In this document: piece after piece, positions 1 through 64,000 of the stretch | Position numbering within the stretch: the stretch's first letter is position 1 | Layout of the letters: each line of letters starts with the position of its first letter | From: Pseudomonas brassicacearum | Lineage (GTDB): Bacteria; Pseudomonadota; Gammaproteobacteria; Pseudomonadales; Pseudomonadaceae | Direction of reading: 5' to 3' | DNA length: 64,000 bases | Assembly (NCBI RefSeq): GCF_000585995.1 | Contig: NZ_CP007410.1 | Location: 1 to 64,000, forward strand | Notes under the pieces: generated by a model | Told to the model about the DNA's origin: nothing | The model's database searches: none | What the model saw: only the letters and a program-made list of their open reading frames with translations | Position numbers and translations under genes: made by a program

Positions 1-131
1 GTCGTCTTTCTTTCTGTTAAGGCATTGATAAATCATGGGCGATCAGCAAGCTGCATGTGGATAAGTGGGCGTCTGCTCGCTACAATGGCCGCTTGTTTTT
101 GCCTCACCGGCTTTCAACTTAGGGGATATCC
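1..131 (+). promoter_or_regulatory. dnaA upstream region, edge of oriC
   Basis: This non-coding segment precedes dnaA and contains one perfect DnaA box. In pseudomonads the origin lies between rpmH and dnaA, so this is probably the dnaA-proximal edge of oriC plus the dnaA promoter. The AT-rich unwinding region and the remaining boxes would lie to the left of the window and are not seen. Confidence 0.7.
56..64 (-). other. DnaA box (perfect)
   Basis: TGTGGATAA is the reverse complement of the consensus TTATCCACA. It sits 68 bases before the dnaA start, so it could serve origin function, dnaA autoregulation, or both. Confidence 0.75.
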
Positions 132-1652
132 GTGTCAGTGGAACTTTGGCAGCAGTGCGTAGAGCTTTTGCGCGATGAGCTGCCTGCCCAACAATTCAAC
201 ACTTGGATCCGTCCACTACAGGTCGAAGCCGAAGGCGACGAGTTGCGCGTCTACGCACCGAACCGTTTCGTTCTCGACTGGGTCAACGAAAAGTACCTGG
301 GCCGGGTCCTTGAACTGCTCGACGAGCATGGCAATGGCATGGCGCCTGCGTTGTCCTTATTAATAGGTAGCAAGCGCAGCTCCGCACCGCGGGCCGCACC
401 CAATGCCCCGCTGGCGGCTGCGGCTTCCCAGGCCCAGGCCGTAGCGGCGCCGGTTAACCATTCCGCACCGGCCCCCGCACCCGCGCCGAGCAAACGTAAC
501 GCGCAAAAGACGGCCGAGGTCAGCGAAGAGCCCTCTCGGGACAGCTTCGATCCAATGGCCGGTGCCAGCTCCCAGCAGGCTCCGGTGCGTGCCGAACAGC
601 GCACCGTCCAGGTAGAAGGCGCGCTCAAGCACACCAGTTACCTGAACCGCACCTTCACCTTCGAGAATTTCGTCGAGGGTAAGTCCAACCAACTGGCCCG
701 AGCGGCAGCCTGGCAGGTCGCGGACAACCCCAAGCATGGCTATAACCCGCTCTTCCTTTACGGTGGCGTGGGCCTGGGTAAGACCCACTTGATGCACGCG
801 GTGGGTAATCACCTATTAAAGAAGAACCCGAATGCCAAGGTCGTGTACCTGCATTCCGAGCGTTTCGTGGCCGACATGGTCAAGGCGCTGCAGCTGAACG
901 CGATCAACGAGTTCAAGCGTTTCTACCGTTCGGTGGACGCCTTGCTGATCGACGATATTCAGTTCTTCGCCCGCAAGGAACGTTCTCAGGAAGAGTTTTT
1001 CCACACCTTCAACGCATTGCTTGAAGGGGGGCAGCAGGTCATTCTCACCAGTGACCGCTATCCGAAAGAAATCGAAGGTCTTGAAGAGCGCCTCAAGTCG
1101 CGTTTCGGCTGGGGCCTGACGGTGGCTGTCGAGCCACCGGAACTGGAAACCCGAGTTGCGATCCTGATGAAGAAGGCCGACCAGGCCAAGGTCGAGTTGC
1201 CTCACGACGCCGCGTTCTTCATTGCCCAGCGTATCCGCTCGAACGTGCGTGAGCTCGAAGGTGCTCTCAAGCGTGTGATCGCTCACTCGCACTTCATGGG
1301 CCGCGACATCACCATCGAGCTGATTCGCGAATCCTTGAAGGATCTGTTGGCGCTCCAGGACAAACTGGTCTCTGTGGATAACATTCAGCGTACGGTTGCT
1401 GAATACTACAAAATCAAGATTTCCGATCTGCTGTCCAAGCGTCGTTCGCGTTCGGTGGCTCGCCCCCGTCAGGTGGCCATGGCCTTGTCCAAGGAACTGA
1501 CCAACCACAGCTTGCCGGAAATCGGCGATGTGTTTGGCGGGCGCGACCACACCACGGTGTTGCACGCCTGCCGCAAGATCAACGAACTTAAGGAATCCGA
1601 CGCGGACATCCGCGAGGACTACAAGAACCTGCTGCGTACACTGACCACTTGA
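132..1652 (+). CDS. dnaA: Chromosomal replication initiator protein DnaA
   Basis: DnaA is the AAA+ ATPase that binds DnaA boxes at oriC, melts the duplex and loads the DnaB helicase. The 506-residue protein has all four domains: an N-terminal DnaB-interacting domain (about 1-80), an Ala/Pro-rich linker (about 85-150), the AAA+ core with Walker [10 protein letters not shown] at 211-219 and Walker B LLIDDIQF near 272, and a C-terminal DNA-binding domain with [11 protein letters not shown] near 470. The start is GTG, giving the usual MSVELWQQC beginning. It is followed after 39 bases by dnaN, the standard dnaA-dnaN-recF-gyrB order. The gene carries an internal DnaA box at 1373-1381. Confidence 0.98.
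1373..1381 (-). other. DnaA box (perfect) inside dnaA
   Basis: TGTGGATAA lies within the dnaA coding sequence, at codons near residue 414. It is one of seven perfect boxes in the first 16 kb. Confidence 0.6.
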
Positions 1653-1691
1653 TGACCACCAGCGCAGCTTATTAAGGCAAGGGACTAGACC

Positions 1692-2795
1692 ATGCATTTC
1701 ACCATTCAACGCGAAGCCCTGTTGAAACCCCTGCAACTGGTCGCAGGCGTCGTCGAACGCCGCCAGACCTTGCCGGTACTTTCCAACGTGCTGCTGGTTG
1801 TCGAAGGCCAGCAATTGTCGCTGACCGGTACCGACCTGGAAGTCGAGCTGGTCGGTCGTGTGCAACTTGAAGAGCCGGCCGATCCGGGTTCCATCACCGT
1901 ACCGGCGCGCAAGCTGATGGACATCTGCAAAAGCCTGCCCAATGACGCGCTGATCGACATCAAGGTTGATGAGCAGAAGCTCGTGGTCAAGGCTGGTCGC
2001 AGTCGCTTCACCTTGTCGACCCTGCCAGCCAACGATTTCCCGACGGTGGAAGAAGGTCCGGGCTCGCTGACCTGCAGCCTCGAGCAAAGCAAATTGCGTC
2101 GCCTGATCGAACGCACCAGCTTCGCCATGGCCCAGCAGGATGTGCGTTATTACCTCAACGGCATGCTTCTGGAAGTGTCTGCCGGCATCATCCGCGCCGT
2201 TGCAACCGACGGCCACCGTCTGGCGATGTGCTCGATGCAAGCCGATATCGGTCAGCCGGATCGCCACCAAGTGATCGTGCCGCGCAAGGGTATCCTTGAG
2301 CTGGCTCGCCTGCTGACCGAGCCGGACGGCAACGTCAGTATCGTGCTCGGCCAGCACCACATCCGTGCCACCACCGGCGAGTTCACCTTCACCTCGAAAC
2401 TGGTGGACGGTAAATTCCCTGATTACGAGCGTGTGCTGCCTAAAGGTGGCGACAAGCTGGTCTTGGGCGACCGCCAGGCGCTGCGCGAAGCCTTCAGCCG
2501 TACGGCGATTCTGTCCAACGAGAAGTACCGCGGCATTCGCCTGCAACTGGCCAATGGTCAGCTGAAAATCCAGGCGAACAACCCGGAGCAGGAAGAAGCG
2601 GAAGAAGAAGTGGGCGTTGACTACAACGGCGGCTCCCTGGAAATCGGCTTCAACGTCAGCTATCTGCTCGACGTGCTGGGCGTGATGACCACTGAGCAAG
2701 TACGTCTGATCCTGTCTGACTCCAACAGCAGTGCGCTGGTGCAGGAGTCCGATAACGACGATTCGGCTTACGTTGTCATGCCGATGCGTCTGTAA
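1692..2795 (+). CDS. dnaN: DNA polymerase III sliding clamp (beta subunit)
   Basis: The beta clamp encircles DNA as a dimer and tethers DNA polymerases and other clamp-binding proteins. The 367-residue length and the MHFTIQREALLKPLQ start are typical of the family. The three clamp domains are evident, and the protein ends in VMPMRL, the conserved C-terminus that helps form the clamp-binding pocket. A purine-rich ribosome site (AAGGCAAGGG) precedes the ATG. It lies between dnaA and recF and is probably co-transcribed with them. Confidence 0.98.
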   Translation: MHFTIQREALLKPLQLVAGVVERRQTLPVLSNVLLVVEGQQLSLTGTDLEVELVGRVQLEEPADPGSITVPARKLMDICKSLPNDALIDIKVDEQKLVVKAGRSRFTLSTLPANDFPTVEEGPGSLTCSLEQSKLRRLIERTSFAMAQQDVRYYLNGMLLEVSAGIIRAVATDGHRLAMCSMQADIGQPDRHQVIVPRKGILELARLLTEPDGNVSIVLGQHHIRATTGEFTFTSKLVDGKFPDYERVLPKGGDKLVLGDRQALREAFSRTAILSNEKYRGIRLQLANGQLKIQANNPEQEEAEEEVGVDYNGGSLEIGFNVSYLLDVLGVMTTEQVRLILSDSNSSALVQESDNDDSAYVVMPMRL

Positions 2796-2815
2796 TCATG
2801 CCCAGCAGAAGCTAG

Positions 2816-6342
<3,527 letters not shown>

Positions 6343-6363
6343 TCCAGCAGCCTGCTCCAACGA

Positions 6364-6396
6364 AAAAGGCCAACGCTCATGCGTTGGCCTTTTTTT
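6364..6396 (+). terminator. Rho-independent terminator of the dnaA-gyrB cluster
   Basis: An AAGGCCAACGC / GCGTTGGCCTT stem with a TCAT loop is followed by a run of T. It lies 21 bases past the gyrB stop. Confidence 0.9.
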
Positions 6397-6481
6397 ATAC
6401 CTGAAAATCACAAGGTGTTCCCCGACAAGACCCATCGGTCAAAAACCGGGTAAGCCAGTAACACCTGAAACAAAATCTTTT

Positions 6482-6501
6482 AATCTCAATGGGTTGAGAT
6501 T
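6482..6501. repeat. Perfect 8-bp inverted repeat upstream of the permease gene
   Basis: AATCTCAA-TGGG-TTGAGATT forms a palindrome about 150 bases before the permease start and has no T-run. The 6397-6647 gap otherwise shows only an AT-rich stretch and a TGGTACGA duplication near 6600. It may be an operator or a weak attenuator; no regulator can be assigned. Confidence 0.45.
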
Positions 6502-6647
6502 GGGACATGGGCCCCGGGATACGGGGGGATGGAAAAGCCTGGCGTAGATCTTGCGTGTTAAATAAATTACACATCGTTTTTTTATATTTACAGGGAAACG
6601 ATGGTACGAGGTGGTACGAATAAATCCAAATACCAAGGGTAGTCTCA

Positions 6648-8042
6648 ATGAGCGGTACGCAAACATCCAACACTCTGGAGCAAGGACTTAAACCACGGCA
6701 TGTGACCATGCTATCCATCGCCGGCGTGATTGGCGCCGGCCTGTTCGTCGGCTCCGGCCATGCGATCGCAGCGGCCGGTCCGGCCGTGTTGTTGGCCTAC
6801 GCTGCTGCGGGTGCCTTGGTGGTGCTGGTGATGCGGATGCTGGGCGAAATGGCGGTGGCGTCGCCGGACACGGGTTCCTTCTCGACGTATGCGGACCGGG
6901 CGATTGGTCATTGGGCTGGTTTCACCATCGGCTGGCTCTATTGGTGGTTCTGGGTCCTGGTGATTCCGCTGGAGGCCAACGCTGCTGCAACAATCCTGCA
7001 CGCCTGGTTCCCCAACGTGGCGATCTGGGTCTTCACGTTGGTCATCACCCTGCTGCTGACGGTGACCAACCTGTTCAGTGTGAAGAATTACGGCGAGTTT
7101 GAATTCTGGTTCGCCCTGGTCAAGGTCGTGGCGATCATCGGCTTCATTGGTCTTGGCATCCTGGCGATTTTTGGCTTGCTGCCCACTAGCCAGGTCAGCG
7201 GCGTTTCGCACCTGTTTGACACCCAAGGCTTCTTGCCAAATGGCATGGGCGCGGTGCTGGGGGCGATCCTGACCACCATGTTTTCGTTCATGGGCACCGA
7301 GATCGTGACCATCGCGGCCGCCGAATCGAAGAACCCAGGCCAGCAGATTTCCAAGGCAACCAACTCGGTGATCTGGCGGATTGGCTTGTTCTATCTCGTC
7401 TCCATCTTCATCGTCGTGGCCCTGGTGCCATGGAACGACCCGATTCTCGCCAGTGTGGGTTCCTACCAGACAGTGCTGGAGCGCATGGGCATTCCTAACG
7501 CCAAGCTGATCGTCGATATCGTGGTTCTGGTAGCGGTCACCAGCTGCCTGAATTCGGCGCTCTATACGGCTTCACGCATGATGTTCTCGTTGGGCAAGCG
7601 CGGTGATGCACCGGCTGTTTCCCAGCGTACCAACAAGAGCGGCACACCTTACTGGGCTGTGATGCTGTCCACTGCTGCAGCGTTCCTTGCGGTATTCGCC
7701 AACTACGTGGCTCCGGCCGCTGTCTTCGAATTCCTCCTGGCCAGTTCGGGTGCCATTGCATTGCTGGTGTACCTGGTCATTGCGGTTTCGCAGCTGCGTA
7801 TGCGCAAACAGCGTGTGGCTCGCGGTGAAAAAGTCGCTTTCAGTATGTGGTTGTTTCCTGGCCTGACCTACGCGGTGATCGTGTTCATCGTCGGTGCCTT
7901 GACCATCATGCTGTTCCAGGAAGCCCACCGCGTGGAGATCCTGGCGACCGGTCTGCTGAGTGTCTTGGTGGTGATATCCGGCGTGCTGATACAGCGTCGT
8001 CGGATCGCAAAAGCAGGAAGCTTGGTACCGACGATCGGGTGA
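6648..8042 (+). CDS. gabP: Amino acid permease, GABA permease-like
   Basis: This 464-residue inner-membrane protein belongs to the amino acid transporter (AAT) family within the APC superfamily. It has about 12 hydrophobic segments and the family's first-helix signature GVIGAGLFVGSG near residue 27. The conserved EIVTIAAAES segment lies around the sixth helix. Close relatives in Pseudomonas are annotated as GABA permeases, but substrate cannot be read from sequence alone, so the symbol is tentative. No GABA catabolic gene (gabD, gabT) is adjacent. The gene stands alone, following the gyrB terminator and ending at a REPIN. Confidence 0.85.
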   Translation: MSGTQTSNTLEQGLKPRHVTMLSIAGVIGAGLFVGSGHAIAAAGPAVLLAYAAAGALVVLVMRMLGEMAVASPDTGSFSTYADRAIGHWAGFTIGWLYWWFWVLVIPLEANAAATILHAWFPNVAIWVFTLVITLLLTVTNLFSVKNYGEFEFWFALVKVVAIIGFIGLGILAIFGLLPTSQVSGVSHLFDTQGFLPNGMGAVLGAILTTMFSFMGTEIVTIAAAESKNPGQQISKATNSVIWRIGLFYLVSIFIVVALVPWNDPILASVGSYQTVLERMGIPNAKLIVDIVVLVAVTSCLNSALYTASRMMFSLGKRGDAPAVSQRTNKSGTPYWAVMLSTAAAFLAVFANYVAPAAVFEFLLASSGAIALLVYLVIAVSQLRMRKQRVARGEKVAFSMWLFPGLTYAVIVFIVGALTIMLFQEAHRVEILATGLLSVLVVISGVLIQRRRIAKAGSLVPTIG

Positions 8043-8054
8043 TCTCCGTTGTGT

Positions 8055-8144
8055 GTGGCGAGGGAGCTTGCTCCCGCTTGAGTGCGAAGCGCTCACAAAA
8101 AAGGGGCTGCTGCGCAGCCCAGCGGGAGCAAGCTCCCTCGCCAC
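8055..8144. repeat. REPIN: inverted pair of GAGGGAGCTTGCTCCC-type REP elements
   Basis: GTGGCGAGGGAGCTTGCTCCCGC on the + strand is matched by its reverse complement ending at 8144. The middle contains small GC hairpins. It fills the gap between two convergent genes. Confidence 0.9.
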
Positions 8145-8175
8145 GGGATGCCATCCAATATGAGCGGTCGGTTTC

Positions 8176-8910
8176 CTAACTGGCCACCGACGCCTCACTG
8201 CCCGCCGCCACCCTCTCCAACCGATACCCATACCCATAAATAGTCAGCAATTGCCAACCTCGATCCGCCGTCAGCCCAAGCTTGTTGCGCAGGCGATAGA
8301 TATGGGTATCGAGCGGACGCGACGAAGTCATTTCCTCGTGGGTCCAGAAGCGCTCGTAGAAATACTCCCGGGACAGTGGACGCCCCAGGTTGGCGAACAG
8401 GCAGCGGGCCAGGCGGTATTCACGTTCGGTCAGGCTGATGGGGATGCCGGCGCGGGTGACGGTCAGTTCGGCGTCGTCGAATTCCAGATCGTTGAACACC
8501 AGCACATCGCTGGTGGGGGTGCGCTGCAGGTTGTGGCGGCGCAGCACGGCGGTGACCCGGGCCTTGAGTTCGTTGGGCCTGAAGGGTTTGCTCACGTAGT
8601 CGTCAGCGCCGGCGTTGAGGGCCTGGACGATGTCGTGCTCGCCGTCGCGGCTGGTGAGCATGATGGCGGCCGGTGGCGAGTCCATGTGCTCGCGTGTCCA
8701 GCGCAGCAGCGACAACCCGCTGATATCGGGCAGTTGCCAGTCGAGGATCAACAGGTCGAAGGTTTCCCGGCGCAGTTGGCGCAACAAGTCTTCGCCGCGT
8801 TCAAAACTGTGCAGGGTCCAGGCTTGCTCGTTCTTGCTGGGGATTTGTTGAAGTGTCTGTTCCACCCGGCGCAGTTCGGCCGGTTCGTCATCCAGTATGG
8901 CGACACGCAT
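8176..8910 (-). CDS. OmpR/PhoB-family response regulator
   Basis: This is a two-component transcription factor. The receiver domain at the N-terminus has the acidic pair in ILDDE and the predicted phospho-acceptor Asp57 in LILDWQLPD. Lys in SKPFRPNE completes the pocket. A winged-helix DNA-binding domain follows (LTEREYRLARCLF ... IYRLRNKLG ... GYGYRLE). The start chosen gives MRVAILDDE (244 residues) with AAGGA about 10 bases upstream; an in-frame ATG at 8946 would add 12 unconserved residues. It is transcribed divergently from the histidine kinase at 9133, which is the obvious candidate partner. Confidence 0.92.
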   Translation of the reverse strand: MRVAILDDEPAELRRVEQTLQQIPSKNEQAWTLHSFERGEDLLRQLRRETFDLLILDWQLPDISGLSLLRWTREHMDSPPAAIMLTSRDGEHDIVQALNAGADDYVSKPFRPNELKARVTAVLRRHNLQRTPTSDVLVFNDLEFDDAELTVTRAGIPISLTEREYRLARCLFANLGRPLSREYFYERFWTHEEMTSSRPLDTHIYRLRNKLGLTADRGWQLLTIYGYGYRLERVAAGSEASVAS

Positions 8911-9132
8911 GGGACGCGATTCCTTGATCTCGGGAGTAACGGACATCTCAGGGGGGGCATGCAATCTTGATCAGCGTTCGGTGTGCCGGCTGATTCATTG
9001 CCATTCTCCCTGTCGCTGGCTGCGACAATACCGGCTCGCGGCGCCGAGGGAAAGCCAGCTGCGCGCCACTTGGCGAGTCCGCTATAGTCTTGGGCTTTCA
9101 GCCTGCCGTTCCACTGATCAGTCAGAGTGCCT

Positions 9133-10647
9133 ATGAGCAACCAGCGTCGCCGTGAAAGCCGTGAACCGACCCAGGTCCAGCGATTGTTTCGCCAACTGGT
9201 ACGGGAGTGGTTGTGGATAAGTTTGTTTCTATTGCCGCTCACTGCCCTGCTGTCGTTCAGTGCCCAGACCATGAGCAACGGGTCGGCTGCAGCCTTGTTG
9301 TCGGTGTGCCTGGTAGCCTGCGTATTGGGATTGCTGCTGCTGCGCCCGCAGCTGGCGTTATGGACGACAGTGGGTGGCATGGGCCTGGCACTGTTGCTCA
9401 GCGCGGTGCTGGGCGCGGAGGGCTGGTGGTGGTCGCCGATGGCCAGTGTCTTGGGCATGTTGCTGGGTTACCTGATCTGGAATTGGCGGCGTCTGAGCGT
9501 GGTGCTGGCCTATTTCGGCTGGGAGTTGGCGCGCCTGGATGGGGAGCCGAAGGTGTTCCCGGAACGCCGCCGTGCCCCGTACACCGGCAGTGACCGCTTG
9601 CAGGGCCAGATCATGGCCCTGGAACAAGCCATGAGTCGAACGCGGGACACCCGTCGTTTCATCGCCGACGGCCTGGAATACCTGCCCGTGGCGACCATGA
9701 TCAGCGATCCTCAAGGCAAGTTGTTGCTCGGTAACCGCAAGGCGCGTGATCTCTTCGGCCATGGCCTGGCGGGCGGCGATGTGCTGGAGCATCTCGCGCA
9801 ACTGGGTTACCCGGCGCTGGAACGAGGGCCTCATCGGTTATCCACATTGCCTTTGGTGGAGTTTCGCGACACCCGCGAGCGCAGCTTGCGTCTGGAACGG
9901 GCCGCCCTATTGCCTGTCGACGGCGATGCACCGATTGGCTGGCTGCTGAGCCTCACCGATCTGAGCGCGGAGCGAGAAGCCGAGGAGCAACGCAGCGTCA
10001 TGCTGCGTTTCCTGTCCCATGATCTGCGTGCGCCTCACTCGGCGATCCTCGCGTTGCTGGATGTGCAACGCCATCAGGCGGGCGATACCAACCCGGTGTT
10101 CGATCAGATCGAGCGCCAGGTGCGCCGCGCCCTAGACCTGACCGATGGCTTCGTGCAATTGGCCAAGGCTGAATCCGAGGCGTACCAATTTCGGCCGACG
10201 TTGTTTGCCATGCTGGTGATGGACGTGGTCGACCAGGCACTGCCCATCGCCCAGGCCAAGGGCATTCAGCTCACTTACGAAATACACAATGAAGAAGCAA
10301 TGGTGAAAGCAGATCAATCTTTGCTGACCCGTGCTCTGTTCAATCTGCTGGAAAATGCCATCAAGTACAGCTCGCCCGACGCCTGCATCTCGCTGCGGGT
10401 TCATTGCACGATGGGTTGGTTGACCTGCACTGTCGCTGACCAGGGCAAGGGCATCAGTGCCGAAGAACTGCCGGATCTGTTCACCCAGTACCGACGGTTT
10501 TCATCCGCTCAAGGGGTGGATGGCATTGGCTTGGGACTGTCGATGGTCAAGGCGGTGGTTGACCACCATGGCGGGAAAATCGAGTGCCACAGTGTGGTGG
10601 GTAAAGGCACAACGTTTAGCTTGGGATTCCCCTTGCTGGAAGACTAA
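9133..10647 (+). CDS. Membrane histidine kinase, CHASE2-type but lacking the sensor domain
   Basis: Four hydrophobic segments lie within residues 26-117. A PAS-like region follows (about 178-280), then a HisKA domain with His296 in FLSHDLRAPHS, then an HATPase domain with N-box LFNLLENAIKYSS and G-boxes DQGKGIS and GIGLGLSMV. The triple-helix block ending GWWWSPMASVLGMLLGY and WNWRRL resembles the helices that follow CHASE2 sensor domains. Here helix 1 is separated from that block by only about six residues, so the roughly 250-residue periplasmic domain is missing. The start is the ATG at 9133; an in-frame GTG at 9127 is possible. It is probably paired with the divergent response regulator. 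Confidence 0.9.
   Translation: MSNQRRRESREPTQVQRLFRQLVREWLWISLFLLPLTALLSFSAQTMSNGSAAALLSVCLVACVLGLLLLRPQLALWTTVGGMGLALLLSAVLGAEGWWWSPMASVLGMLLGYLIWNWRRLSVVLAYFGWELARLDGEPKVFPERRRAPYTGSDRLQGQIMALEQAMSRTRDTRRFIADGLEYLPVATMISDPQGKLLLGNRKARDLFGHGLAGGDVLEHLAQLGYPALERGPHRLSTLPLVEFRDTRERSLRLERAALLPVDGDAPIGWLLSLTDLSAEREAEEQRSVMLRFLSHDLRAPHSAILALLDVQRHQAGDTNPVFDQIERQVRRALDLTDGFVQLAKAESEAYQFRPTLFAMLVMDVVDQALPIAQAKGIQLTYEIHNEEAMVKADQSLLTRALFNLLENAIKYSSPDACISLRVHCTMGWLTCTVADQGKGISAEELPDLFTQYRRFSSAQGVDGIGLGLSMVKAVVDHHGGKIECHSVVGKGTTFSLGFPLLED
9212..9220 (-). other. DnaA box (perfect)
   Basis: TGTGGATAA lies inside the histidine kinase gene at its first transmembrane segment. It is part of the origin-proximal cluster. 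Confidence 0.55.
9838..9846 (+). other. DnaA box (perfect)
   Basis: TTATCCACA lies inside the histidine kinase gene, 626 bases from the box at 9212. Confidence 0.55.
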
Positions 10648-10813
10648 AAAAAAGTCGCAACCCCCAGCAGGAAATGCCGAAGGCCGCGATCTTTTTTGGA
10701 GCGCTATAAAAACTTATGCACCTTTTTGGCTGTTTTATGTGTTTATGAAATATGTATGAAAAACATATAGTTACAACATAAAAGCAACGCTTTCAACGAA
10801 AACGGTACACAGC

Positions 10814-10822
10814 TTATCCACA
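10814..10822 (+). other. DnaA box (perfect), intergenic
   Basis: TTATCCACA lies in an AT-rich intergenic gap (10648-10826) between two convergent genes, just beyond the 3' end of the acyltransferase. No other feature was seen in this gap. Confidence 0.6.
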
Positions 10823-10826
10823 GATC

Positions 10827-11597
10827 TCAAACAGCGATTTGATCCGTAGGGGTCGGGGCTGCGGGAAGCGAACCCATCTCCCGTTGCGTCTGTTCATTCC
10901 AGGCTTGTACACGGTCATTAAGCTCGGCAATGGCGCGCGGCCCAGTCCCTTCGGCATACATCGGCGCGCCGATCACCACAGTGATGACCCCCGGCGTTTT
11001 CATCCAGCCAGCCTTGGGCCAGAATTTGCCGGCATTGTGTGCAATCGGCAGTACCGGCAGATCCGCGTTCACCGCCAATGCGCTACCACTGCGGGAGAAT
11101 TTGCCGATCGTCCCGTAAGGAACACGGGTGCCCTCGGGAAAGATCAGTACCCAAGTGTTGTCCTTGAGCAGTTCGTCACCCTTCTTCGCCACTTGCTTGA
11201 GCGCCACCTTGGGATTGTCGCGGTCGATAGCAATAGGGCGCAGCATGGCCATGGCCCAGCCGAAGAACGGCACGAACAACAGCTCACGCTTGAGCACTTG
11301 GCTCAACGGCTCGAAATAGGCCGAGAGAAAGAAGGTCTCCCAGGTGCTCTGGTGGTTGGATTGGATCACGCAGGGCCGGTCAGGCACGTTTTCGGCGCCC
11401 TTCACTTCATAGGTGATGCCCAGGAACACTTTGCTCAGCCACAGCGCGCAACGGCACCAGTAGACATTGATGAAACGGTAGCGCGCCCGGAACGGCAAAA
11501 AAGGCGCGATAAAAAAACTCAAGGAGCACCACAACAAGGAGCTGGTGCCCAGCAGCAGATAAAAGAGAAAAGTTCTGGTGGCCTGCAATATCGACAT
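10827..11597 (-). CDS. 1-acyl-sn-glycerol-3-phosphate acyltransferase (PlsC family)
   Basis: This inner-membrane enzyme acylates lysophosphatidic acid to phosphatidic acid in phospholipid synthesis. The catalytic NHQSTWE motif (an HX4E variant of HX4D; His82) and the acyl-acceptor motif FPEGTR are present. The N-terminus has two hydrophobic segments (about 9-33 and 50-62). The start giving MSILQATRTFLFY is preferred by family length (256 residues). In-frame ATGs at 11612 and 11621 exist, and none has a clear ribosome site. It corresponds to the acyltransferase found at this position in other pseudomonads (PA0005 in PAO1). Confidence 0.9.
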   Translation of the reverse strand: MSILQATRTFLFYLLLGTSSLLWCSLSFFIAPFLPFRARYRFINVYWCRCALWLSKVFLGITYEVKGAENVPDRPCVIQSNHQSTWETFFLSAYFEPLSQVLKRELLFVPFFGWAMAMLRPIAIDRDNPKVALKQVAKKGDELLKDNTWVLIFPEGTRVPYGTIGKFSRSGSALAVNADLPVLPIAHNAGKFWPKAGWMKTPGVITVVIGAPMYAEGTGPRAIAELNDRVQAWNEQTQREMGSLPAAPTPTDQIAV

Positions 11598-11676
11598 AGC
11601 GGCGTTTACCATTGCGGGCAATGCCCGCCTGTTAAGCGCTTCCCGAACAGTCCTTGATCAGGATGTCTTGGGAGCT

Positions 11677-12210
11677 CTAATTGTGGATAAGTTCAGCGGC
11701 AATCGCCGCCAAGTCGTCAAAAATCAAGGTGCCCACCGGTAGGGTCTTGCCCAGAGTCTTTTCGCCTTTCCCGGTCTTTACTAAAACTGGCTGACAATCG
11801 ACGGCTTTGGCCGCCTCCAGGTCACCGAGGCTGTCGCCGACGAACCACACACCCGCCAGCGGCACATGATAATGCTCGGCAATCGCCTTCAACATGCCCG
11901 GTTTGGGTTTGCGGCAATCGCAGCCTTCGTCCGGTCCGTGAGGGCAGTGCACGATCAGCCCGACTTCACCGCCCTGCTCCGCCACCAATTCGCGCAAGCG
12001 CTCATGCATGGCGTCCAGCACGGCGAGGTCGTAGTAACCACGGGCAATGCCCGACTGGTTGGTGGCGACCGCCACCGTCCAGCCGGCCTTGCTCAACTGC
12101 GCGATGGCTTCGATCGATCCAGGCAGTGGCAACCACTCTTCCACCGATTTGATATAAGCGTCGGAGTCGTGATTGATCACACCGTCCCGATCGAGAATCA
12201 GCAGTTTCAA
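11677..12210 (-). CDS. gmhB: D-glycero-beta-D-manno-heptose 1,7-bisphosphate 7-phosphatase
   Basis: This HAD-superfamily phosphatase removes the C7 phosphate in ADP-heptose synthesis for the lipopolysaccharide inner core. DRDGVINHD at residues 7-15 holds the nucleophile and acid/base aspartates. TNQSG is HAD motif II, and GDSLGDLEAA is motif IV. The zinc-binding insert CPHGPDEGCDCRKPKP separates GmhB from other HAD enzymes. It starts 3 bases after glyS ends, so it is translated from the glyQ-glyS transcript. A DnaA box overlaps its last codons. Confidence 0.95.
   Translation of the reverse strand: MKLLILDRDGVINHDSDAYIKSVEEWLPLPGSIEAIAQLSKAGWTVAVATNQSGIARGYYDLAVLDAMHERLRELVAEQGGEVGLIVHCPHGPDEGCDCRKPKPGMLKAIAEHYHVPLAGVWFVGDSLGDLEAAKAVDCQPVLVKTGKGEKTLGKTLPVGTLIFDDLAAIAAELIHN
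11682..11690 (-). other. DnaA box (perfect) at the 3' end of gmhB
   Basis: TGTGGATAA overlaps the final codons of gmhB. It is part of the origin-proximal cluster. Confidence 0.55.
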
Positions 12211-12213
12211 GGC

Positions 12214-14268
12214 TTACCCCAGCAGCGAAATATCGGCGACGCCGAGGAACAAACCACGCAGGCGCGCCAGCAGCGCGTAGCGGTTGGCCCGTACGTTGGC
12301 GTCTTCGGCATTGACCATCACCGCTTCGAAAAACGCATCCACCGGTTCACGCAGGGCCGCCAGACGCGTCAGGGTTTCGTTGTACTGACGCGCCGCTGCC
12401 ATTGGCTGGACCGCCTGGTCAGCCTGCTGGATCGCCGAGTACAGGGAGAACTCATTGGCGTTGTCGAAGTACTTGGCTTCGACGGTGGCCGCGATGTTGC
12501 CCTCGGCCTTGCTCAGCAGGTTCGACACACGCTTGTTCACCGCCGCCAGCGCTGCGGCTTGCGGCAGTTGGCGGAACGCCTGCACCGCTTGTACGCGCTG
12601 GTCGAAGTCCAGGGCCGAACCCGGCTTCAGGGCACGCACCGACAGGTAGGTGGCAACGTCGACGCCTTCGTCTTCATAACGCGCACGCAGGCGGTCGAAG
12701 ATGAATTCCAGCACGGCATCCGCCAGGCCGGCAGACTTGACCTTGCTGCCGAACGCATTGACGGCGAACGCCACGGCGTCGTTCAAGTCCAGGTCCAGCT
12801 GCTTGTCGATCAGGATCCGCAGCACGCCCAACGCCGCACGACGCAAGGCATACGGGTCTTTACTGCCGGTAGGCAGCATGCCGATGCCGAAGATGCCGAC
12901 CAGGGTGTCGAGCTTGTCGGCGATGGCCACGGCCGCACCGGTCAGGGTGGTCGGCAGTTCAGCACCGGCACCGCGCGGCATGTATTGCTCGTTCAGGGCC
13001 AGGGCTACGTCTTCTGGCTCGCCATCGTTGAGGGCGTAGTAGTAACCGGCGACACCTTGCATCTCCGGGAACTCACCGACCATCTCGGTGGACAGGTCGC
13101 ACTTGGACAGCAGGCCGGCACGGGCCGCGCGCTGGGCGTCGCCGCCGATGCGTGGGGCGATGTACGCGGCCAGCTTCGATACGCGCTCGGCCTTGTCGTA
13201 GACGCTGCCGAGTTTTTCCTGGAACACCACGTTCTTCAGGCGCTCGTTGAAGCTTTCCAGCGGCTGTTTCTTGTCTTGCTTGAAGAAGAACTCGGCATCG
13301 GTCAGGCGCGGGCGAACGACTTTTTCGTTACCGGCGATGATCTGCTGCGGGTCCTTGCTTTCAATGTTGGCAACCGTGATGAAGCGCGGCAGCAACTTGC
13401 CTTCGGCGTCCAGCAGGCAAAAGTACTTCTGGTTGTCCTGCATGGTGGTGATCAGCGCTTCCTGTGGCACTTCGAGGAAACGTTCCTCGAACGAGCACAC
13501 CAGCGGTACTGGCCATTCCACCAACGCGGTCACTTCGTCCAGCAAGTTGGCCGGCACGATGGCGGTGCCTTCCTGTTGGGTGGCCAGCTCTTCGGTGCGC
13601 TTGCTGATCAGCTCGCGACGTTCGTTGGCATCGGCCAGCACGTAGGCGCCACGCAGGTCGGCCAGGTAGTTGGCCGGCGAGGTGATGCGCACACTTTGCG
13701 GATGATGGAAGCGGTGGCCGCGGGAATCGCGACCGGCCTTCTGGGCCAGGATCGTGCAATCGATGACCTGGTCACCGAGCAACATCACCAGCCATTGGGT
13801 CGGGCGCACGAACTCTTCCTTGCGCGCGGCCCAACGCATGCGCTTGGGAATCGGCAAGTCATTGAGGGAGTCTTCGACGATGGTCGGCAACAGGCTGGCG
13901 GTCGGCTTGCCCTTGATGCTCTGGCTGTAGCGCAGCTTCGGGCCGCTCTGGTCGATTTCGCTCAGGTCCACGCCGCATTTCTTGGCGAAGCCCAGGGCGG
14001 CCTGGGTCGGATTGCCATCGGCATCGAACGCGGCCTGGCGTGGCGGGCCGTCGAGGTTGATGCTGCGGTCCGGTTGCTGGGTCGCCAGGGCGGTGATCAG
14101 CACGGCCAGACGGCGCGGCGCGGCGTAGACGTGCTTGGCTTCGAAGTCCAGGCCAGCGGCTTGCAGGCCTTTCTCGATACCGGCCAGGAACGCATCGGCC
14201 AGGGTATTCAGGGCTTTGGGTGGCAGTTCTTCAGTGCCCAGTTCTACCAGAAAATCTTGAGCACTCAT
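12214..14268 (-). CDS. glyS: Glycine--tRNA ligase beta subunit
   Basis: This is the beta subunit of the heterotetrameric (alpha2-beta2) bacterial glycyl-tRNA synthetase, involved in tRNA binding. The 684-residue protein starts [20 protein letters not shown], the signature opening of the family. An HD-like central region and a C-terminal anticodon-binding domain follow. Its ATG overlaps the glyQ stop in an ATGA arrangement, indicating translational coupling. gmhB follows after 3 bases. Confidence 0.98.
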
Positions 14269-15218
14269 TGTGCAGCCTCCAGCTTAGCCAACACTTCATC
14301 ACGCAGGTCCGGGGTCGCCATCGGGAAGCCCAGCTTGGCACGGGCCAGCAGGTAGGCTTGCGCAACGGAACGCGCCAGGGTGCGTACACGCAGGATGTAT
14401 TGCTGGCGCGCGGTCACGGAAATCGCCCGGCGTGCGTCCAGCAGGTTGAAGGTATGGGACGCCTTCAACACCATTTCATAGCTCGGCAACGGCAGCGGCT
14501 GGTCCAGCTCAATCAGGCGCTTGGCTTCGCTTTCATAGAAGTCGAACAACTCGAACAGCTTCTCGACGTTGGCGTGTTCGAAGTTGTAGGTCGACTGTTC
14601 CACTTCGTTCTGGTGGAACACATCGCCATAGGTCACTTTGCCGAACGGGCCGTCAGCCCATACCAGGTCGTAGACCGAATCCACGCCTTGCAGGTACATG
14701 GCCAGGCGTTCCAGGCCGTAGGTGATTTCGCCGGTCACCGGGTAGCACTCGATGCCGCCCGCTTGCTGGAAGTAGGTGAACTGGGTGACTTCCATGCCGT
14801 TGAGCCAGACTTCCCAGCCCAGGCCCCAGGCGCCCAGGGTCGGCGATTCCCAGTTGTCCTCGACGAAACGAATGTCATGCACCAGCGGGTCGAGACCCAC
14901 GTGCTTGAGGGAACCGAGGTACAGCTCCTGGAAGTTTTCCGGGTTCGGCTTCAGCACGACCTGGAACTGGTAGTAGTGCTGCAGACGGTTCGGGTTTTCG
15001 CCATAGCGGCCGTCAGTCGGGCGGCGGCTGGGCTGCACATAAGCGGCGTTCCAGGTTTCCGGGCCGATGGCACGCAGAAACGTGGCGGTGTGGAAAGTGC
15101 CGGCGCCTACTTCCATATCGTAGGGCTGAAGTACCACGCAACCTTGCTCGGCCCAGTATTGCTGGAGGGCGAGGATCAAGTCTTGGAAGGTACGCACGGC
15201 TGGCGTAGGCTGGCTCAC
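14265..15218 (-). CDS. glyQ: Glycine--tRNA ligase alpha subunit
   Basis: This is the catalytic class II synthetase subunit that activates glycine with [20 protein letters not shown] near the N-terminus and [14 protein letters not shown] are family hallmarks. The start is GTG at 15218, giving 317 residues ([11 protein letters not shown]), with CAGGTGA just upstream. The frame remains open far upstream across the divergent tag gene, but those residues are antisense shadow. It is the first gene of glyQ-glyS-gmhB and diverges from tag. Confidence 0.97.
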
Positions 15219-15299
15219 GAAATTCACCTGTTTCTTGGGCTGCGATTTAAAGAGCGGGAGTATACCCGATTCGTTCGTGCGCACGCCCCCTGGAGCCTT

Positions 15300-15857
15300 A
15301 TGCCACGCTGCTTTTGGTGTTCCGAAGATCCTTTGTACATGGCTTATCACGACCAGGAGTGGGGCACGCCGCTGCGCGATGCGCAGGGTTTGTTCGAGTT
15401 GCTTTTGCTCGAAGGGTTCCAGGCCGGGTTGTCCTGGATCACCGTTTTGCGCAAACGCGAGCGTTACCGACAGGTGCTGTTTGGCTTTGACGTGCAGCGC
15501 GTGGCGCAGATGAGCGATGCGGAAATCGATGACCTGATGCTTGACCCCGGCATCATCCGCAACCGCCTCAAACTCAAGGCGGCCCGCCGTAACGCCCAGG
15601 CCTGGCTGGCCCTGGAGGATCCGGTGGCGTTCCTCTGGTCGTTCGTGGGTGACAAACCCATCATCAATCATTTCAAGGACCGCACCGAAGTGCCGGCCAT
15701 CACGCCCGAGGCCCTGGCGATGAGCAAAGGCCTGAAAAAAGCCGGCTTCACCTTCGTCGGGCCGACCATTTGCTACGCCTTGATGCAGGCTTCGGGGATG
15801 GTCATGGACCATACCCAGGACTGCGACCGCTACGCCGAGCTGGCAAACGGTGGTTAG
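15300..15857 (+). CDS. tag: DNA-3-methyladenine glycosylase I
   Basis: Tag excises 3-methyladenine from alkylated DNA in base-excision repair. The 185-residue protein starts [22 protein letters not shown]. Cys4 and His17 are two of the zinc-snap ligands, and the C-terminal HTQDC supplies the other pair. [17 protein letters not shown] and [16 protein letters not shown] are conserved family blocks. The frame is open upstream across glyQ, but the ATG at 15300 gives the family N-terminus. It is divergent from glyQ with an 81-base gap. Confidence 0.96.
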
Positions 15858-15899
15858 AATAGCCGGCTCGCAACACGGCCCATGAATTCAGGAGTGACC

Positions 15900-15908
15900 T
15901 GTGGATAA
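15900..15908 (-). other. DnaA box (perfect) covering the lpxL start codon
   Basis: TGTGGATAA contains the GTG start codon and codons 2-3 of the following acyltransferase. DnaA binding here would cover the translation start region of that gene. Confidence 0.6.
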
Positions 15909-16788
15909 GTTGAAAGGCGCCTTGCTGGTCGGCGCTCTGCGGTTGTTTGCGCTGCTGCCCTGGCGCGCGGTGCAAGCGGTGGGCTCGGCCATTGGCTGGT
16001 TCATGTGGAAGCTGCCCAACCGCTCCCGCGACGTGGTGCGGATCAACCTCGCCAAGTGCTTTCCCGAGATGGACCCGGCCGAGCGCGAGCGCCTGGTGGG
16101 CCAGAGCCTCAAGGACATCGGCAAATCCCTGACCGAAAGCGCCTGCGCCTGGATCTGGCCGGCCCAGCGTTCCATCGACCTGGTGCGTGAAGTCGAAGGC
16201 CTGGACGTACTGAAAGAAGCGCTGGCGTCCGGCAAAGGCGTGGTGGGCATCACCAGCCACCTGGGCAACTGGGAAGTGCTCAACCACTTCTATTGCAGCC
16301 AGTGCAAACCGATCATTTTCTACCGCCCGCCCAAGCTCAAGGCGGTAGATGACTTGCTGCGCAAACAACGCGTGCAGTTGGGCAACAAAGTCGCGGCGTC
16401 CACTAAGGAAGGCATCCTCAGCGTCATCAAGGAAGTGCGCAAGGGCGGCCAAGTGGGCATCCCGGCCGACCCGGAACCGGCCGAGTCCGCCGGCATCTTC
16501 GTGCCCTTCTTCGCCACCCAGGCCCTGACCAGCAAGTTCGTCCCGAACATGCTCGCCGGCGGCAAAGCGGTCGGGGTCTTCCTCCATGCCCTGCGCCTGC
16601 CCGACGGCTCCGGCTACAAAGTCATCCTCGAAGCTGCGCCAGACGCCATGTACAGCACCGACACCGAAACCGCCTGCGCCGCCATGAGCCAAGTGGTGGA
16701 ACGCTACGTGCGCGCCTACCCGAGCCAATACATGTGGAGCATGAAACGCTTCAAGAAACGCCCGCCGGGTGAGGCGCGGTGGTACTGA
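15901..16788 (+). CDS. lpxL: Lipid A biosynthesis lauroyl acyltransferase-like protein
   Basis: This LpxL/HtrB-family inner-membrane enzyme transfers a secondary acyl chain onto the lipid A precursor from acyl-ACP. The catalytic SHLGNWE (HX4E) motif lies near residue 120, and a hydrophobic N-terminal segment (about 7-40) anchors it. The length is 295 residues. The start is GTG with AGGAG 6 bases upstream, and a DnaA box overlaps the start codon. Whether it is the lauroyl, palmitoyl or another acyltransferase cannot be decided here. It corresponds to the HtrB-like gene after tag in PAO1. Confidence 0.9.
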   Translation: MDKLKGALLVGALRLFALLPWRAVQAVGSAIGWFMWKLPNRSRDVVRINLAKCFPEMDPAERERLVGQSLKDIGKSLTESACAWIWPAQRSIDLVREVEGLDVLKEALASGKGVVGITSHLGNWEVLNHFYCSQCKPIIFYRPPKLKAVDDLLRKQRVQLGNKVAASTKEGILSVIKEVRKGGQVGIPADPEPAESAGIFVPFFATQALTSKFVPNMLAGGKAVGVFLHALRLPDGSGYKVILEAAPDAMYSTDTETACAAMSQVVERYVRAYPSQYMWSMKRFKKRPPGEARWY

Positions 16789-16804
16789 AGGCAGGGTTCT
16801 AATC

Positions 16805-16846
16805 GTGGCGAGGGAGCTTGCTCCCGCTGGGCTGCGCAGCAGCCCC
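16805..16846 (+). repeat. Single REP element (GAGGGAGCTTGCTCCC type)
   Basis: GTGGCGAGGGAGCTTGCTCC is followed by GCTGGGCTGCGCAGCAGCCC, itself a small hairpin. No inverted partner is nearby. Confidence 0.85.
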
Positions 16847-16921
16847 ACCCCCACCCTTCACCCTAAAGCTTGAGCCCCCACTGTCGATAACCCATGTATC
16901 CGCCAATCATGGACCGATGAA

Positions 16922-17647
16922 ATGGAACTCTCCCTTAGCATTGCCTCTATCACTCCAGCCAACACCAACCTCACCCGTTCCGAGCAGAAGTTGGTCACCA
17001 ATCCTCCAGTAGGTTCCGTAAAGGAACTGGAAAACGGCGGCCCGGCAGCCATCTACCACCCCAGTGAAGACACTCAAACCACGGTGGGAACACCGGTGTT
17101 CACCACCACCTGGGTCGGTCGATCCCAATCGCCAGATTTCCCGCGATTTGCCGCGATCACCGCGGGAGCGAAAAGCACGCTGGCCACCACCTTCGAGACA
17201 TTCCAATCAACGCTGTCGGCAACTGATCCGGACTTGGCCAGCAAGAAATACGGCTTCACCGTCGAGGCCGACGGCAAGCTGAAAGTGCTCAACTCGGCCG
17301 GCCAGCTCAGCAGCTCGGAAACCCAGCGGCTCACCGATTTGCTCAATGAATCCAGTGACCTGAAAGCCGCCGCCAGTGCGTTCCGCGACGCCTCTATCGA
17401 CATGGTCGACGCCGACTCGCCATGGTCCGGCAGCTATCTGGGTCTCTACAACCTGACCAAGGAAAACTTCGCCAGCACCATCGATCTGGCGCCGATGCTC
17501 AAGCGCGCCGGCTCGGTGCCTCCTCAGGAATTTTCGGACGGGCTGTTTTTCAACCAGCTGGCGTACAAAGGCGAACGGGCGACGCGCGAGACGGAAGCCG
17601 CGATGCTTGAACGGCGTGCTGCGCAGCGATTTAGCGCGCAGGCTTGA
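16922..17647 (+). CDS. Hypothetical protein, 241 residues
   Basis: The family is not recognised. The protein is hydrophilic with no signal peptide or transmembrane segment. The N-terminal 60 residues are Thr/Pro/Ser-rich and the rest looks helical. LDSL-like spacing is absent, but FAAITAGAKSTLATTFETFQSTLS and the phrase YGFTVEADGKLKVLNSAGQLSSSETQRL resemble a small folded domain with a regular helix-turn pattern. GC content and codon use look native. It is flanked on both sides by single REP elements and is not clearly in an operon. No ribosome site is obvious at the ATG. Confidence 0.75.
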   Translation: MELSLSIASITPANTNLTRSEQKLVTNPPVGSVKELENGGPAAIYHPSEDTQTTVGTPVFTTTWVGRSQSPDFPRFAAITAGAKSTLATTFETFQSTLSATDPDLASKKYGFTVEADGKLKVLNSAGQLSSSETQRLTDLLNESSDLKAAASAFRDASIDMVDADSPWSGSYLGLYNLTKENFASTIDLAPMLKRAGSVPPQEFSDGLFFNQLAYKGERATRETEAAMLERRAAQRFSAQA

Positions 17648-17706
17648 ACGGCTGTTCACCCAGGACGAGTCCCGAATCCGGGACGAGACATTGAGTGACG
17701 GTCATT

Positions 17707-17748
17707 GTGGCGAGGGGATTTATCCCCGCTGGGCTGCGTAGCAGCCCC
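17707..17748 (+). repeat. Single REP element (GAGGGGATTTATCCCC type)
   Basis: GTGGCGAGGGGATTTATCCC is followed by a GCTGGGCTGCGTAGCAGCCC hairpin. It sits directly upstream of the FAD oxidoreductase gene. Confidence 0.85.
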
Positions 17749-17781
17749 AACCGACCAGGCGCACAACCCAACGGAGGCGGA

Positions 17782-18828
17782 ATGGATAACGCTCCAGGCA
17801 AACGCGTCATCGTCATCGGTGCGGGCATCGTAGGCGCATCCCTGGCCTACCACCTGGCGACCAAAGGCGCGAATGTCACGGTGGTCGAGGCCGAAGGCAT
17901 CGCGTCAGGCGTGACCGGCAGCTCATTCGCCTGGATCAACACCACACACGTCGACCCCGACCCTATTGCGCCATTGCGCGGCGCCGCCATTCAGGAATAC
18001 CACCAACTCGAAACACAGCTGCCCGGCCTGAAGATCCAATGGACTGGCGCCCTGTCTTACGGCGTGAGTACAAACACTTCGGCGAACCGGATATCCCGCT
18101 CGAGCATTCTCGAGCTTGAGCCAAACCTCAAGCACCCTCCTCAATTCGCTTCGTACGCAGCAGAAGAAGGAGCACTGGACGCCGTAGCAGCAACCCATGC
18201 ATTGATCGCGGGTGCCGAGGCGAATGGTGCGAAAGTGCTCACTCAAACGCCGGTTCTCGGCTTTAAAACCCAGGGTTCCACCGTGTTGGGCGTCGAAACC
18301 GCCGCAGGTATCATCGACGCCGATATTGTCGTACTGGCAGCCGGCACAGGCATCACGAAGTTGACCGACCTGCTTGAAGTCTCCCTGCCCATAGAAGCCT
18401 CCCCGGCGATTTTCATCCGCTACACGTCGCAACCCAACGTGGTGCGCACCCTCATCTCCAACCCGGAAATGGAAGTGAGGCAAACCCCAGAGGGTACGTT
18501 GCTGGCGGCCGAAGACTACCTGGACGACGCCTTGGAAAACCAACCCTCGGAGATCGCGCTGCGAACGGCCAACGCCATCAAAAACGAGCTCCACGGCGTT
18601 GTCTCCATGGGCCTGCAGTCGGCTTGTGTCGGATACAGACCCATGCCCGCCGATGACATCCCCATCATTGGTTATCTTCCCCAGGTCGGCGGCGTATACG
18701 TGTGCGTCATGCACCCCGGCGTTACCCTGGCGGCGATTGTGGGCCGTCTGGCCAGTGAAGAAATCATCGGTGACAAACCTTCCTCTGCCCTCGACCCCTG
18801 CCGTCCGGATCGATTTTTCCAAGCTTAG
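17782..18828 (+). CDS. FAD-dependent oxidoreductase, DAO family
   Basis: This is a probable D-amino acid/glycine oxidase-like flavoenzyme of 348 residues. The Rossmann FAD motif VIVIGAGIVGASLAYHLA is at residues 8-25, followed by VTVVEAEG and the conserved SGVTGSSFAW. The C-terminal GYRPMPADDIPIIGYLPQVGGVYVCVMHPG matches the FAD-binding C-terminal part of the DAO fold. The ATG at 17782 has GGAGG upstream; the frame upstream of it is only translated REP. The substrate is unknown. The VOC gene follows 54 bases later and could be co-transcribed. Confidence 0.9.
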   Translation: MDNAPGKRVIVIGAGIVGASLAYHLATKGANVTVVEAEGIASGVTGSSFAWINTTHVDPDPIAPLRGAAIQEYHQLETQLPGLKIQWTGALSYGVSTNTSANRISRSSILELEPNLKHPPQFASYAAEEGALDAVAATHALIAGAEANGAKVLTQTPVLGFKTQGSTVLGVETAAGIIDADIVVLAAGTGITKLTDLLEVSLPIEASPAIFIRYTSQPNVVRTLISNPEMEVRQTPEGTLLAAEDYLDDALENQPSEIALRTANAIKNELHGVVSMGLQSACVGYRPMPADDIPIIGYLPQVGGVYVCVMHPGVTLAAIVGRLASEEIIGDKPSSALDPCRPDRFFQA

Positions 18829-18882
18829 TGAGGAGTGAATGGCCTAAGCTGGCCTACTCCCAAATCAGCCAAGGAAGCGTCA

Positions 18883-19236
18883 ATGGGCATTCGCGGAAAA
18901 GACCGTCAGATCGATAACATCGAATTCAATGTCAACGACATCGCCCGAAGCAAGGCTTTCTATGGAAGCGTCTTCGGCTGGAGTTTCGTAGACTACGGCC
19001 CGACCTACACCGAATTCAGCGACGGTCGCCTGACCGGTGGGTTCACGACCGGTGAACCTGTGCGCCCGGGTGGCCCGTTGATCATCCTGTACGCCGATGA
19101 TCTTGAAGGCACCCAACTCAGGCTCGAAGCCGCAGGGGCCACCATCAGCCGTGAAGTGTTCGCCTTCCCGGGTGGCCGACGTTTCCACTTTATCGACCCA
19201 GATGGCTATGAATTGGCGGTGTGGTCGGCTTCCTGA
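18883..19236 (+). CDS. VOC family protein (glyoxalase/bleomycin resistance fold)
   Basis: This 117-residue single vicinal-oxygen-chelate domain protein begins MGIRGKDRQIDNIEFNV. It carries the usual pattern DIARSKAFYGSVFGW in the first half and GRRFHFIDPDGYELAVW at the end. The final Glu and the N-terminal acidic residue are plausible metal ligands, but the first ligand position is Glu rather than the usual His. AAGGAAG lies upstream of the ATG. An in-frame upstream start at 18835 would add 16 unlikely residues. The substrate cannot be inferred. Confidence 0.9.
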   Translation: MGIRGKDRQIDNIEFNVNDIARSKAFYGSVFGWSFVDYGPTYTEFSDGRLTGGFTTGEPVRPGGPLIILYADDLEGTQLRLEAAGATISREVFAFPGGRRFHFIDPDGYELAVWSAS

Positions 19237-19316
19237 GTGACTGATCAAAAACAGCCCCCCTCGCCCTGTCAGATAAATCATCCGAACGGATAGATTCAAT
19301 CGAACTGCACTCCCCT

Positions 19317-19357
19317 GTGGCGAGGGAGCTTGCTCCCGCTGGGCTGCGCAGCAGCCC
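19317..19357 (+). repeat. Single REP element (GAGGGAGCTTGCTCCC type)
   Basis: A GTGGCGAGGGAGCTTGCTCC head is followed by a GCTGGGCTGCGCAGCAGCCC tail. Confidence 0.85.
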
Positions 19358-19450
19358 TATCATTCCAACAGACAACCCCCACCAGCCGCTTACAACCTCG
19401 CAGTAGCGGCCTGCCAGTCGACACAGCTTCAATTGAACTGAACATCTCCT

Positions 19451-19491
19451 GTGGCGAGGGGATTTATCCCCGTTGGGCAGCGCAGCAGCCC
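19451..19491 (+). repeat. Single REP element (GAGGGGATTTATCCCC type)
   Basis: A second REP lies 94 bases after the previous one, in the same orientation but of the other subtype. The two form a direct, not inverted, pair. Confidence 0.85.
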
Positions 19492-19623
19492 GAATCATTC
19501 CTACAGACAACCCGCACGAGCCACTAGCCCACCAAGCAAAATCACCCCCTTTAACCCCGAATCCCAAGGCAATCCAAAACCCTGTTTATTCCCCCACCGC
19601 CACCCTGCCACCAACCCACACAT

Positions 19624-19888
19624 CCTTGCGCCATTGCCTACAACTACGCCAGAATCCGCCCGCTTGTGCGCCTTGCTCCCGGGTTCTATCGTTTCCCTGC
19701 CACTGCCCATCAGTGGTCGGGTTTAGTAGCCCGTGGTAGTCGAAGCTGTACAAGTGCTTCTGTCAGACAGGATCTCTATTCCGGCCTTTGATGGTGGCTG
19801 TACGCAGGGCGCTTTGGCGCGCCGGCTTCTTCGGTTCCCCGGTCTACTAACCTGCGTACAGCTGCCACCCCCTGTTTAGTAGCTAGGG
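19624..19888 (+). ncRNA. Structured leader of DUF6124 gene, copy A
   Basis: A 110-base block (19624-19733) is nearly identical to 25599-25708, followed by a less conserved but structurally matching part up to the gene. Visible stems are CCACTG/CAGTGG (19700-19716), CGGG/CCCG around TTTAGTAG (19718-19733), GGTGGCTGTACGCAGG (19793-19808) pairing with 19851-19869, GCGC-TTTG-GCGC (19809-19820) and CCGG/CCGG (19822-19842). CTACTAA (19844-19850) can pair with TTAGTAG at 19723-19729 or at 19876-19882, giving two mutually exclusive folds. It is interpreted as a cis-acting RNA. Function unknown. Confidence 0.6.
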
Positions 19889-20269
19889 GTGTCGGCATCA
19901 CATCAGGAACCGAAGCTCCTGTTCAAAGTAACTCCAAATCCTCCGGAAACGGACCGCACTTCCCCGCGCACCAAATCCAAAAAACTCGACGAAGCCGCCG
20001 AGCGCGCTCTGGATTTCTATCTGTCGCCCAAGACAAAATCTAAAGACGCAACCAAACCCGGCCAGCTATTCACCGTAGTAAAAGACATCGACTACGAATC
20101 CCTGCTCGCCAACCTCAGCGAAACCCTGGCCTCAGCCGACGCGATGGTCAATGACCTGGCCTTCGAACTGGAAGGCTCACGCCGCCACGTCGCCCTTGGC
20201 ATCCAGCAATTGATCGAACTGAGTTCATTGCTGGCGAACCGGGCGTTGGATAACGTCGATCCGCGATAG
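19889..20269 (+). CDS. DUF6124 family protein, copy A
   Basis: This small soluble protein has about 70 percent visible identity to the 119-residue copy at 25894. The N-terminal TPNPPETDRTSPRTKSK is charged and disordered. A helical region EAAERALDFYL precedes a C-terminal helical bundle (LLANLSETLASADAMVNDLAFELEG ... LSSLLANRALDNVDPR). At the position of the paralogue's ATG this copy has CTG (19919), with AGGA upstream. It may therefore start at CTG, or at the GTG at 19889 with ten extra residues. Molecular function is unknown. The family occurs in multiple copies in pseudomonads. Confidence 0.8.
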   Translation: MSASHQEPKLLFKVTPNPPETDRTSPRTKSKKLDEAAERALDFYLSPKTKSKDATKPGQLFTVVKDIDYESLLANLSETLASADAMVNDLAFELEGSRRHVALGIQQLIELSSLLANRALDNVDPR

Positions 20270-20290
20270 CGGGTAAAGATCTTTTCAATA

Positions 20291-20323
20291 AAACGAACCC
20301 GACAATTTGCGTCGGGTTCGTTT
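20291..20323 (+). terminator. Terminator after DUF6124 copy A
   Basis: A stem of AAACGAACCCGAC pairs with GTCGGGTTCGTTT around a six-base loop, 22 bases after the stop. The following 20324-20529 contains no further recognisable feature apart from a possible promoter for the SDR gene. Confidence 0.85.
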
Positions 20324-20529
20324 ACTTCCACTCAGGCTGTCCGTCACAACAACACCCACAAAGAGGCGCAAATCCCCAATCGCGTCCATGATTAACCCCC
20401 TGCGATATCGAAAACGCTAGGTGGACGACGATTCGAGACCCTCGAAGATCCATCTCTAACCCCGTTTAACTATCATCCAGCCAAAAATATCGCACAGCCC
20501 CCCAGGTCCATTCATCAAGGAGTCCCTCC

Positions 20530-21318
20530 ATGAAAATCGACTTCACCGGCCGTCACGTATTGGTCACCGGCTCCACCAGCGGTATCGGTTTTGCCACAGC
20601 CAAAGGCTTCCTCGAAGCCGGCGCCCACGTGGTCATCAACGGTCGCAGCGAGAGCAGCGTGGAAGATGCGTTGCAGCGCTTGGGCGACCTTGCCTCCAGA
20701 GCCGACGGCTTCGTTGGCGATCTCAGCAACGAGCCTGGCTGCCAGGCATTGATCGCCAAGTACCCAAGCTTCGACATCGTCATCAACAATCTCGGCATTT
20801 TCAAACAGCAGGATTTCTTCGAAACACCGGACAGTGAATGGCAGCGCTTCTTCGAAACCAACGTGATGTCGGGCGTGCGTGTTTCCAGGGCCTACGCGCA
20901 GGGCATGGTCGAGCGCGGTTGGGGGAGGATTGTGTTTATCTCGTCGGAATCTGGCGTGAACATTCCCGCGGACATGATCCATTACGGCTTTACTAAAACC
21001 GCCCAGCTTTCCATTGCTCGCGGCTTGGCCAAGCGCCTTGCCGGCACGGGCGTTACGGTGAACTCGGTGCTGCCTGGGCCGACGCTTTCCGAAGGGGTTG
21101 CCCAGATGCTCCAGGCAGATGTCGAGCGCACGGGGGAAAGCCTGGAAAAGGTCGCGGCGGATTTCGTCAATGAGCACCGTAGCACCTCGATCATCCAGCG
21201 CGCGGCGCGTGTCGAGGAGGTTGCCAACATGATTATCTATGTGAGTTCGGAGCAGGCTTCAGCTACTACCGGTGCGGCGTTGCGCGTTGATGGTGGTGTG
21301 GTGGATAGCATCGTTTAG
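20530..21318 (+). CDS. Short-chain dehydrogenase/reductase (SDR) family oxidoreductase
   Basis: This is a classical-type NAD(P)-dependent SDR of 262 residues. The cofactor motif TGSTSGIG is at residues 13-20. INNLGI replaces the usual NNAG at strand 4. The catalytic Ser is in FISSESGV and the active-site Tyr and Lys are in YGFTK. NSVLPGPT and the C-terminal VDGGVVDSIV are typical. Arg in NGRSES after strand 2 suggests NADP preference. AAGGAG lies upstream of the ATG. The substrate is unknown. It is monocistronic, with a terminator directly after it. Confidence 0.93.
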   Translation: MKIDFTGRHVLVTGSTSGIGFATAKGFLEAGAHVVINGRSESSVEDALQRLGDLASRADGFVGDLSNEPGCQALIAKYPSFDIVINNLGIFKQQDFFETPDSEWQRFFETNVMSGVRVSRAYAQGMVERGWGRIVFISSESGVNIPADMIHYGFTKTAQLSIARGLAKRLAGTGVTVNSVLPGPTLSEGVAQMLQADVERTGESLEKVAADFVNEHRSTSIIQRAARVEEVANMIIYVSSEQASATTGAALRVDGGVVDSIV

Positions 21319-21340
21319 GATCCTATGACACGTTGCAAAA

Positions 21341-21376
21341 AAACGCCGCTTCCTCATGAGATAAGCGGCGTTTTTC
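21341..21376 (+). terminator. Terminator after the SDR gene
   Basis: AACGCCGCTT pairs with AAGCGGCGTT, followed by TTTCG and a T-rich tail. The preceding A-run makes it potentially bidirectional, also serving the convergent repeat-protein gene. Confidence 0.85.
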
Positions 21377-21431
21377 GTTTTGGAAGCAACATGGGTTAAT
21401 TCGACCGACTTTGGAGTGGTGAAGGGCTTAT

Positions 21432-29179: not shown

Positions 29180-29854
29180 TTATTTTCTAGAAAAATGTAC
29201 AACCAGTTTGTCGCCCGCGGTCTGCAGGACCTGGACCAGCACCAGCAGCAACACCACCGTGACCACCATGACGTCGGTCTGGAAACGCTGGTAACCGAAA
29301 CGGATCGCTAGATCGCCCAAGCCACCGGCGCCCACCACACCGGCCATGGCCGTGTAGGACACCAGCGTAATCGCTGTCACCGTAATCGCTGCAAAAATGC
29401 CTGGACGGGCTTCCGGCAGCAAGGCGTTGACGATGATCTGCCGGGTCGTCGCGCCCATGGCCTGGGTCGCTTCGATGATGCCGCGATCGACTTCGCGCAA
29501 GGCGGTTTCCACCAGGCGGGCGAAGAACGGCGTCGCGCCGACCACCAGCGGGGGAATCGCGCCAGCCACGCCCAGCGACGTGCCAGTGATCAATACCGTG
29601 AACGGAATCATCACGATCAACAGGATGATGAACGGCAGCGAGCGCAGGATATTCACGATCAGCGACAGCAGCGCATATACGCCCCGGGCTTCGAGCAACT
29701 GGCGCGGGCTGCAGAGGAACAGCAACACGCCCAAGGGCAGGCCGAGCAGCACGGTAAACAACAGCGAACCGAAGAGCATCAGGAAGGTGTCGCCGGTGGC
29801 TAGCCAGATTTCCAGCCAGTCGATGTTGGAGAAGAACGAACTCAACAGTTCCAT
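29180..29854 (-). CDS. metI: Methionine ABC transporter permease
   Basis: This 224-residue inner-membrane permease has five to six helices. The ABC permease EAA loop reads ALREVDRGIIEATQAMGATTRQIIVNALLPEARPG around residues 133-167. Its ATG shares one base with the metN stop (TAATG), showing translational coupling. It forms the MetNIQ importer with the flanking genes. Confidence 0.96.
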   Translation of the reverse strand: MELLSSFFSNIDWLEIWLATGDTFLMLFGSLLFTVLLGLPLGVLLFLCSPRQLLEARGVYALLSLIVNILRSLPFIILLIVMIPFTVLITGTSLGVAGAIPPLVVGATPFFARLVETALREVDRGIIEATQAMGATTRQIIVNALLPEARPGIFAAITVTAITLVSYTAMAGVVGAGGLGDLAIRFGYQRFQTDVMVVTVVLLLVLVQVLQTAGDKLVVHFSRK

Positions 29855-30861
29855 TAGCGCAGCACCTCCATGTGGACATCAGCCGCGGTGAAGCGGGCAA
29901 ACGCCGCCTCCATATCACCGCCGGTGATGGCGAGGGTCAGTTGCCCGTAGGGGGTGTCTTTGATGCGGTCGATGCGACCGGCCAGGATGCTGTAGTCCAC
30001 GCCGGTTTCCCGGGCGACGGTGCCGAGCAATGGCGCGTAGGTTGCTTCGCCCTGGAATGTCAGACGCACGATGCGCCCCGGTACGTGAGCAAAGTCGTCG
30101 CGCTGTTCGCTTTCGTCAATCTGCTCGTCTTCCTGGACAAAACGCTTGGTGGTCGGGTGCTTGGGATGCAGGAACACCTCGGCCACCGAGCCTTGCTCGA
30201 CAATCACGCCGGCGTCCATCACCGCCACTTGATCGCAGACCCGGCGGATTACGTCCATTTCATGGGTGATCAGCACGATGGTCAACTTCAGCTCGCGATT
30301 GATCTCCGCCAGCAGTTGCAAGACCGAGGCGGTGGTTTGCGGGTCGAGGGCACTGGTGGCTTCGTCGCACAGCAGGATCTTGGGTTTGGTCGCCAGGGCG
30401 CGGGCGATGCCGACGCGTTGTTTTTGACCGCCAGACAATTGCGCCGGGTATTTCTTGGCGTGATCGGATAAGCCCACGCGAGCGAGTAACTCGGCAACAC
30501 GGCGGTCGATTTCGCTGCGGGACAATTCGCCCGCCAGCGTCAGCGGCAGCGCCACGTTATCGGCCACGGTCTTGGACGCCAGCAGGTTGAAGTGCTGGAA
30601 AATCATCCCGACCTGTTGACGGAAACGCCGCAGGCCGCTGGCGTCCAGGGCGGTGACTTCTTCGCCGTCGACGATGATCTTGCCGCCGCTGGAGTCTTCC
30701 AGGCGGTTGATCAGGCGCAGCAGGGTACTTTTTCCCGCACCGGAATGGCCAATCAGGCCGAAGACCTGCCCGTTCTCAATCGTCAGACTGGTCGGGTGCA
30801 GGGCGGGGATATCCTTACCGGCGACCCGGTAGGTTTTATGGACGTTTTGAAACTCGATCAC
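29854..30861 (-). CDS. metN: Methionine ABC transporter ATP-binding protein
   Basis: This 335-residue ATPase powers methionine uptake. Walker [10 protein letters not shown] is near residue 38, signature [15 protein letters not shown] near 140, Walker [13 protein letters not shown], and switch His in LITHEMD. A C-terminal NIL domain (about 260-335) is the site of trans-inhibition by intracellular methionine in MetN proteins. It is the first gene of the operon. The 30862-31123 gap upstream is shared with katE and is divergent; no SAM riboswitch-like structure was recognised. Confidence 0.96.
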
Positions 30862-31123
30862 GTAGCGAACCTTGTGGGGCGCGTTGGAAAAGGGTCAGCG
30901 GTTAGCCGGGGGCGCATTTTAGCCTGTCCGTATAGAGGTTCTTAGCATTTATTTGCGATCAGACCTGTGATTTGGCAATAACACGATCAAAGGCCATAAA
31001 AAAGGAACACGGCCAAACGGCATCGGTCACTCATTAAGCCACTCGAAAATGCCCGGGTACGGAACCTGCGGTATCGAACTCAAGAGTCCTGGCCTCCGGG
31101 ATCGCAAAGAGGAGTTATGCCTG

Positions 31124-33262
31124 ATGAGTACCAAAAAGCCCACGGTCAACAAGAGCCAACTGGCCGGGACCGACACCTTGGATCGCGGCAACACCAACGC
31201 CAAGCTCGAGAGCCTGGAGCCGTTTCGCTCCGACGCCACCGAGCAGGCTTTGCGCACCAATCAGGGTGTGAAAATCGCCGATAACCAGAACACCCTCCGG
31301 GCCGGCGCCCGCGGCCCGTCGCTTCTGGAAGACTTCATCATGCGTGAAAAAATCACGCATTTTGACCATGAACGGATCCCGGAACGCATCGTTCACGCCC
31401 GCGGTACCGGCGCCCATGGATACTTTCAGAGCTATGAAGCGCATTCGGCACTGACCAAGGCCGGATTCCTACAAGACCCAAGCAAGAAAACCCCGGTGTT
31501 CGTGCGTTTTTCCACCGTGCAAGGCCCACGGGGTTCCGGCGACACCGTGCGGGACGTTCGTGGCTTTGCGGTCAAGTTCTTCACCGAGGAAGGCAACTTC
31601 GATCTGGTGGGCAACAACATGCCGGTGTTTTTCATCCAGGATGCGATCAAATTCCCCGATTTTGTCCACGCGGTGAAACCCGAACCCCACAATGAAATCC
31701 CTACCGGCGGTTCAGCCCACGACACGTTTTGGGATTTTGTCTCGCTGGTGCCGGAATCGGCGCACATGGTGATCTGGGCGATGTCCGACCGGGCCATTCC
31801 GAAAAGCCTGCGGAGCATGCAGGGCTTCGGTGTGCACACCTTCCGCATGATCAACGCCGAAGGCAAAAGCAGCTTCGTCAAATTCCACTGGCGGCCAACA
31901 GTCGGTACTTGCTCGTTAGTGTGGGACGAAGCCCAGAAGCTGGCGGGTAAGGATACTGACTACCACCGTCGCGATCTCTGGGAGTCGATCGAGATGGGGG
32001 ACTACCCAGAATGGGAATTTGGCGTACAAATCGTCGCCGAGGAAGACGAGCATAAATTCGACTTCGACCTGCTCGACCCGACCAAGATCATCCCGGAAGA
32101 ACTCGTGCCTATCACGCCCCTGGGCAAGATGGTGCTGAACCGTAACCCGGACAATTTCTTCGCCGAGGTCGAGCAAGTCGCCTTCTGCCCTGGGCACATC
32201 GTGCCGGGCATCGACTTTTCCAACGACCCCTTGCTGCAGGGCCGGTTGTTTTCCTACACCGATACGCAAATCAGCCGACTCGGCGGGCCGAATTTTCATG
32301 AGCTGCCGATCAACCGGGCGATCACCCCGGTGCACAACGGTCAGCGTGACGCCATGCACCGCACCACCATCGATAAGGGGCGCACGTCCTACGAGCCGAA
32401 CTCCATCGATGGTGGCTGGCCGAAGGAAACCCCGCCAGGCCCTGAAGACGGTGGCTTCGAAAGCTATCCGGAGCGCATCGATGCCTACAAGATCCGCCAG
32501 CGCAGTGAGTCGTTTGGCGATCACTTCTCCCAGGCCCGGCTGTTCTACAAGAGCATGAGTGCCCACGAGCAAGAGCACATCATTGCCGCCTACAGCTTCG
32601 AACTGGGCAAGGTAGAGCGTGAATTCATCCGGGCGCGGCAGGTCAACGAGATCCTGGCTAACATCGATCTGGAACTGGCTGCGCGGGTGGCAAAAAACCT
32701 GGGGCTGACCGCCCCCACTGCGGGCACCGTCGATGTGCCGAAAACCTCTCTGGAGCAATCGCCGGCCTTGAGCCAGGCGAACCTGCTGCCTGGGGACATC
32801 AAGACGCGAAAAGTGGCGGTGCTGGTGGCTAACGGTGTCGATGGCGCGATCATCGATGCGCTCAAGCAGGCTTTGAAGGCGCAGGGCGCCCACGCCAAGG
32901 TGCTGGGGCCGACTTCTGCGCCAGTGACCACCGCTGATGGGAAAACGCTACCGGTGGATGCGTCCATGGAAGGGTTGCCGTCCATTGCCTTTGATGCGGT
33001 GTTCGTGCCGGGTGGCGCGGAGTCGATCAAGGCCTTGAGTACCGACGGCGTGGCCCTGCATTACTTGCTTGAAGCCTATAAGCACCTCAAGGCCATTGCT
33101 CTGAATGGCGAAGCGCGGCAATTGCTGGTGTTGTTGAAGCTGGAGGCGGATGCGGGGCTGATTCCTGACGCGGATGCTGGCAAGTTCCAGGCATTCTTCG
33201 ACGCGATTGCCCAGCATCGGGTGTGGGCGCGGGAGCCTAAGGCGAAGGCGATTCCGGCTTGA
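31124..33262 (+). CDS. katE: Catalase HPII, large-subunit clade
   Basis: This monofunctional haem catalase of 712 residues decomposes hydrogen peroxide. The distal His is His91 in [11 protein letters not shown] and the distal Asn is in [10 protein letters not shown]. The proximal haem Tyr378 is in RLFSYTDTQ. After the catalase core (to about 560) comes the class I glutamine amidotransferase-like flavodoxin domain characteristic of large-subunit catalases ([15 protein letters not shown] ... [13 protein letters not shown]). The ATG at 31124 has GAGGAG 9 bases upstream; the frame open to 31049 is not homologous. It sits between metN and the zinc locus, probably as an insertion relative to PAO1. 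Confidence 0.96.
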
Positions 33263-33300
33263 TGGGTGTCCGAAAGAGACTTGTTGTCTGGTAGGGCGCT

Positions 33301-33391
33301 ATCGCGAGCAAGCTCGCTCCCACATTGGATCTAGGGTGATCACAGTTTAGTGATCGACACATGACTACTGTGGGGGCGAGCTTGCTCCGGG
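33301..33391. repeat. Inverted pair of GAGCGAGCTTGCTC-type REP elements
   Basis: ATCGCGAGCAAGCTCGCTCC and a degraded complementary copy TGTGGGGGCGAGCTTGCTCC lie 60 bases apart between convergent katE and the lipoprotein gene. The centre has GATCACAGTTTAGTGATC, a short palindrome. Confidence 0.8.
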
Positions 33392-33410
33392 CGGCGTTCC
33401 GACGATGCTT

Positions 33411-34124
33411 TCAGGGCTTGCGCGGAGTCAGCACCATCTGCGCCGGCACATTGCGCAGGGTCTGCTTGCGAAGGTTCAGTTCAAACCCCGGATCAAGCTT
33501 TTTAACCCGCTTGGTCAGCAAGGTCGCTAGCCACGGATAGTCATCGGTGCGCGGCGCCTGGATGCTGACGTCACACTGATAATTCACTACATCGGCGGCA
33601 ATGGCGTCCAGTTGGCGCCGCATTTTCTGGATATCGCCGATATTAAGCGCAACGGTGGTGCTCTCGGCACTCGGATCAATCACTTTGGCAACCGGTTTGG
33701 CTTCGGCGGCCTGGAGGGCGGCCTCGGCTTTTTCCAGCTCGGCCTTGCGGGCTTCGGCAATGGCGCTGTTGACCTCACCGGACAGTGCCGGCGCCTTGGG
33801 CATCAAGGCACGTGCACGGCTCAGTGCGGTGGTGGCGGCGTTTACATCGCCTTTTTGCAGATCGATCTGGCTGCGGCGCAGATACGCCTCGGCCAATTGC
33901 CGTTGGTAGGGTTCCAGCGCCGGATCTTCGGGCGTCTGGGCCTGCAAGGCGGCCAGTTGATCTTCAGCGGTGGCCAGCTCATTGCTGGCCAGGCTTTGTT
34001 CCAGCTGCGCGATGGCCGGGCCCCGCGTATCGGGAGCCTCGGTGACCGGCGGTGAACTCTGGCAAGCGCCCAGTAGCAGGGAAAATGCGACAAGGAGCAG
34101 ATAACGGGAGGCGAACGGCTTCAT
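33411..34124 (-). CDS. PA5502-family lipoprotein
   Basis: The 237-residue protein has a signal peptide and lipobox LLLGAC (Cys at about residue 21). A TPR-like helical region with repeated Ala/Leu/Gln heptads (about 35-140) follows, then a C-terminal domain with two conserved-looking blocks. It lies downstream of znuB in the position of PA5502 in PAO1. Co-conservation with the zinc uptake genes suggests a link, but the znuB-to-lipoprotein gap of 37 bases is the only evidence of co-transcription. Biochemical function is unknown. Confidence 0.85.
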   Translation of the reverse strand: MKPFASRYLLLVAFSLLLGACQSSPPVTEAPDTRGPAIAQLEQSLASNELATAEDQLAALQAQTPEDPALEPYQRQLAEAYLRRSQIDLQKGDVNAATTALSRARALMPKAPALSGEVNSAIAEARKAELEKAEAALQAAEAKPVAKVIDPSAESTTVALNIGDIQKMRRQLDAIAADVVNYQCDVSIQAPRTDDYPWLATLLTKRVKKLDPGFELNLRKQTLRNVPAQMVLTPRKP

Positions 34125-34161
34125 TCCTGCGACTCTCTATTTGCGCAAAAAGCGAGCAAGT

Positions 34162-34950
34162 CTACACCCCTCGGCGGGGCAGGACAAAACTCAGCAGAAA
34201 CAGCGCAGCGGCGCTGACCACGATCGACGGCCCCGCCGGGGTGTCCTTGAACCACGACAACGCCAGCCCGCCACACACCGCGAGCATGCCCAGCAGGCTC
34301 GCGCCCAGGGCCATCTGCTCCGGGGAGCGGGCGTGCCGCTGTGCCGCCGCCGCCGGAATGATCAGCAACGACGTAATCAGCAACACACCGACGATTTTCA
34401 TCGCCACGGCGATCACCACGGCAATCAGCAGCATCAGCGCCAAACGCAAACCCACCACGGGCAGGCCTTCGACCCGCGCCAATTCCTCGTGCACGGTGAC
34501 GGCCAGCAACGGGCGCCAGAGCGCAACCAGCAACAGCAGCACCGCCGCGCTGCCGCCCAGGATCCACGACAGGTCCATGGGGCTGATGGCCAACAGATCA
34601 CCGAACAGGTAGGCCATCAGATCAATTCGCACGTCGTGCATGAAGCTTAGTACCACCAGCCCGAGGGACAGGGTACTGGGGGCCAAAATGCCCAGCAGCG
34701 TGTCGGATGCCAGCGGTTGGCGCTGTTGCAAGGTCACCAGCAGCACCGCCAGCAACAGGCAGCCGACGGTCACCGCCACCGCAGGACTGACGTCTAGCAG
34801 AAACCCAAGCGCTACGCCCAGCAACGCCGCGTGGGACAGGGTGTCGCCGAAATAGGCCATGCGCCGCCAGACCACGAACGAACCCAAGGGGCCGGCCACC
34901 AGCGCGAGGGCCAGGCCTGCGAGCAGGGCGTACAACAGAAAATCAGCCAT
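34162..34950 (-). CDS. znuB: Zinc ABC transporter permease ZnuB
   Basis: This 262-residue permease has about eight helices and imports Zn2+ with ZnuC and Znu[23 protein letters not shown] is the family signature near residue 29-50. Its ATG overlaps the znuC 3' end by 8 bases, so it is translationally coupled. Longer in-frame starts up to 35100 lie entirely inside znuC and are unlikely. Confidence 0.95.
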
Positions 34951-35725
34951 GCTTGCAGCCATCTCCATGAACATGGGTAGAAACAGAGGATTCGCTGACC
35001 ACTGAGCCATGCAGGTCATGGGCGTGGTCATGATGGTGGTGATAAATCGCCAGGCTTTGTGCGTTCTTTCCGAACAGCTCGACGAAAGCCGGATCGCCAC
35101 TGACCTGCTCAGGGTGCCCGGAACAGCAAACGTGCCGGTTGAGGCAGACCACCTGGTCGGTGGTGCTCATCACCAGGTGCAAGTCGTGGGACACCATCAG
35201 CACGCCGCAACCGTGGCGGTCGCGCAAACGAGTGATCAGGCTGTACAGCTCGGCTTGGCCGGCCACGTCGACGCCTTGCACCGGCTCGTCGAGTACCAGC
35301 AATTCAGGTTCACGCAGCAGGGCACGGGCCAGCAGCACGCGCTGCATTTCGCCACCGGAAACACTTTGCACCGGGCTGTCGATCACCTGTTCGGCGCCGA
35401 CTTCCTTGAGCGCCGCCAAGGCTCGCTCGCGATCCACCCCCGGCACCAGGCGCAGAAAGCGCAACACCGACAGCGGCAGCGTCGGGTCGACATGGAGTTT
35501 TTGCGGCATGTAGCCAACCCGTAGCTTCGGCTTGCGCCAGACACTGCCGCTGTCGGGCTTGAGCAAACCCAGCACGGCGCGCACGAGGGTGGTCTTGCCG
35601 GCGCCATTGGGGCCGATCAGGGTGACGATCTGCCCCGGCTCGACGCTCAGCTGGATGTTGTCCAGCACGCTTTGCCCGGCGAACGTCACGGCCACCTGCT
35701 CGAGGCGGATCAAGGCGTTGCTCAT
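34943..35725 (-). CDS. znuC: Zinc ABC transporter ATP-binding protein ZnuC
   Basis: This 260-residue ATPase has Walker [10 protein letters not shown] near residue 37, signature [17 protein letters not shown] and Walker [13 protein letters not shown]. The C-terminal tail is His-rich ([13 protein letters not shown] and a final [10 protein letters not shown]), a likely metal-binding extension. Its ATG overlaps the zur stop by one base (TGATG). It is the second gene of zur-znuC-znuB. Confidence 0.96.
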
Positions 35726-36207
35726 CAGGCCCCCTGGCAGCCGGAGCACAGACCCACCACTTCGACGGTCTGGCTGTCGACCACGAAGCCGACGTCCTTG
35801 GCGCTGGCGATGATCGCATCGCTGATGGACTTCTGTTCCAGCTCGATGGCGGCGTGGCATTGCCGGCAGATCAGGAACTGGCCTTGGTGGGCGTGCTCCG
35901 GATGGTTGCAGCCGACGAAAGCGTTCAGCGACGAGATGCGGTGCACCAGGCCGTTCTCCAACAGGAAATCCAGCGCCCGATAGACCGTTGGCGGCGCGGC
36001 GCGGCGGCCATCCTGCTCACTGAGCACGGCGAGGATGTCGTAGGCGCCCAGCGGCTTGTGGCTTTGCCAGACCAGCTCGAGCACGCGTCGACGCAGCGCG
36101 GTCAGGCGCAACCCCTGGCGTGCGCAGATGGCATCGGCCTCGGACAGCGCGGTGTGCACGCAGTGAGAGTGATCGTGGGGGCGACTGGCAAGGGGTGTGA
36201 TAGGCAT
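35725..36207 (-). CDS. zur: Zinc uptake regulator Zur (Fur family)
   Basis: This 160-residue Fur-family repressor binds DNA when loaded with zinc. It has a winged-helix N-terminal region ([15 protein letters not shown] ... [15 protein letters not shown]) and two CxxC pairs (CRQC and CSGC) for the structural zinc. [13 protein letters not shown] and the His-rich N-terminus (HDHSHCVH) add possible metal ligands. It is the first gene of zur-znuC-znuB and divergent from znuA, so it likely represses both transcripts and itself. The orthologue in PAO1 was called Np20. Confidence 0.95.
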
Positions 36208-36233
36208 GGGCAGCGACGAGTTTAGTGAGAGAC

Positions 36234-36246
36234 GTTATTATGTTAC
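36234..36246. promoter_or_regulatory. Candidate Zur-binding site between zur and znuA
   Basis: GTTATTATGTTAC is an imperfect match to the GTTAT-N3-ATAAC core of gamma-proteobacterial Zur boxes and sits in the 66-base divergent gap. Position is more persuasive than the sequence match. Confidence 0.45.
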
Positions 36247-36273
36247 CCGTTCTCAGCACTTCGAGTGGTCATC

Positions 36274-37203
36274 GTGTCCCGGATTTTTTCGATCTTTGTC
36301 GTTTTTGTCGCAAGTTTTCTGCTGACTGGCCCGGCCTGGGCCGACGTGAAAGTACTGACCAGCATCAAGCCGCTGCAGCTGATCGCCGCGGCGGTGCAGG
36401 ACGGCGTGGCCGTTCCCGAGGTGCTGCTGCCACCCGGCGCTTCGCCCCATCACTATGCGCTGCGGCCATCCGACGTACGGAAGGTGCAGTCGGTGGATCT
36501 GCTCTATTGGATCGGCCCCGACATGGAAAGCTTCCTGCCGCGCGTGCTCAACGGTCGTACGCTCCCTTCCGTGGCCATACAGGATTTGCCAGGGCTCAAA
36601 TTGCGTCACTTTGCCCAGGACAGCCAATCCCACGCCGAAGATGACCATGACGGCGACGAGCATGATCACGACCATCGCCCGGGTACGGTCGACGCCCATC
36701 TGTGGCTTTCGCCGACCAATGCGCGGGTGATCGCCGCAAAAATGGCGGCCGACTTGAGTGCGGCCGACCCGGCCAACGCCGCTCGCTATCAGAGCAATCT
36801 CAAGGGCTTCAACCAGCGTCTCGACGCCCTCGATACACGGCTGAAGGCGCGTCTGGCCGGGGTCGTGGGCAAGCCGTATTTCGTGTTCCACGAAGCATTC
36901 GACTATTTCGAGGACACCTACGGCCTCAAGCACGCCGGGGTGTTCGCCGTGGCCGCCGAAGTCCAGCCCGGTGCCCAACACGTGGCGGCGATGCGCACGC
37001 GCTTGCAGGCCGTGGGCAAGACCTGTGTGTTCAGCGAGCCGCCCTTGCGCCCGCGCCTGGCCGAGACCCTGGTGGCCGGGTTGCCGGTGAAGCTGGCGGA
37101 GCTGGATGCACTCGGCGGCTATACCCCGGCGACAGCGCAGGGGTATGAGCAGTTGTTGGAGAAGTTGGGCAATGATCTGGCGGGGTGCTTGGAGTCGTTA
37201 TAA
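36274..37203 (+). CDS. znuA: Zinc ABC transporter substrate-binding protein ZnuA
   Basis: This is a cluster A-I periplasmic metal-binding protein of about 309 residues. The signal peptide ends GPAWA. Predicted Zn ligands are His in PPGASPHHYALRPSD, His in DAHLWLSP and His in VFHEAFDYF. The acidic/His loop HAEDDHDGDEHDHDH (about residues 120-135) is the charged flexible loop typical of ZnuA. GTG at 36274 (MSRIFSIF) is preferred; GTG at 36265 is also in frame. It is divergent from zur. Confidence 0.94.
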   Translation: MSRIFSIFVVFVASFLLTGPAWADVKVLTSIKPLQLIAAAVQDGVAVPEVLLPPGASPHHYALRPSDVRKVQSVDLLYWIGPDMESFLPRVLNGRTLPSVAIQDLPGLKLRHFAQDSQSHAEDDHDGDEHDHDHRPGTVDAHLWLSPTNARVIAAKMAADLSAADPANAARYQSNLKGFNQRLDALDTRLKARLAGVVGKPYFVFHEAFDYFEDTYGLKHAGVFAVAAEVQPGAQHVAAMRTRLQAVGKTCVFSEPPLRPRLAETLVAGLPVKLAELDALGGYTPATAQGYEQLLEKLGNDLAGCLESL

Positions 37204-37223
37204 CGCCGTCGATGCACAAACCT

Positions 37224-37347
37224 GTGGCGAGGGGATTTATCCCCGCTGGGCTGCGAAGCAGCCCCTGTTTTCGATCTGACGGACCGCAGCGGCAGATATT
37301 TCTTGGGGGCCGCTGCGCGCCCCAACGGGGATAAATCCCCTCGCCAC
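37224..37347. repeat. REPIN: inverted pair of GAGGGGATTTATCCCC-type REP elements
   Basis: GTGGCGAGGGGATTTATCCC at the left is matched by GGGATAAATCCCCTCGCCAC at the right. The spacer contains GGACCGCAGCGGC and GGGGGCCGCTGCGCGCCCC hairpins. It fills the gap between convergent znuA and thrB. Confidence 0.92.
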
Positions 37348-37371
37348 AAGAGCATCCTGTTTCGCGCCTGG

Positions 37372-38322
37372 TTACAGGGCGAAAGGCAACAACGCGCTGA
37401 CCGTCTGCCGCTGCGCCAACCGCTGCTGGAACTCCATCGGATCGTGAATCAACACGTCCTGCCCGGCAAACGATTCGGCGGCGATCAACCGTGACAGCCA
37501 GAACCGCACGCACGCCACGCGCAGCAGGGTTGGCCATAGCTCGGCCTCGGCGGCGGTGAACGGTCGCAGCGCCGCATAGGCTCCCAGCAACGCCCGCGCC
37601 CTTGCGCCATCGAGCACACCGTCGTCATCCGAACACCAGTCGTTCAAGGCAATGGCGACGTCATACAGCATCGGCCCGGAGCAGGCATTGTAGAAGTCGA
37701 TCAGCCCGGTCAGGTGCGTGCCCTCGAACATCGCGTTGTCGCGGAACAGGTCCGCGTGGATGTTGGCTCGGGGCAGCGCCAGGATGCCTACCTTCTTCAG
37801 CGAAATTTCCTCCAGCGCAGCCTCCAGCAACTGACGCGGCGCGGCATCGAGGTGCGACAGCAGCTTCGTGCCCTCCTCCTGCATCCAGTCCAGGCCGCGA
37901 TCGGTCTTGCGCTTGATCATGTTGTCCCGGGTCGCCAAGTGCAGATGCGCCAGCAACTCCCCGACCTGGGCGCAATGCTGCGCGTTGGCCTGCTTGATGT
38001 GCTTGCCCGCCAGGCGCGGTTGCAACAGCGCCGGCTTGCCCGCTAGTTCCCGCAGCGCCACGCCGTCAGTGGTGCGCAAGGCGTAAGGTACTGGCAGGTT
38101 GGCGTCGTGCAGCACGTCCAGCAGTTCGATGAAGAACGGCATTTCCTGCACCGGGCCGCGCTCGACCAAGGTCAGGACGAATTCGCCCTGCTCCAGGCTG
38201 ATAAAGAAATTGGTATTTTCGCTACCGGCGGCGATCCCCTGGAAATCAAGCAGACGGCCAAGCCCATAAGGGGCGAGAAAGGTTTCCAGCTCGGGCCGAG
38301 CCAGGGGCGTGAACACAGACAT
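37372..38322 (-). CDS. thrB: Homoserine kinase, aminoglycoside-phosphotransferase-like (ThrB type II)
   Basis: This 316-residue kinase phosphorylates homoserine in threonine synthesis. It belongs to the APH-fold class found in pseudomonads rather than the GHMP class. The catalytic loop ANIHADLFRDNAMF carries the base Asp, and LIDFYNACSGP holds the metal-binding Asp. GSENTNFFI near residue 33 is the nucleotide-binding strand. It is transcribed after the DUF2782 gene, 59 bases downstream. Confidence 0.94.
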   Translation of the reverse strand: MSVFTPLARPELETFLAPYGLGRLLDFQGIAAGSENTNFFISLEQGEFVLTLVERGPVQEMPFFIELLDVLHDANLPVPYALRTTDGVALRELAGKPALLQPRLAGKHIKQANAQHCAQVGELLAHLHLATRDNMIKRKTDRGLDWMQEEGTKLLSHLDAAPRQLLEAALEEISLKKVGILALPRANIHADLFRDNAMFEGTHLTGLIDFYNACSGPMLYDVAIALNDWCSDDDGVLDGARARALLGAYAALRPFTAAEAELWPTLLRVACVRFWLSRLIAAESFAGQDVLIHDPMEFQQRLAQRQTVSALLPFAL

Positions 38323-38381
38323 GGTTAAAACTGCCAGTACGGGCGCCCTTCAGCGGGCGCCGGTTGAAGTGCAGAGCGGTA

Positions 38382-38669
38382 TTACCACTCAAAGATTTTC
38401 CAGGACGGAATCAGCATATCCGGCTGGTCCGAACGGATGAAGTTTGCATCGCTGCCGTCGGCCCGCACCAAGAAATAGGGCTTGCCGTTCTTGGGCGTGA
38501 CCTTGATCGCGTACAAAAATCCGTTTTGCCGGTACTCCTGAATGGTTTTATCGCCTTCGGTGCGGATGGTGACATCCGGGTCCGCCGAGGGTGCGTCGTC
38601 CGCCGCCATGACGGCCAACGGGGTGATTGCAAACAAGCCAGCCAGTAACAGGCGATTGAGTGTACGCAT
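38382..38669 (-). CDS. DUF2782 domain protein, secreted
   Basis: This 95-residue protein has a signal peptide (1-22, AVMA) and one small domain with the conserved core TIQEYRQNGFLYAIKV and PYFLVRADG. It lies between thrB and polA as PA5494 does in PAO1. Function is unknown. It is divergent from polA with a 74-base gap and probably forms an operon with thrB. Confidence 0.9.
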   Translation of the reverse strand: MRTLNRLLLAGLFAITPLAVMAADDAPSADPDVTIRTEGDKTIQEYRQNGFLYAIKVTPKNGKPYFLVRADGSDANFIRSDQPDMLIPSWKIFEW

Positions 38670-38743
38670 GATAACCTTGTCCCTTTGTCGTCAACGGTCC
38701 CGCTATTCTAGCCCCGGACCCGCCGAAAAGGTTGATCCTGCTC

Positions 38744-41512
38744 ATGAGCCAAGCCCCCCTCGTCCTGGTGGACGGTTCTTCTTATCTGTACCGCGCCTTT
38801 CACGCGCTGCCACCGCTGACCACTTCCAAGGGCCTGCCGACCGGCGCGGTCAAGGGCGTGTTGAACATGCTCAAGAGCCTGCGCAAGCAGTATCCGGACA
38901 GCCCGTTCGCCGTCGTGTTCGACGCCAAGGGTGGGACGTTTCGTGATGCGCTGTACGCCGAATACAAGGCCAACCGCCCGAGTATGCCCGACGACATGCG
39001 CGTGCAGATCGAGCCGCTGCATGCCAGCGTCAAGGCCCTGGGCTTCCCGCTGCTGTGCGTAGACAACGTCGAGGCCGATGACGTGATCGGCACGTTGGCT
39101 CGCAGCAGCGCGGCGGCCGACCGTCCGGTGGTGATCTCCACCGGTGACAAAGACATGGCGCAACTGGTCGACGGGCACATTACCTTGGTCAATACGATGA
39201 CCGGTAGCGCCCTGGACGTGGCTGGCGTGAAGGAGAAGTTTGGCGTCGCTCCAGAGCAGATCATCGATTACCTGGCGCTGATGGGCGATTCGTCCGACAA
39301 CATCCCCGGCGTACCGGGCATCGGTCCGAAGACCGCATCCGGCCTGCTGGTGGGCGTCAATGGCGGCCTGACCGAGCTGTATGCGCAACTGGACATCGTT
39401 GCCACCTTGCCAATCCGTGGCGCCAAGACCCTGGCCGCCAAGCTCGAAGAGCACAAGGAAATGGCGCTGCTTTCCTATGAGTTGGCGACGATCAAGACCG
39501 ACGTGCCTCTGGATGTCGGTCTCGACGACCTGCAGATGGGTGCGCCGGATCACGAGAAACTCGCCGAGCTATACACCCTGTTGGAATTCAAGAGCTGGTT
39601 CGAAGAAAACCAGCGCGACGCCAAGCGTGCCGGCCAGGAGATCGTCGAAGTCACCGAAGAACAGCCCGGTGCTGCCGAGGCCCAATATGAGGTCATCCTC
39701 GATCAGGCGCGCTTCGATGCCTGGTTGGCCAAACTCGACAAAGCGCCGCTGTTTGCCTTCGTCACCGAAACCAACGGCGGCGATGCCCAGCATTCGCAAC
39801 TGGTGGGATTGTCGTTCGCCGTTGCCCCGTTTGAAGCGGCCTACATCCCACTGACTCATTCCTACATGGGCGTGCCGGAGCAATTGGACCGCGACACAGT
39901 GCTCAGGGCCCTCAAGCCGCTGCTGGAAAACCCGAACAAGCTCAAGGTTGGCCAGCACGCCAAGTTTGAAACCAACATCCTGGCCAACTGCGCCATCGGC
40001 GGTGATCAGAGCAACGGCATCCTGGTTCAAGGCATCGCTTTCGACACCATGCTGGAGTCCTATGTGCTGGACTCCACCGCGACCCGCCACGACATGGACA
40101 GCCTGGCGCTCAAGTACCTGGGCCAAAGCAAGACCGATTTCCAGGACATCGCTGGCAAAGGCGTCAAACAGCTGACTTTTGACCAGATCTCCCTGGAACT
40201 GGCTGGCCCTTACGCCGCCGAAGACGCGGATGTGACGTTCCGTCTGCACCAGGCACTACAGGAAAAACTGGCCGCCACGCCAAGCCTGGGCAAAGTGCTC
40301 ACCGAAATCGAAATGCCGCTGATGCCGGTCCTGGCGCGCATCGAACGCCAGGGTGCGCTGGTCGATGCCAACCTGCTGGGCGTGCAGAGTGTCGAGTTGG
40401 GCGAGAAGTTGGTGGCGCTGGAGCGTGAGGCGTTTGCCATCGCCGGTGAAGAATTCAACCTGGGCTCGCCGAAGCAATTGGGCGTGATCCTCTACGAAAA
40501 ACTCGGCTTGCCGGTGCTCAGCAAGACCGCCAAGGGCCAGGCGTCTACCGCCGAAGCGGTGCTCGCCGAGCTGGCGGAGCAGGATTACCCCCTGCCCAAG
40601 GTGCTGATGCAGTACCGCTCGCTGAGCAAGCTCAAGAGCACCTACACCGATCGCCTGCCGGAGCAGATCAACAGCCGCACCGGTCGCGTGCATACCAATT
40701 ACCAGCAGGCCGTCGCCGCGACCGGGCGCCTGTCCTCCATCGACCCGAACCTGCAGAACATTCCGATTCGCACTGCCGAAGGCCGGCGGATTCGCCAGGC
40801 ATTCGTCGCGCCCAAGGGCTACAAGCTGTTGGCGGCGGACTACTCGCAGATAGAATTGCGGATCATGGCGCACCTGGCCAAGGATGAAGGTCTGCTCCAT
40901 GCGTTCCGCAACGATCTGGACGTGCACCGGGCCACGGCCGCCGAGGTGTTCGGCGTTGAGCTGGAGGCCGTCACCCACGACCAGCGTCGCAGCGCCAAGG
41001 CGATCAACTTCGGCTTGATCTATGGCATGAGCGCGTTCGGCCTGGCCAAGCAGATCGGTGTCGATCGCAAGCAGTCCCAGGCTTACATCGACCGCTACTT
41101 CGCCCGCTACCCAGGTGTGCTGGCGTACATGGAGCGCACCCGCGCCCAGGCGGCCGAGCAAGGTTTCGTCGAAACCATTTTCGGTCGCCGGTTGTACCTG
41201 CCCGATATCAATGCGAAAAACCCGGCCTTGCGCAAAGGCGCCGAGCGCACGGCGATCAACGCGCCGATGCAAGGCACGGCCGCCGACATCATCAAGAAAG
41301 CCATGGTGGCGGTGGATCGCTGGCTGACGGCCTCAGGGCTGGATGCCAAGGTCATCCTGCAGGTACACGACGAACTGGTGCTGGAAGTGCGCGAAGACCT
41401 GGTCGACCAGGTGCGCGAGGAAATTCGCCAGCACATGAGCGCCGCCGCCACGCTGGACGTGCCGCTGCTGGTGGAAGTGGGCGTGGGGAATAACTGGGAT
41501 GAGGCGCACTGA
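38744..41512 (+). CDS. polA: DNA polymerase I, with altered proofreading site
   Basis: Pol I fills gaps in repair and removes RNA primers. The 922-residue protein has the 5'-3' exonuclease (LVDGSSYLYRAFHA at the N-terminus), the 3'-5' exonuclease fold and the polymerase domain with motif A ADYSQIELRIMAHLA, motif B RRSAKAINFGLIYG and motif C QVHDELVLEV. In the proofreading domain the usual FDTET reads FAFVTET, so the metal-binding Asp (E. coli D355) is Val340. The second site (E. coli D424) is Glu409 in AKFETN. Only D494 of YAAEDAD is kept. Proofreading is therefore probably lost or weak. The start at 38744 is preferred over 38732. Confidence 0.97.
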   Translation: MSQAPLVLVDGSSYLYRAFHALPPLTTSKGLPTGAVKGVLNMLKSLRKQYPDSPFAVVFDAKGGTFRDALYAEYKANRPSMPDDMRVQIEPLHASVKALGFPLLCVDNVEADDVIGTLARSSAAADRPVVISTGDKDMAQLVDGHITLVNTMTGSALDVAGVKEKFGVAPEQIIDYLALMGDSSDNIPGVPGIGPKTASGLLVGVNGGLTELYAQLDIVATLPIRGAKTLAAKLEEHKEMALLSYELATIKTDVPLDVGLDDLQMGAPDHEKLAELYTLLEFKSWFEENQRDAKRAGQEIVEVTEEQPGAAEAQYEVILDQARFDAWLAKLDKAPLFAFVTETNGGDAQHSQLVGLSFAVAPFEAAYIPLTHSYMGVPEQLDRDTVLRALKPLLENPNKLKVGQHAKFETNILANCAIGGDQSNGILVQGIAFDTMLESYVLDSTATRHDMDSLALKYLGQSKTDFQDIAGKGVKQLTFDQISLELAGPYAAEDADVTFRLHQALQEKLAATPSLGKVLTEIEMPLMPVLARIERQGALVDANLLGVQSVELGEKLVALEREAFAIAGEEFNLGSPKQLGVILYEKLGLPVLSKTAKGQASTAEAVLAELAEQDYPLPKVLMQYRSLSKLKSTYTDRLPEQINSRTGRVHTNYQQAVAATGRLSSIDPNLQNIPIRTAEGRRIRQAFVAPKGYKLLAADYSQIELRIMAHLAKDEGLLHAFRNDLDVHRATAAEVFGVELEAVTHDQRRSAKAINFGLIYGMSAFGLAKQIGVDRKQSQAYIDRYFARYPGVLAYMERTRAQAAEQGFVETIFGRRLYLPDINAKNPALRKGAERTAINAPMQGTAADIIKKAMVAVDRWLTASGLDAKVILQVHDELVLEVREDLVDQVREEIRQHMSAAATLDVPLLVEVGVGNNWDEAH

Positions 41513-41542
41513 GTCGTGGGCTCTGAAGCTGGCGCAAGTCCC

Positions 41543-41636
41543 GTGGCGAGGGAGCTTGCTCCCGCTTGAGTGCGAAGCGCTCACCAAATGTTTGGGGGCG
41601 GCTGCGCCACCCAGCGGGAGCAAGCTCCCTCGCCAC
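41543..41636. repeat. REPIN: inverted pair of GAGGGAGCTTGCTCCC-type REP elements
   Basis: GTGGCGAGGGAGCTTGCTCC at the left is matched by its complement ending CTCCCTCGCCAC at 41636. The left half, including the TTGAGTGCGAAGCGCTCAC loop, is nearly identical to the REPIN at 8055. Confidence 0.92.
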
Positions 41637-41709
41637 ATTGGCTCACTGAAACCCCGGGACGGTGTCTTTAGTTCGGAAAATTCCTAAGGCTATTTCCAAA
41701 AATAATCTG

Positions 41710-41873
41710 AACTAAACCCGTCAAATGCCACTCAGAGATTTTGAATGGGTGGTGAAGCCCTTCAATGCTCCTATGTTGTGTTAAGTGTTGGCAGATATCT
41801 GGACCCCGCCCTAGCGGTCCGGAACTTGAACCCCGAACTTCCCCCTCCCCATAAGAAGTCCGGGGTTTTTTTT
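41710..41873 (+). ncRNA. ErsA/Spot42-position small RNA (putative)
   Basis: The polA-yihA gap is where E. coli encodes Spot 42 and P. aeruginosa encodes ErsA. Here it ends in a strong terminator (CCCCGAACTT / AAGTCCGGGG then eight T, about 41831-41873) about 320 bases past the polA stop and beyond a REPIN, which is far for polA itself. Internal stems include GGACC/GGTCC (41801-41818). The 5' end near 41710 is an estimate. No convincing promoter was recognised. Identity rests on synteny and the terminator. Confidence 0.65.
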
Positions 41874-41887
41874 GCCTGCGATTTGGC

Positions 41888-42529
41888 TTACTCGGCCGCT
41901 TCGCTGCCCTTGTCAGCCAATTCCATCCAGTCGGCCAACACAGTGTAGGCCTCTTCCAGGCCCATGCGCTTGGGGGCCGAGAACAGCTGGATGGTGATCG
42001 TGTCGCCCCAGCCTTTGCGAATTTCCGACTGCACTTTGAGCAAGGTGTTTTTTGCCGCGCCGTAGGTGAGCTTGTCCGCCTTGGTCAGCAAAATGTGCAT
42101 GGGCATGCCGCTGGCGACAGCCCAGTCGAGCATCAGCAGGTCGAAGTCGGTCATCGGATGGCGGATGTCCATCATCAGAATCAGGCCTTTCAAACTCTCG
42201 CGGCTGCCCAGGTAAGCTTCCAGATGGCGCTGCCAATGTTGTTTGAGCGGGATCGGTACTTTCGCGTAGCCGTAGCCGGGCAGGTCGACCAAACGGCGTT
42301 CATCGTCTAGCTTGAAGAAGTTCAAGAGCTGCGTGCGCCCCGGGGTTTTCGAGGTGCGTGCCAGGCTTGCATGGGTCAAGGTGTTCAGCGCGCTGGATTT
42401 GCCGGCATTGGAACGCCCGGCGAAAGCCACTTCAAAGCCTTCATCGTCGGGGCATTGATCGACTTTGGCGGCGCTGAGCATGAAGGTGGACTGTTGGCAC
42501 AGGCCAAGGATGGGGTTCTTCAGTTGCAT
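41888..42529 (-). CDS. yihA: Ribosome biogenesis GTPase YihA/YsxC (EngB)
   Basis: This 213-residue TRAFAC GTPase is needed for 50S subunit assembly. G1 is [10 protein letters not shown]2 Thr in [13 protein letters not shown]3 DLPGYGYA, G4 TKADK and G5 [15 protein letters not shown] at 42529 is the family start; the frame continues upstream to 42655 without homology. It is divergent from the cytochrome genes. Confidence 0.95.
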
Positions 42530-42720
42530 GGGATTTCCGATGTGGGCGGCGTCGGGAATGGACGCGGCAAGCTGTGTCGTTTCCGTTTCAGTGACGCCAG
42601 TATATAATGCCGCAGATTTTGTGTGCGCTTTGTCCCAGCGTAGGATGAAGCTCACGGGAGCGATCGACCGAAATTGCGCATTAGAACGCAGCTCGCTCTC
42701 AACCCTGAAAAGGTCGTTTT

Positions 42721-43011
42721 ATGACGAAATGGCTGCTAGCTGCCGGTGTCTTGATGCCGCTTTACAGCGCTCAGGCTACACAGGATCCGGAAGCTGTGTA
42801 CAACCGTGTTTGTGGTGCCTGTCATTCCGGCCAACTCCCCACGGCACCTCGCAAGGGTGATCAGGAAGCTTGGACGCCGAGGTTGGCGAAAGGTATGGAG
42901 ACGCTGGTGCAACACGTGACCCAGGGTTTCAAGGCGATGCCGCCGCGTGGTTTGTGCATGGACTGCAGTGCCGAGGATTACCGAACCATCATCCAGTGGA
43001 TGAGCGAGTAA
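42721..43011 (+). CDS. Small periplasmic c-type cytochrome (c5-like)
   Basis: This 96-residue protein has a signal peptide (1-19, AQA). One haem-binding motif CGACH is at residues 31-35, with a likely axial Met73 in AMPPRG. A second Cys pair CMDC (79-82) is the disulphide characteristic of cytochrome c5. It corresponds to PA5491. It sits 46 bases upstream of cytochrome c4 in the same direction and both are probably co-transcribed. Maturation needs the Ccm system, and dsbA lies just downstream. Confidence 0.93.
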   Translation: MTKWLLAAGVLMPLYSAQATQDPEAVYNRVCGACHSGQLPTAPRKGDQEAWTPRLAKGMETLVQHVTQGFKAMPPRGLCMDCSAEDYRTIIQWMSE

Positions 43012-43057
43012 GCCCGGTCCATAACTCTTTAACCCTTAGCCGTAGTTGGATTAGCTG

Positions 43058-43669
43058 ATGAACAAATTGATCGTGAGTCTGCTGTTGACCTTGGGGATAT
43101 CCGGTGTAGCCCACGCCGCTGGCGATGCCGCCGCCGGTCAGGCGAAAGCGGCCGTATGCGGGGCCTGCCATGGCCCGGATGGCAATAGCATGGCGCCAAA
43201 CTTTCCGAAACTGGCGGGCCAGGGCGAACGTTATCTGAACAAGCAGTTGCACGACATCAAGTCCAATAAGCGCACGGTGCTGGAAATGACCGGCCTGCTG
43301 ACCAACCTGAGCGATCAGGACCTGGCGGACATCGCGGCCTATTTCGCCAGCCAGAAGGGCAGTATCGGCGCTGCCGATCCGAAGCTCGTGGCTCGTGGTG
43401 AAGCGCTGTTCCGCGGTGGTGACTTGAACAAGGGGCTTCCAGCGTGCACCGGTTGCCACTCCCCTGACGGTAAAGGCAACGCTGCAGCCGGGTTCCCGCA
43501 CCTGGGCGGCCAGCACGCCCAGTACGTTGGCAAGCAACTGACCGACTTCCGAAAAGAAGAAGGCGGCCGCACCAACGACGGCGATACCAAGCCTATGCAG
43601 AGCATTGCGAAAAAGCTGAGCGACGAAGATATCGCGGCGGTGTCCAGCTACATCCAGGGCCTGCACTGA
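43058..43669 (+). CDS. Dihaem cytochrome c4
   Basis: This 203-residue periplasmic electron carrier has a signal peptide (1-20, VAHA) and two haem domains: CGACH at 34-38 and CTGCH at 130-134. Axial Met candidates are in NSMAPNFPKLAGQ and KPMQSIAKKL. The repeated FP-L-GQ pattern shows the internal duplication typical of c4. Cytochrome c4 passes electrons to terminal oxidases such as cbb3. It forms an operon with the preceding cytochrome. Confidence 0.96.
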   Translation: MNKLIVSLLLTLGISGVAHAAGDAAAGQAKAAVCGACHGPDGNSMAPNFPKLAGQGERYLNKQLHDIKSNKRTVLEMTGLLTNLSDQDLADIAAYFASQKGSIGAADPKLVARGEALFRGGDLNKGLPACTGCHSPDGKGNAAAGFPHLGGQHAQYVGKQLTDFRKEEGGRTNDGDTKPMQSIAKKLSDEDIAAVSSYIQGLH

Positions 43670-43744
43670 GGCTTTGGCTGGCGTTGCGAGGGGGGTACTC
43701 CCCTTGCAACGTTAACGCTCGATTAATCTCTCGATGCGAGCATC

Positions 43745-43772
43745 AAAAGGGTGGCTTTGGCTGCCCTTTTTT
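43745..43772 (+). terminator. Terminator after cytochrome c4
   Basis: AAAAGGGTGGC-TTTG-GCTGCCCTTTTTT forms a stem with one mismatch and a T-run, separating the cytochrome genes from dsbA. Confidence 0.85.
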
Positions 43773-43865
43773 GTGGCCGCTGCCGTTACACTAGCGAACT
43801 TGAACCTGCCAGGGCCTGTCTTAAAAAAGGCCTTGCGAGGTCCCCTCATTGTCCAGGAGTAAAGC

Positions 43866-44510
43866 ATGCGTAATCTGATCATCAGCGCCGGGCTCGTCCT
43901 CGCCAGCCTGTTCGGCATGGCCGTCCAAGCCAACGCCGACGAATCGAAGGCCCCCTACGTCGAATTGACCAACCCCGTTCCGGTGGCCGTGCCTGGCAAG
44001 ATCGAAGTGGTGGAGCTGTTCTGGTACGGCTGCCCGCATTGCTACGCTTTTGAGCCGGTCATCAACCCGTGGGTCGAGAAACTGCCTTCGGATGTGAACT
44101 TCGTACGCATTCCCGCCATGTTCGGCGGCCCTTGGGACGCCCACGGCCAGATGTTCCTGACCCTCGAGGCCATGGGCGTCGAGCACAAGGTTCACGCTGC
44201 GGTCTTCAACGCGATCCAGAAAGAAGGCAAGAAACTGGTCAAGAAAGAAGACATGGCTGACTTCCTCGCCACCCAAGGTGTCGATAAGGACAAGTTCCTG
44301 GCTACGTTTGACTCCTTTGCCATCCAGGGTCAGATCAAGAAGGCCAGAGAGCTGGCGAAGAAGTATGAGATCACCGGCGTACCGACCATGGTCGTCAACG
44401 GCAAATACCGTTTTGACATCGGCTCTGCCGGCGGTGCCGAGCAAGCGCTGCAACTGGCCGACCAGCTGGTCGCCAAAGAGCGAGCGGCCACCAAGGCTGC
44501 TGCCAACTAA
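43866..44510 (+). CDS. dsbA: Thiol:disulfide interchange protein DsbA
   Basis: DsbA introduces disulphides into exported proteins. The 214-residue protein has a signal peptide (1-24), the thioredoxin-fold active site CPHC at 56-59, and the cis-Pro loop GVPTMV. Reoxidation by DsbB is expected. It likely supports Cys-rich secreted proteins such as the LprI-like and Ivy proteins in this window. CAGGAG lies upstream of the ATG. The next gene starts 15 bases after the stop. Confidence 0.97.
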   Translation: MRNLIISAGLVLASLFGMAVQANADESKAPYVELTNPVPVAVPGKIEVVELFWYGCPHCYAFEPVINPWVEKLPSDVNFVRIPAMFGGPWDAHGQMFLTLEAMGVEHKVHAAVFNAIQKEGKKLVKKEDMADFLATQGVDKDKFLATFDSFAIQGQIKKARELAKKYEITGVPTMVVNGKYRFDIGSAGGAEQALQLADQLVAKERAATKAAAN

Positions 44511-44524
44511 GCGCGGCCTCGCCC

Positions 44525-45403
44525 ATGGCCCGCTGGAGCACCGAACGCATCGTTGGCCTGCATGAACCGCGGGTCAACGAGCATCATGTCACTTCCACGG
44601 GCCTGCCCGCCGACGGCTGTCTGCGGCTGCTCAGTTTCAATATCCAGGTGGGTATCAGCACCGAGCGCTATCGGCATTACCTGACCCGAGGCTGGCAACA
44701 CCTGCTGCCACACACCGGGCGAGCCGGCAACCTGCAGAAAATCGGCGACCTGCTGAAAGATTTCGACCTGGTGGCCCTGCAAGAGGCCGATGGCGGGAGC
44801 TTGAGGTCAGGCTACGTCAATCAGGTGGAACACCTGGCCCAACTGGGCGCTTTTCCCTACTGGTATCAGCAGCTCAACCGCAACCTCGGTCGTCTCGGCC
44901 AACACAGCAATGGTGTGTTGAGTCGCTTGCGACCGTGGGCGATTGAAGACCATCCGCTGCCGGGCCCCAAGGGGCGCGGGGCGATCCTGGCGCGTTTTGG
45001 CGAAGGTCCGGAGGCGTTGGTGGTGGTCATGATGCACCTGGCCCTCGGGGCGCGTACCCGGACGATGCAACTGGCCTACATCCGCGAACTGATCGGCGGG
45101 TACAAGCATCAGGTGCTGATGGGCGACATGAACACCCACGCCACCGACTTGCTGCAAACCTCACCTCTGCGTGATCTCGGCCTGCTCGCCCCGCAACTGG
45201 AAGCGACGTTCCCCAGCTGGCGCCCCCAGCGCTGCCTGGACCATATCCTGCTGAGCCCGACCCTGACCCTCGAACGCGTCGCGGTGCTGGCCCAGCCCAT
45301 TTCCGATCACCTGCCTGTCGCGGTCGAAATTCGTTTGCCGGGTTCGCTCACGGTTGATGCATTTCCCGCGCTGAGTCCTGCCCCTCGCGGATCCGATGAA
45401 TGA
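44525..45403 (+). CDS. Endonuclease/exonuclease/phosphatase (EEP) fold protein
   Basis: This 292-residue protein has the EEP motifs in order: LSFNIQVG (Asn), ALQEADGG (catalytic Glu), MHLALG (His), GDMNTH (Asp/Asn), LDHILLS and the terminal SDHLPV with the catalytic His. It has no signal peptide, so it is cytoplasmic. Substrate (nucleic acid, phospholipid or inositol phosphate) cannot be told. It overlaps the following diguanylate cyclase by 4 bases (ATGA). It corresponds to PA5488. Confidence 0.9.
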   Translation: MARWSTERIVGLHEPRVNEHHVTSTGLPADGCLRLLSFNIQVGISTERYRHYLTRGWQHLLPHTGRAGNLQKIGDLLKDFDLVALQEADGGSLRSGYVNQVEHLAQLGAFPYWYQQLNRNLGRLGQHSNGVLSRLRPWAIEDHPLPGPKGRGAILARFGEGPEALVVVMMHLALGARTRTMQLAYIRELIGGYKHQVLMGDMNTHATDLLQTSPLRDLGLLAPQLEATFPSWRPQRCLDHILLSPTLTLERVAVLAQPISDHLPVAVEIRLPGSLTVDAFPALSPAPRGSDE

Positions 45404-47544
45404 GCGACGACGCCGAACGCTGGAGAGAGAAGTACCTCAAGAGTATCGAACAGCAGGAAAAGCTTGAGCGCCGCTGGGACGCTCGGCTCGACTTGCTGCG
45501 TCGTGGCCTGGTGCGTAGCACCCTGGCCGCCGAGGGCACTGACCGGGCTGTTGATCAATGCATGAAAGAGATGCGCGATGTGGTGCGCACCGATGACATG
45601 GATGCCGCCCTCGCCGCCCTGTTACCGCGCCTGGAGAAAGCCGTACTCGATTCCGAGCAGCGCCGCGAGACCCGGATCGAACAGATGAGTACCGCATTGA
45701 CGGCCCTGGTTGATCAGTTGCAAACCCTGCCGCTGCCAAAGGAAGTCAGTCGACCGCTGAAGAAATTTTCCAAGCAGTTGGAGGACCGTGTCGGCCAGGC
45801 CCGGGAGATGCCGCTGTTGCTCAGCGAGCTGAGCAGCTTGCAGGGCAAGGCGTTGAGTGCGCTGGATGCACCCGCCGAACCGAATCGCCCCGGCCTGTTG
45901 CAGCGACTGTTTGGTGGGTCTGGCCACGAAGAAAGCGCGCCCCAGCCAAACGAGCCTGCCCAGGCGCGCGCGGTGCCTGTGTCGGAAGCGAAGCCGCCGG
46001 TACCTGTGCTGCCGGCAGCCGAGGCCGAGACTGTGGCTGTGGCTGTGGCTGACTCGCCTGCACCTGCTGCACCTGCACCTGCACCTACGGCACCGACTCC
46101 TGCTCCACCTACGCCTGCACAAGAACCGATACCGGTACCGGAGCAAGCCCGAGCCTTGGAGGCGGCGCCCGAGCCGGTCGCCAGCATTGTGCCGATGGAC
46201 GGGCCTGATCCAGCGCCCACCCCGTCCCTTGTATCCGAAGCTTCTCAAGCCGCCATTGAGCCGGATGAAGCCGCTGAACCGGCGCCGATCCCAGGCGAAC
46301 GCACGGAACCGCTCCCCGCCGTCGAAAATCCTGATGAGCTGCTGTCGGAGGAGCCGTCCAAGGCGCTGCCCGAAGTGCCGCTCCCCCCAGCCGAACCAGC
46401 GGAACCAGCCGAAGCAGCCGAGCTTCTGGCAGCCGTCGATCCGCTGCCCACCGAAACGGATGAGGCCCACTACGCCCTACCCGACTCACCGGAGCCCTCC
46501 TACAGCTCGGTGGCCAGGCATATCGAAGACACCCTGCTGGGTCTGTTGGGCGACCTGACCCTGCCCGAGCGGCATCGCCCCCAAGCCGAGGCCATGCGTG
46601 AACGGCTGAAAAATGGCTTGAACTGGTACGAATTGCTGCCGATCCTCGATGATCTTGCGGTACTCATGCTGGCCATTACCGACAGCGGCCAGCATGAGTT
46701 TGAAGCTTACCTGCAGCGGCTCAATGACCGACTTGAGTCATTCCAGAACAGCCTACGGGCTGCCAGCGAAGACCATGCCGATAATCTGTCAGCCTCCAGG
46801 GACATGGACACCCAGATTCGCGAACAGGTGGACGGCCTGCAAAGTAGCGTTCAAGAGGCTGATGATCTGGAAGGCCTCAAGCGAGTGTTGGAGAATCACC
46901 TCGAAGGCTTGCTGGGTACCATGGATCAACACCAGAAGCAGCGTGATCTGCGTGAGCAAGAAGTCTCGGCTCGCCTGAAAAGCCTGGCCGAGCGCGTGGC
47001 GTTGATGGAGCAGGATGCTCAGGTCGTGCGCGATAATCTCGAAGAACAGCGGCAAAAAGCCCTCATCGATCCGCTCACGGGGTTACCTAACCGCGCCGCC
47101 TGGTCCGAGCGCCTCGAACATGAAGTCACCCAGTGGCAGGAGCATGGCAATAGTCTGTTGTTGGCCATGCTCGATCTCGACCATTTCAAGCGCATCAATG
47201 ATAACTACGGCCATCTGGCCGGTGACCGAGTGTTGAAGCTTATCGCCTCGGTGCTGCGTAGACGCCTGCGGGGCGGCGATTTCATTGCCCGCTTCGGCGG
47301 CGAAGAGTTTGTCCTGTTGGTTCCCAACACGCCCCTGGCGGCTGGTGTCAAATTGGCGGAGGCCTTGCGCGCGGCCATCGAGGTCTGTCCGTTCCACTTC
47401 AAGGGCGAACCGGTGACGGTGACGGTGTCCATAGGCATGACCGCCTTCAAAGCTGGAGAACGCAGCGATCTGGTAATCAAAAGAGCCGATCAGGCGTTAT
47501 ATCGAGCAAAAAATGCCGGACGCAACCGGGTGGAACTGGGCTGA
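45400..47544 (+). CDS. Cytoplasmic diguanylate cyclase with long Pro/Ala-rich linker
   Basis: The 714-residue protein has no transmembrane segment. It consists of a helical N-terminal domain (1-175), a Pro/Ala/Glu-rich low-complexity linker (about 180-355), a helical region (365-540) ending in a coiled coil, and a GGDEF domain (from DPLTGLPNRAAW). The active site is GGEEF, with RGGD five residues before it forming an I-site. It corresponds to PA5487 (DgcH). The linker contains PA-type repeats that may vary in length between strains. It is translationally coupled to the EEP-fold gene. Confidence 0.93.
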   Translation: MSDDAERWREKYLKSIEQQEKLERRWDARLDLLRRGLVRSTLAAEGTDRAVDQCMKEMRDVVRTDDMDAALAALLPRLEKAVLDSEQRRETRIEQMSTALTALVDQLQTLPLPKEVSRPLKKFSKQLEDRVGQAREMPLLLSELSSLQGKALSALDAPAEPNRPGLLQRLFGGSGHEESAPQPNEPAQARAVPVSEAKPPVPVLPAAEAETVAVAVADSPAPAAPAPAPTAPTPAPPTPAQEPIPVPEQARALEAAPEPVASIVPMDGPDPAPTPSLVSEASQAAIEPDEAAEPAPIPGERTEPLPAVENPDELLSEEPSKALPEVPLPPAEPAEPAEAAELLAAVDPLPTETDEAHYALPDSPEPSYSSVARHIEDTLLGLLGDLTLPERHRPQAEAMRERLKNGLNWYELLPILDDLAVLMLAITDSGQHEFEAYLQRLNDRLESFQNSLRAASEDHADNLSASRDMDTQIREQVDGLQSSVQEADDLEGLKRVLENHLEGLLGTMDQHQKQRDLREQEVSARLKSLAERVALMEQDAQVVRDNLEEQRQKALIDPLTGLPNRAAWSERLEHEVTQWQEHGNSLLLAMLDLDHFKRINDNYGHLAGDRVLKLIASVLRRRLRGGDFIARFGGEEFVLLVPNTPLAAGVKLAEALRAAIEVCPFHFKGEPVTVTVSIGMTAFKAGERSDLVIKRADQALYRAKNAGRNRVELG

Positions 47545-47647
47545 AACCTAATTGTTCCATTTTGTTTATATCGGCGGGTGAGCCCGATCATTCGCCAGGC
47601 TATACGTTACACTGTTGCATTACTTCCAGCGTGTAATGCATTCCGCC

Positions 47648-48427
47648 ATGAAATTTTTTTCGCTCATTGTCGCTTTATTGGTGCTGGCCGGTTGCGCCAG
47701 CGGCCCTCGGCTCGATACCAGCCACCCTTCAGTCAATCAGGACAGCCGCATCCAATTCGTGGTGGTGCATTACACCTCGGCCTCCCTCGAGCGATCCCTG
47801 GCGTTGCTGACCCACGGCGAAGTCAGCGCTCATTATCTGATTGGCGACGATAAACACGCGACCGTTTACAAGCTGGTGGATGAGAACCGTCGCGCCTGGC
47901 ACGCCGGGGAAAGCGAATGGGAAGGCCGGACCTGGCTCAACTCCAGCTCCATCGGTATCGAGATCGTCAATCCAGGTTTCGTCGACACGCCCACCGCGCG
48001 CCTTTGGTATCCCTACAGCGAAGCTCAGGTCCAGGCCTTGATCGTGTTGCTCAAGGACATCACCCAGCGTAACGCGATCAACCCGCGCAACATCATCGGC
48101 CACAGCGACATCGCTCCCCTGCGCAAGCTCGATCCGGGCCCCCTGTTCCCCTGGAAGCGCCTGGCAGAAGCAGGCCTGGGAGTCTGGCCAGACGAACAGG
48201 CCGTGGCGCGCCAGCAGGCAGTCTTCGCCGCGCAGTTGCCGAGTGCCAGCTGGTTCCAGGGCGAACTGGCCCGCCTCGGCTACCCGACGCCCCAGACGGG
48301 CGAATGGGATGTAGCCACCCACCATGTGCTGGCCGCCTTCCAGATGCACTACCGGCCGACCCGCTTCGACGGTACCCCAGACGCGCAAAGTGCGGCGATT
48401 TTGCAGGTGCTTAACCAGACAAAATAA
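47648..48427 (+). CDS. N-acetylmuramoyl-L-alanine amidase, AmpDh2-like lipoprotein
   Basis: This is an Amidase_2-family, zinc-dependent enzyme that cleaves the stem peptide from muramic acid. The lipobox LAGC (Cys at 16) predicts membrane anchoring. Zn ligands are His in VVVHYTSAS, His in NIIGHSDIAP, and Asp in RKLDPGP. The catalytic Glu is in GIEIVNPG. A C-terminal peptidoglycan-binding-like helical domain follows (WFQGELARLGYPTPQTGEWD). It is 259 residues from the ATG at 47648; earlier in-frame starts (47615, 47636) are less likely. PAO1 has AmpDh2 (PA5485) at this place. Confidence 0.92.
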   Translation: MKFFSLIVALLVLAGCASGPRLDTSHPSVNQDSRIQFVVVHYTSASLERSLALLTHGEVSAHYLIGDDKHATVYKLVDENRRAWHAGESEWEGRTWLNSSSIGIEIVNPGFVDTPTARLWYPYSEAQVQALIVLLKDITQRNAINPRNIIGHSDIAPLRKLDPGPLFPWKRLAEAGLGVWPDEQAVARQQAVFAAQLPSASWFQGELARLGYPTPQTGEWDVATHHVLAAFQMHYRPTRFDGTPDAQSAAILQVLNQTK

Positions 48428-48499
48428 TGACGCCCGTCTGACGGTTAGCGCTAAATCCAAATCAGAAGCTATAACTCATTGGTAACTTTCGGATTACCC

Positions 48500-50116
48500 A
48501 TGATGACGGCTGCCCGAGAAACCCTGCAGAGCTGGCTCCATCGCCCTCTTTTCCTGGCGATGATGGCGGCTGCCTTGAGCGCGGTGCTGTTGCTGGCGGG
48601 GAGTCTGGCTGTGGTGATGCAGCAGATCCAGCAGCGTGAAAGCGATCAGATGAATGCCCAGGGCGAGCGCTTTCTGCAACGCTTGGAGCAACTCTTCGGA
48701 CAGCTGCGCGAAGGTCTAGACGATCTGCAAAACCAGCCGTTGCGCGGATGCGACGATGACATGATCGCGACCTTGCGCCAGGTCAGCTTCAATTACCGCT
48801 TCGTCTACGAAGCGGTGTACATCGACGGCAGCGGCGTCTGCTCCAATCGTCCACACCAGAGCGGCTTGTCAGTGACCCGGCCGCCCGACATCCGGGGGCC
48901 GACCTACAATTACTGGCTTAACACCACCACCGAACCCGATGAAGACCGCGCGGCATTGATGCTGGGGCGCGGTAATTTTCGGGTTGCCACCTCTCGCGGA
49001 CATTTGACCGATGTGGTTGATCTCCCGCCGGGCAGCAGTCTGCTGGTCGTCCTGGATCACGGTGAGCGAGCCATTCCCGTGCTGGGCACCGACCAATACT
49101 GGCCGCCGACAGAGCCCTGGCCACCGAAAAGCCACAATGCCTTGCAAGTGACCCAGACCCGGCTGATCTATCGGATGCCGACCGACAGCCCGGAATATCA
49201 ACTGGTGCTGATCGCTCCGCGCAACGGATTTATCGTTCCGGCCAACGCCTGGTGGATGTTGCCCATCAGTTTGATGCTGGGCCTGGGGATCGGCTTCCAG
49301 GTGTTTCTGTTGGCGCGCCACCGTCAATCCATGGATGCCGAATTGCATGGAGCCATCCGGCGTGGCGAGTTGCAGGTGCTGTACCAGCCGATTTTCGACC
49401 TGAGCAGCCGCAACTGCGTGGGGGCCGAAGCGTTGTTGCGTTGGCGACGACCGGACGGCACCCTGACTAGCCCGGACTTGTTTATCCCGATGGCCGAGAA
49501 CACCGGGCAGATCCGCCAGATCACCGATTTCGTGCTGCAGCGGCTGTTTGATCAATTGGGCCAACTATTGCGGGCTAATCCACAGCTTTACATCTCGGTG
49601 AATCTGGCCGCGTGCGATGTGATGGTGCCGCGTATCGGCGAAGTGATCGCCCGCCTGCTGGCGCTGCATCGGGTCTCGGCGCACCAGATTGCCTTCGAAG
49701 TGACCGAGCGCGGGCTGATCGATGTGCTGGTCGCCCGGGATAACCTGCAGTCGTTGCGCGACGTCGGGCATCAGGTGTTGATCGACGATTTCGGCACCGG
49801 TTATTGCAGCCTGGCCTACCTGCAAACCCTGCCGGTGGACTGCCTGAAAATCGATAAGGCCTTCATTGACGCCTTGGGCCACGATGCCGCCAGCAGCGGT
49901 GTCGCGCCGCACATCATTCGCATGGCCCACGCGCTGCAACTCAAGGTGATCGCCGAAGGGGTCGAGTATGAAGCCCAGGCCTCCTATTTGAGCAGCGAAG
50001 GGGTGAAGTTTGGCCAGGGTTGGCTATTCGCCCATGCACTCAGTGCGGTGCAGCTCATCGAACTGATTACCCGCGGTCGGCGCCTGCGCGGACGACGCCT
50101 GGACGACGAAGCCTGA
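48500..50116 (+). CDS. Membrane c-di-GMP phosphodiesterase (CSS-motif EAL protein)
   Basis: This 538-residue protein has an N-terminal helix (about 19-42), a periplasmic CSS-type sensor domain with Cys84 (GCDDD) and Cys114 (GVCSN), a second helix (about 248-270), and a cytoplasmic EAL domain. Catalytic motifs are intact: EALLRW, the Glu in FEVTER, DDFGTGYCSL and EGVE. CSS-domain enzymes are known to be controlled by the redox state of the periplasmic Cys pair through DsbA/DsbB, and dsbA lies 4.6 kb upstream. The start at 48500 or 48503 is uncertain because the ribosome site is weak. Confidence 0.92.
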   Translation: MMTAARETLQSWLHRPLFLAMMAAALSAVLLLAGSLAVVMQQIQQRESDQMNAQGERFLQRLEQLFGQLREGLDDLQNQPLRGCDDDMIATLRQVSFNYRFVYEAVYIDGSGVCSNRPHQSGLSVTRPPDIRGPTYNYWLNTTTEPDEDRAALMLGRGNFRVATSRGHLTDVVDLPPGSSLLVVLDHGERAIPVLGTDQYWPPTEPWPPKSHNALQVTQTRLIYRMPTDSPEYQLVLIAPRNGFIVPANAWWMLPISLMLGLGIGFQVFLLARHRQSMDAELHGAIRRGELQVLYQPIFDLSSRNCVGAEALLRWRRPDGTLTSPDLFIPMAENTGQIRQITDFVLQRLFDQLGQLLRANPQLYISVNLAACDVMVPRIGEVIARLLALHRVSAHQIAFEVTERGLIDVLVARDNLQSLRDVGHQVLIDDFGTGYCSLAYLQTLPVDCLKIDKAFIDALGHDAASSGVAPHIIRMAHALQLKVIAEGVEYEAQASYLSSEGVKFGQGWLFAHALSAVQLIELITRGRRLRGRRLDDEA

Positions 50117-50122
50117 GTCGCC

Positions 50123-51913
50123 TCAGACCGCCAGGGCCATGTAGAACTGCGTGCCCTGCCCCGGCCTTGAATAAACCCCCATGCGCCCGCCGTGGAGCTG
50201 GACGATCTCCTTGCACAGCGCCAGGCCGAGGCCAGCGCCACCCTTCTTGCGTCCGACCTGGACGAAAGGCTCGAAGATCCGTCCCTGCTGACCGTAGGCA
50301 ATACCTTCACCGTTGTCTTCGACGCTGATGATCACCCGTTCGCCGTGGCGCCGGGCCTGCAGGCGGATCTGGCCGTCGTCGCCGGTGTGACGCAGGGCAT
50401 TGTCGATCAGGTTATCCAGCACCTTTTCCAGCTGCGCAGCGTCGGCATGCAGACGCGGCAGCGGGTCTTGGATCGCGACGAGCAATTTGATGCCCTTGGC
50501 CTGCGCTTGCGCGGTGAACCGCTGCCGGGCCGCTTCCAGGAGGTCTTCGATGGAGCAAGGTCCCAAGGTCAACTTTTGCAAGCCGTTCTGGTAGCGAGAG
50601 AAGTTCAGCAGGTCATTGATGAGCTGCATCAGGCGCTGCATTTCTTCATTGACGGTGTTGAGCAGGTCGGCTTCACGGGATTCTTCGGGAAAATGCACAC
50701 GCTCCTGCAACAGGCCGAACGCCATATGCATGCCGGTGACGGGGGTGCGCAGCTCGTGGGACGCGCGCAACACGAACTCACTGCGTACCCGTTCGAAAGC
50801 ACGCTGTTCCGTGACATCGTGCAGCACCATCACCGCGCCGAGGATGTGGCCTTGGGTATGACTGACCGGCGTGAGACTGTAGGTCAGCACGCGCGTCTCT
50901 CCATCGACCTCGATGCTCAGGTCGTCCGGTGCCCGGTCCTGGGTACCGCCGCGAAGCACCAGTTGTAACTCTTCATCCAGTTCCAGGCGTCCCAGCGCCT
51001 CGCCCAGCCCCTGCCCCAGGCGTTCTTCATCCCAGCCCAATTGGCGCTGTGCCACGGGATTGAGATGCTCCAGGTGGCCTTGGCGATCAATCATCAGCAG
51101 CCCGTCATCGATGCTGTCCAGTACGGCCTGCAAGCGTTGCTGGCCGGCGAGCAGTTCATCGACATTGGTGGCCTGGTGCTCCCGCAAGGCCTGGGCCATG
51201 ACTCCGAAACGACGTGTCAGAAGATTCAACTCGGAGGCGGAAGAAACGGGCAGCATCACTTCGAAATTGCCCTGGCCGATGTCATCCGCCGCCGCGGCCA
51301 ATGCCTCGATCGGCGCCCCGTAACGCCGAGCGATGCCATGGGCCGTGACGAAACCAATGATCAACACCGCCAGCCCTACCAACCCCAGTAGCCCGGAAAT
51401 CAACAGTGCACGGTCACGGGCACGGGTCTGGGTTTCACTGATATTGTTCAAGGCGACGCGATATCCCTCCACCAGTCCATTGCGCAGCGCGTTGAATTTT
51501 GTAGTCAGCTCCTGGAGGTTTTTTTGCTGGGCCGGCTGTTGGTGAGTCGCCGTGAAGGCCTCGAGAAAGGCGATGTAGTCGGCCTTCGCCCTGCTGAAGG
51601 TGTTCGTCGGATTCTCCTGACCACGTTCATGGGCGATGCCCTCCTCCAGCAAATCGAGATATTGCCGCTTGGAAACCTCCAGCGCAGCCAGGTCAGGCTT
51701 ATCGTTGAGGATCACCATCAACTGGTCGCCCAGGGTCTGGCGCAGCTTGAGGCCCAGGTCCAGCAGGATGAAGTTGTCGCGTACCGATTGTTCCTGGGTG
51801 TTGGCCATTTGCAGCACGCTGACCAGGCCAAGTACCAACCCCAGCAATGCCACGGTGATCAGGGCCGAGATGCTGAGAAACAGTCGCGTGCGCAGCTTCA
51901 TCGCCAGTTTCAT
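50123..51913 (-). CDS. kinB: Sensor histidine kinase KinB
   Basis: KinB is the inner-membrane kinase paired with AlgB, which in P. aeruginosa affects alginate and acute virulence. The 596-residue protein has two helices (about 12-35 and 170-192) flanking a helical periplasmic domain, then a HAMP domain, a PAS domain (about 270-360), HisKA with His in ASHELRTPV, and HATPase with DNLIDNALRHTGDD, VEDNGEGIA and GAGLGLALC. MKLAMKLRTRLF is the chosen start. It follows algB after 10 bases in the same operon. Confidence 0.95.
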   Translation of the reverse strand: MKLAMKLRTRLFLSISALITVALLGLVLGLVSVLQMANTQEQSVRDNFILLDLGLKLRQTLGDQLMVILNDKPDLAALEVSKRQYLDLLEEGIAHERGQENPTNTFSRAKADYIAFLEAFTATHQQPAQQKNLQELTTKFNALRNGLVEGYRVALNNISETQTRARDRALLISGLLGLVGLAVLIIGFVTAHGIARRYGAPIEALAAAADDIGQGNFEVMLPVSSASELNLLTRRFGVMAQALREHQATNVDELLAGQQRLQAVLDSIDDGLLMIDRQGHLEHLNPVAQRQLGWDEERLGQGLGEALGRLELDEELQLVLRGGTQDRAPDDLSIEVDGETRVLTYSLTPVSHTQGHILGAVMVLHDVTEQRAFERVRSEFVLRASHELRTPVTGMHMAFGLLQERVHFPEESREADLLNTVNEEMQRLMQLINDLLNFSRYQNGLQKLTLGPCSIEDLLEAARQRFTAQAQAKGIKLLVAIQDPLPRLHADAAQLEKVLDNLIDNALRHTGDDGQIRLQARRHGERVIISVEDNGEGIAYGQQGRIFEPFVQVGRKKGGAGLGLALCKEIVQLHGGRMGVYSRPGQGTQFYMALAV

Positions 51914-51923
51914 AGGGTGTTGC

Positions 51924-53270
51924 TCACAGGTTGTACTGCTTGCGTTTGCGATACAGCGTGGATGCATCGATACCGAGGGTCTTGGCCGCCTGGTCCAGGG
52001 TGTCGGCGGTGGCCAATACTGCGCCGATGTGCGCTTTCTCCAGCTCGTCGAGGCTCAGCGCGGCACCGATTCGCGGCGCATTGTTGACCGGTTGCTCGGC
52101 CATGCCCAAGTGGCTGATTTCGACTTTTTCCTGGGGGCAGATAATGCTGGCGCGCTCGACCACGTTACGCAGCTCGCGGATATTGCCTGGCCAGCGATAG
52201 CCTAGCAGTGCTTCGCGAGCCTCGTCGCTGAAGCCCCGGGCCGGGCGCGCGTATTCCTTGACGAAGCGCGCCAGGAAGCGATCGGCCAAGGTCAGGATGT
52301 CTTCGGTGCGCTCGCGCAGCGGCGGCAGGTGCAGGGTAATGACGTTCAGACGATACAGCAGGTCTTCGCGAAAACGTCCGTCGCGCACCATGTCTTCAAG
52401 GTTGAGGTTGGTGGCCGCGAGAATCCGTACATCGGCGCGACGGGTGATCGGATCACCGACCCGCTCATATTCCTTGTCCTGAATGAAACGCAGCAACTTT
52501 GGCTGCAACGCCAAGGGAAAATCGCCGATCTCGTCGAGAAACAGCGTGCCGCCGTCAGCCTGGTTGACGCGCCCCAGGGTGCTCTCACTGGCGCCGGTGA
52601 ACGCGCCGCGGCTGTGACCGAACAATTCGCTTTCCATCAACTCAGTGGTCAGCGACGGGCAATTGATGGTGACGCAGGACTTTTTCGCGCGCTTGCTCCA
52701 GCCGTGGATCGCCCGGGCCAATTCGCCCTTACCCGTACCGGACTCGCCGAGAATCAGGATATTGGCGTCGGTGCTGGCGACCTGGCGGGCGGTTTCAAGG
52801 ACGACTTTCATCGCCGGGCTGTGGGAATCGAGGCCGTCCTTGGGTTTGCGCACTTCCCCTTCGAGGGCTTCGAGCCGTGCCGACAACTGGCGCACTTCAA
52901 GTTGCTTGGCGGTCGCCAGGCGTAATTGATCCGGGCTGCAAGGCTTGACCAGGTAATCGGCGGCGCCGGCCTGGATCGCATCGACCGCAGTGTCGACCGC
53001 CGAGTGGGCGGTGACGATCACGACTCGCATCCACGGCGCCTGAATGCGCATTTGCGCCAGGACATCGAGGCCGTTGTCTTCGCCCAGGCGCAGGTCGAGG
53101 AAACACAGGTCGAACACCTGGCGCTGCAGCAGGGTGTCGGCCTGGGCGGCGCTGTTGGCGGTGGCGACGGTATAGCCTTCGTCTTCCAGGCAGTAACGGA
53201 ACGTACGCAGGATGGCGGACTCGTCGTCTACCAGCAGAATGCGGCCTTGATGCTCGGTGGCGGATTCCAT
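51924..53270 (-). CDS. algB: NtrC-family response regulator AlgB
   Basis: This 448-residue protein has a receiver domain (phospho-acceptor Asp in [12 protein letters not shown]), an AAA+ sigma-54-activator domain with Walker [10 protein letters not shown] and the GAFTGA loop, Walker B LFLDEIGD, and a C-terminal Fis-type helix-turn-helix ([17 protein letters not shown]). AlgB controls alginate genes in P. aeruginosa. The intact GAFTGA loop is required for contact with sigma-54. A sigma-54-type promoter lies in the adjacent divergent gap at 53621. Confidence 0.96.
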
Positions 53271-53620
53271 TTTCCTACGCTCCTTAATGAATGATGTTGG
53301 TTAGTGTCAGAAAAATCGGGCAAGTTGCATGGTCGTTTCTGAGGGGATATTACCCACCGACAGCCTCCCTGTAGACGTCTGACTCCTAAAAGATTGATTT
53401 GAGTTCCTTTTTTTGTTGTTCGCCCGTCTCGGACGGCTCGGCTTGCTCATTCCGACAGCTGTTTGGGACGGGCAATTCAAAAAGAATCTGATGCCCCCCT
53501 TCGCTTCGCTCGTGCAATACGCACGACTCGCTCCGACGTCATCGTGCAGGATGCGCCCCCGGTGTTTTACGTATCAGATGTAACCTATTGATTTTAGTCG
53601 TATTTTTTTTGCCAAAAATC
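53271..53620. other. Divergent intergenic region between algB and the PA5482-like gene
   Basis: No gene is visible. GC-skewed stretches and a partly palindromic segment around 53500-53550 (CGCTTCGCTCGTGC / GCACGACTCGCTCC) could be regulator-binding sites for AlgB, but no AlgB consensus can be assigned by eye. The stretch also must hold the algB promoter. Confidence 0.4.
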
Positions 53621-53636
53621 TGGCACGGCGACTGCA
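53621..53636 (+). promoter_or_regulatory. Sigma-54-type promoter upstream of the PA5482-like operon
   Basis: TGGCACG-GCGA-CTGCA matches the -24/-12 consensus TGGCACG-N4-TTGCA with one mismatch and correct GG-to-GC spacing. It lies 71 bases before the next start codon. Confidence 0.7.
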
Positions 53637-53706
53637 ATGATCTGATCAACGTGGCGCTAAAGGCGCTTCAACCAGATCACCACTCGGGTGGGGGAGGAAT
53701 TCCAGG

Positions 53707-53994
53707 ATGAATCGTCAAAGTGCCGCCCAATTTCGAATCACTTCCCTGCACGTTCAGCAGATCTTGTGGGCTGTCGTGGCGCTGCTGGTCACCCTGGTAG
53801 CAGGCCAGCAATTGCTCCTCTGGCATCAGAGTCAACAGCCCGAGGCGCCGCTGGTGTCGATTCAGCGTGCTCCCCAAACCCATTTCAGCGCCGTTGGCAA
53901 TTTCTCGGAAGTTTCCGCTTCCATGCGAATGATGGACGTCGATCAGGCACAGCCTGTGGCCGACATGCCCCGTCAGGAGCGCTGGGTGTTTTAA
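53707..53994 (+). CDS. Small membrane-anchored protein (PA5482-like)
   Basis: This 95-residue protein has one transmembrane helix (about residues 19-39, WAVVALLVTLVAGQQLLLW) and a hydrophilic C-terminal part of about 55 residues. It has no recognisable domain. It is the first gene after the sigma-54-type promoter, followed by the DUF1328 gene (80 bases) and ivy (2 bases further). It corresponds in position to PA5482. GGAGG lies upstream of the ATG. Confidence 0.8.
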   Translation: MNRQSAAQFRITSLHVQQILWAVVALLVTLVAGQQLLLWHQSQQPEAPLVSIQRAPQTHFSAVGNFSEVSASMRMMDVDQAQPVADMPRQERWVF

Positions 53995-54053
53995 CTTGAT
54001 GGACCGGTCGTCTACCGCGCCGGAACCATCGCCGCAAGACCCAAACTAAGTAG

Positions 54054-54239
<186 letters not shown>

Positions 54240-54241
54240 CC

Positions 54242-54706
54242 ATGAACGCTTCATTTAAAGGACTGGCCGCCGCCCTGCTGTTGGGCGGCAGTGCCATGGC
54301 AATGGCTGCCAACGATGGGCAGATGCGGGTCAATCAATTGCTTGAAGCCGACCCGCAATACCGTGAGACCTGGCAGCACCTGGTCCAAAAAGAAGAGCGC
54401 CTGCCGGAATGGGTGATGAATTTGTCGGGCGACTCGGAGCAGATGAATGCTGTCGAGGAAGATGGCGATAAGTATCTGGTGGGCCCGTTGTGCGAAACCC
54501 AAGCGACGTGCCGCAGCAAACGCCTGATCGTTGCCTTCAGTTTTGATAAGGACGAGGCCTACGCCATGTTGGTTGAAGTCCCCGCCGGACTACCAGCCGA
54601 CAAGTCGCCGACCCGTCACGCTGACTACCGTTTCCTCGGCAAGCCCGATGACGGTATGCAGAAACTGTTAATGGAACAACTCAAGAAAGATCCCAACTGG
54701 TATTGA
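54242..54706 (+). CDS. ivy: Inhibitor of vertebrate lysozyme (Ivy) family protein
   Basis: This 154-residue periplasmic protein has a signal peptide (1-22, MAMA). Ivy inhibits C-type lysozyme by inserting a disulphide-closed loop into its active site. The loop here is CETQATC (Cys89-Cys95 region), flanked by YLVGPLCETQATCRSKRLIVAFSF, which matches the family core CKPHDC only in its Cys frame. The His of the canonical loop is absent, so inhibitory strength is uncertain. It corresponds to PA5481. Confidence 0.88.
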   Translation: MNASFKGLAAALLLGGSAMAMAANDGQMRVNQLLEADPQYRETWQHLVQKEERLPEWVMNLSGDSEQMNAVEEDGDKYLVGPLCETQATCRSKRLIVAFSFDKDEAYAMLVEVPAGLPADKSPTRHADYRFLGKPDDGMQKLLMEQLKKDPNWY

Positions 54707-54716
54707 GTTTTGAAAA

Positions 54717-54745
54717 CGAGAGAAGCAGCCCTGCTTTTCTCTTCT
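54717..54745 (+). terminator. Likely terminator after ivy
   Basis: AGAGAAGCAG-CC-CTGCTTTTCTCT forms a stem with one bulge and a T/C-rich tail 10 bases after the ivy stop. Confidence 0.6.
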
Positions 54746-55000
54746 GCACAGCCCGAGGAGGGCCGATGCATGACCAGGGGGCCGGGACGTTCTGACCGTT
54801 CAGGGTCGGAGTGACCTACGGGCACAAGGGGTGCCTGCGAAAGGGCCGGGTCAGGTAAGAGCTGCGACGCAGGTTCGCGAAGTCGTGAAGGCTTGGCGAA
54901 CTTGCGTAGAGCTTGTGCTTCAAAAGGCTTGTGCCAGAGCGGCCTGTTAATAGGGGCGCCACCAGCAGGTTCACGCTGCGGCATATTGTCTCCCGCGCTC
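54746..55000. other. Structured, GC-rich intergenic segment, possible RNA gene
   Basis: GGGCAC-AAGG-GGTGCC (54818-54835) is a hairpin. GCAGGTTCGC near 54870 can pair with GCGAACTTGC near 54900, ten pairs with one G-U. GCTTGTGCTTC and GGCTTGTGCC form an adjacent repeat. No ribosome site or convincing coding frame is present. The remaining 55001-55412 gap before gltP holds CGGCCGTTT palindromic sequence near 55130 and no gene. Confidence 0.4.
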
Positions 55001-55412
55001 AACTTATTCCCCCTTGGCTGACCGTATATCGGACAATACCCAGGCGAGTCACCTGCGCAGGCGCATTTCGGATCGCCACCCTTTTATCGGTTCTCCACTT
55101 TTATGAAAGAAAGCCCGGCTACGCTGAAACGGCCGTTTCACGGCACTTATGCCTGCTGAAATGTCGTATTCGAACCGGTTGGGACGTGCGTTCCGTTTGG
55201 AGAATCTCATGCCGATTCGGCATAGGGTAGGCCGTTACGGCATTAGACGGGGCACCCTCGCATCGCAATAGTTGCGCCTTTTTTCGCCTGGCAGTAAGCC
55301 GCAAGCGCGTGCTCGAGGTGACCTTATATGGGGGCAGAGGCACGAGTTCGGATCGCCGTCGGCGTTTCGGTTCGTGCAACTGCCCGAGTCCAACTGAAGT
55401 AAGGGTAATGAT

Positions 55413-56744
55413 ATGAAGAAGGCAAGACTAAGCCTCGCTTGGCAGATCCTCATCGGTCTGGTGCTCGGGATTGCACTGGGCGCGCTGCTCAACCATTTCA
55501 GTGCCGAGAAGGCCTGGTGGATCAGCAACGTGCTGCAACCGGCGGGCGATATCTTTATCCGTCTGATCAAGATGATCGTGATCCCGATCGTGATTTCCTC
55601 GCTGATCGTCGGTATTGCCGGGGTCGGTGACGCCAAGAAACTCGGGCGTATCGGTCTGAAGACCATTCTTTACTTCGAAATCGTCACCACCATCGCCATC
55701 GTCGTTGGCCTGTTGCTGGCCAACTTCTTCCAGCCGGGCAGCGGCATCGACATGAGCACCCTGGGGACGGTGGATATTTCCAAGTACCAGGCCACCGCCG
55801 CTGAAGTCCAGCATGAACACGCCTTCGTCCAGACCATCCTCAACCTGATCCCGTCGAACATCTTCGCAGCGGTTGCCCGTGGCGAGATGCTGCCGATCAT
55901 TTTCTTCTCCGTACTGTTCGGCCTGGGTCTGTCCAGCCTGCAATCGGACCTGCGCGAACCGCTGGTAAAAATGTTCCAGGGCGTGTCGGAAAGCATGTTC
56001 AAGGTCACCCACATGATCATGCAATACGCGCCTATCGGCGTGTTCGCACTGATCGCGGTGACCGTCGCCAACTTCGGTTTCGCCTCCCTGCTGCCGCTGG
56101 CGAAACTGGTGATCCTGGTTTACGTCGCCATCGCCTTCTTCGCCTTCGTGGTGCTGGGCCTGATCGCCCGTCTGTTCGGCTTCTCGGTACTCAAGCTGAT
56201 GCGCATCTTCAAGGATGAGCTGGTGCTGGCCTACTCCACCGCCAGTTCCGAAACCGTGCTGCCGCGGGTGATCGAGAAGATGGAAGCCTACGGCGCGCCG
56301 AAGGCCATTTGCAGCTTCGTGGTCCCCACCGGTTACTCGTTCAACCTCGACGGTTCGACCCTGTACCAGAGCATCGCGGCGATCTTCATCGCCCAGTTGT
56401 ACGGCATCGATCTGTCTATCAGCCAGCAATTGCTGCTGGTGCTGACCCTGATGGTCACCTCCAAGGGTATTGCCGGCGTGCCGGGCGTGTCCTTCGTGGT
56501 CTTGCTGGCCACCCTGGGCAGCGTGGGCATTCCGCTGGAAGGCCTGGCCTTCATCGCCGGTGTCGACCGCATCATGGACATGGCCCGTACCGCGCTGAAT
56601 GTCATCGGCAACGCCTTGGCCGTGCTGGTCATCTCCCGCTGGGAAGGCATGTACGACGATGCCAAGGGCCAGCGCTACTGGAACTCCCTGCCGCACTGGC
56701 GCAGCAAAGAGCCGCTGCCAGCGGGGGAAGTTTCCAGCCATTGA
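55413..56744 (+). CDS. gltP: Glutamate/aspartate:proton symporter GltP
   Basis: This 443-residue DAACS-family transporter has about eight helices plus re-entrant loops. The substrate-binding region is recognisable: the serine-rich AYSTASSETVLPRV hairpin and FVVPTGYSFNLDGSTLY. Conserved MIVIPIVISSLIVGI lies in helix 2. AAGTAAGGG precedes the ATG. It corresponds to PA5479. It appears monocistronic, with a REPIN and terminator downstream. Confidence 0.95.
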   Translation: MKKARLSLAWQILIGLVLGIALGALLNHFSAEKAWWISNVLQPAGDIFIRLIKMIVIPIVISSLIVGIAGVGDAKKLGRIGLKTILYFEIVTTIAIVVGLLLANFFQPGSGIDMSTLGTVDISKYQATAAEVQHEHAFVQTILNLIPSNIFAAVARGEMLPIIFFSVLFGLGLSSLQSDLREPLVKMFQGVSESMFKVTHMIMQYAPIGVFALIAVTVANFGFASLLPLAKLVILVYVAIAFFAFVVLGLIARLFGFSVLKLMRIFKDELVLAYSTASSETVLPRVIEKMEAYGAPKAICSFVVPTGYSFNLDGSTLYQSIAAIFIAQLYGIDLSISQQLLLVLTLMVTSKGIAGVPGVSFVVLLATLGSVGIPLEGLAFIAGVDRIMDMARTALNVIGNALAVLVISRWEGMYDDAKGQRYWNSLPHWRSKEPLPAGEVSSH

Positions 56745-56754
56745 TGCGCCTATC

Positions 56755-56854
56755 CCCCTGTGGGAGCGAGCTTGCTCGCGATTGCGGTGTGTCAGCCAAC
56801 ATCAGTACTGACTGAGCCGACGCCATCGCGAGCAAGCTCGCTCCCACAGGGGGG
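56755..56854. repeat. REPIN: inverted pair of GAGCGAGCTTGCTC-type REP elements
   Basis: CCCCTGTGGGAGCGAGCTTG is matched by CAAGCTCGCTCCCACAGGGG about 45 bases later. It is the same subtype as 33301, here with perfect arms. Confidence 0.92.
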
Positions 56855-56871
56855 CCTGTGCAGTGACCACC

Positions 56872-56897
56872 AAACCCCGGGGAAATCCGGGGTTTGT
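56872..56897 (+). terminator. Terminator hairpin before the nucleoside-recognition gene
   Basis: AAACCCCGG-GGAAAT-CCGGGGTTT is a nine-pair stem with a short T-tract. It probably ends gltP transcripts reading through the REPIN. Confidence 0.75.
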
Positions 56898-56949
56898 CGT
56901 TTCTGCCAGCCCCGCTATCATTCGCCGCATCTTCCGGGGGATTTAACCG

Positions 56950-58179
56950 ATGCTCAATGGCCTGTGGCTTGGCTTCTTTATCGTGGCAGCCGTGTCGGCG
57001 CTGGCGCAGTGGCTGATCGGCGGCAACGCCGGGATCTTCGCGGCCATGGTGGAAAGCATATTCGCCATGGCCAAGCTGTCGGTGGAGGTGATGGTCCTGC
57101 TGTTCGGCACCTTGACCTTATGGCTGGGATTCCTGCGGATCGCCGAAAAAGCCGGCATCGTCGACTGGCTGGCCAAGGCCCTCGGCCCGCTGTTTCTGCG
57201 CTTGATGCCAGAAGTACCGGCTGGCCATCCGGCCATCGGCCTGATTACCCTCAACTTTGCCGCCAACGGCCTGGGACTGGACAACGCGGCCACCCCCATC
57301 GGCCTGAAAGCCATGCGCGCCCTGCAGGACCTCAACCCCAGCCCGACCATTGCCAGCAACGCGCAGATCCTGTTCCTGGTGCTCAACGCCTCGTCGCTGA
57401 CGCTGCTGCCGGTGACGATCTTTATGTATCGCGCCCAACAAGGCGCACCGGATCCGACCCTGGTGTTCCTGCCGATCCTGCTCGCCACCAGCGCCTCGAC
57501 CCTGATGGGGCTGCTGTCGGTCGCGTTCATGCAGCGCCTAAGGCTGTGGGACCCGGTGGTGCTGGCCTATCTGATTCCGGGTGCGTTGGTACTGGGCGGC
57601 TTCATGGCGCTGCTGGCAACGCTCTCGGCCACGGCGCTGGCGGGGTTGTCATCGATCCTGGGCAACCTGACACTGTTCGGCTTGATCATTGTGTTTCTGG
57701 TGGTGGGCGCCCTGCGCAAGGTCAAGGTGTATGAAGCCTTCATCGAGGGCGCCAAGGAGGGCTTCGACGTCGCCAAGACGTTGCTGCCATACCTGGTGGC
57801 GATGCTCTGCGCGGTTGGCGTGCTGCGGGCCTCGGGGGCGCTGGATTTCGGCCTCGACGGGATCCGGCACCTGGTGGAGTGGGCCGGCTGGGACACGCGT
57901 TTCGTCGATGCCTTGCCGACCGCCATGGTCAAGCCGTTCTCCGGCAGCGCCGCCCGGGCGATGCTGATCGAGACCATGAAAACCTCCGGCGTGGACAGCT
58001 TCCCAGCCCTGGTGGCGGCGACCATTCAAGGCAGCACGGAAACCACGTTCTATGTGCTGGCGGTGTATTTCGGCGCCGTGGGCATCCAGCGGGCGCGCCA
58101 TGCCGTGGGCTGCGCGTTGCTGGCCGAGTTCGCCGGGGTCGTGGCGGCGATTGGGGTCTGCTACTGGTTCTTCGGCTGA
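56950..58179 (+). CDS. Nucleoside recognition (Gate) domain membrane protein, SpmA-SpmB fusion type
   Basis: This 409-residue protein has about ten helices with two Gate domains: LNFAANGLGLDNAATPIGLKAM in the first half (SpmA-like) and ATIQGSTETTFYVLAVYFGAVG in the second (SpmB-like). SpmA and SpmB are separate spore maturation proteins in Bacillus; in pseudomonads they are fused and the function is unknown. It may export or import nucleoside-like compounds. GGGGG precedes the ATG. It is convergent with the lipid transport operon. Confidence 0.9.
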   Translation: MLNGLWLGFFIVAAVSALAQWLIGGNAGIFAAMVESIFAMAKLSVEVMVLLFGTLTLWLGFLRIAEKAGIVDWLAKALGPLFLRLMPEVPAGHPAIGLITLNFAANGLGLDNAATPIGLKAMRALQDLNPSPTIASNAQILFLVLNASSLTLLPVTIFMYRAQQGAPDPTLVFLPILLATSASTLMGLLSVAFMQRLRLWDPVVLAYLIPGALVLGGFMALLATLSATALAGLSSILGNLTLFGLIIVFLVVGALRKVKVYEAFIEGAKEGFDVAKTLLPYLVAMLCAVGVLRASGALDFGLDGIRHLVEWAGWDTRFVDALPTAMVKPFSGSAARAMLIETMKTSGVDSFPALVAATIQGSTETTFYVLAVYFGAVGIQRARHAVGCALLAEFAGVVAAIGVCYWFFG

Positions 58180-58184
58180 GGCCT

Positions 58185-58817
58185 TCAGGGCGCCGGCGTT
58201 GCGAAACGCTGGCCCTGCTCCAACGTCCAGCTCACCACCTCGGCGGTCAGTCGATCACTGGCCCGGCCAAAGCCATCCACCACTGCCGGCACTTTCACGT
58301 CGTTCAATGGCTGGCGAACTTCGAAACGGCGGCTGGCCAGGATGCGCTGGTCGAACCCTCGCACCAGCAACGCGTCCAGGCGAATCACCACGCTGGCGGC
58401 GCTGCCCTGGTATTCGGTCTGGAACGCCTGCAATTGCCCGCCCAACTCCAGGTCGGCTTGCAGGTTGCTGTCGGCGACACTCAACAGCCTGACCCGTCCA
58501 TCCTGGGCAAAGCCATCGAGCAGGCGGTTGCGCAGCAACACCGGGGCAGGGTCGCTCCAGCGCGAGGCGGCGTAGCTGCTGAACAGATTGCCTTGGGGAA
58601 TGACCGCGATTTTCGGGCTGTTGAGCACTTCGCTGGCCTGGGGGCTGGCCAGGCGTAATGACCAGTTCACCGGCGTGCCGGCGGAGGCCGGTGCCTGGGC
58701 GGCGGGCAGGCGATAGATGTCCGAGGGCTCGGCCTTGGGCAGGATCGAGCAACCGGCCATCAGGATGAACCCCGCCAGCACGAGGCCAGGGCAGACGAAT
58801 CGATCGAAGGGCTTCAT
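58185..58817 (-). CDS. ABC transport auxiliary lipoprotein (PqiC-like)
   Basis: This 210-residue lipoprotein has lipobox LMAGC (Cys at about 23) and the beta-rich domain of the ABC_trans_aux/PqiC family (IYRLPAAQ ... VVIRLDALLVRGFDQRILASRRFEV). It is outer-membrane anchored in relatives. It is the last gene of the lipid transport operon, with its ATG overlapping the MlaD-like stop by 4 bases. Confidence 0.9.
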   Translation of the reverse strand: MKPFDRFVCPGLVLAGFILMAGCSILPKAEPSDIYRLPAAQAPASAGTPVNWSLRLASPQASEVLNSPKIAVIPQGNLFSSYAASRWSDPAPVLLRNRLLDGFAQDGRVRLLSVADSNLQADLELGGQLQAFQTEYQGSAASVVIRLDALLVRGFDQRILASRRFEVRQPLNDVKVPAVVDGFGRASDRLTAEVVSWTLEQGQRFATPAP

Positions 58818-59752
58818 GGCGTGAACTCCTTGTTCTTGTCATTGCCCAGCAAATAGCCGCTGGGGTTGGCATCCAGGCGCCGGGAGATACCCCGCAGAGC
58901 GCTCAGGGTCTCGCGCAGCTCACGCACGGCAGGCGCCAGGGCATTGAGCCCCTGCATGCCGTTATTCAGCGAGTCGCGATTGTCGTTCAGCAGTTTGTCG
59001 AGGGTGGCCGTGCTGCGAGCCAGGGATTGCATGGCCTGCCCGGCGTTGCCGAACGCCTGTTTGCCCTGGTCGTTGAGCAGGCCATTGGCATTGCGCATCA
59101 ACGCCGTGGTCTGTTCCAGCGTGGCGCTGGCCTGTTTGCCGATGGACGCCAGTTGCTGCATGGCCTGGCGAATGTCACCGCGCTGCTCGGCGATGACCCC
59201 GGTGGTTTGCTCCAGATGATCGAGGGTATTGCTCAGGCGCTGGACGTTGTCCGAGGAAAACACCTCGTTGGCGTTGTGCAGCAGCAGGTTGATGCTGGTC
59301 ATCAAGTCATCGCTGTTGTTCAGCAGGCGGGCGATCGGCGAGGGCGCGGCGATAATCACCGGCGGCTCGCCGTCATGCCCGGTCAATGGCGGGCTCTGGG
59401 GCGTACCCCCGCTGAGCTGGATGATCGAGGTGCCGGTGATGCCGGTCAGGGCCAACTTGGCCTGGGTGTCTTGCTTGATCGGGGTCTCACCGCTCAAGCG
59501 CACCCGTGCCAGCACCCGGCGCGGATCGTTCGGGTCCAGGCGCAGATTGACCACGTCGCCGACCTTGATGCCGCTGTATTCCACCGAGCTGCCCCTGGAC
59601 AAGCCGCTGACCGCCTCGTTGAACACCACTTCGTAATACTTGAACTCGCTGTCCACGCTGGACTTGGCCAGCCACAGGCCAAACAGCAGGGCGCCGACCA
59701 CTACGATCACGGTGAACAGGCCGATCAATACATGATGGGCTCGGGTTTCCAT
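58814..59752 (-). CDS. MCE/MlaD-family lipid-binding protein
   Basis: This 312-residue protein has an N-terminal helix (about 8-26) and one MCE domain (VVFNEAVSGLSRGSSVEYSGIKVGDV). A long helical tail (about 150-300) of the kind forming periplasmic tunnels follows. METRAHHVLIGLF at 59752 is the start. It binds lipid between inner-membrane permease and outer membrane. It begins one base after the ATPase gene ends. Confidence 0.93.
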   Translation of the reverse strand: METRAHHVLIGLFTVIVVVGALLFGLWLAKSSVDSEFKYYEVVFNEAVSGLSRGSSVEYSGIKVGDVVNLRLDPNDPRRVLARVRLSGETPIKQDTQAKLALTGITGTSIIQLSGGTPQSPPLTGHDGEPPVIIAAPSPIARLLNNSDDLMTSINLLLHNANEVFSSDNVQRLSNTLDHLEQTTGVIAEQRGDIRQAMQQLASIGKQASATLEQTTALMRNANGLLNDQGKQAFGNAGQAMQSLARSTATLDKLLNDNRDSLNNGMQGLNALAPAVRELRETLSALRGISRRLDANPSGYLLGNDKNKEFTP

Positions 59753-59753
59753 G

Positions 59754-60557
59754 TCAGACCTCATTCAATTGTGTAGCGGCCGATAACGCCGCGCGACCGC
59801 GAGGGCCATGGAAGTATTCGTGAATCCAGGTATCGTCGGTTTCCGATACCTTGTCGATGGCATCGGCCACCAGGACTTTTTTCTGGGCCAGTACAGCCAC
59901 CCGGTCGGTGATGGTGTAGAGCGTGTCCAGATCATGGGTGACCAGGAATACGCTCAGGCCCAGGGCATCGCGCAGCGTCAGGATCAACTGGTCGAACGCC
60001 GCCGCGCCGATGGGGTCGAGGCCGGCGGTGGGTTCGTCGAGAAACAGGATGTCCGGGTCCAGGGCCAGCGCGCGAGCCAGGGCGGCGCGCTTGATCATGC
60101 CGCCGGACAGCGAGGCGGGGTATTTGTCCGCCGCCGAGAGCGGCAGCCCGGCCAGTGCCAGCTTCACCGCCGCCAGGTGTTCGGCATCGGCCCGGCTGAG
60201 CCCTGCGTGTTCGATCAGGGGCAGGGCGACGTTTTCGGTCACGGTCAGGGACGAAAACAGCGCGCCCTTCTGGAACAGCACGCCAAAGCGCCGCTCTACC
60301 CGTGAACGTTGTTCCTGGGGCAGGCTTGGCAAGTCCTGGCCGAACACCCGCACTGAGCCTTCGCTGGGCCGGCGCAAGCCGACGATGCTGCGTAGCAGCA
60401 CTGATTTGCCGCTGCCGGAACCGCCGACCACGGCGAGGATCTCGCCCTTGTATACGTCCAGGTCGAGGTTTTCGTGCACACTCTGGCGGCCAAAGCGGTT
60501 GCACAGGCCACGCACCTGAATCACCGCCTCGGCGGGCGCTCTGGAAGGTCGACTCAC
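59754..60557 (-). CDS. Lipid transport ABC ATPase (MlaF-like)
   Basis: This 267-residue ATPase has Walker A GGSGSGKSV near residue 45, signature SLSGGMIKRAALARAL and Walker B ILFLDEPTAGLD. The Arg in CNRFGRQSVH and the GMIKR signature are typical of the MlaF/Ttg2A family. The start is GTG at 60557, overlapping the permease stop by 4 bases; the frame remains open far upstream, antisense to nothing and in the permease's third frame, without homology. Confidence 0.92.
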   Translation of the reverse strand: MSRPSRAPAEAVIQVRGLCNRFGRQSVHENLDLDVYKGEILAVVGGSGSGKSVLLRSIVGLRRPSEGSVRVFGQDLPSLPQEQRSRVERRFGVLFQKGALFSSLTVTENVALPLIEHAGLSRADAEHLAAVKLALAGLPLSAADKYPASLSGGMIKRAALARALALDPDILFLDEPTAGLDPIGAAAFDQLILTLRDALGLSVFLVTHDLDTLYTITDRVAVLAQKKVLVADAIDKVSETDDTWIHEYFHGPRGRAALSAATQLNEV

Positions 60558-61711
60558 CAGCTCATCTCCATGAAAAACAGCGCGGCCACGGCATCCAGCA
60601 CAATCACCACGAAAATCGACTGCACCACGCTGGACGTGGTGTGAGCCCCCACCGACTCGGCGCTGCCGCTGACCTTGAAGCCCTCCAGGCAGCCCACGGC
60701 AGCGATCAGAAAGGCAAAGATCGGCGCCTTGACCATGCCCACCACGAAATGCTGAACGCCGATGTCCGATTGCAACAGCGTCAGGAACATGGCCGGGGAG
60801 ATACCCAGCGACAGGGCGCACACGACTGCGCCGCCGATGATGCCTGAGAGCATGGCCACGAAGGTCAGCATGGGCAGTGCCACCAAGAGCGCCAACACCC
60901 GCGGCACCACCAGCAGCTCGACGGGATCGAGGCCCAGGGTGCGGATCGCGTCGATTTCTTCGTTGGCCTTCATCGAGCCGATCTGCGCAGTGAACGCGCT
61001 GGCGGTGCGGCCTGCGATGAGGATCGCCGTCAGCAGCACGCCGAATTCGCGCAGGAACGAGAACGCCACCAGGTCCACGGTGAAGATGCTGGCGCCGAAA
61101 TCCGCCAGCACCGTCGCTCCGAGGAAGGCCACCACCGCGCCCACCAGGAACGTCAGCAAGGCGACGATGGGCGCCGCGTCCAGGCCGGTTTGCTCGATGT
61201 GAACGACCATCGGCGTAATGCGCCAGCGCCGGGGGTGAAACAGGCCGCGGCCCAGGGTTTCCAGGATCAAGCCGATAAAGCCGAGCAATTGCAGGGTGTC
61301 CTGCCAGACCTTCTCCACGGCGCGTCCGATCCGCGTCAGCAACTGGATCACGACGCTGACTTTTGGCTCTTTTTCCGGTACGCAGAAATCCGTCAGCGAG
61401 CAATAGACCGTCTGTAACAGCGCTCGCTCGGCTGCCGGCAATCGGCAATCGGGGTGTTCGGCGGTCTTGCCCAGCCGTTCGGAACCCAGCAGTTCCACCA
61501 GCAACGAGGCCCCGGCGGTATCGAGGGCGCCGAGGCCGTTGAGGTCGATTTGGGTGTTTTCGTCGTACTGGCCGCGCAGCGATTCGCTCAAGCGCTTGAG
61601 CTGTGTGTAATGGGCCAGCGTCCAGTCGCCGCTGATCCATAGCTGCGCCGGAGAGCGAGACGTGTCGAGTCGGGCACTGCCAGTGGGGGGGCTGGGGATC
61701 ATAAGCTCCAT
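60554..61711 (-). CDS. Lipid transport permease with N-terminal STAS domain (MlaE-like)
   Basis: The 385-residue protein has an N-terminal STAS-like domain (about 15-105, IDLNGLGALDTAGASLL) fused to an MlaE/YrbE permease (from about 130, with AFTAQIGSMKANEEIDAIRTLGLDPVELLVVPR). In the Mla system STAS is a separate protein, MlaB; here it is fused. It is the first gene of the four-gene operon (permease, ATPase, MCE protein, lipoprotein). An alternative ATG lies at 61702. Confidence 0.92.
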   Translation of the reverse strand: MELMIPSPPTGSARLDTSRSPAQLWISGDWTLAHYTQLKRLSESLRGQYDENTQIDLNGLGALDTAGASLLVELLGSERLGKTAEHPDCRLPAAERALLQTVYCSLTDFCVPEKEPKVSVVIQLLTRIGRAVEKVWQDTLQLLGFIGLILETLGRGLFHPRRWRITPMVVHIEQTGLDAAPIVALLTFLVGAVVAFLGATVLADFGASIFTVDLVAFSFLREFGVLLTAILIAGRTASAFTAQIGSMKANEEIDAIRTLGLDPVELLVVPRVLALLVALPMLTFVAMLSGIIGGAVVCALSLGISPAMFLTLLQSDIGVQHFVVGMVKAPIFAFLIAAVGCLEGFKVSGSAESVGAHTTSSVVQSIFVVIVLDAVAALFFMEMSW

Positions 61712-61754
61712 GCTCGTTTGGCTTAAGCAGCGCTACCTAATAGCACGACCGCCA

Positions 61755-62780
61755 TCATTTTGCTTCGGGTGCGGGGGCGCTCACATTGAAACGCAGCACA
61801 CCGATCATCTGGCCGTTCTCCGTCAGCACCCGCACCTGCCATTTGCCTGTCGGGTCTTCCGGGAAGTTCTGCTTGTGGGTCCAGGCGCGATAGCCTTCCT
61901 TGCGCCCGCCGTGAATGTCCAGGGCGATGCGGTCCACTTCTTTGCCGTTGAACTGCCAGACATGGTAGATACGCTCATCGAGCCCCCGTGGCGCGTTGAT
62001 GGCGGTGTAGGCATACAGGCCGTTGCCGCGGATCTGGGCGGCGCTGACTTCCTTGAGGCTGGCGCCGGGCGTGCGGTCTTCCAGTTGGGTGCTGATCGCC
62101 ACTTCGGTCATCCACAGCGTGGCCGGCGGTACCCAGGAGCGCAGCACCCAGCCGGCGGCGCCAATCCCGACGGTAATACATAAAATGGCCAGGGCGTTGC
62201 GCACGGTGCGGATCGGAAAGATCGACGCCAGGCTCGGAAACGACAGCAGCATGGCGATGCCCAGGGCCAGCTTGAAGCTCTGGTCGGTGGTCAAATGCAG
62301 AATGACCGGCAACGCGGTGAGCAGGGCGGCGAACAGTGTCAGCGTATGCAACGCCAGGAACGCCCAGCGCCGGGGCGCCAGCCATTTGTAGTACAGAGGG
62401 TCAACGATTGAGATCAGCGCCGCCGTAGCGAGCAGGCCGGTGAAAAGCAGCTGGCTGCTGTTCCAGGTGGTGGTGATGAGGAAAAACGGCAGGACGAAAA
62501 ACAGGCTTTCCTGGTGAATCATCTGCGTGGCGTAACGCAACAACGGCTGGGGTATTTCCCGCTTGAAAATGCGCGCGAACAGCCGGGTCATGCTGTTCTC
62601 GACCATCAGCCAGAGCCAGCTCACCAGCATCATGACCGCAATCCAGGTCGCCAGGCCCTGCTGGCGGTCAACCAACATGAAGCTGCCGAGCCCGGAGATG
62701 AAACCACCCAGCGCAATGACCCCTGGATAGCGCTTCATCAACTCAAGGAGGCGCTGGATGTAGACGGTCAGGTTCTGCAT
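61755..62780 (-). CDS. DUF5924 family membrane protein with DUF2914 domain
   Basis: This 341-residue protein has six to seven N-terminal helices (to about residue 225) and a C-terminal soluble domain of the DUF2914 type (VYHVWQFNGKEVDRIALDI ... GKWQVRVLTENGQMIGVLRF). Function unknown. It starts 43 bases upstream of nothing on its own strand but ends 43 bases before the permease gene, so it may be the first gene of the lipid operon. Confidence 0.85.
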   Translation of the reverse strand: MQNLTVYIQRLLELMKRYPGVIALGGFISGLGSFMLVDRQQGLATWIAVMMLVSWLWLMVENSMTRLFARIFKREIPQPLLRYATQMIHQESLFFVLPFFLITTTWNSSQLLFTGLLATAALISIVDPLYYKWLAPRRWAFLALHTLTLFAALLTALPVILHLTTDQSFKLALGIAMLLSFPSLASIFPIRTVRNALAILCITVGIGAAGWVLRSWVPPATLWMTEVAISTQLEDRTPGASLKEVSAAQIRGNGLYAYTAINAPRGLDERIYHVWQFNGKEVDRIALDIHGGRKEGYRAWTHKQNFPEDPTGKWQVRVLTENGQMIGVLRFNVSAPAPEAK

Positions 62781-62859
62781 TAGGTGGTTTCACAGTAAGT
62801 CGTAGGAAATATCCCTGACAGGATATCGCCAGGCCAACGGTGTGACGAGCATGCTTTTG

Positions 62860-62931
62860 TGGTGAGGGGATTCATCGGGCAAGGGGACTTATCTGTGGCA
62901 TGAGGTATACCTGTGGCATGGGGATTTATCT
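62860..62931 (+). repeat. Degenerate REP fragments beside a REPIN
   Basis: Three partial heads (GTGGTGAGGGGATTCATC at 62861, GTGGCATGAGG near 62896 and GTGGCATGGGGATTTATC near 62913) lie in tandem in the same orientation directly before the intact REP. Confidence 0.75.
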
Positions 62932-63044
62932 GTGGCGAGGGGATTTATCCCCGTTCGACTGCGAAGCAGTCGCTATCAAGGGCGGCTCGATTTTACTCAG
63001 TGGGGGCTGCTTCGCAGCCCAGCGGGGATAAATCCCCTCGCCAC
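62932..63044. repeat. REPIN: inverted pair of GAGGGGATTTATCCCC-type REP elements
   Basis: GTGGCGAGGGGATTTATCCC is matched by GGGATAAATCCCCTCGCCAC at the right end. The spacer carries GACTGCGAAGCAGTC and GGGCTGCTTCGCAGCCC hairpins. Confidence 0.92.
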
Positions 63045-63081
63045 AGATAAATCCCTCATCACACAGGTACATGTCGCGGAC

Positions 63082-64000
63082 TCAGCCCTCGGTCGGTCGG
63101 GCCCGGCGACGCACTTGCCAAGCCACCAACCCCAGCAACAACAAGCCCAGCACACCGACCAGCCCCCAAACGAGTTCGTCATCGCTGAGCAAAGGCTTCT
63201 CGATGCGCAGATAACCTGGGTCCTTGAGCAGCTCGCGCAGGGCCTGGTTGGCCTGTTCCAGGCTCACCCCCTGCAAACGCACGGCCGGGTTGGCGAAGCG
63301 GCCGTCTTCATAATCGCCCAGGGCTCCCCAATAGTAATCGGCCAAGGCACTGTTACCTTGAACCGCCCAGGTCTGATGCGCGATGGCCGCTCGTTTGATG
63401 CGCATGAAGCTGTCGGGGTCCAAGCCATCCTTGAGCAACGTACTGCGCAGCTCTTCGAGGGCTTGTTCGGCTTGCGGCAGGTCTTCGCGGGCCAGGTCCG
63501 CGTTCAGGCTGAAGAAGCCGACGCCGCCGAATACTTCCCGTTCCACCCACGGCCCATAGGACAGACTGCGGGCCAGGCGCAACTGGCGATAGAGCGCCCA
63601 GTCCAGGTAATCCTTGAGCAGGTCGAAGGTTTCGTCGTGTTGCTGCTCCAGCACCGGCTCCGGAAAAAGCCAGTGAAGCTTGGCGCCATTGCCGACCAGG
63701 CCACGAATGAGGTTGCGCTTGGTGACCGCGCTGTAGCGGATCTGTGGCAGCGGTTTGTGGGTGCTGGGTTCGACCGGCTCGAGTGCGCCAAAGGTGCGTT
63801 CCAGATAGGCCGGCAGCAACCGGTCGAGATCGCCGACCACAATCAGCGTCATGTTGTTCGGCGCATACCAGGCCTCGCGCGCCTGCTCGATCTTGGCGAG
63901 GGTGAGGCGTTCGACCTCGGCCCGTTCCGCGCAACGCAGGCCCAATTCCACTGCCAGTTGATTGCTGGCCTTGTGGCTCAGGTCCTGCTGGTCGAGCCAG
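63082..64000 (-). CDS. M16-family peptidase-like protein, C-terminal part (runs off the window)
   Basis: The frame is open to the window edge, so the gene is truncated here. At least 305 residues are visible. They contain the second half of an M16 domain (LTLAKIEQAREAWYAPNNMTLIVVGDLD, then the inactive-half fold) and a C-terminal membrane anchor (about 20 residues, LVGVLGLLLLGLVAW) followed by an Arg-rich tail. The zinc-binding HXXEH motif would lie upstream, outside the window. The anchor suggests an inner-membrane-tethered periplasmic protease. Confidence 0.85.
   Translation of the reverse strand, partial: WLDQQDLSHKASNQLAVELGLRCAERAEVERLTLAKIEQAREAWYAPNNMTLIVVGDLDRLLPAYLERTFGALEPVEPSTHKPLPQIRYSAVTKRNLIRGLVGNGAKLHWLFPEPVLEQQHDETFDLLKDYLDWALYRQLRLARSLSYGPWVEREVFGGVGFFSLNADLAREDLPQAEQALEELRSTLLKDGLDPDSFMRIKRAAIAHQTWAVQGNSALADYYWGALGDYEDGRFANPAVRLQGVSLEQANQALRELLKDPGYLRIEKPLLSDDELVWGLVGVLGLLLLGLVAWQVRRRARPTEG

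Follow-up and report, generated by a model that had tools for sequence, protein, structure and literature searches.

C4 antisense RNA units with individual addresses precede DUF6124 genes in Pseudomonas brassicacearum and are predicted to silence them

The leader of the DUF6124 gene that begins at position 19919 of the window (the whole 64,000-nt stretch of Pseudomonas brassicacearum DNA that was analysed) is a C4 antisense RNA (Rfam RF01695) preceded by its upstream target a1b1 (RF03163). As the a' element of this RNA pairs perfectly with a2, a site in the ribosome-binding region, the leader looks like a self-silencing antisense unit placed before DUF6124. Comparison of the sequences within and between genomes leads us to a probability of about 0.86 that such units are self-silencing C4 modules, each with a private a' address, and with DUF6124 as their commonest cargo. 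Two of them were found in the window, copy A at the above gene and copy B 6 kb away, both on the plus strand.

Copy A starts with a conserved block (19624–19698, +), identical to copy B at 72 of 75 positions, that includes a candidate sigma-70-like promoter read by eye (TTGTGC at 19664–19669, a spacer of 17 nt and TATCGT at 19687–19692, +). This promoter would put the transcript start at the first a1b1 hairpin; consensus scans of 19560–20400 detected neither a promoter, on both strands, nor a terminator on the plus strand. Similar patterns (TTGTnC-N16-18-TAnnnT) were present upstream of 19/34 units of the same genome (G000) and of 12/35, 18/42, and 0/38 units of three other Pseudomonas genomes (G010, G019, and G009, respectively). 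A block around CAGAATCCGC, located upstream of the candidate promoter (19624–19663), was detected at 20/34, 18/35, 21/42, and 0/38 units of these genomes and is possibly a shared regulatory site. REP-like repeats, recognised by eye (GTGGCGAGGGAGCTTGCTCCCGC, at 16802, 17704, 19314, 19448, 24193, and 25455), lie in some cases close to both C4 units, and matches to repeats of this type recur in this and related genomes.

The a1b1 element of copy A (19686–19737, +) scored 51.2 bits against a gathering threshold of 46.7, and includes b1 (GTTTAGTAG, 19721–19729, +), complementary to b' according to sequence and permutation test; it is followed by a1 (19738–19745, +), an imperfect complement of a' that by eye forms 8 pairs, two of them G-U. 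The C4 RNA itself (19787–19872, +; 71.0 bits, gathering threshold 45) has covarying stems and carries the a' loop element (CTTCGGTTCC, 19829–19838, +), a perfect 10-nt complement of a2, and the b' element (CTACTAAC, 19844–19851, +), which contains CTACTAA. Behind it are the downstream target of b', b2 (GTTTAGTAG, 19874–19882, +), and a2 (GGAACCGAAG, 19906–19915, +) within the ribosome-binding region, and then the DUF6124 gene (19919–20269, +; PF19619, 107.5 bits). The open frame of this gene reaches up to a GTG at 19889, which is probably not the start codon. The start position (19919–19921) is occupied by CTG, so copy A may be poorly translated, and by ATG in relatives that share its a' loop (L259 and L276). 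Copy B repeats this order, with a1b1 at 25661–25712 (+, 51.1 bits), C4 at 25761–25847 (+; 77.5 bits, gathering threshold 45), its a' pairing stretch at 25804–25813 (+) and b' at 25819–25826 (+), b2 (GTTTAGTAG) at 25849–25857 (+), a2 (GGACTTAGTA) at 25883–25892 (+), adjoining the ATG, and a DUF6124 gene encoding 119 amino acids from that start (25894–26253, +; PF19619, 99.5 bits).

The initial annotation had described about 265 structured bases with a near-identical upstream part in the copy 6 kb away, and this was borne out in the sequence, as was the presence of CTACTAA at 19844 and of TTAGTAG at 19723 and 19876. The two partners of CTACTAA had been taken for competing folds; they are real, and correspond to the antisense element b' with its targets b1 and b2; a', the other antisense element, had not been named there. 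Similarly, the long-range helix noted there is the P1 stem of C4, with its 5' arm from about 19793 and its 3' arm to about 19867. The structure of the leader exceeds that of shuffled sequences in copy A (z −3.25, with 1/200 shuffles as good) and in copy B (z −4.46, 0/200). Conservation beyond that of the coding sequence holds for the upstream part, since 107/110 positions of 19624–19733 are identical between copies A and B compared to 278/348 (79.9%) in the coding part, and not for the leader as a whole, in which the identity was 75/86 for C4, 28/49 for a1 and the spacer, and 24/46 for the b2–a2 region.

Assignment to the C4 family is supported along the whole unit. An alignment of 30 C4 copies from the same genome gave 26 base pairs, 17 of which show one or more double compensatory changes, and both this covariation and the alignments of the two copies returned the P1, P2, and P3 stems, a' being located in a loop and b' in a single-stranded stretch. 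An upstream a1b1 was found at both copies, and the genome contains 38 matches to RF03163, 19 of them over the cut-off. In addition, GG is present at the known cut site in 148/149 units, and the 3' end CCACC in at least 109/149.

We scored the gapless pairing of each a' loop against the region behind each C4 in the four genomes (34 units in G000; 35 in G010, out of 36, as one partial match of 35.6 bits was left out; 42 in G019; and 38 in G009), with 20,000 permutations and with pair energies that are approximate stacking sums, using a default value for some stacks. The a' and b' elements proved complementary to the ribosome-binding region downstream: the mean pairing of a' with its own a2 was −16.0, −16.7, −15.6, and −15.1 kcal/mol in G000, G010, G019, and G009, and with a2 of other units −11.4, −10.4, −11.1, and −10.6 kcal/mol, respectively. 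The own mean was reached by 0/20,000 permutations in each of the four genomes, and the same was true for b' with b2 and b' with b1. The pairing of a' with a1 was the weakest of the four, with 5/20,000 permutations reaching the mean in G000 and none in the other three. A control with ViennaRNA duplex energies on 33/34 units of G000 gave an own mean of −14.6, the best of 10,000 permutations being −11.9.

These addresses are almost all different. Distinct a' loops numbered 34/34 in G000, 33/35 in G010, 42/42 in G019, and 38/38 in G009, and no other part of C4 varies as much among the 30 aligned copies as the a' loop (mean pairwise identity of 0.34, compared to 0.66–0.94 elsewhere). The b' element varies with its partner too, and the combinations CTACTAAC/GTTTAGTAG, CTGCTAAC/GTTTAGCAG, and CGACTAAC/GTTTAGTCG coexist. 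As a' differs in nearly every unit and usually changes with its target, the units would tend toward self-silencing, a tendency that is an average over predicted pairings. The own target was the single best one by a2 alone for 12/34, 19/35, 18/42, and 14/38 units (G000, G010, G019, and G009), and by a2 and b2 together for 21/34, 26/35, 27/42, and 19/38. Among targets with an own a2+b2 pairing of −22 kcal/mol or stronger, 12/31, 20/34, 16/41, and 18/25 had no rival C4 within 2 kcal/mol, and the own pairing was weaker than −22 kcal/mol in 3/34, 1/35, 1/42, and 13/38 units, the last figure including orphan C4s. Rival C4s come near many targets, a possible reason being that a similar Shine-Dalgarno core is contacted by many a' loops. 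The predicted cross-talk among units is considerable, and specificity is not absolute. Within the window, 26 of 6396 segments of 40 nt, the own site included, pair with a' of copy A no less well than its own target, and for a' of copy B the number is 16. As a' taken by itself has more than one match in the window, the argument for addresses rests on the pattern over the whole set.

Orphan C4 RNAs were found back-to-back at two loci of G009, three at L180 (C21:16214–16512) and two at L181 (C58:321065–321241); their a' loops differ, and neither a clear target nor a small cargo ORF follows immediately. In an uncontrolled comparison of these orphans with all the other units there, some matches in trans equalled that of the target's own C4. 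The b2–a2 pattern of one orphan was searched in viral contigs and nothing was found; the pattern of copy A gave 27 stretches there, no more than a rough chance estimate. Outside the genus, a contiguous a' match of at least 8 nt was present within 100 nt behind C4 at 22/26 loci, also an uncontrolled figure, and the ORFs that follow are various, some antirepressor-like by eye.

Comparison between genomes showed turnover of a' together with its target. At the copy A locus of G010, the flanks are kept (87.5% and 87.8% identity) around a different a' (CAATGCTGGAATCC) with a matching a2 (GGATTCCAGC). The C4 at this locus of G010 is 100% identical to that of L053, a different locus of the P. brassicacearum genome (2.11 Mb), and the coding part is nearer to copy A (84.8%) than to L053 (78.8%), so the leader looks swapped as a module. 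Within the synteny group of copy A, two of eight members carry its loop and six the G010-type loop. From 27 flank-matched pairs, 12 were dropped (identity under 80% over 250 nt), and the remaining 15, two of which involve locus L010 of the P. brassicacearum genome and five of which matched on both sides, had different a' elements; the own pairing was stronger than the crossed one in 13 of them, tied in one, and weaker in one. At flank-matched loci, a change in a' usually goes with one in its target. More than one address was found in 24 of 25 single-linkage synteny groups, a count that we use as support only, as adjacent or repeated loci have probably been joined in the largest groups. Finally, copy B lies in a 3.5-kb segment absent from G010; the unit is present at the same place in G039 and is reduced to a 49-nt remnant in G035.

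The genome of the analysed strain (one contig of 6.65 Mb) contains 34 C4 RNAs, all over the cut-off, and 39 DUF6124 matches, of which 37 exceed the cut-off and 31 are close to full length. A DUF6124 match follows on the same strand within 600 nt in 27 of the 34 C4 RNAs, at 175–208 nt from the C4 end to the domain in 24 of these 27 pairs. The remaining seven C4 RNAs are placed before DUF3077 genes, short ORFs of other kinds, or decayed units. Such an upstream C4 is missing for twelve of the DUF6124 matches, namely, seven fragments and five near-full-length copies, and a sensitive search upstream of these five returned a single weak trace (14.5 bits, at L012). Among 99 sampled Pseudomonas genomes, this one included, C4 was detected in 92 (91 over the cut-off) and DUF6124 in 78 (77 over the cut-off), and none of the 78 had DUF6124 without any C4 match, the match in G037 being weak (E 1.4e-4). 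Counts of both per genome correlate (Spearman 0.89), with the C4 counts being lower bounds, as the best 39 candidates at most were scored per genome (15 at most in the class-wide survey, also a lower bound). There were at least 10 C4 copies in 58/99 genomes, at least 20 in 39/99, and at least 30 in 21/99; the module has been multiplied in Pseudomonas. Among 274 Gammaproteobacteria including this genome, C4 was found in 18, with at least 1–6 copies each outside it, and DUF6124 in this genome only. Matches to copy B in a named genome collection comprised 389 stretches; among the best 79, kept for their similarity to copy B, C4 was directly upstream in 77, with 36 different a' loops. The two exceptions are L285, with only 95 nt of upstream DNA, and L263, with no C4 match there. 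No plasmid copies were found at E ≤ 0.01.

DUF6124 was the commonest cargo in the four Pseudomonas genomes examined. Its genes look functional, as the median dN/dS was 0.17 over 301 pairs, none of them above 1, and an N-terminal MxKxTxNP motif is common to all the 42 aligned proteins, an alignment from which L256 was omitted for a stop in frame. In the predicted model of the protein (mean pLDDT 71.8, pTM 0.47), the front part is of low confidence and the C-terminal part forms a helical hairpin. Foldseek found no match to it with E ≤ 0.001 in PDB and BFVD, and no sequence matches with E ≤ 1 were found in PDB, PHROG, or NCBIfam, nor any PADLOC match on copy B. Nevertheless, DUF6124 is likely a remote relative of DUF3077, as suggested by hhalign (probability 82, with a five-sequence profile). 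The passage on DUF3077 in PMC9630843, the one paper found to name it, reports no more than a mutation and has nothing on C4. Other cargoes elsewhere in Pseudomonas are Bro-N, a family of 52 amino acids, and another of 90, one member of each of the last two giving no Pfam match. C4 was observed before Bro-N-type proteins at L078, L079, L082, and L085 of other Pseudomonas, confirmed by Pfam for L078 and by similarity for the others; this cargo is antirepressor-like and closer to the phage arrangement.

As for its action, a single transcript would contain a1b1, C4, b2 and a2 in the ribosome-binding region, and the small ORF. By analogy with phages P1/P7 and with Acinetobacter baumannii, RNase P would cut C4 out of it, and the released RNA, whose complementarity to a2 and b2 through a' and b' is observed, may then pair with these sites in the mRNA of its own unit. 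Such pairing would hide the ribosome-binding region and keep the DUF6124 protein off. With a' as a private address, the units would tend, on average over predicted pairings, to silence themselves and not each other.

A different reading is that C4 is never released and that competition between a1b1:C4 and C4:a2b2 pairing in one transcript sets the translation of DUF6124, as a leader switch acting in cis. The minimum-energy fold of copy B, in which an arm of C4 is paired with the a1b1 region, speaks for it, together with the b'–b1 complementarity, kept as well as that of b' with b2 in the permutation test; from these two observations, a1b1 may restrain C4 or be a second target. However, the C4 fold is conserved and covarying, and it is retained in the minimum-energy fold of copy A; the cut site and the 3' end are kept in the proportions given above, and the related C4 RNAs of A. 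baumannii were seen processed (PMC5320573). We regard this switch as unlikely; a mixed model in which a1b1 tunes the release of C4 fits equally well. The initial annotation had proposed a switch-like cis-regulatory RNA class tied to the DUF6124 family. The part that stands is a conserved and covarying structured RNA, with alternative pairings and with C4 directly upstream in 77 of the 79 DUF6124 loci kept. A new class it is not, since its scores are above the Rfam cut-offs for C4 and a1b1, and the tie is not exclusive to DUF6124, as C4 is also located in front of DUF3077, of Bro-N, and of further small ORFs. A new ligand-sensing riboswitch would likewise agree with the strong structure, the alternative pairings, and the small gene family that follows, but was dropped as extremely improbable: the match to the known antisense family C4 and to a1b1 is full, these two were the only Rfam families to reach their cut-off in 19600–20000, with no riboswitch family among them, and the large apical loop, a', is hypervariable (identity of 0.34) and varies with the target downstream.

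The units could also be dead prophage remnants, phage C4 immunity regions left behind and multiplied with no present function, as C4 was first described in such regions, some units (L054, L055, and L061) are incomplete or have no target, and copy B is missing from G010 with its segment and decayed in G035. Moreover, DUF6124 was detected on viral contigs, 27 in number, and C4 lies upstream in 20 of these; the single phage record with DUF6124 has C4 as well, so some units may travel with prophages. Purifying selection on the DUF6124 protein, the maintenance of a'/a2 and b'/b2 complementarity with correlated change, and the presence of C4–DUF6124 in most of the sampled Pseudomonas genomes argue against remnants, which makes this origin without function quite improbable. 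Within the preferred reading of self-silencing units, it is conceivable, as a tentative extension that we consider less probable than its contrary, that a phage immunity RNA was turned into a genome-wide, address-coded silencing, in which tens of C4 units per cell would each hold one small protein off, with compensatory changes and swaps of whole leader modules between loci renewing the addresses. A unit brought in by gene transfer would then be silent only in cells already holding the same address, as in P1/P7 heteroimmunity.

The C4 antisense RNA known from phages P1 and P7 was reportedly described by Citron and Schuster in 1990. The phage RNA belongs to the same covariance family as the Pseudomonas units, and the layout of the P1/P7 immI operon is alike, with the upstream target a1b1, C4, the target a2b2 in the ribosome-binding region, and a small ORF. 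In P1, c4, icd, and ant1/2 form one operon in which C4 blocks ant expression (PMC8198154). C4 is released by RNase P, with a' conferring specificity and b' masking the ribosome-binding site (PMC5320573); P1/P7 heteroimmunity acts through C4 (PMC12197685). There, a' is the specific element, as predicted for the Pseudomonas units. A P1-type immI operon, with icd and ant behind C4, was looked for and not encountered, as a single DUF6124 gene follows at copies A and B. The Pseudomonas C4 RNAs thus differ from those of P1/P7 in being chromosomal and present in tens of copies, all with different a' loops in this genome, and in carrying DUF6124 instead of icd/ant as cargo; neither copy A nor copy B is followed by an antirepressor gene.

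In type I toxin-antitoxin systems, an antisense RNA keeps a small protein untranslated, and several similar pairs occur per genome. In contrast to these, C4 is on the strand of its target and apparently in the same transcript. C4 in Pseudomonadales was already predicted by Weinberg et al. in 2010, as told in PMC5320573, and both copies match their c4-a1b1 (RF03163; PMC2864571) above the cut-off, with no difference seen in the RNA itself. In A. baumannii, the Group 1 C4-like sRNAs number 21 in one chromosome, with a variable a', and are apparently processed from longer RNAs (PMC5320573). They resemble the Pseudomonas set as multi-copy chromosomal C4 RNAs with variable a' (PMC5320573), and differ in that their targets were reportedly left open, as other bacterial RNAs or phages, whereas the target predicted in Pseudomonas is the own downstream gene, with its cargo named. 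The RNA family and a multi-copy set in A. baumannii were known already; a link of C4 with DUF6124 or DUF3077, or individual addresses per unit, was not found in the literature searched, in which subscription journals are thinly covered, nor was any paper on the DUF6124 family in that collection.

For DUF6124, these results predict a regulator and an off state, and for chromosomal C4-like RNAs they offer an immediately testable target rule, namely, the ribosome-binding region of the next gene. This rule bears on the C4-like RNAs of A. baumannii, reported without known targets (PMC5320573). In addition, some 30–40 pairs of antisense RNA and target that share one architecture within a single cell would make a natural set for measuring antisense specificity, and the turnover of pairs between species shows addresses evolving.

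Elsewhere in the window, between the two units, an ORF of 226 amino acids on the minus strand (21432–22112) consists mostly of tandem repeats of 13 amino acids (AEGGSDRLIENRV), corresponding to a DNA repeat of 39 nt; its start is signal-peptide-like by eye, and no Pfam match was obtained at E ≤ 1. Finally, two further Rfam matches were detected on the plus strand, the ErsA/Pseudomon-1 sRNA at 41765–41881 (140 bits) and ivy-DE at 54771–54861 (92 bits).
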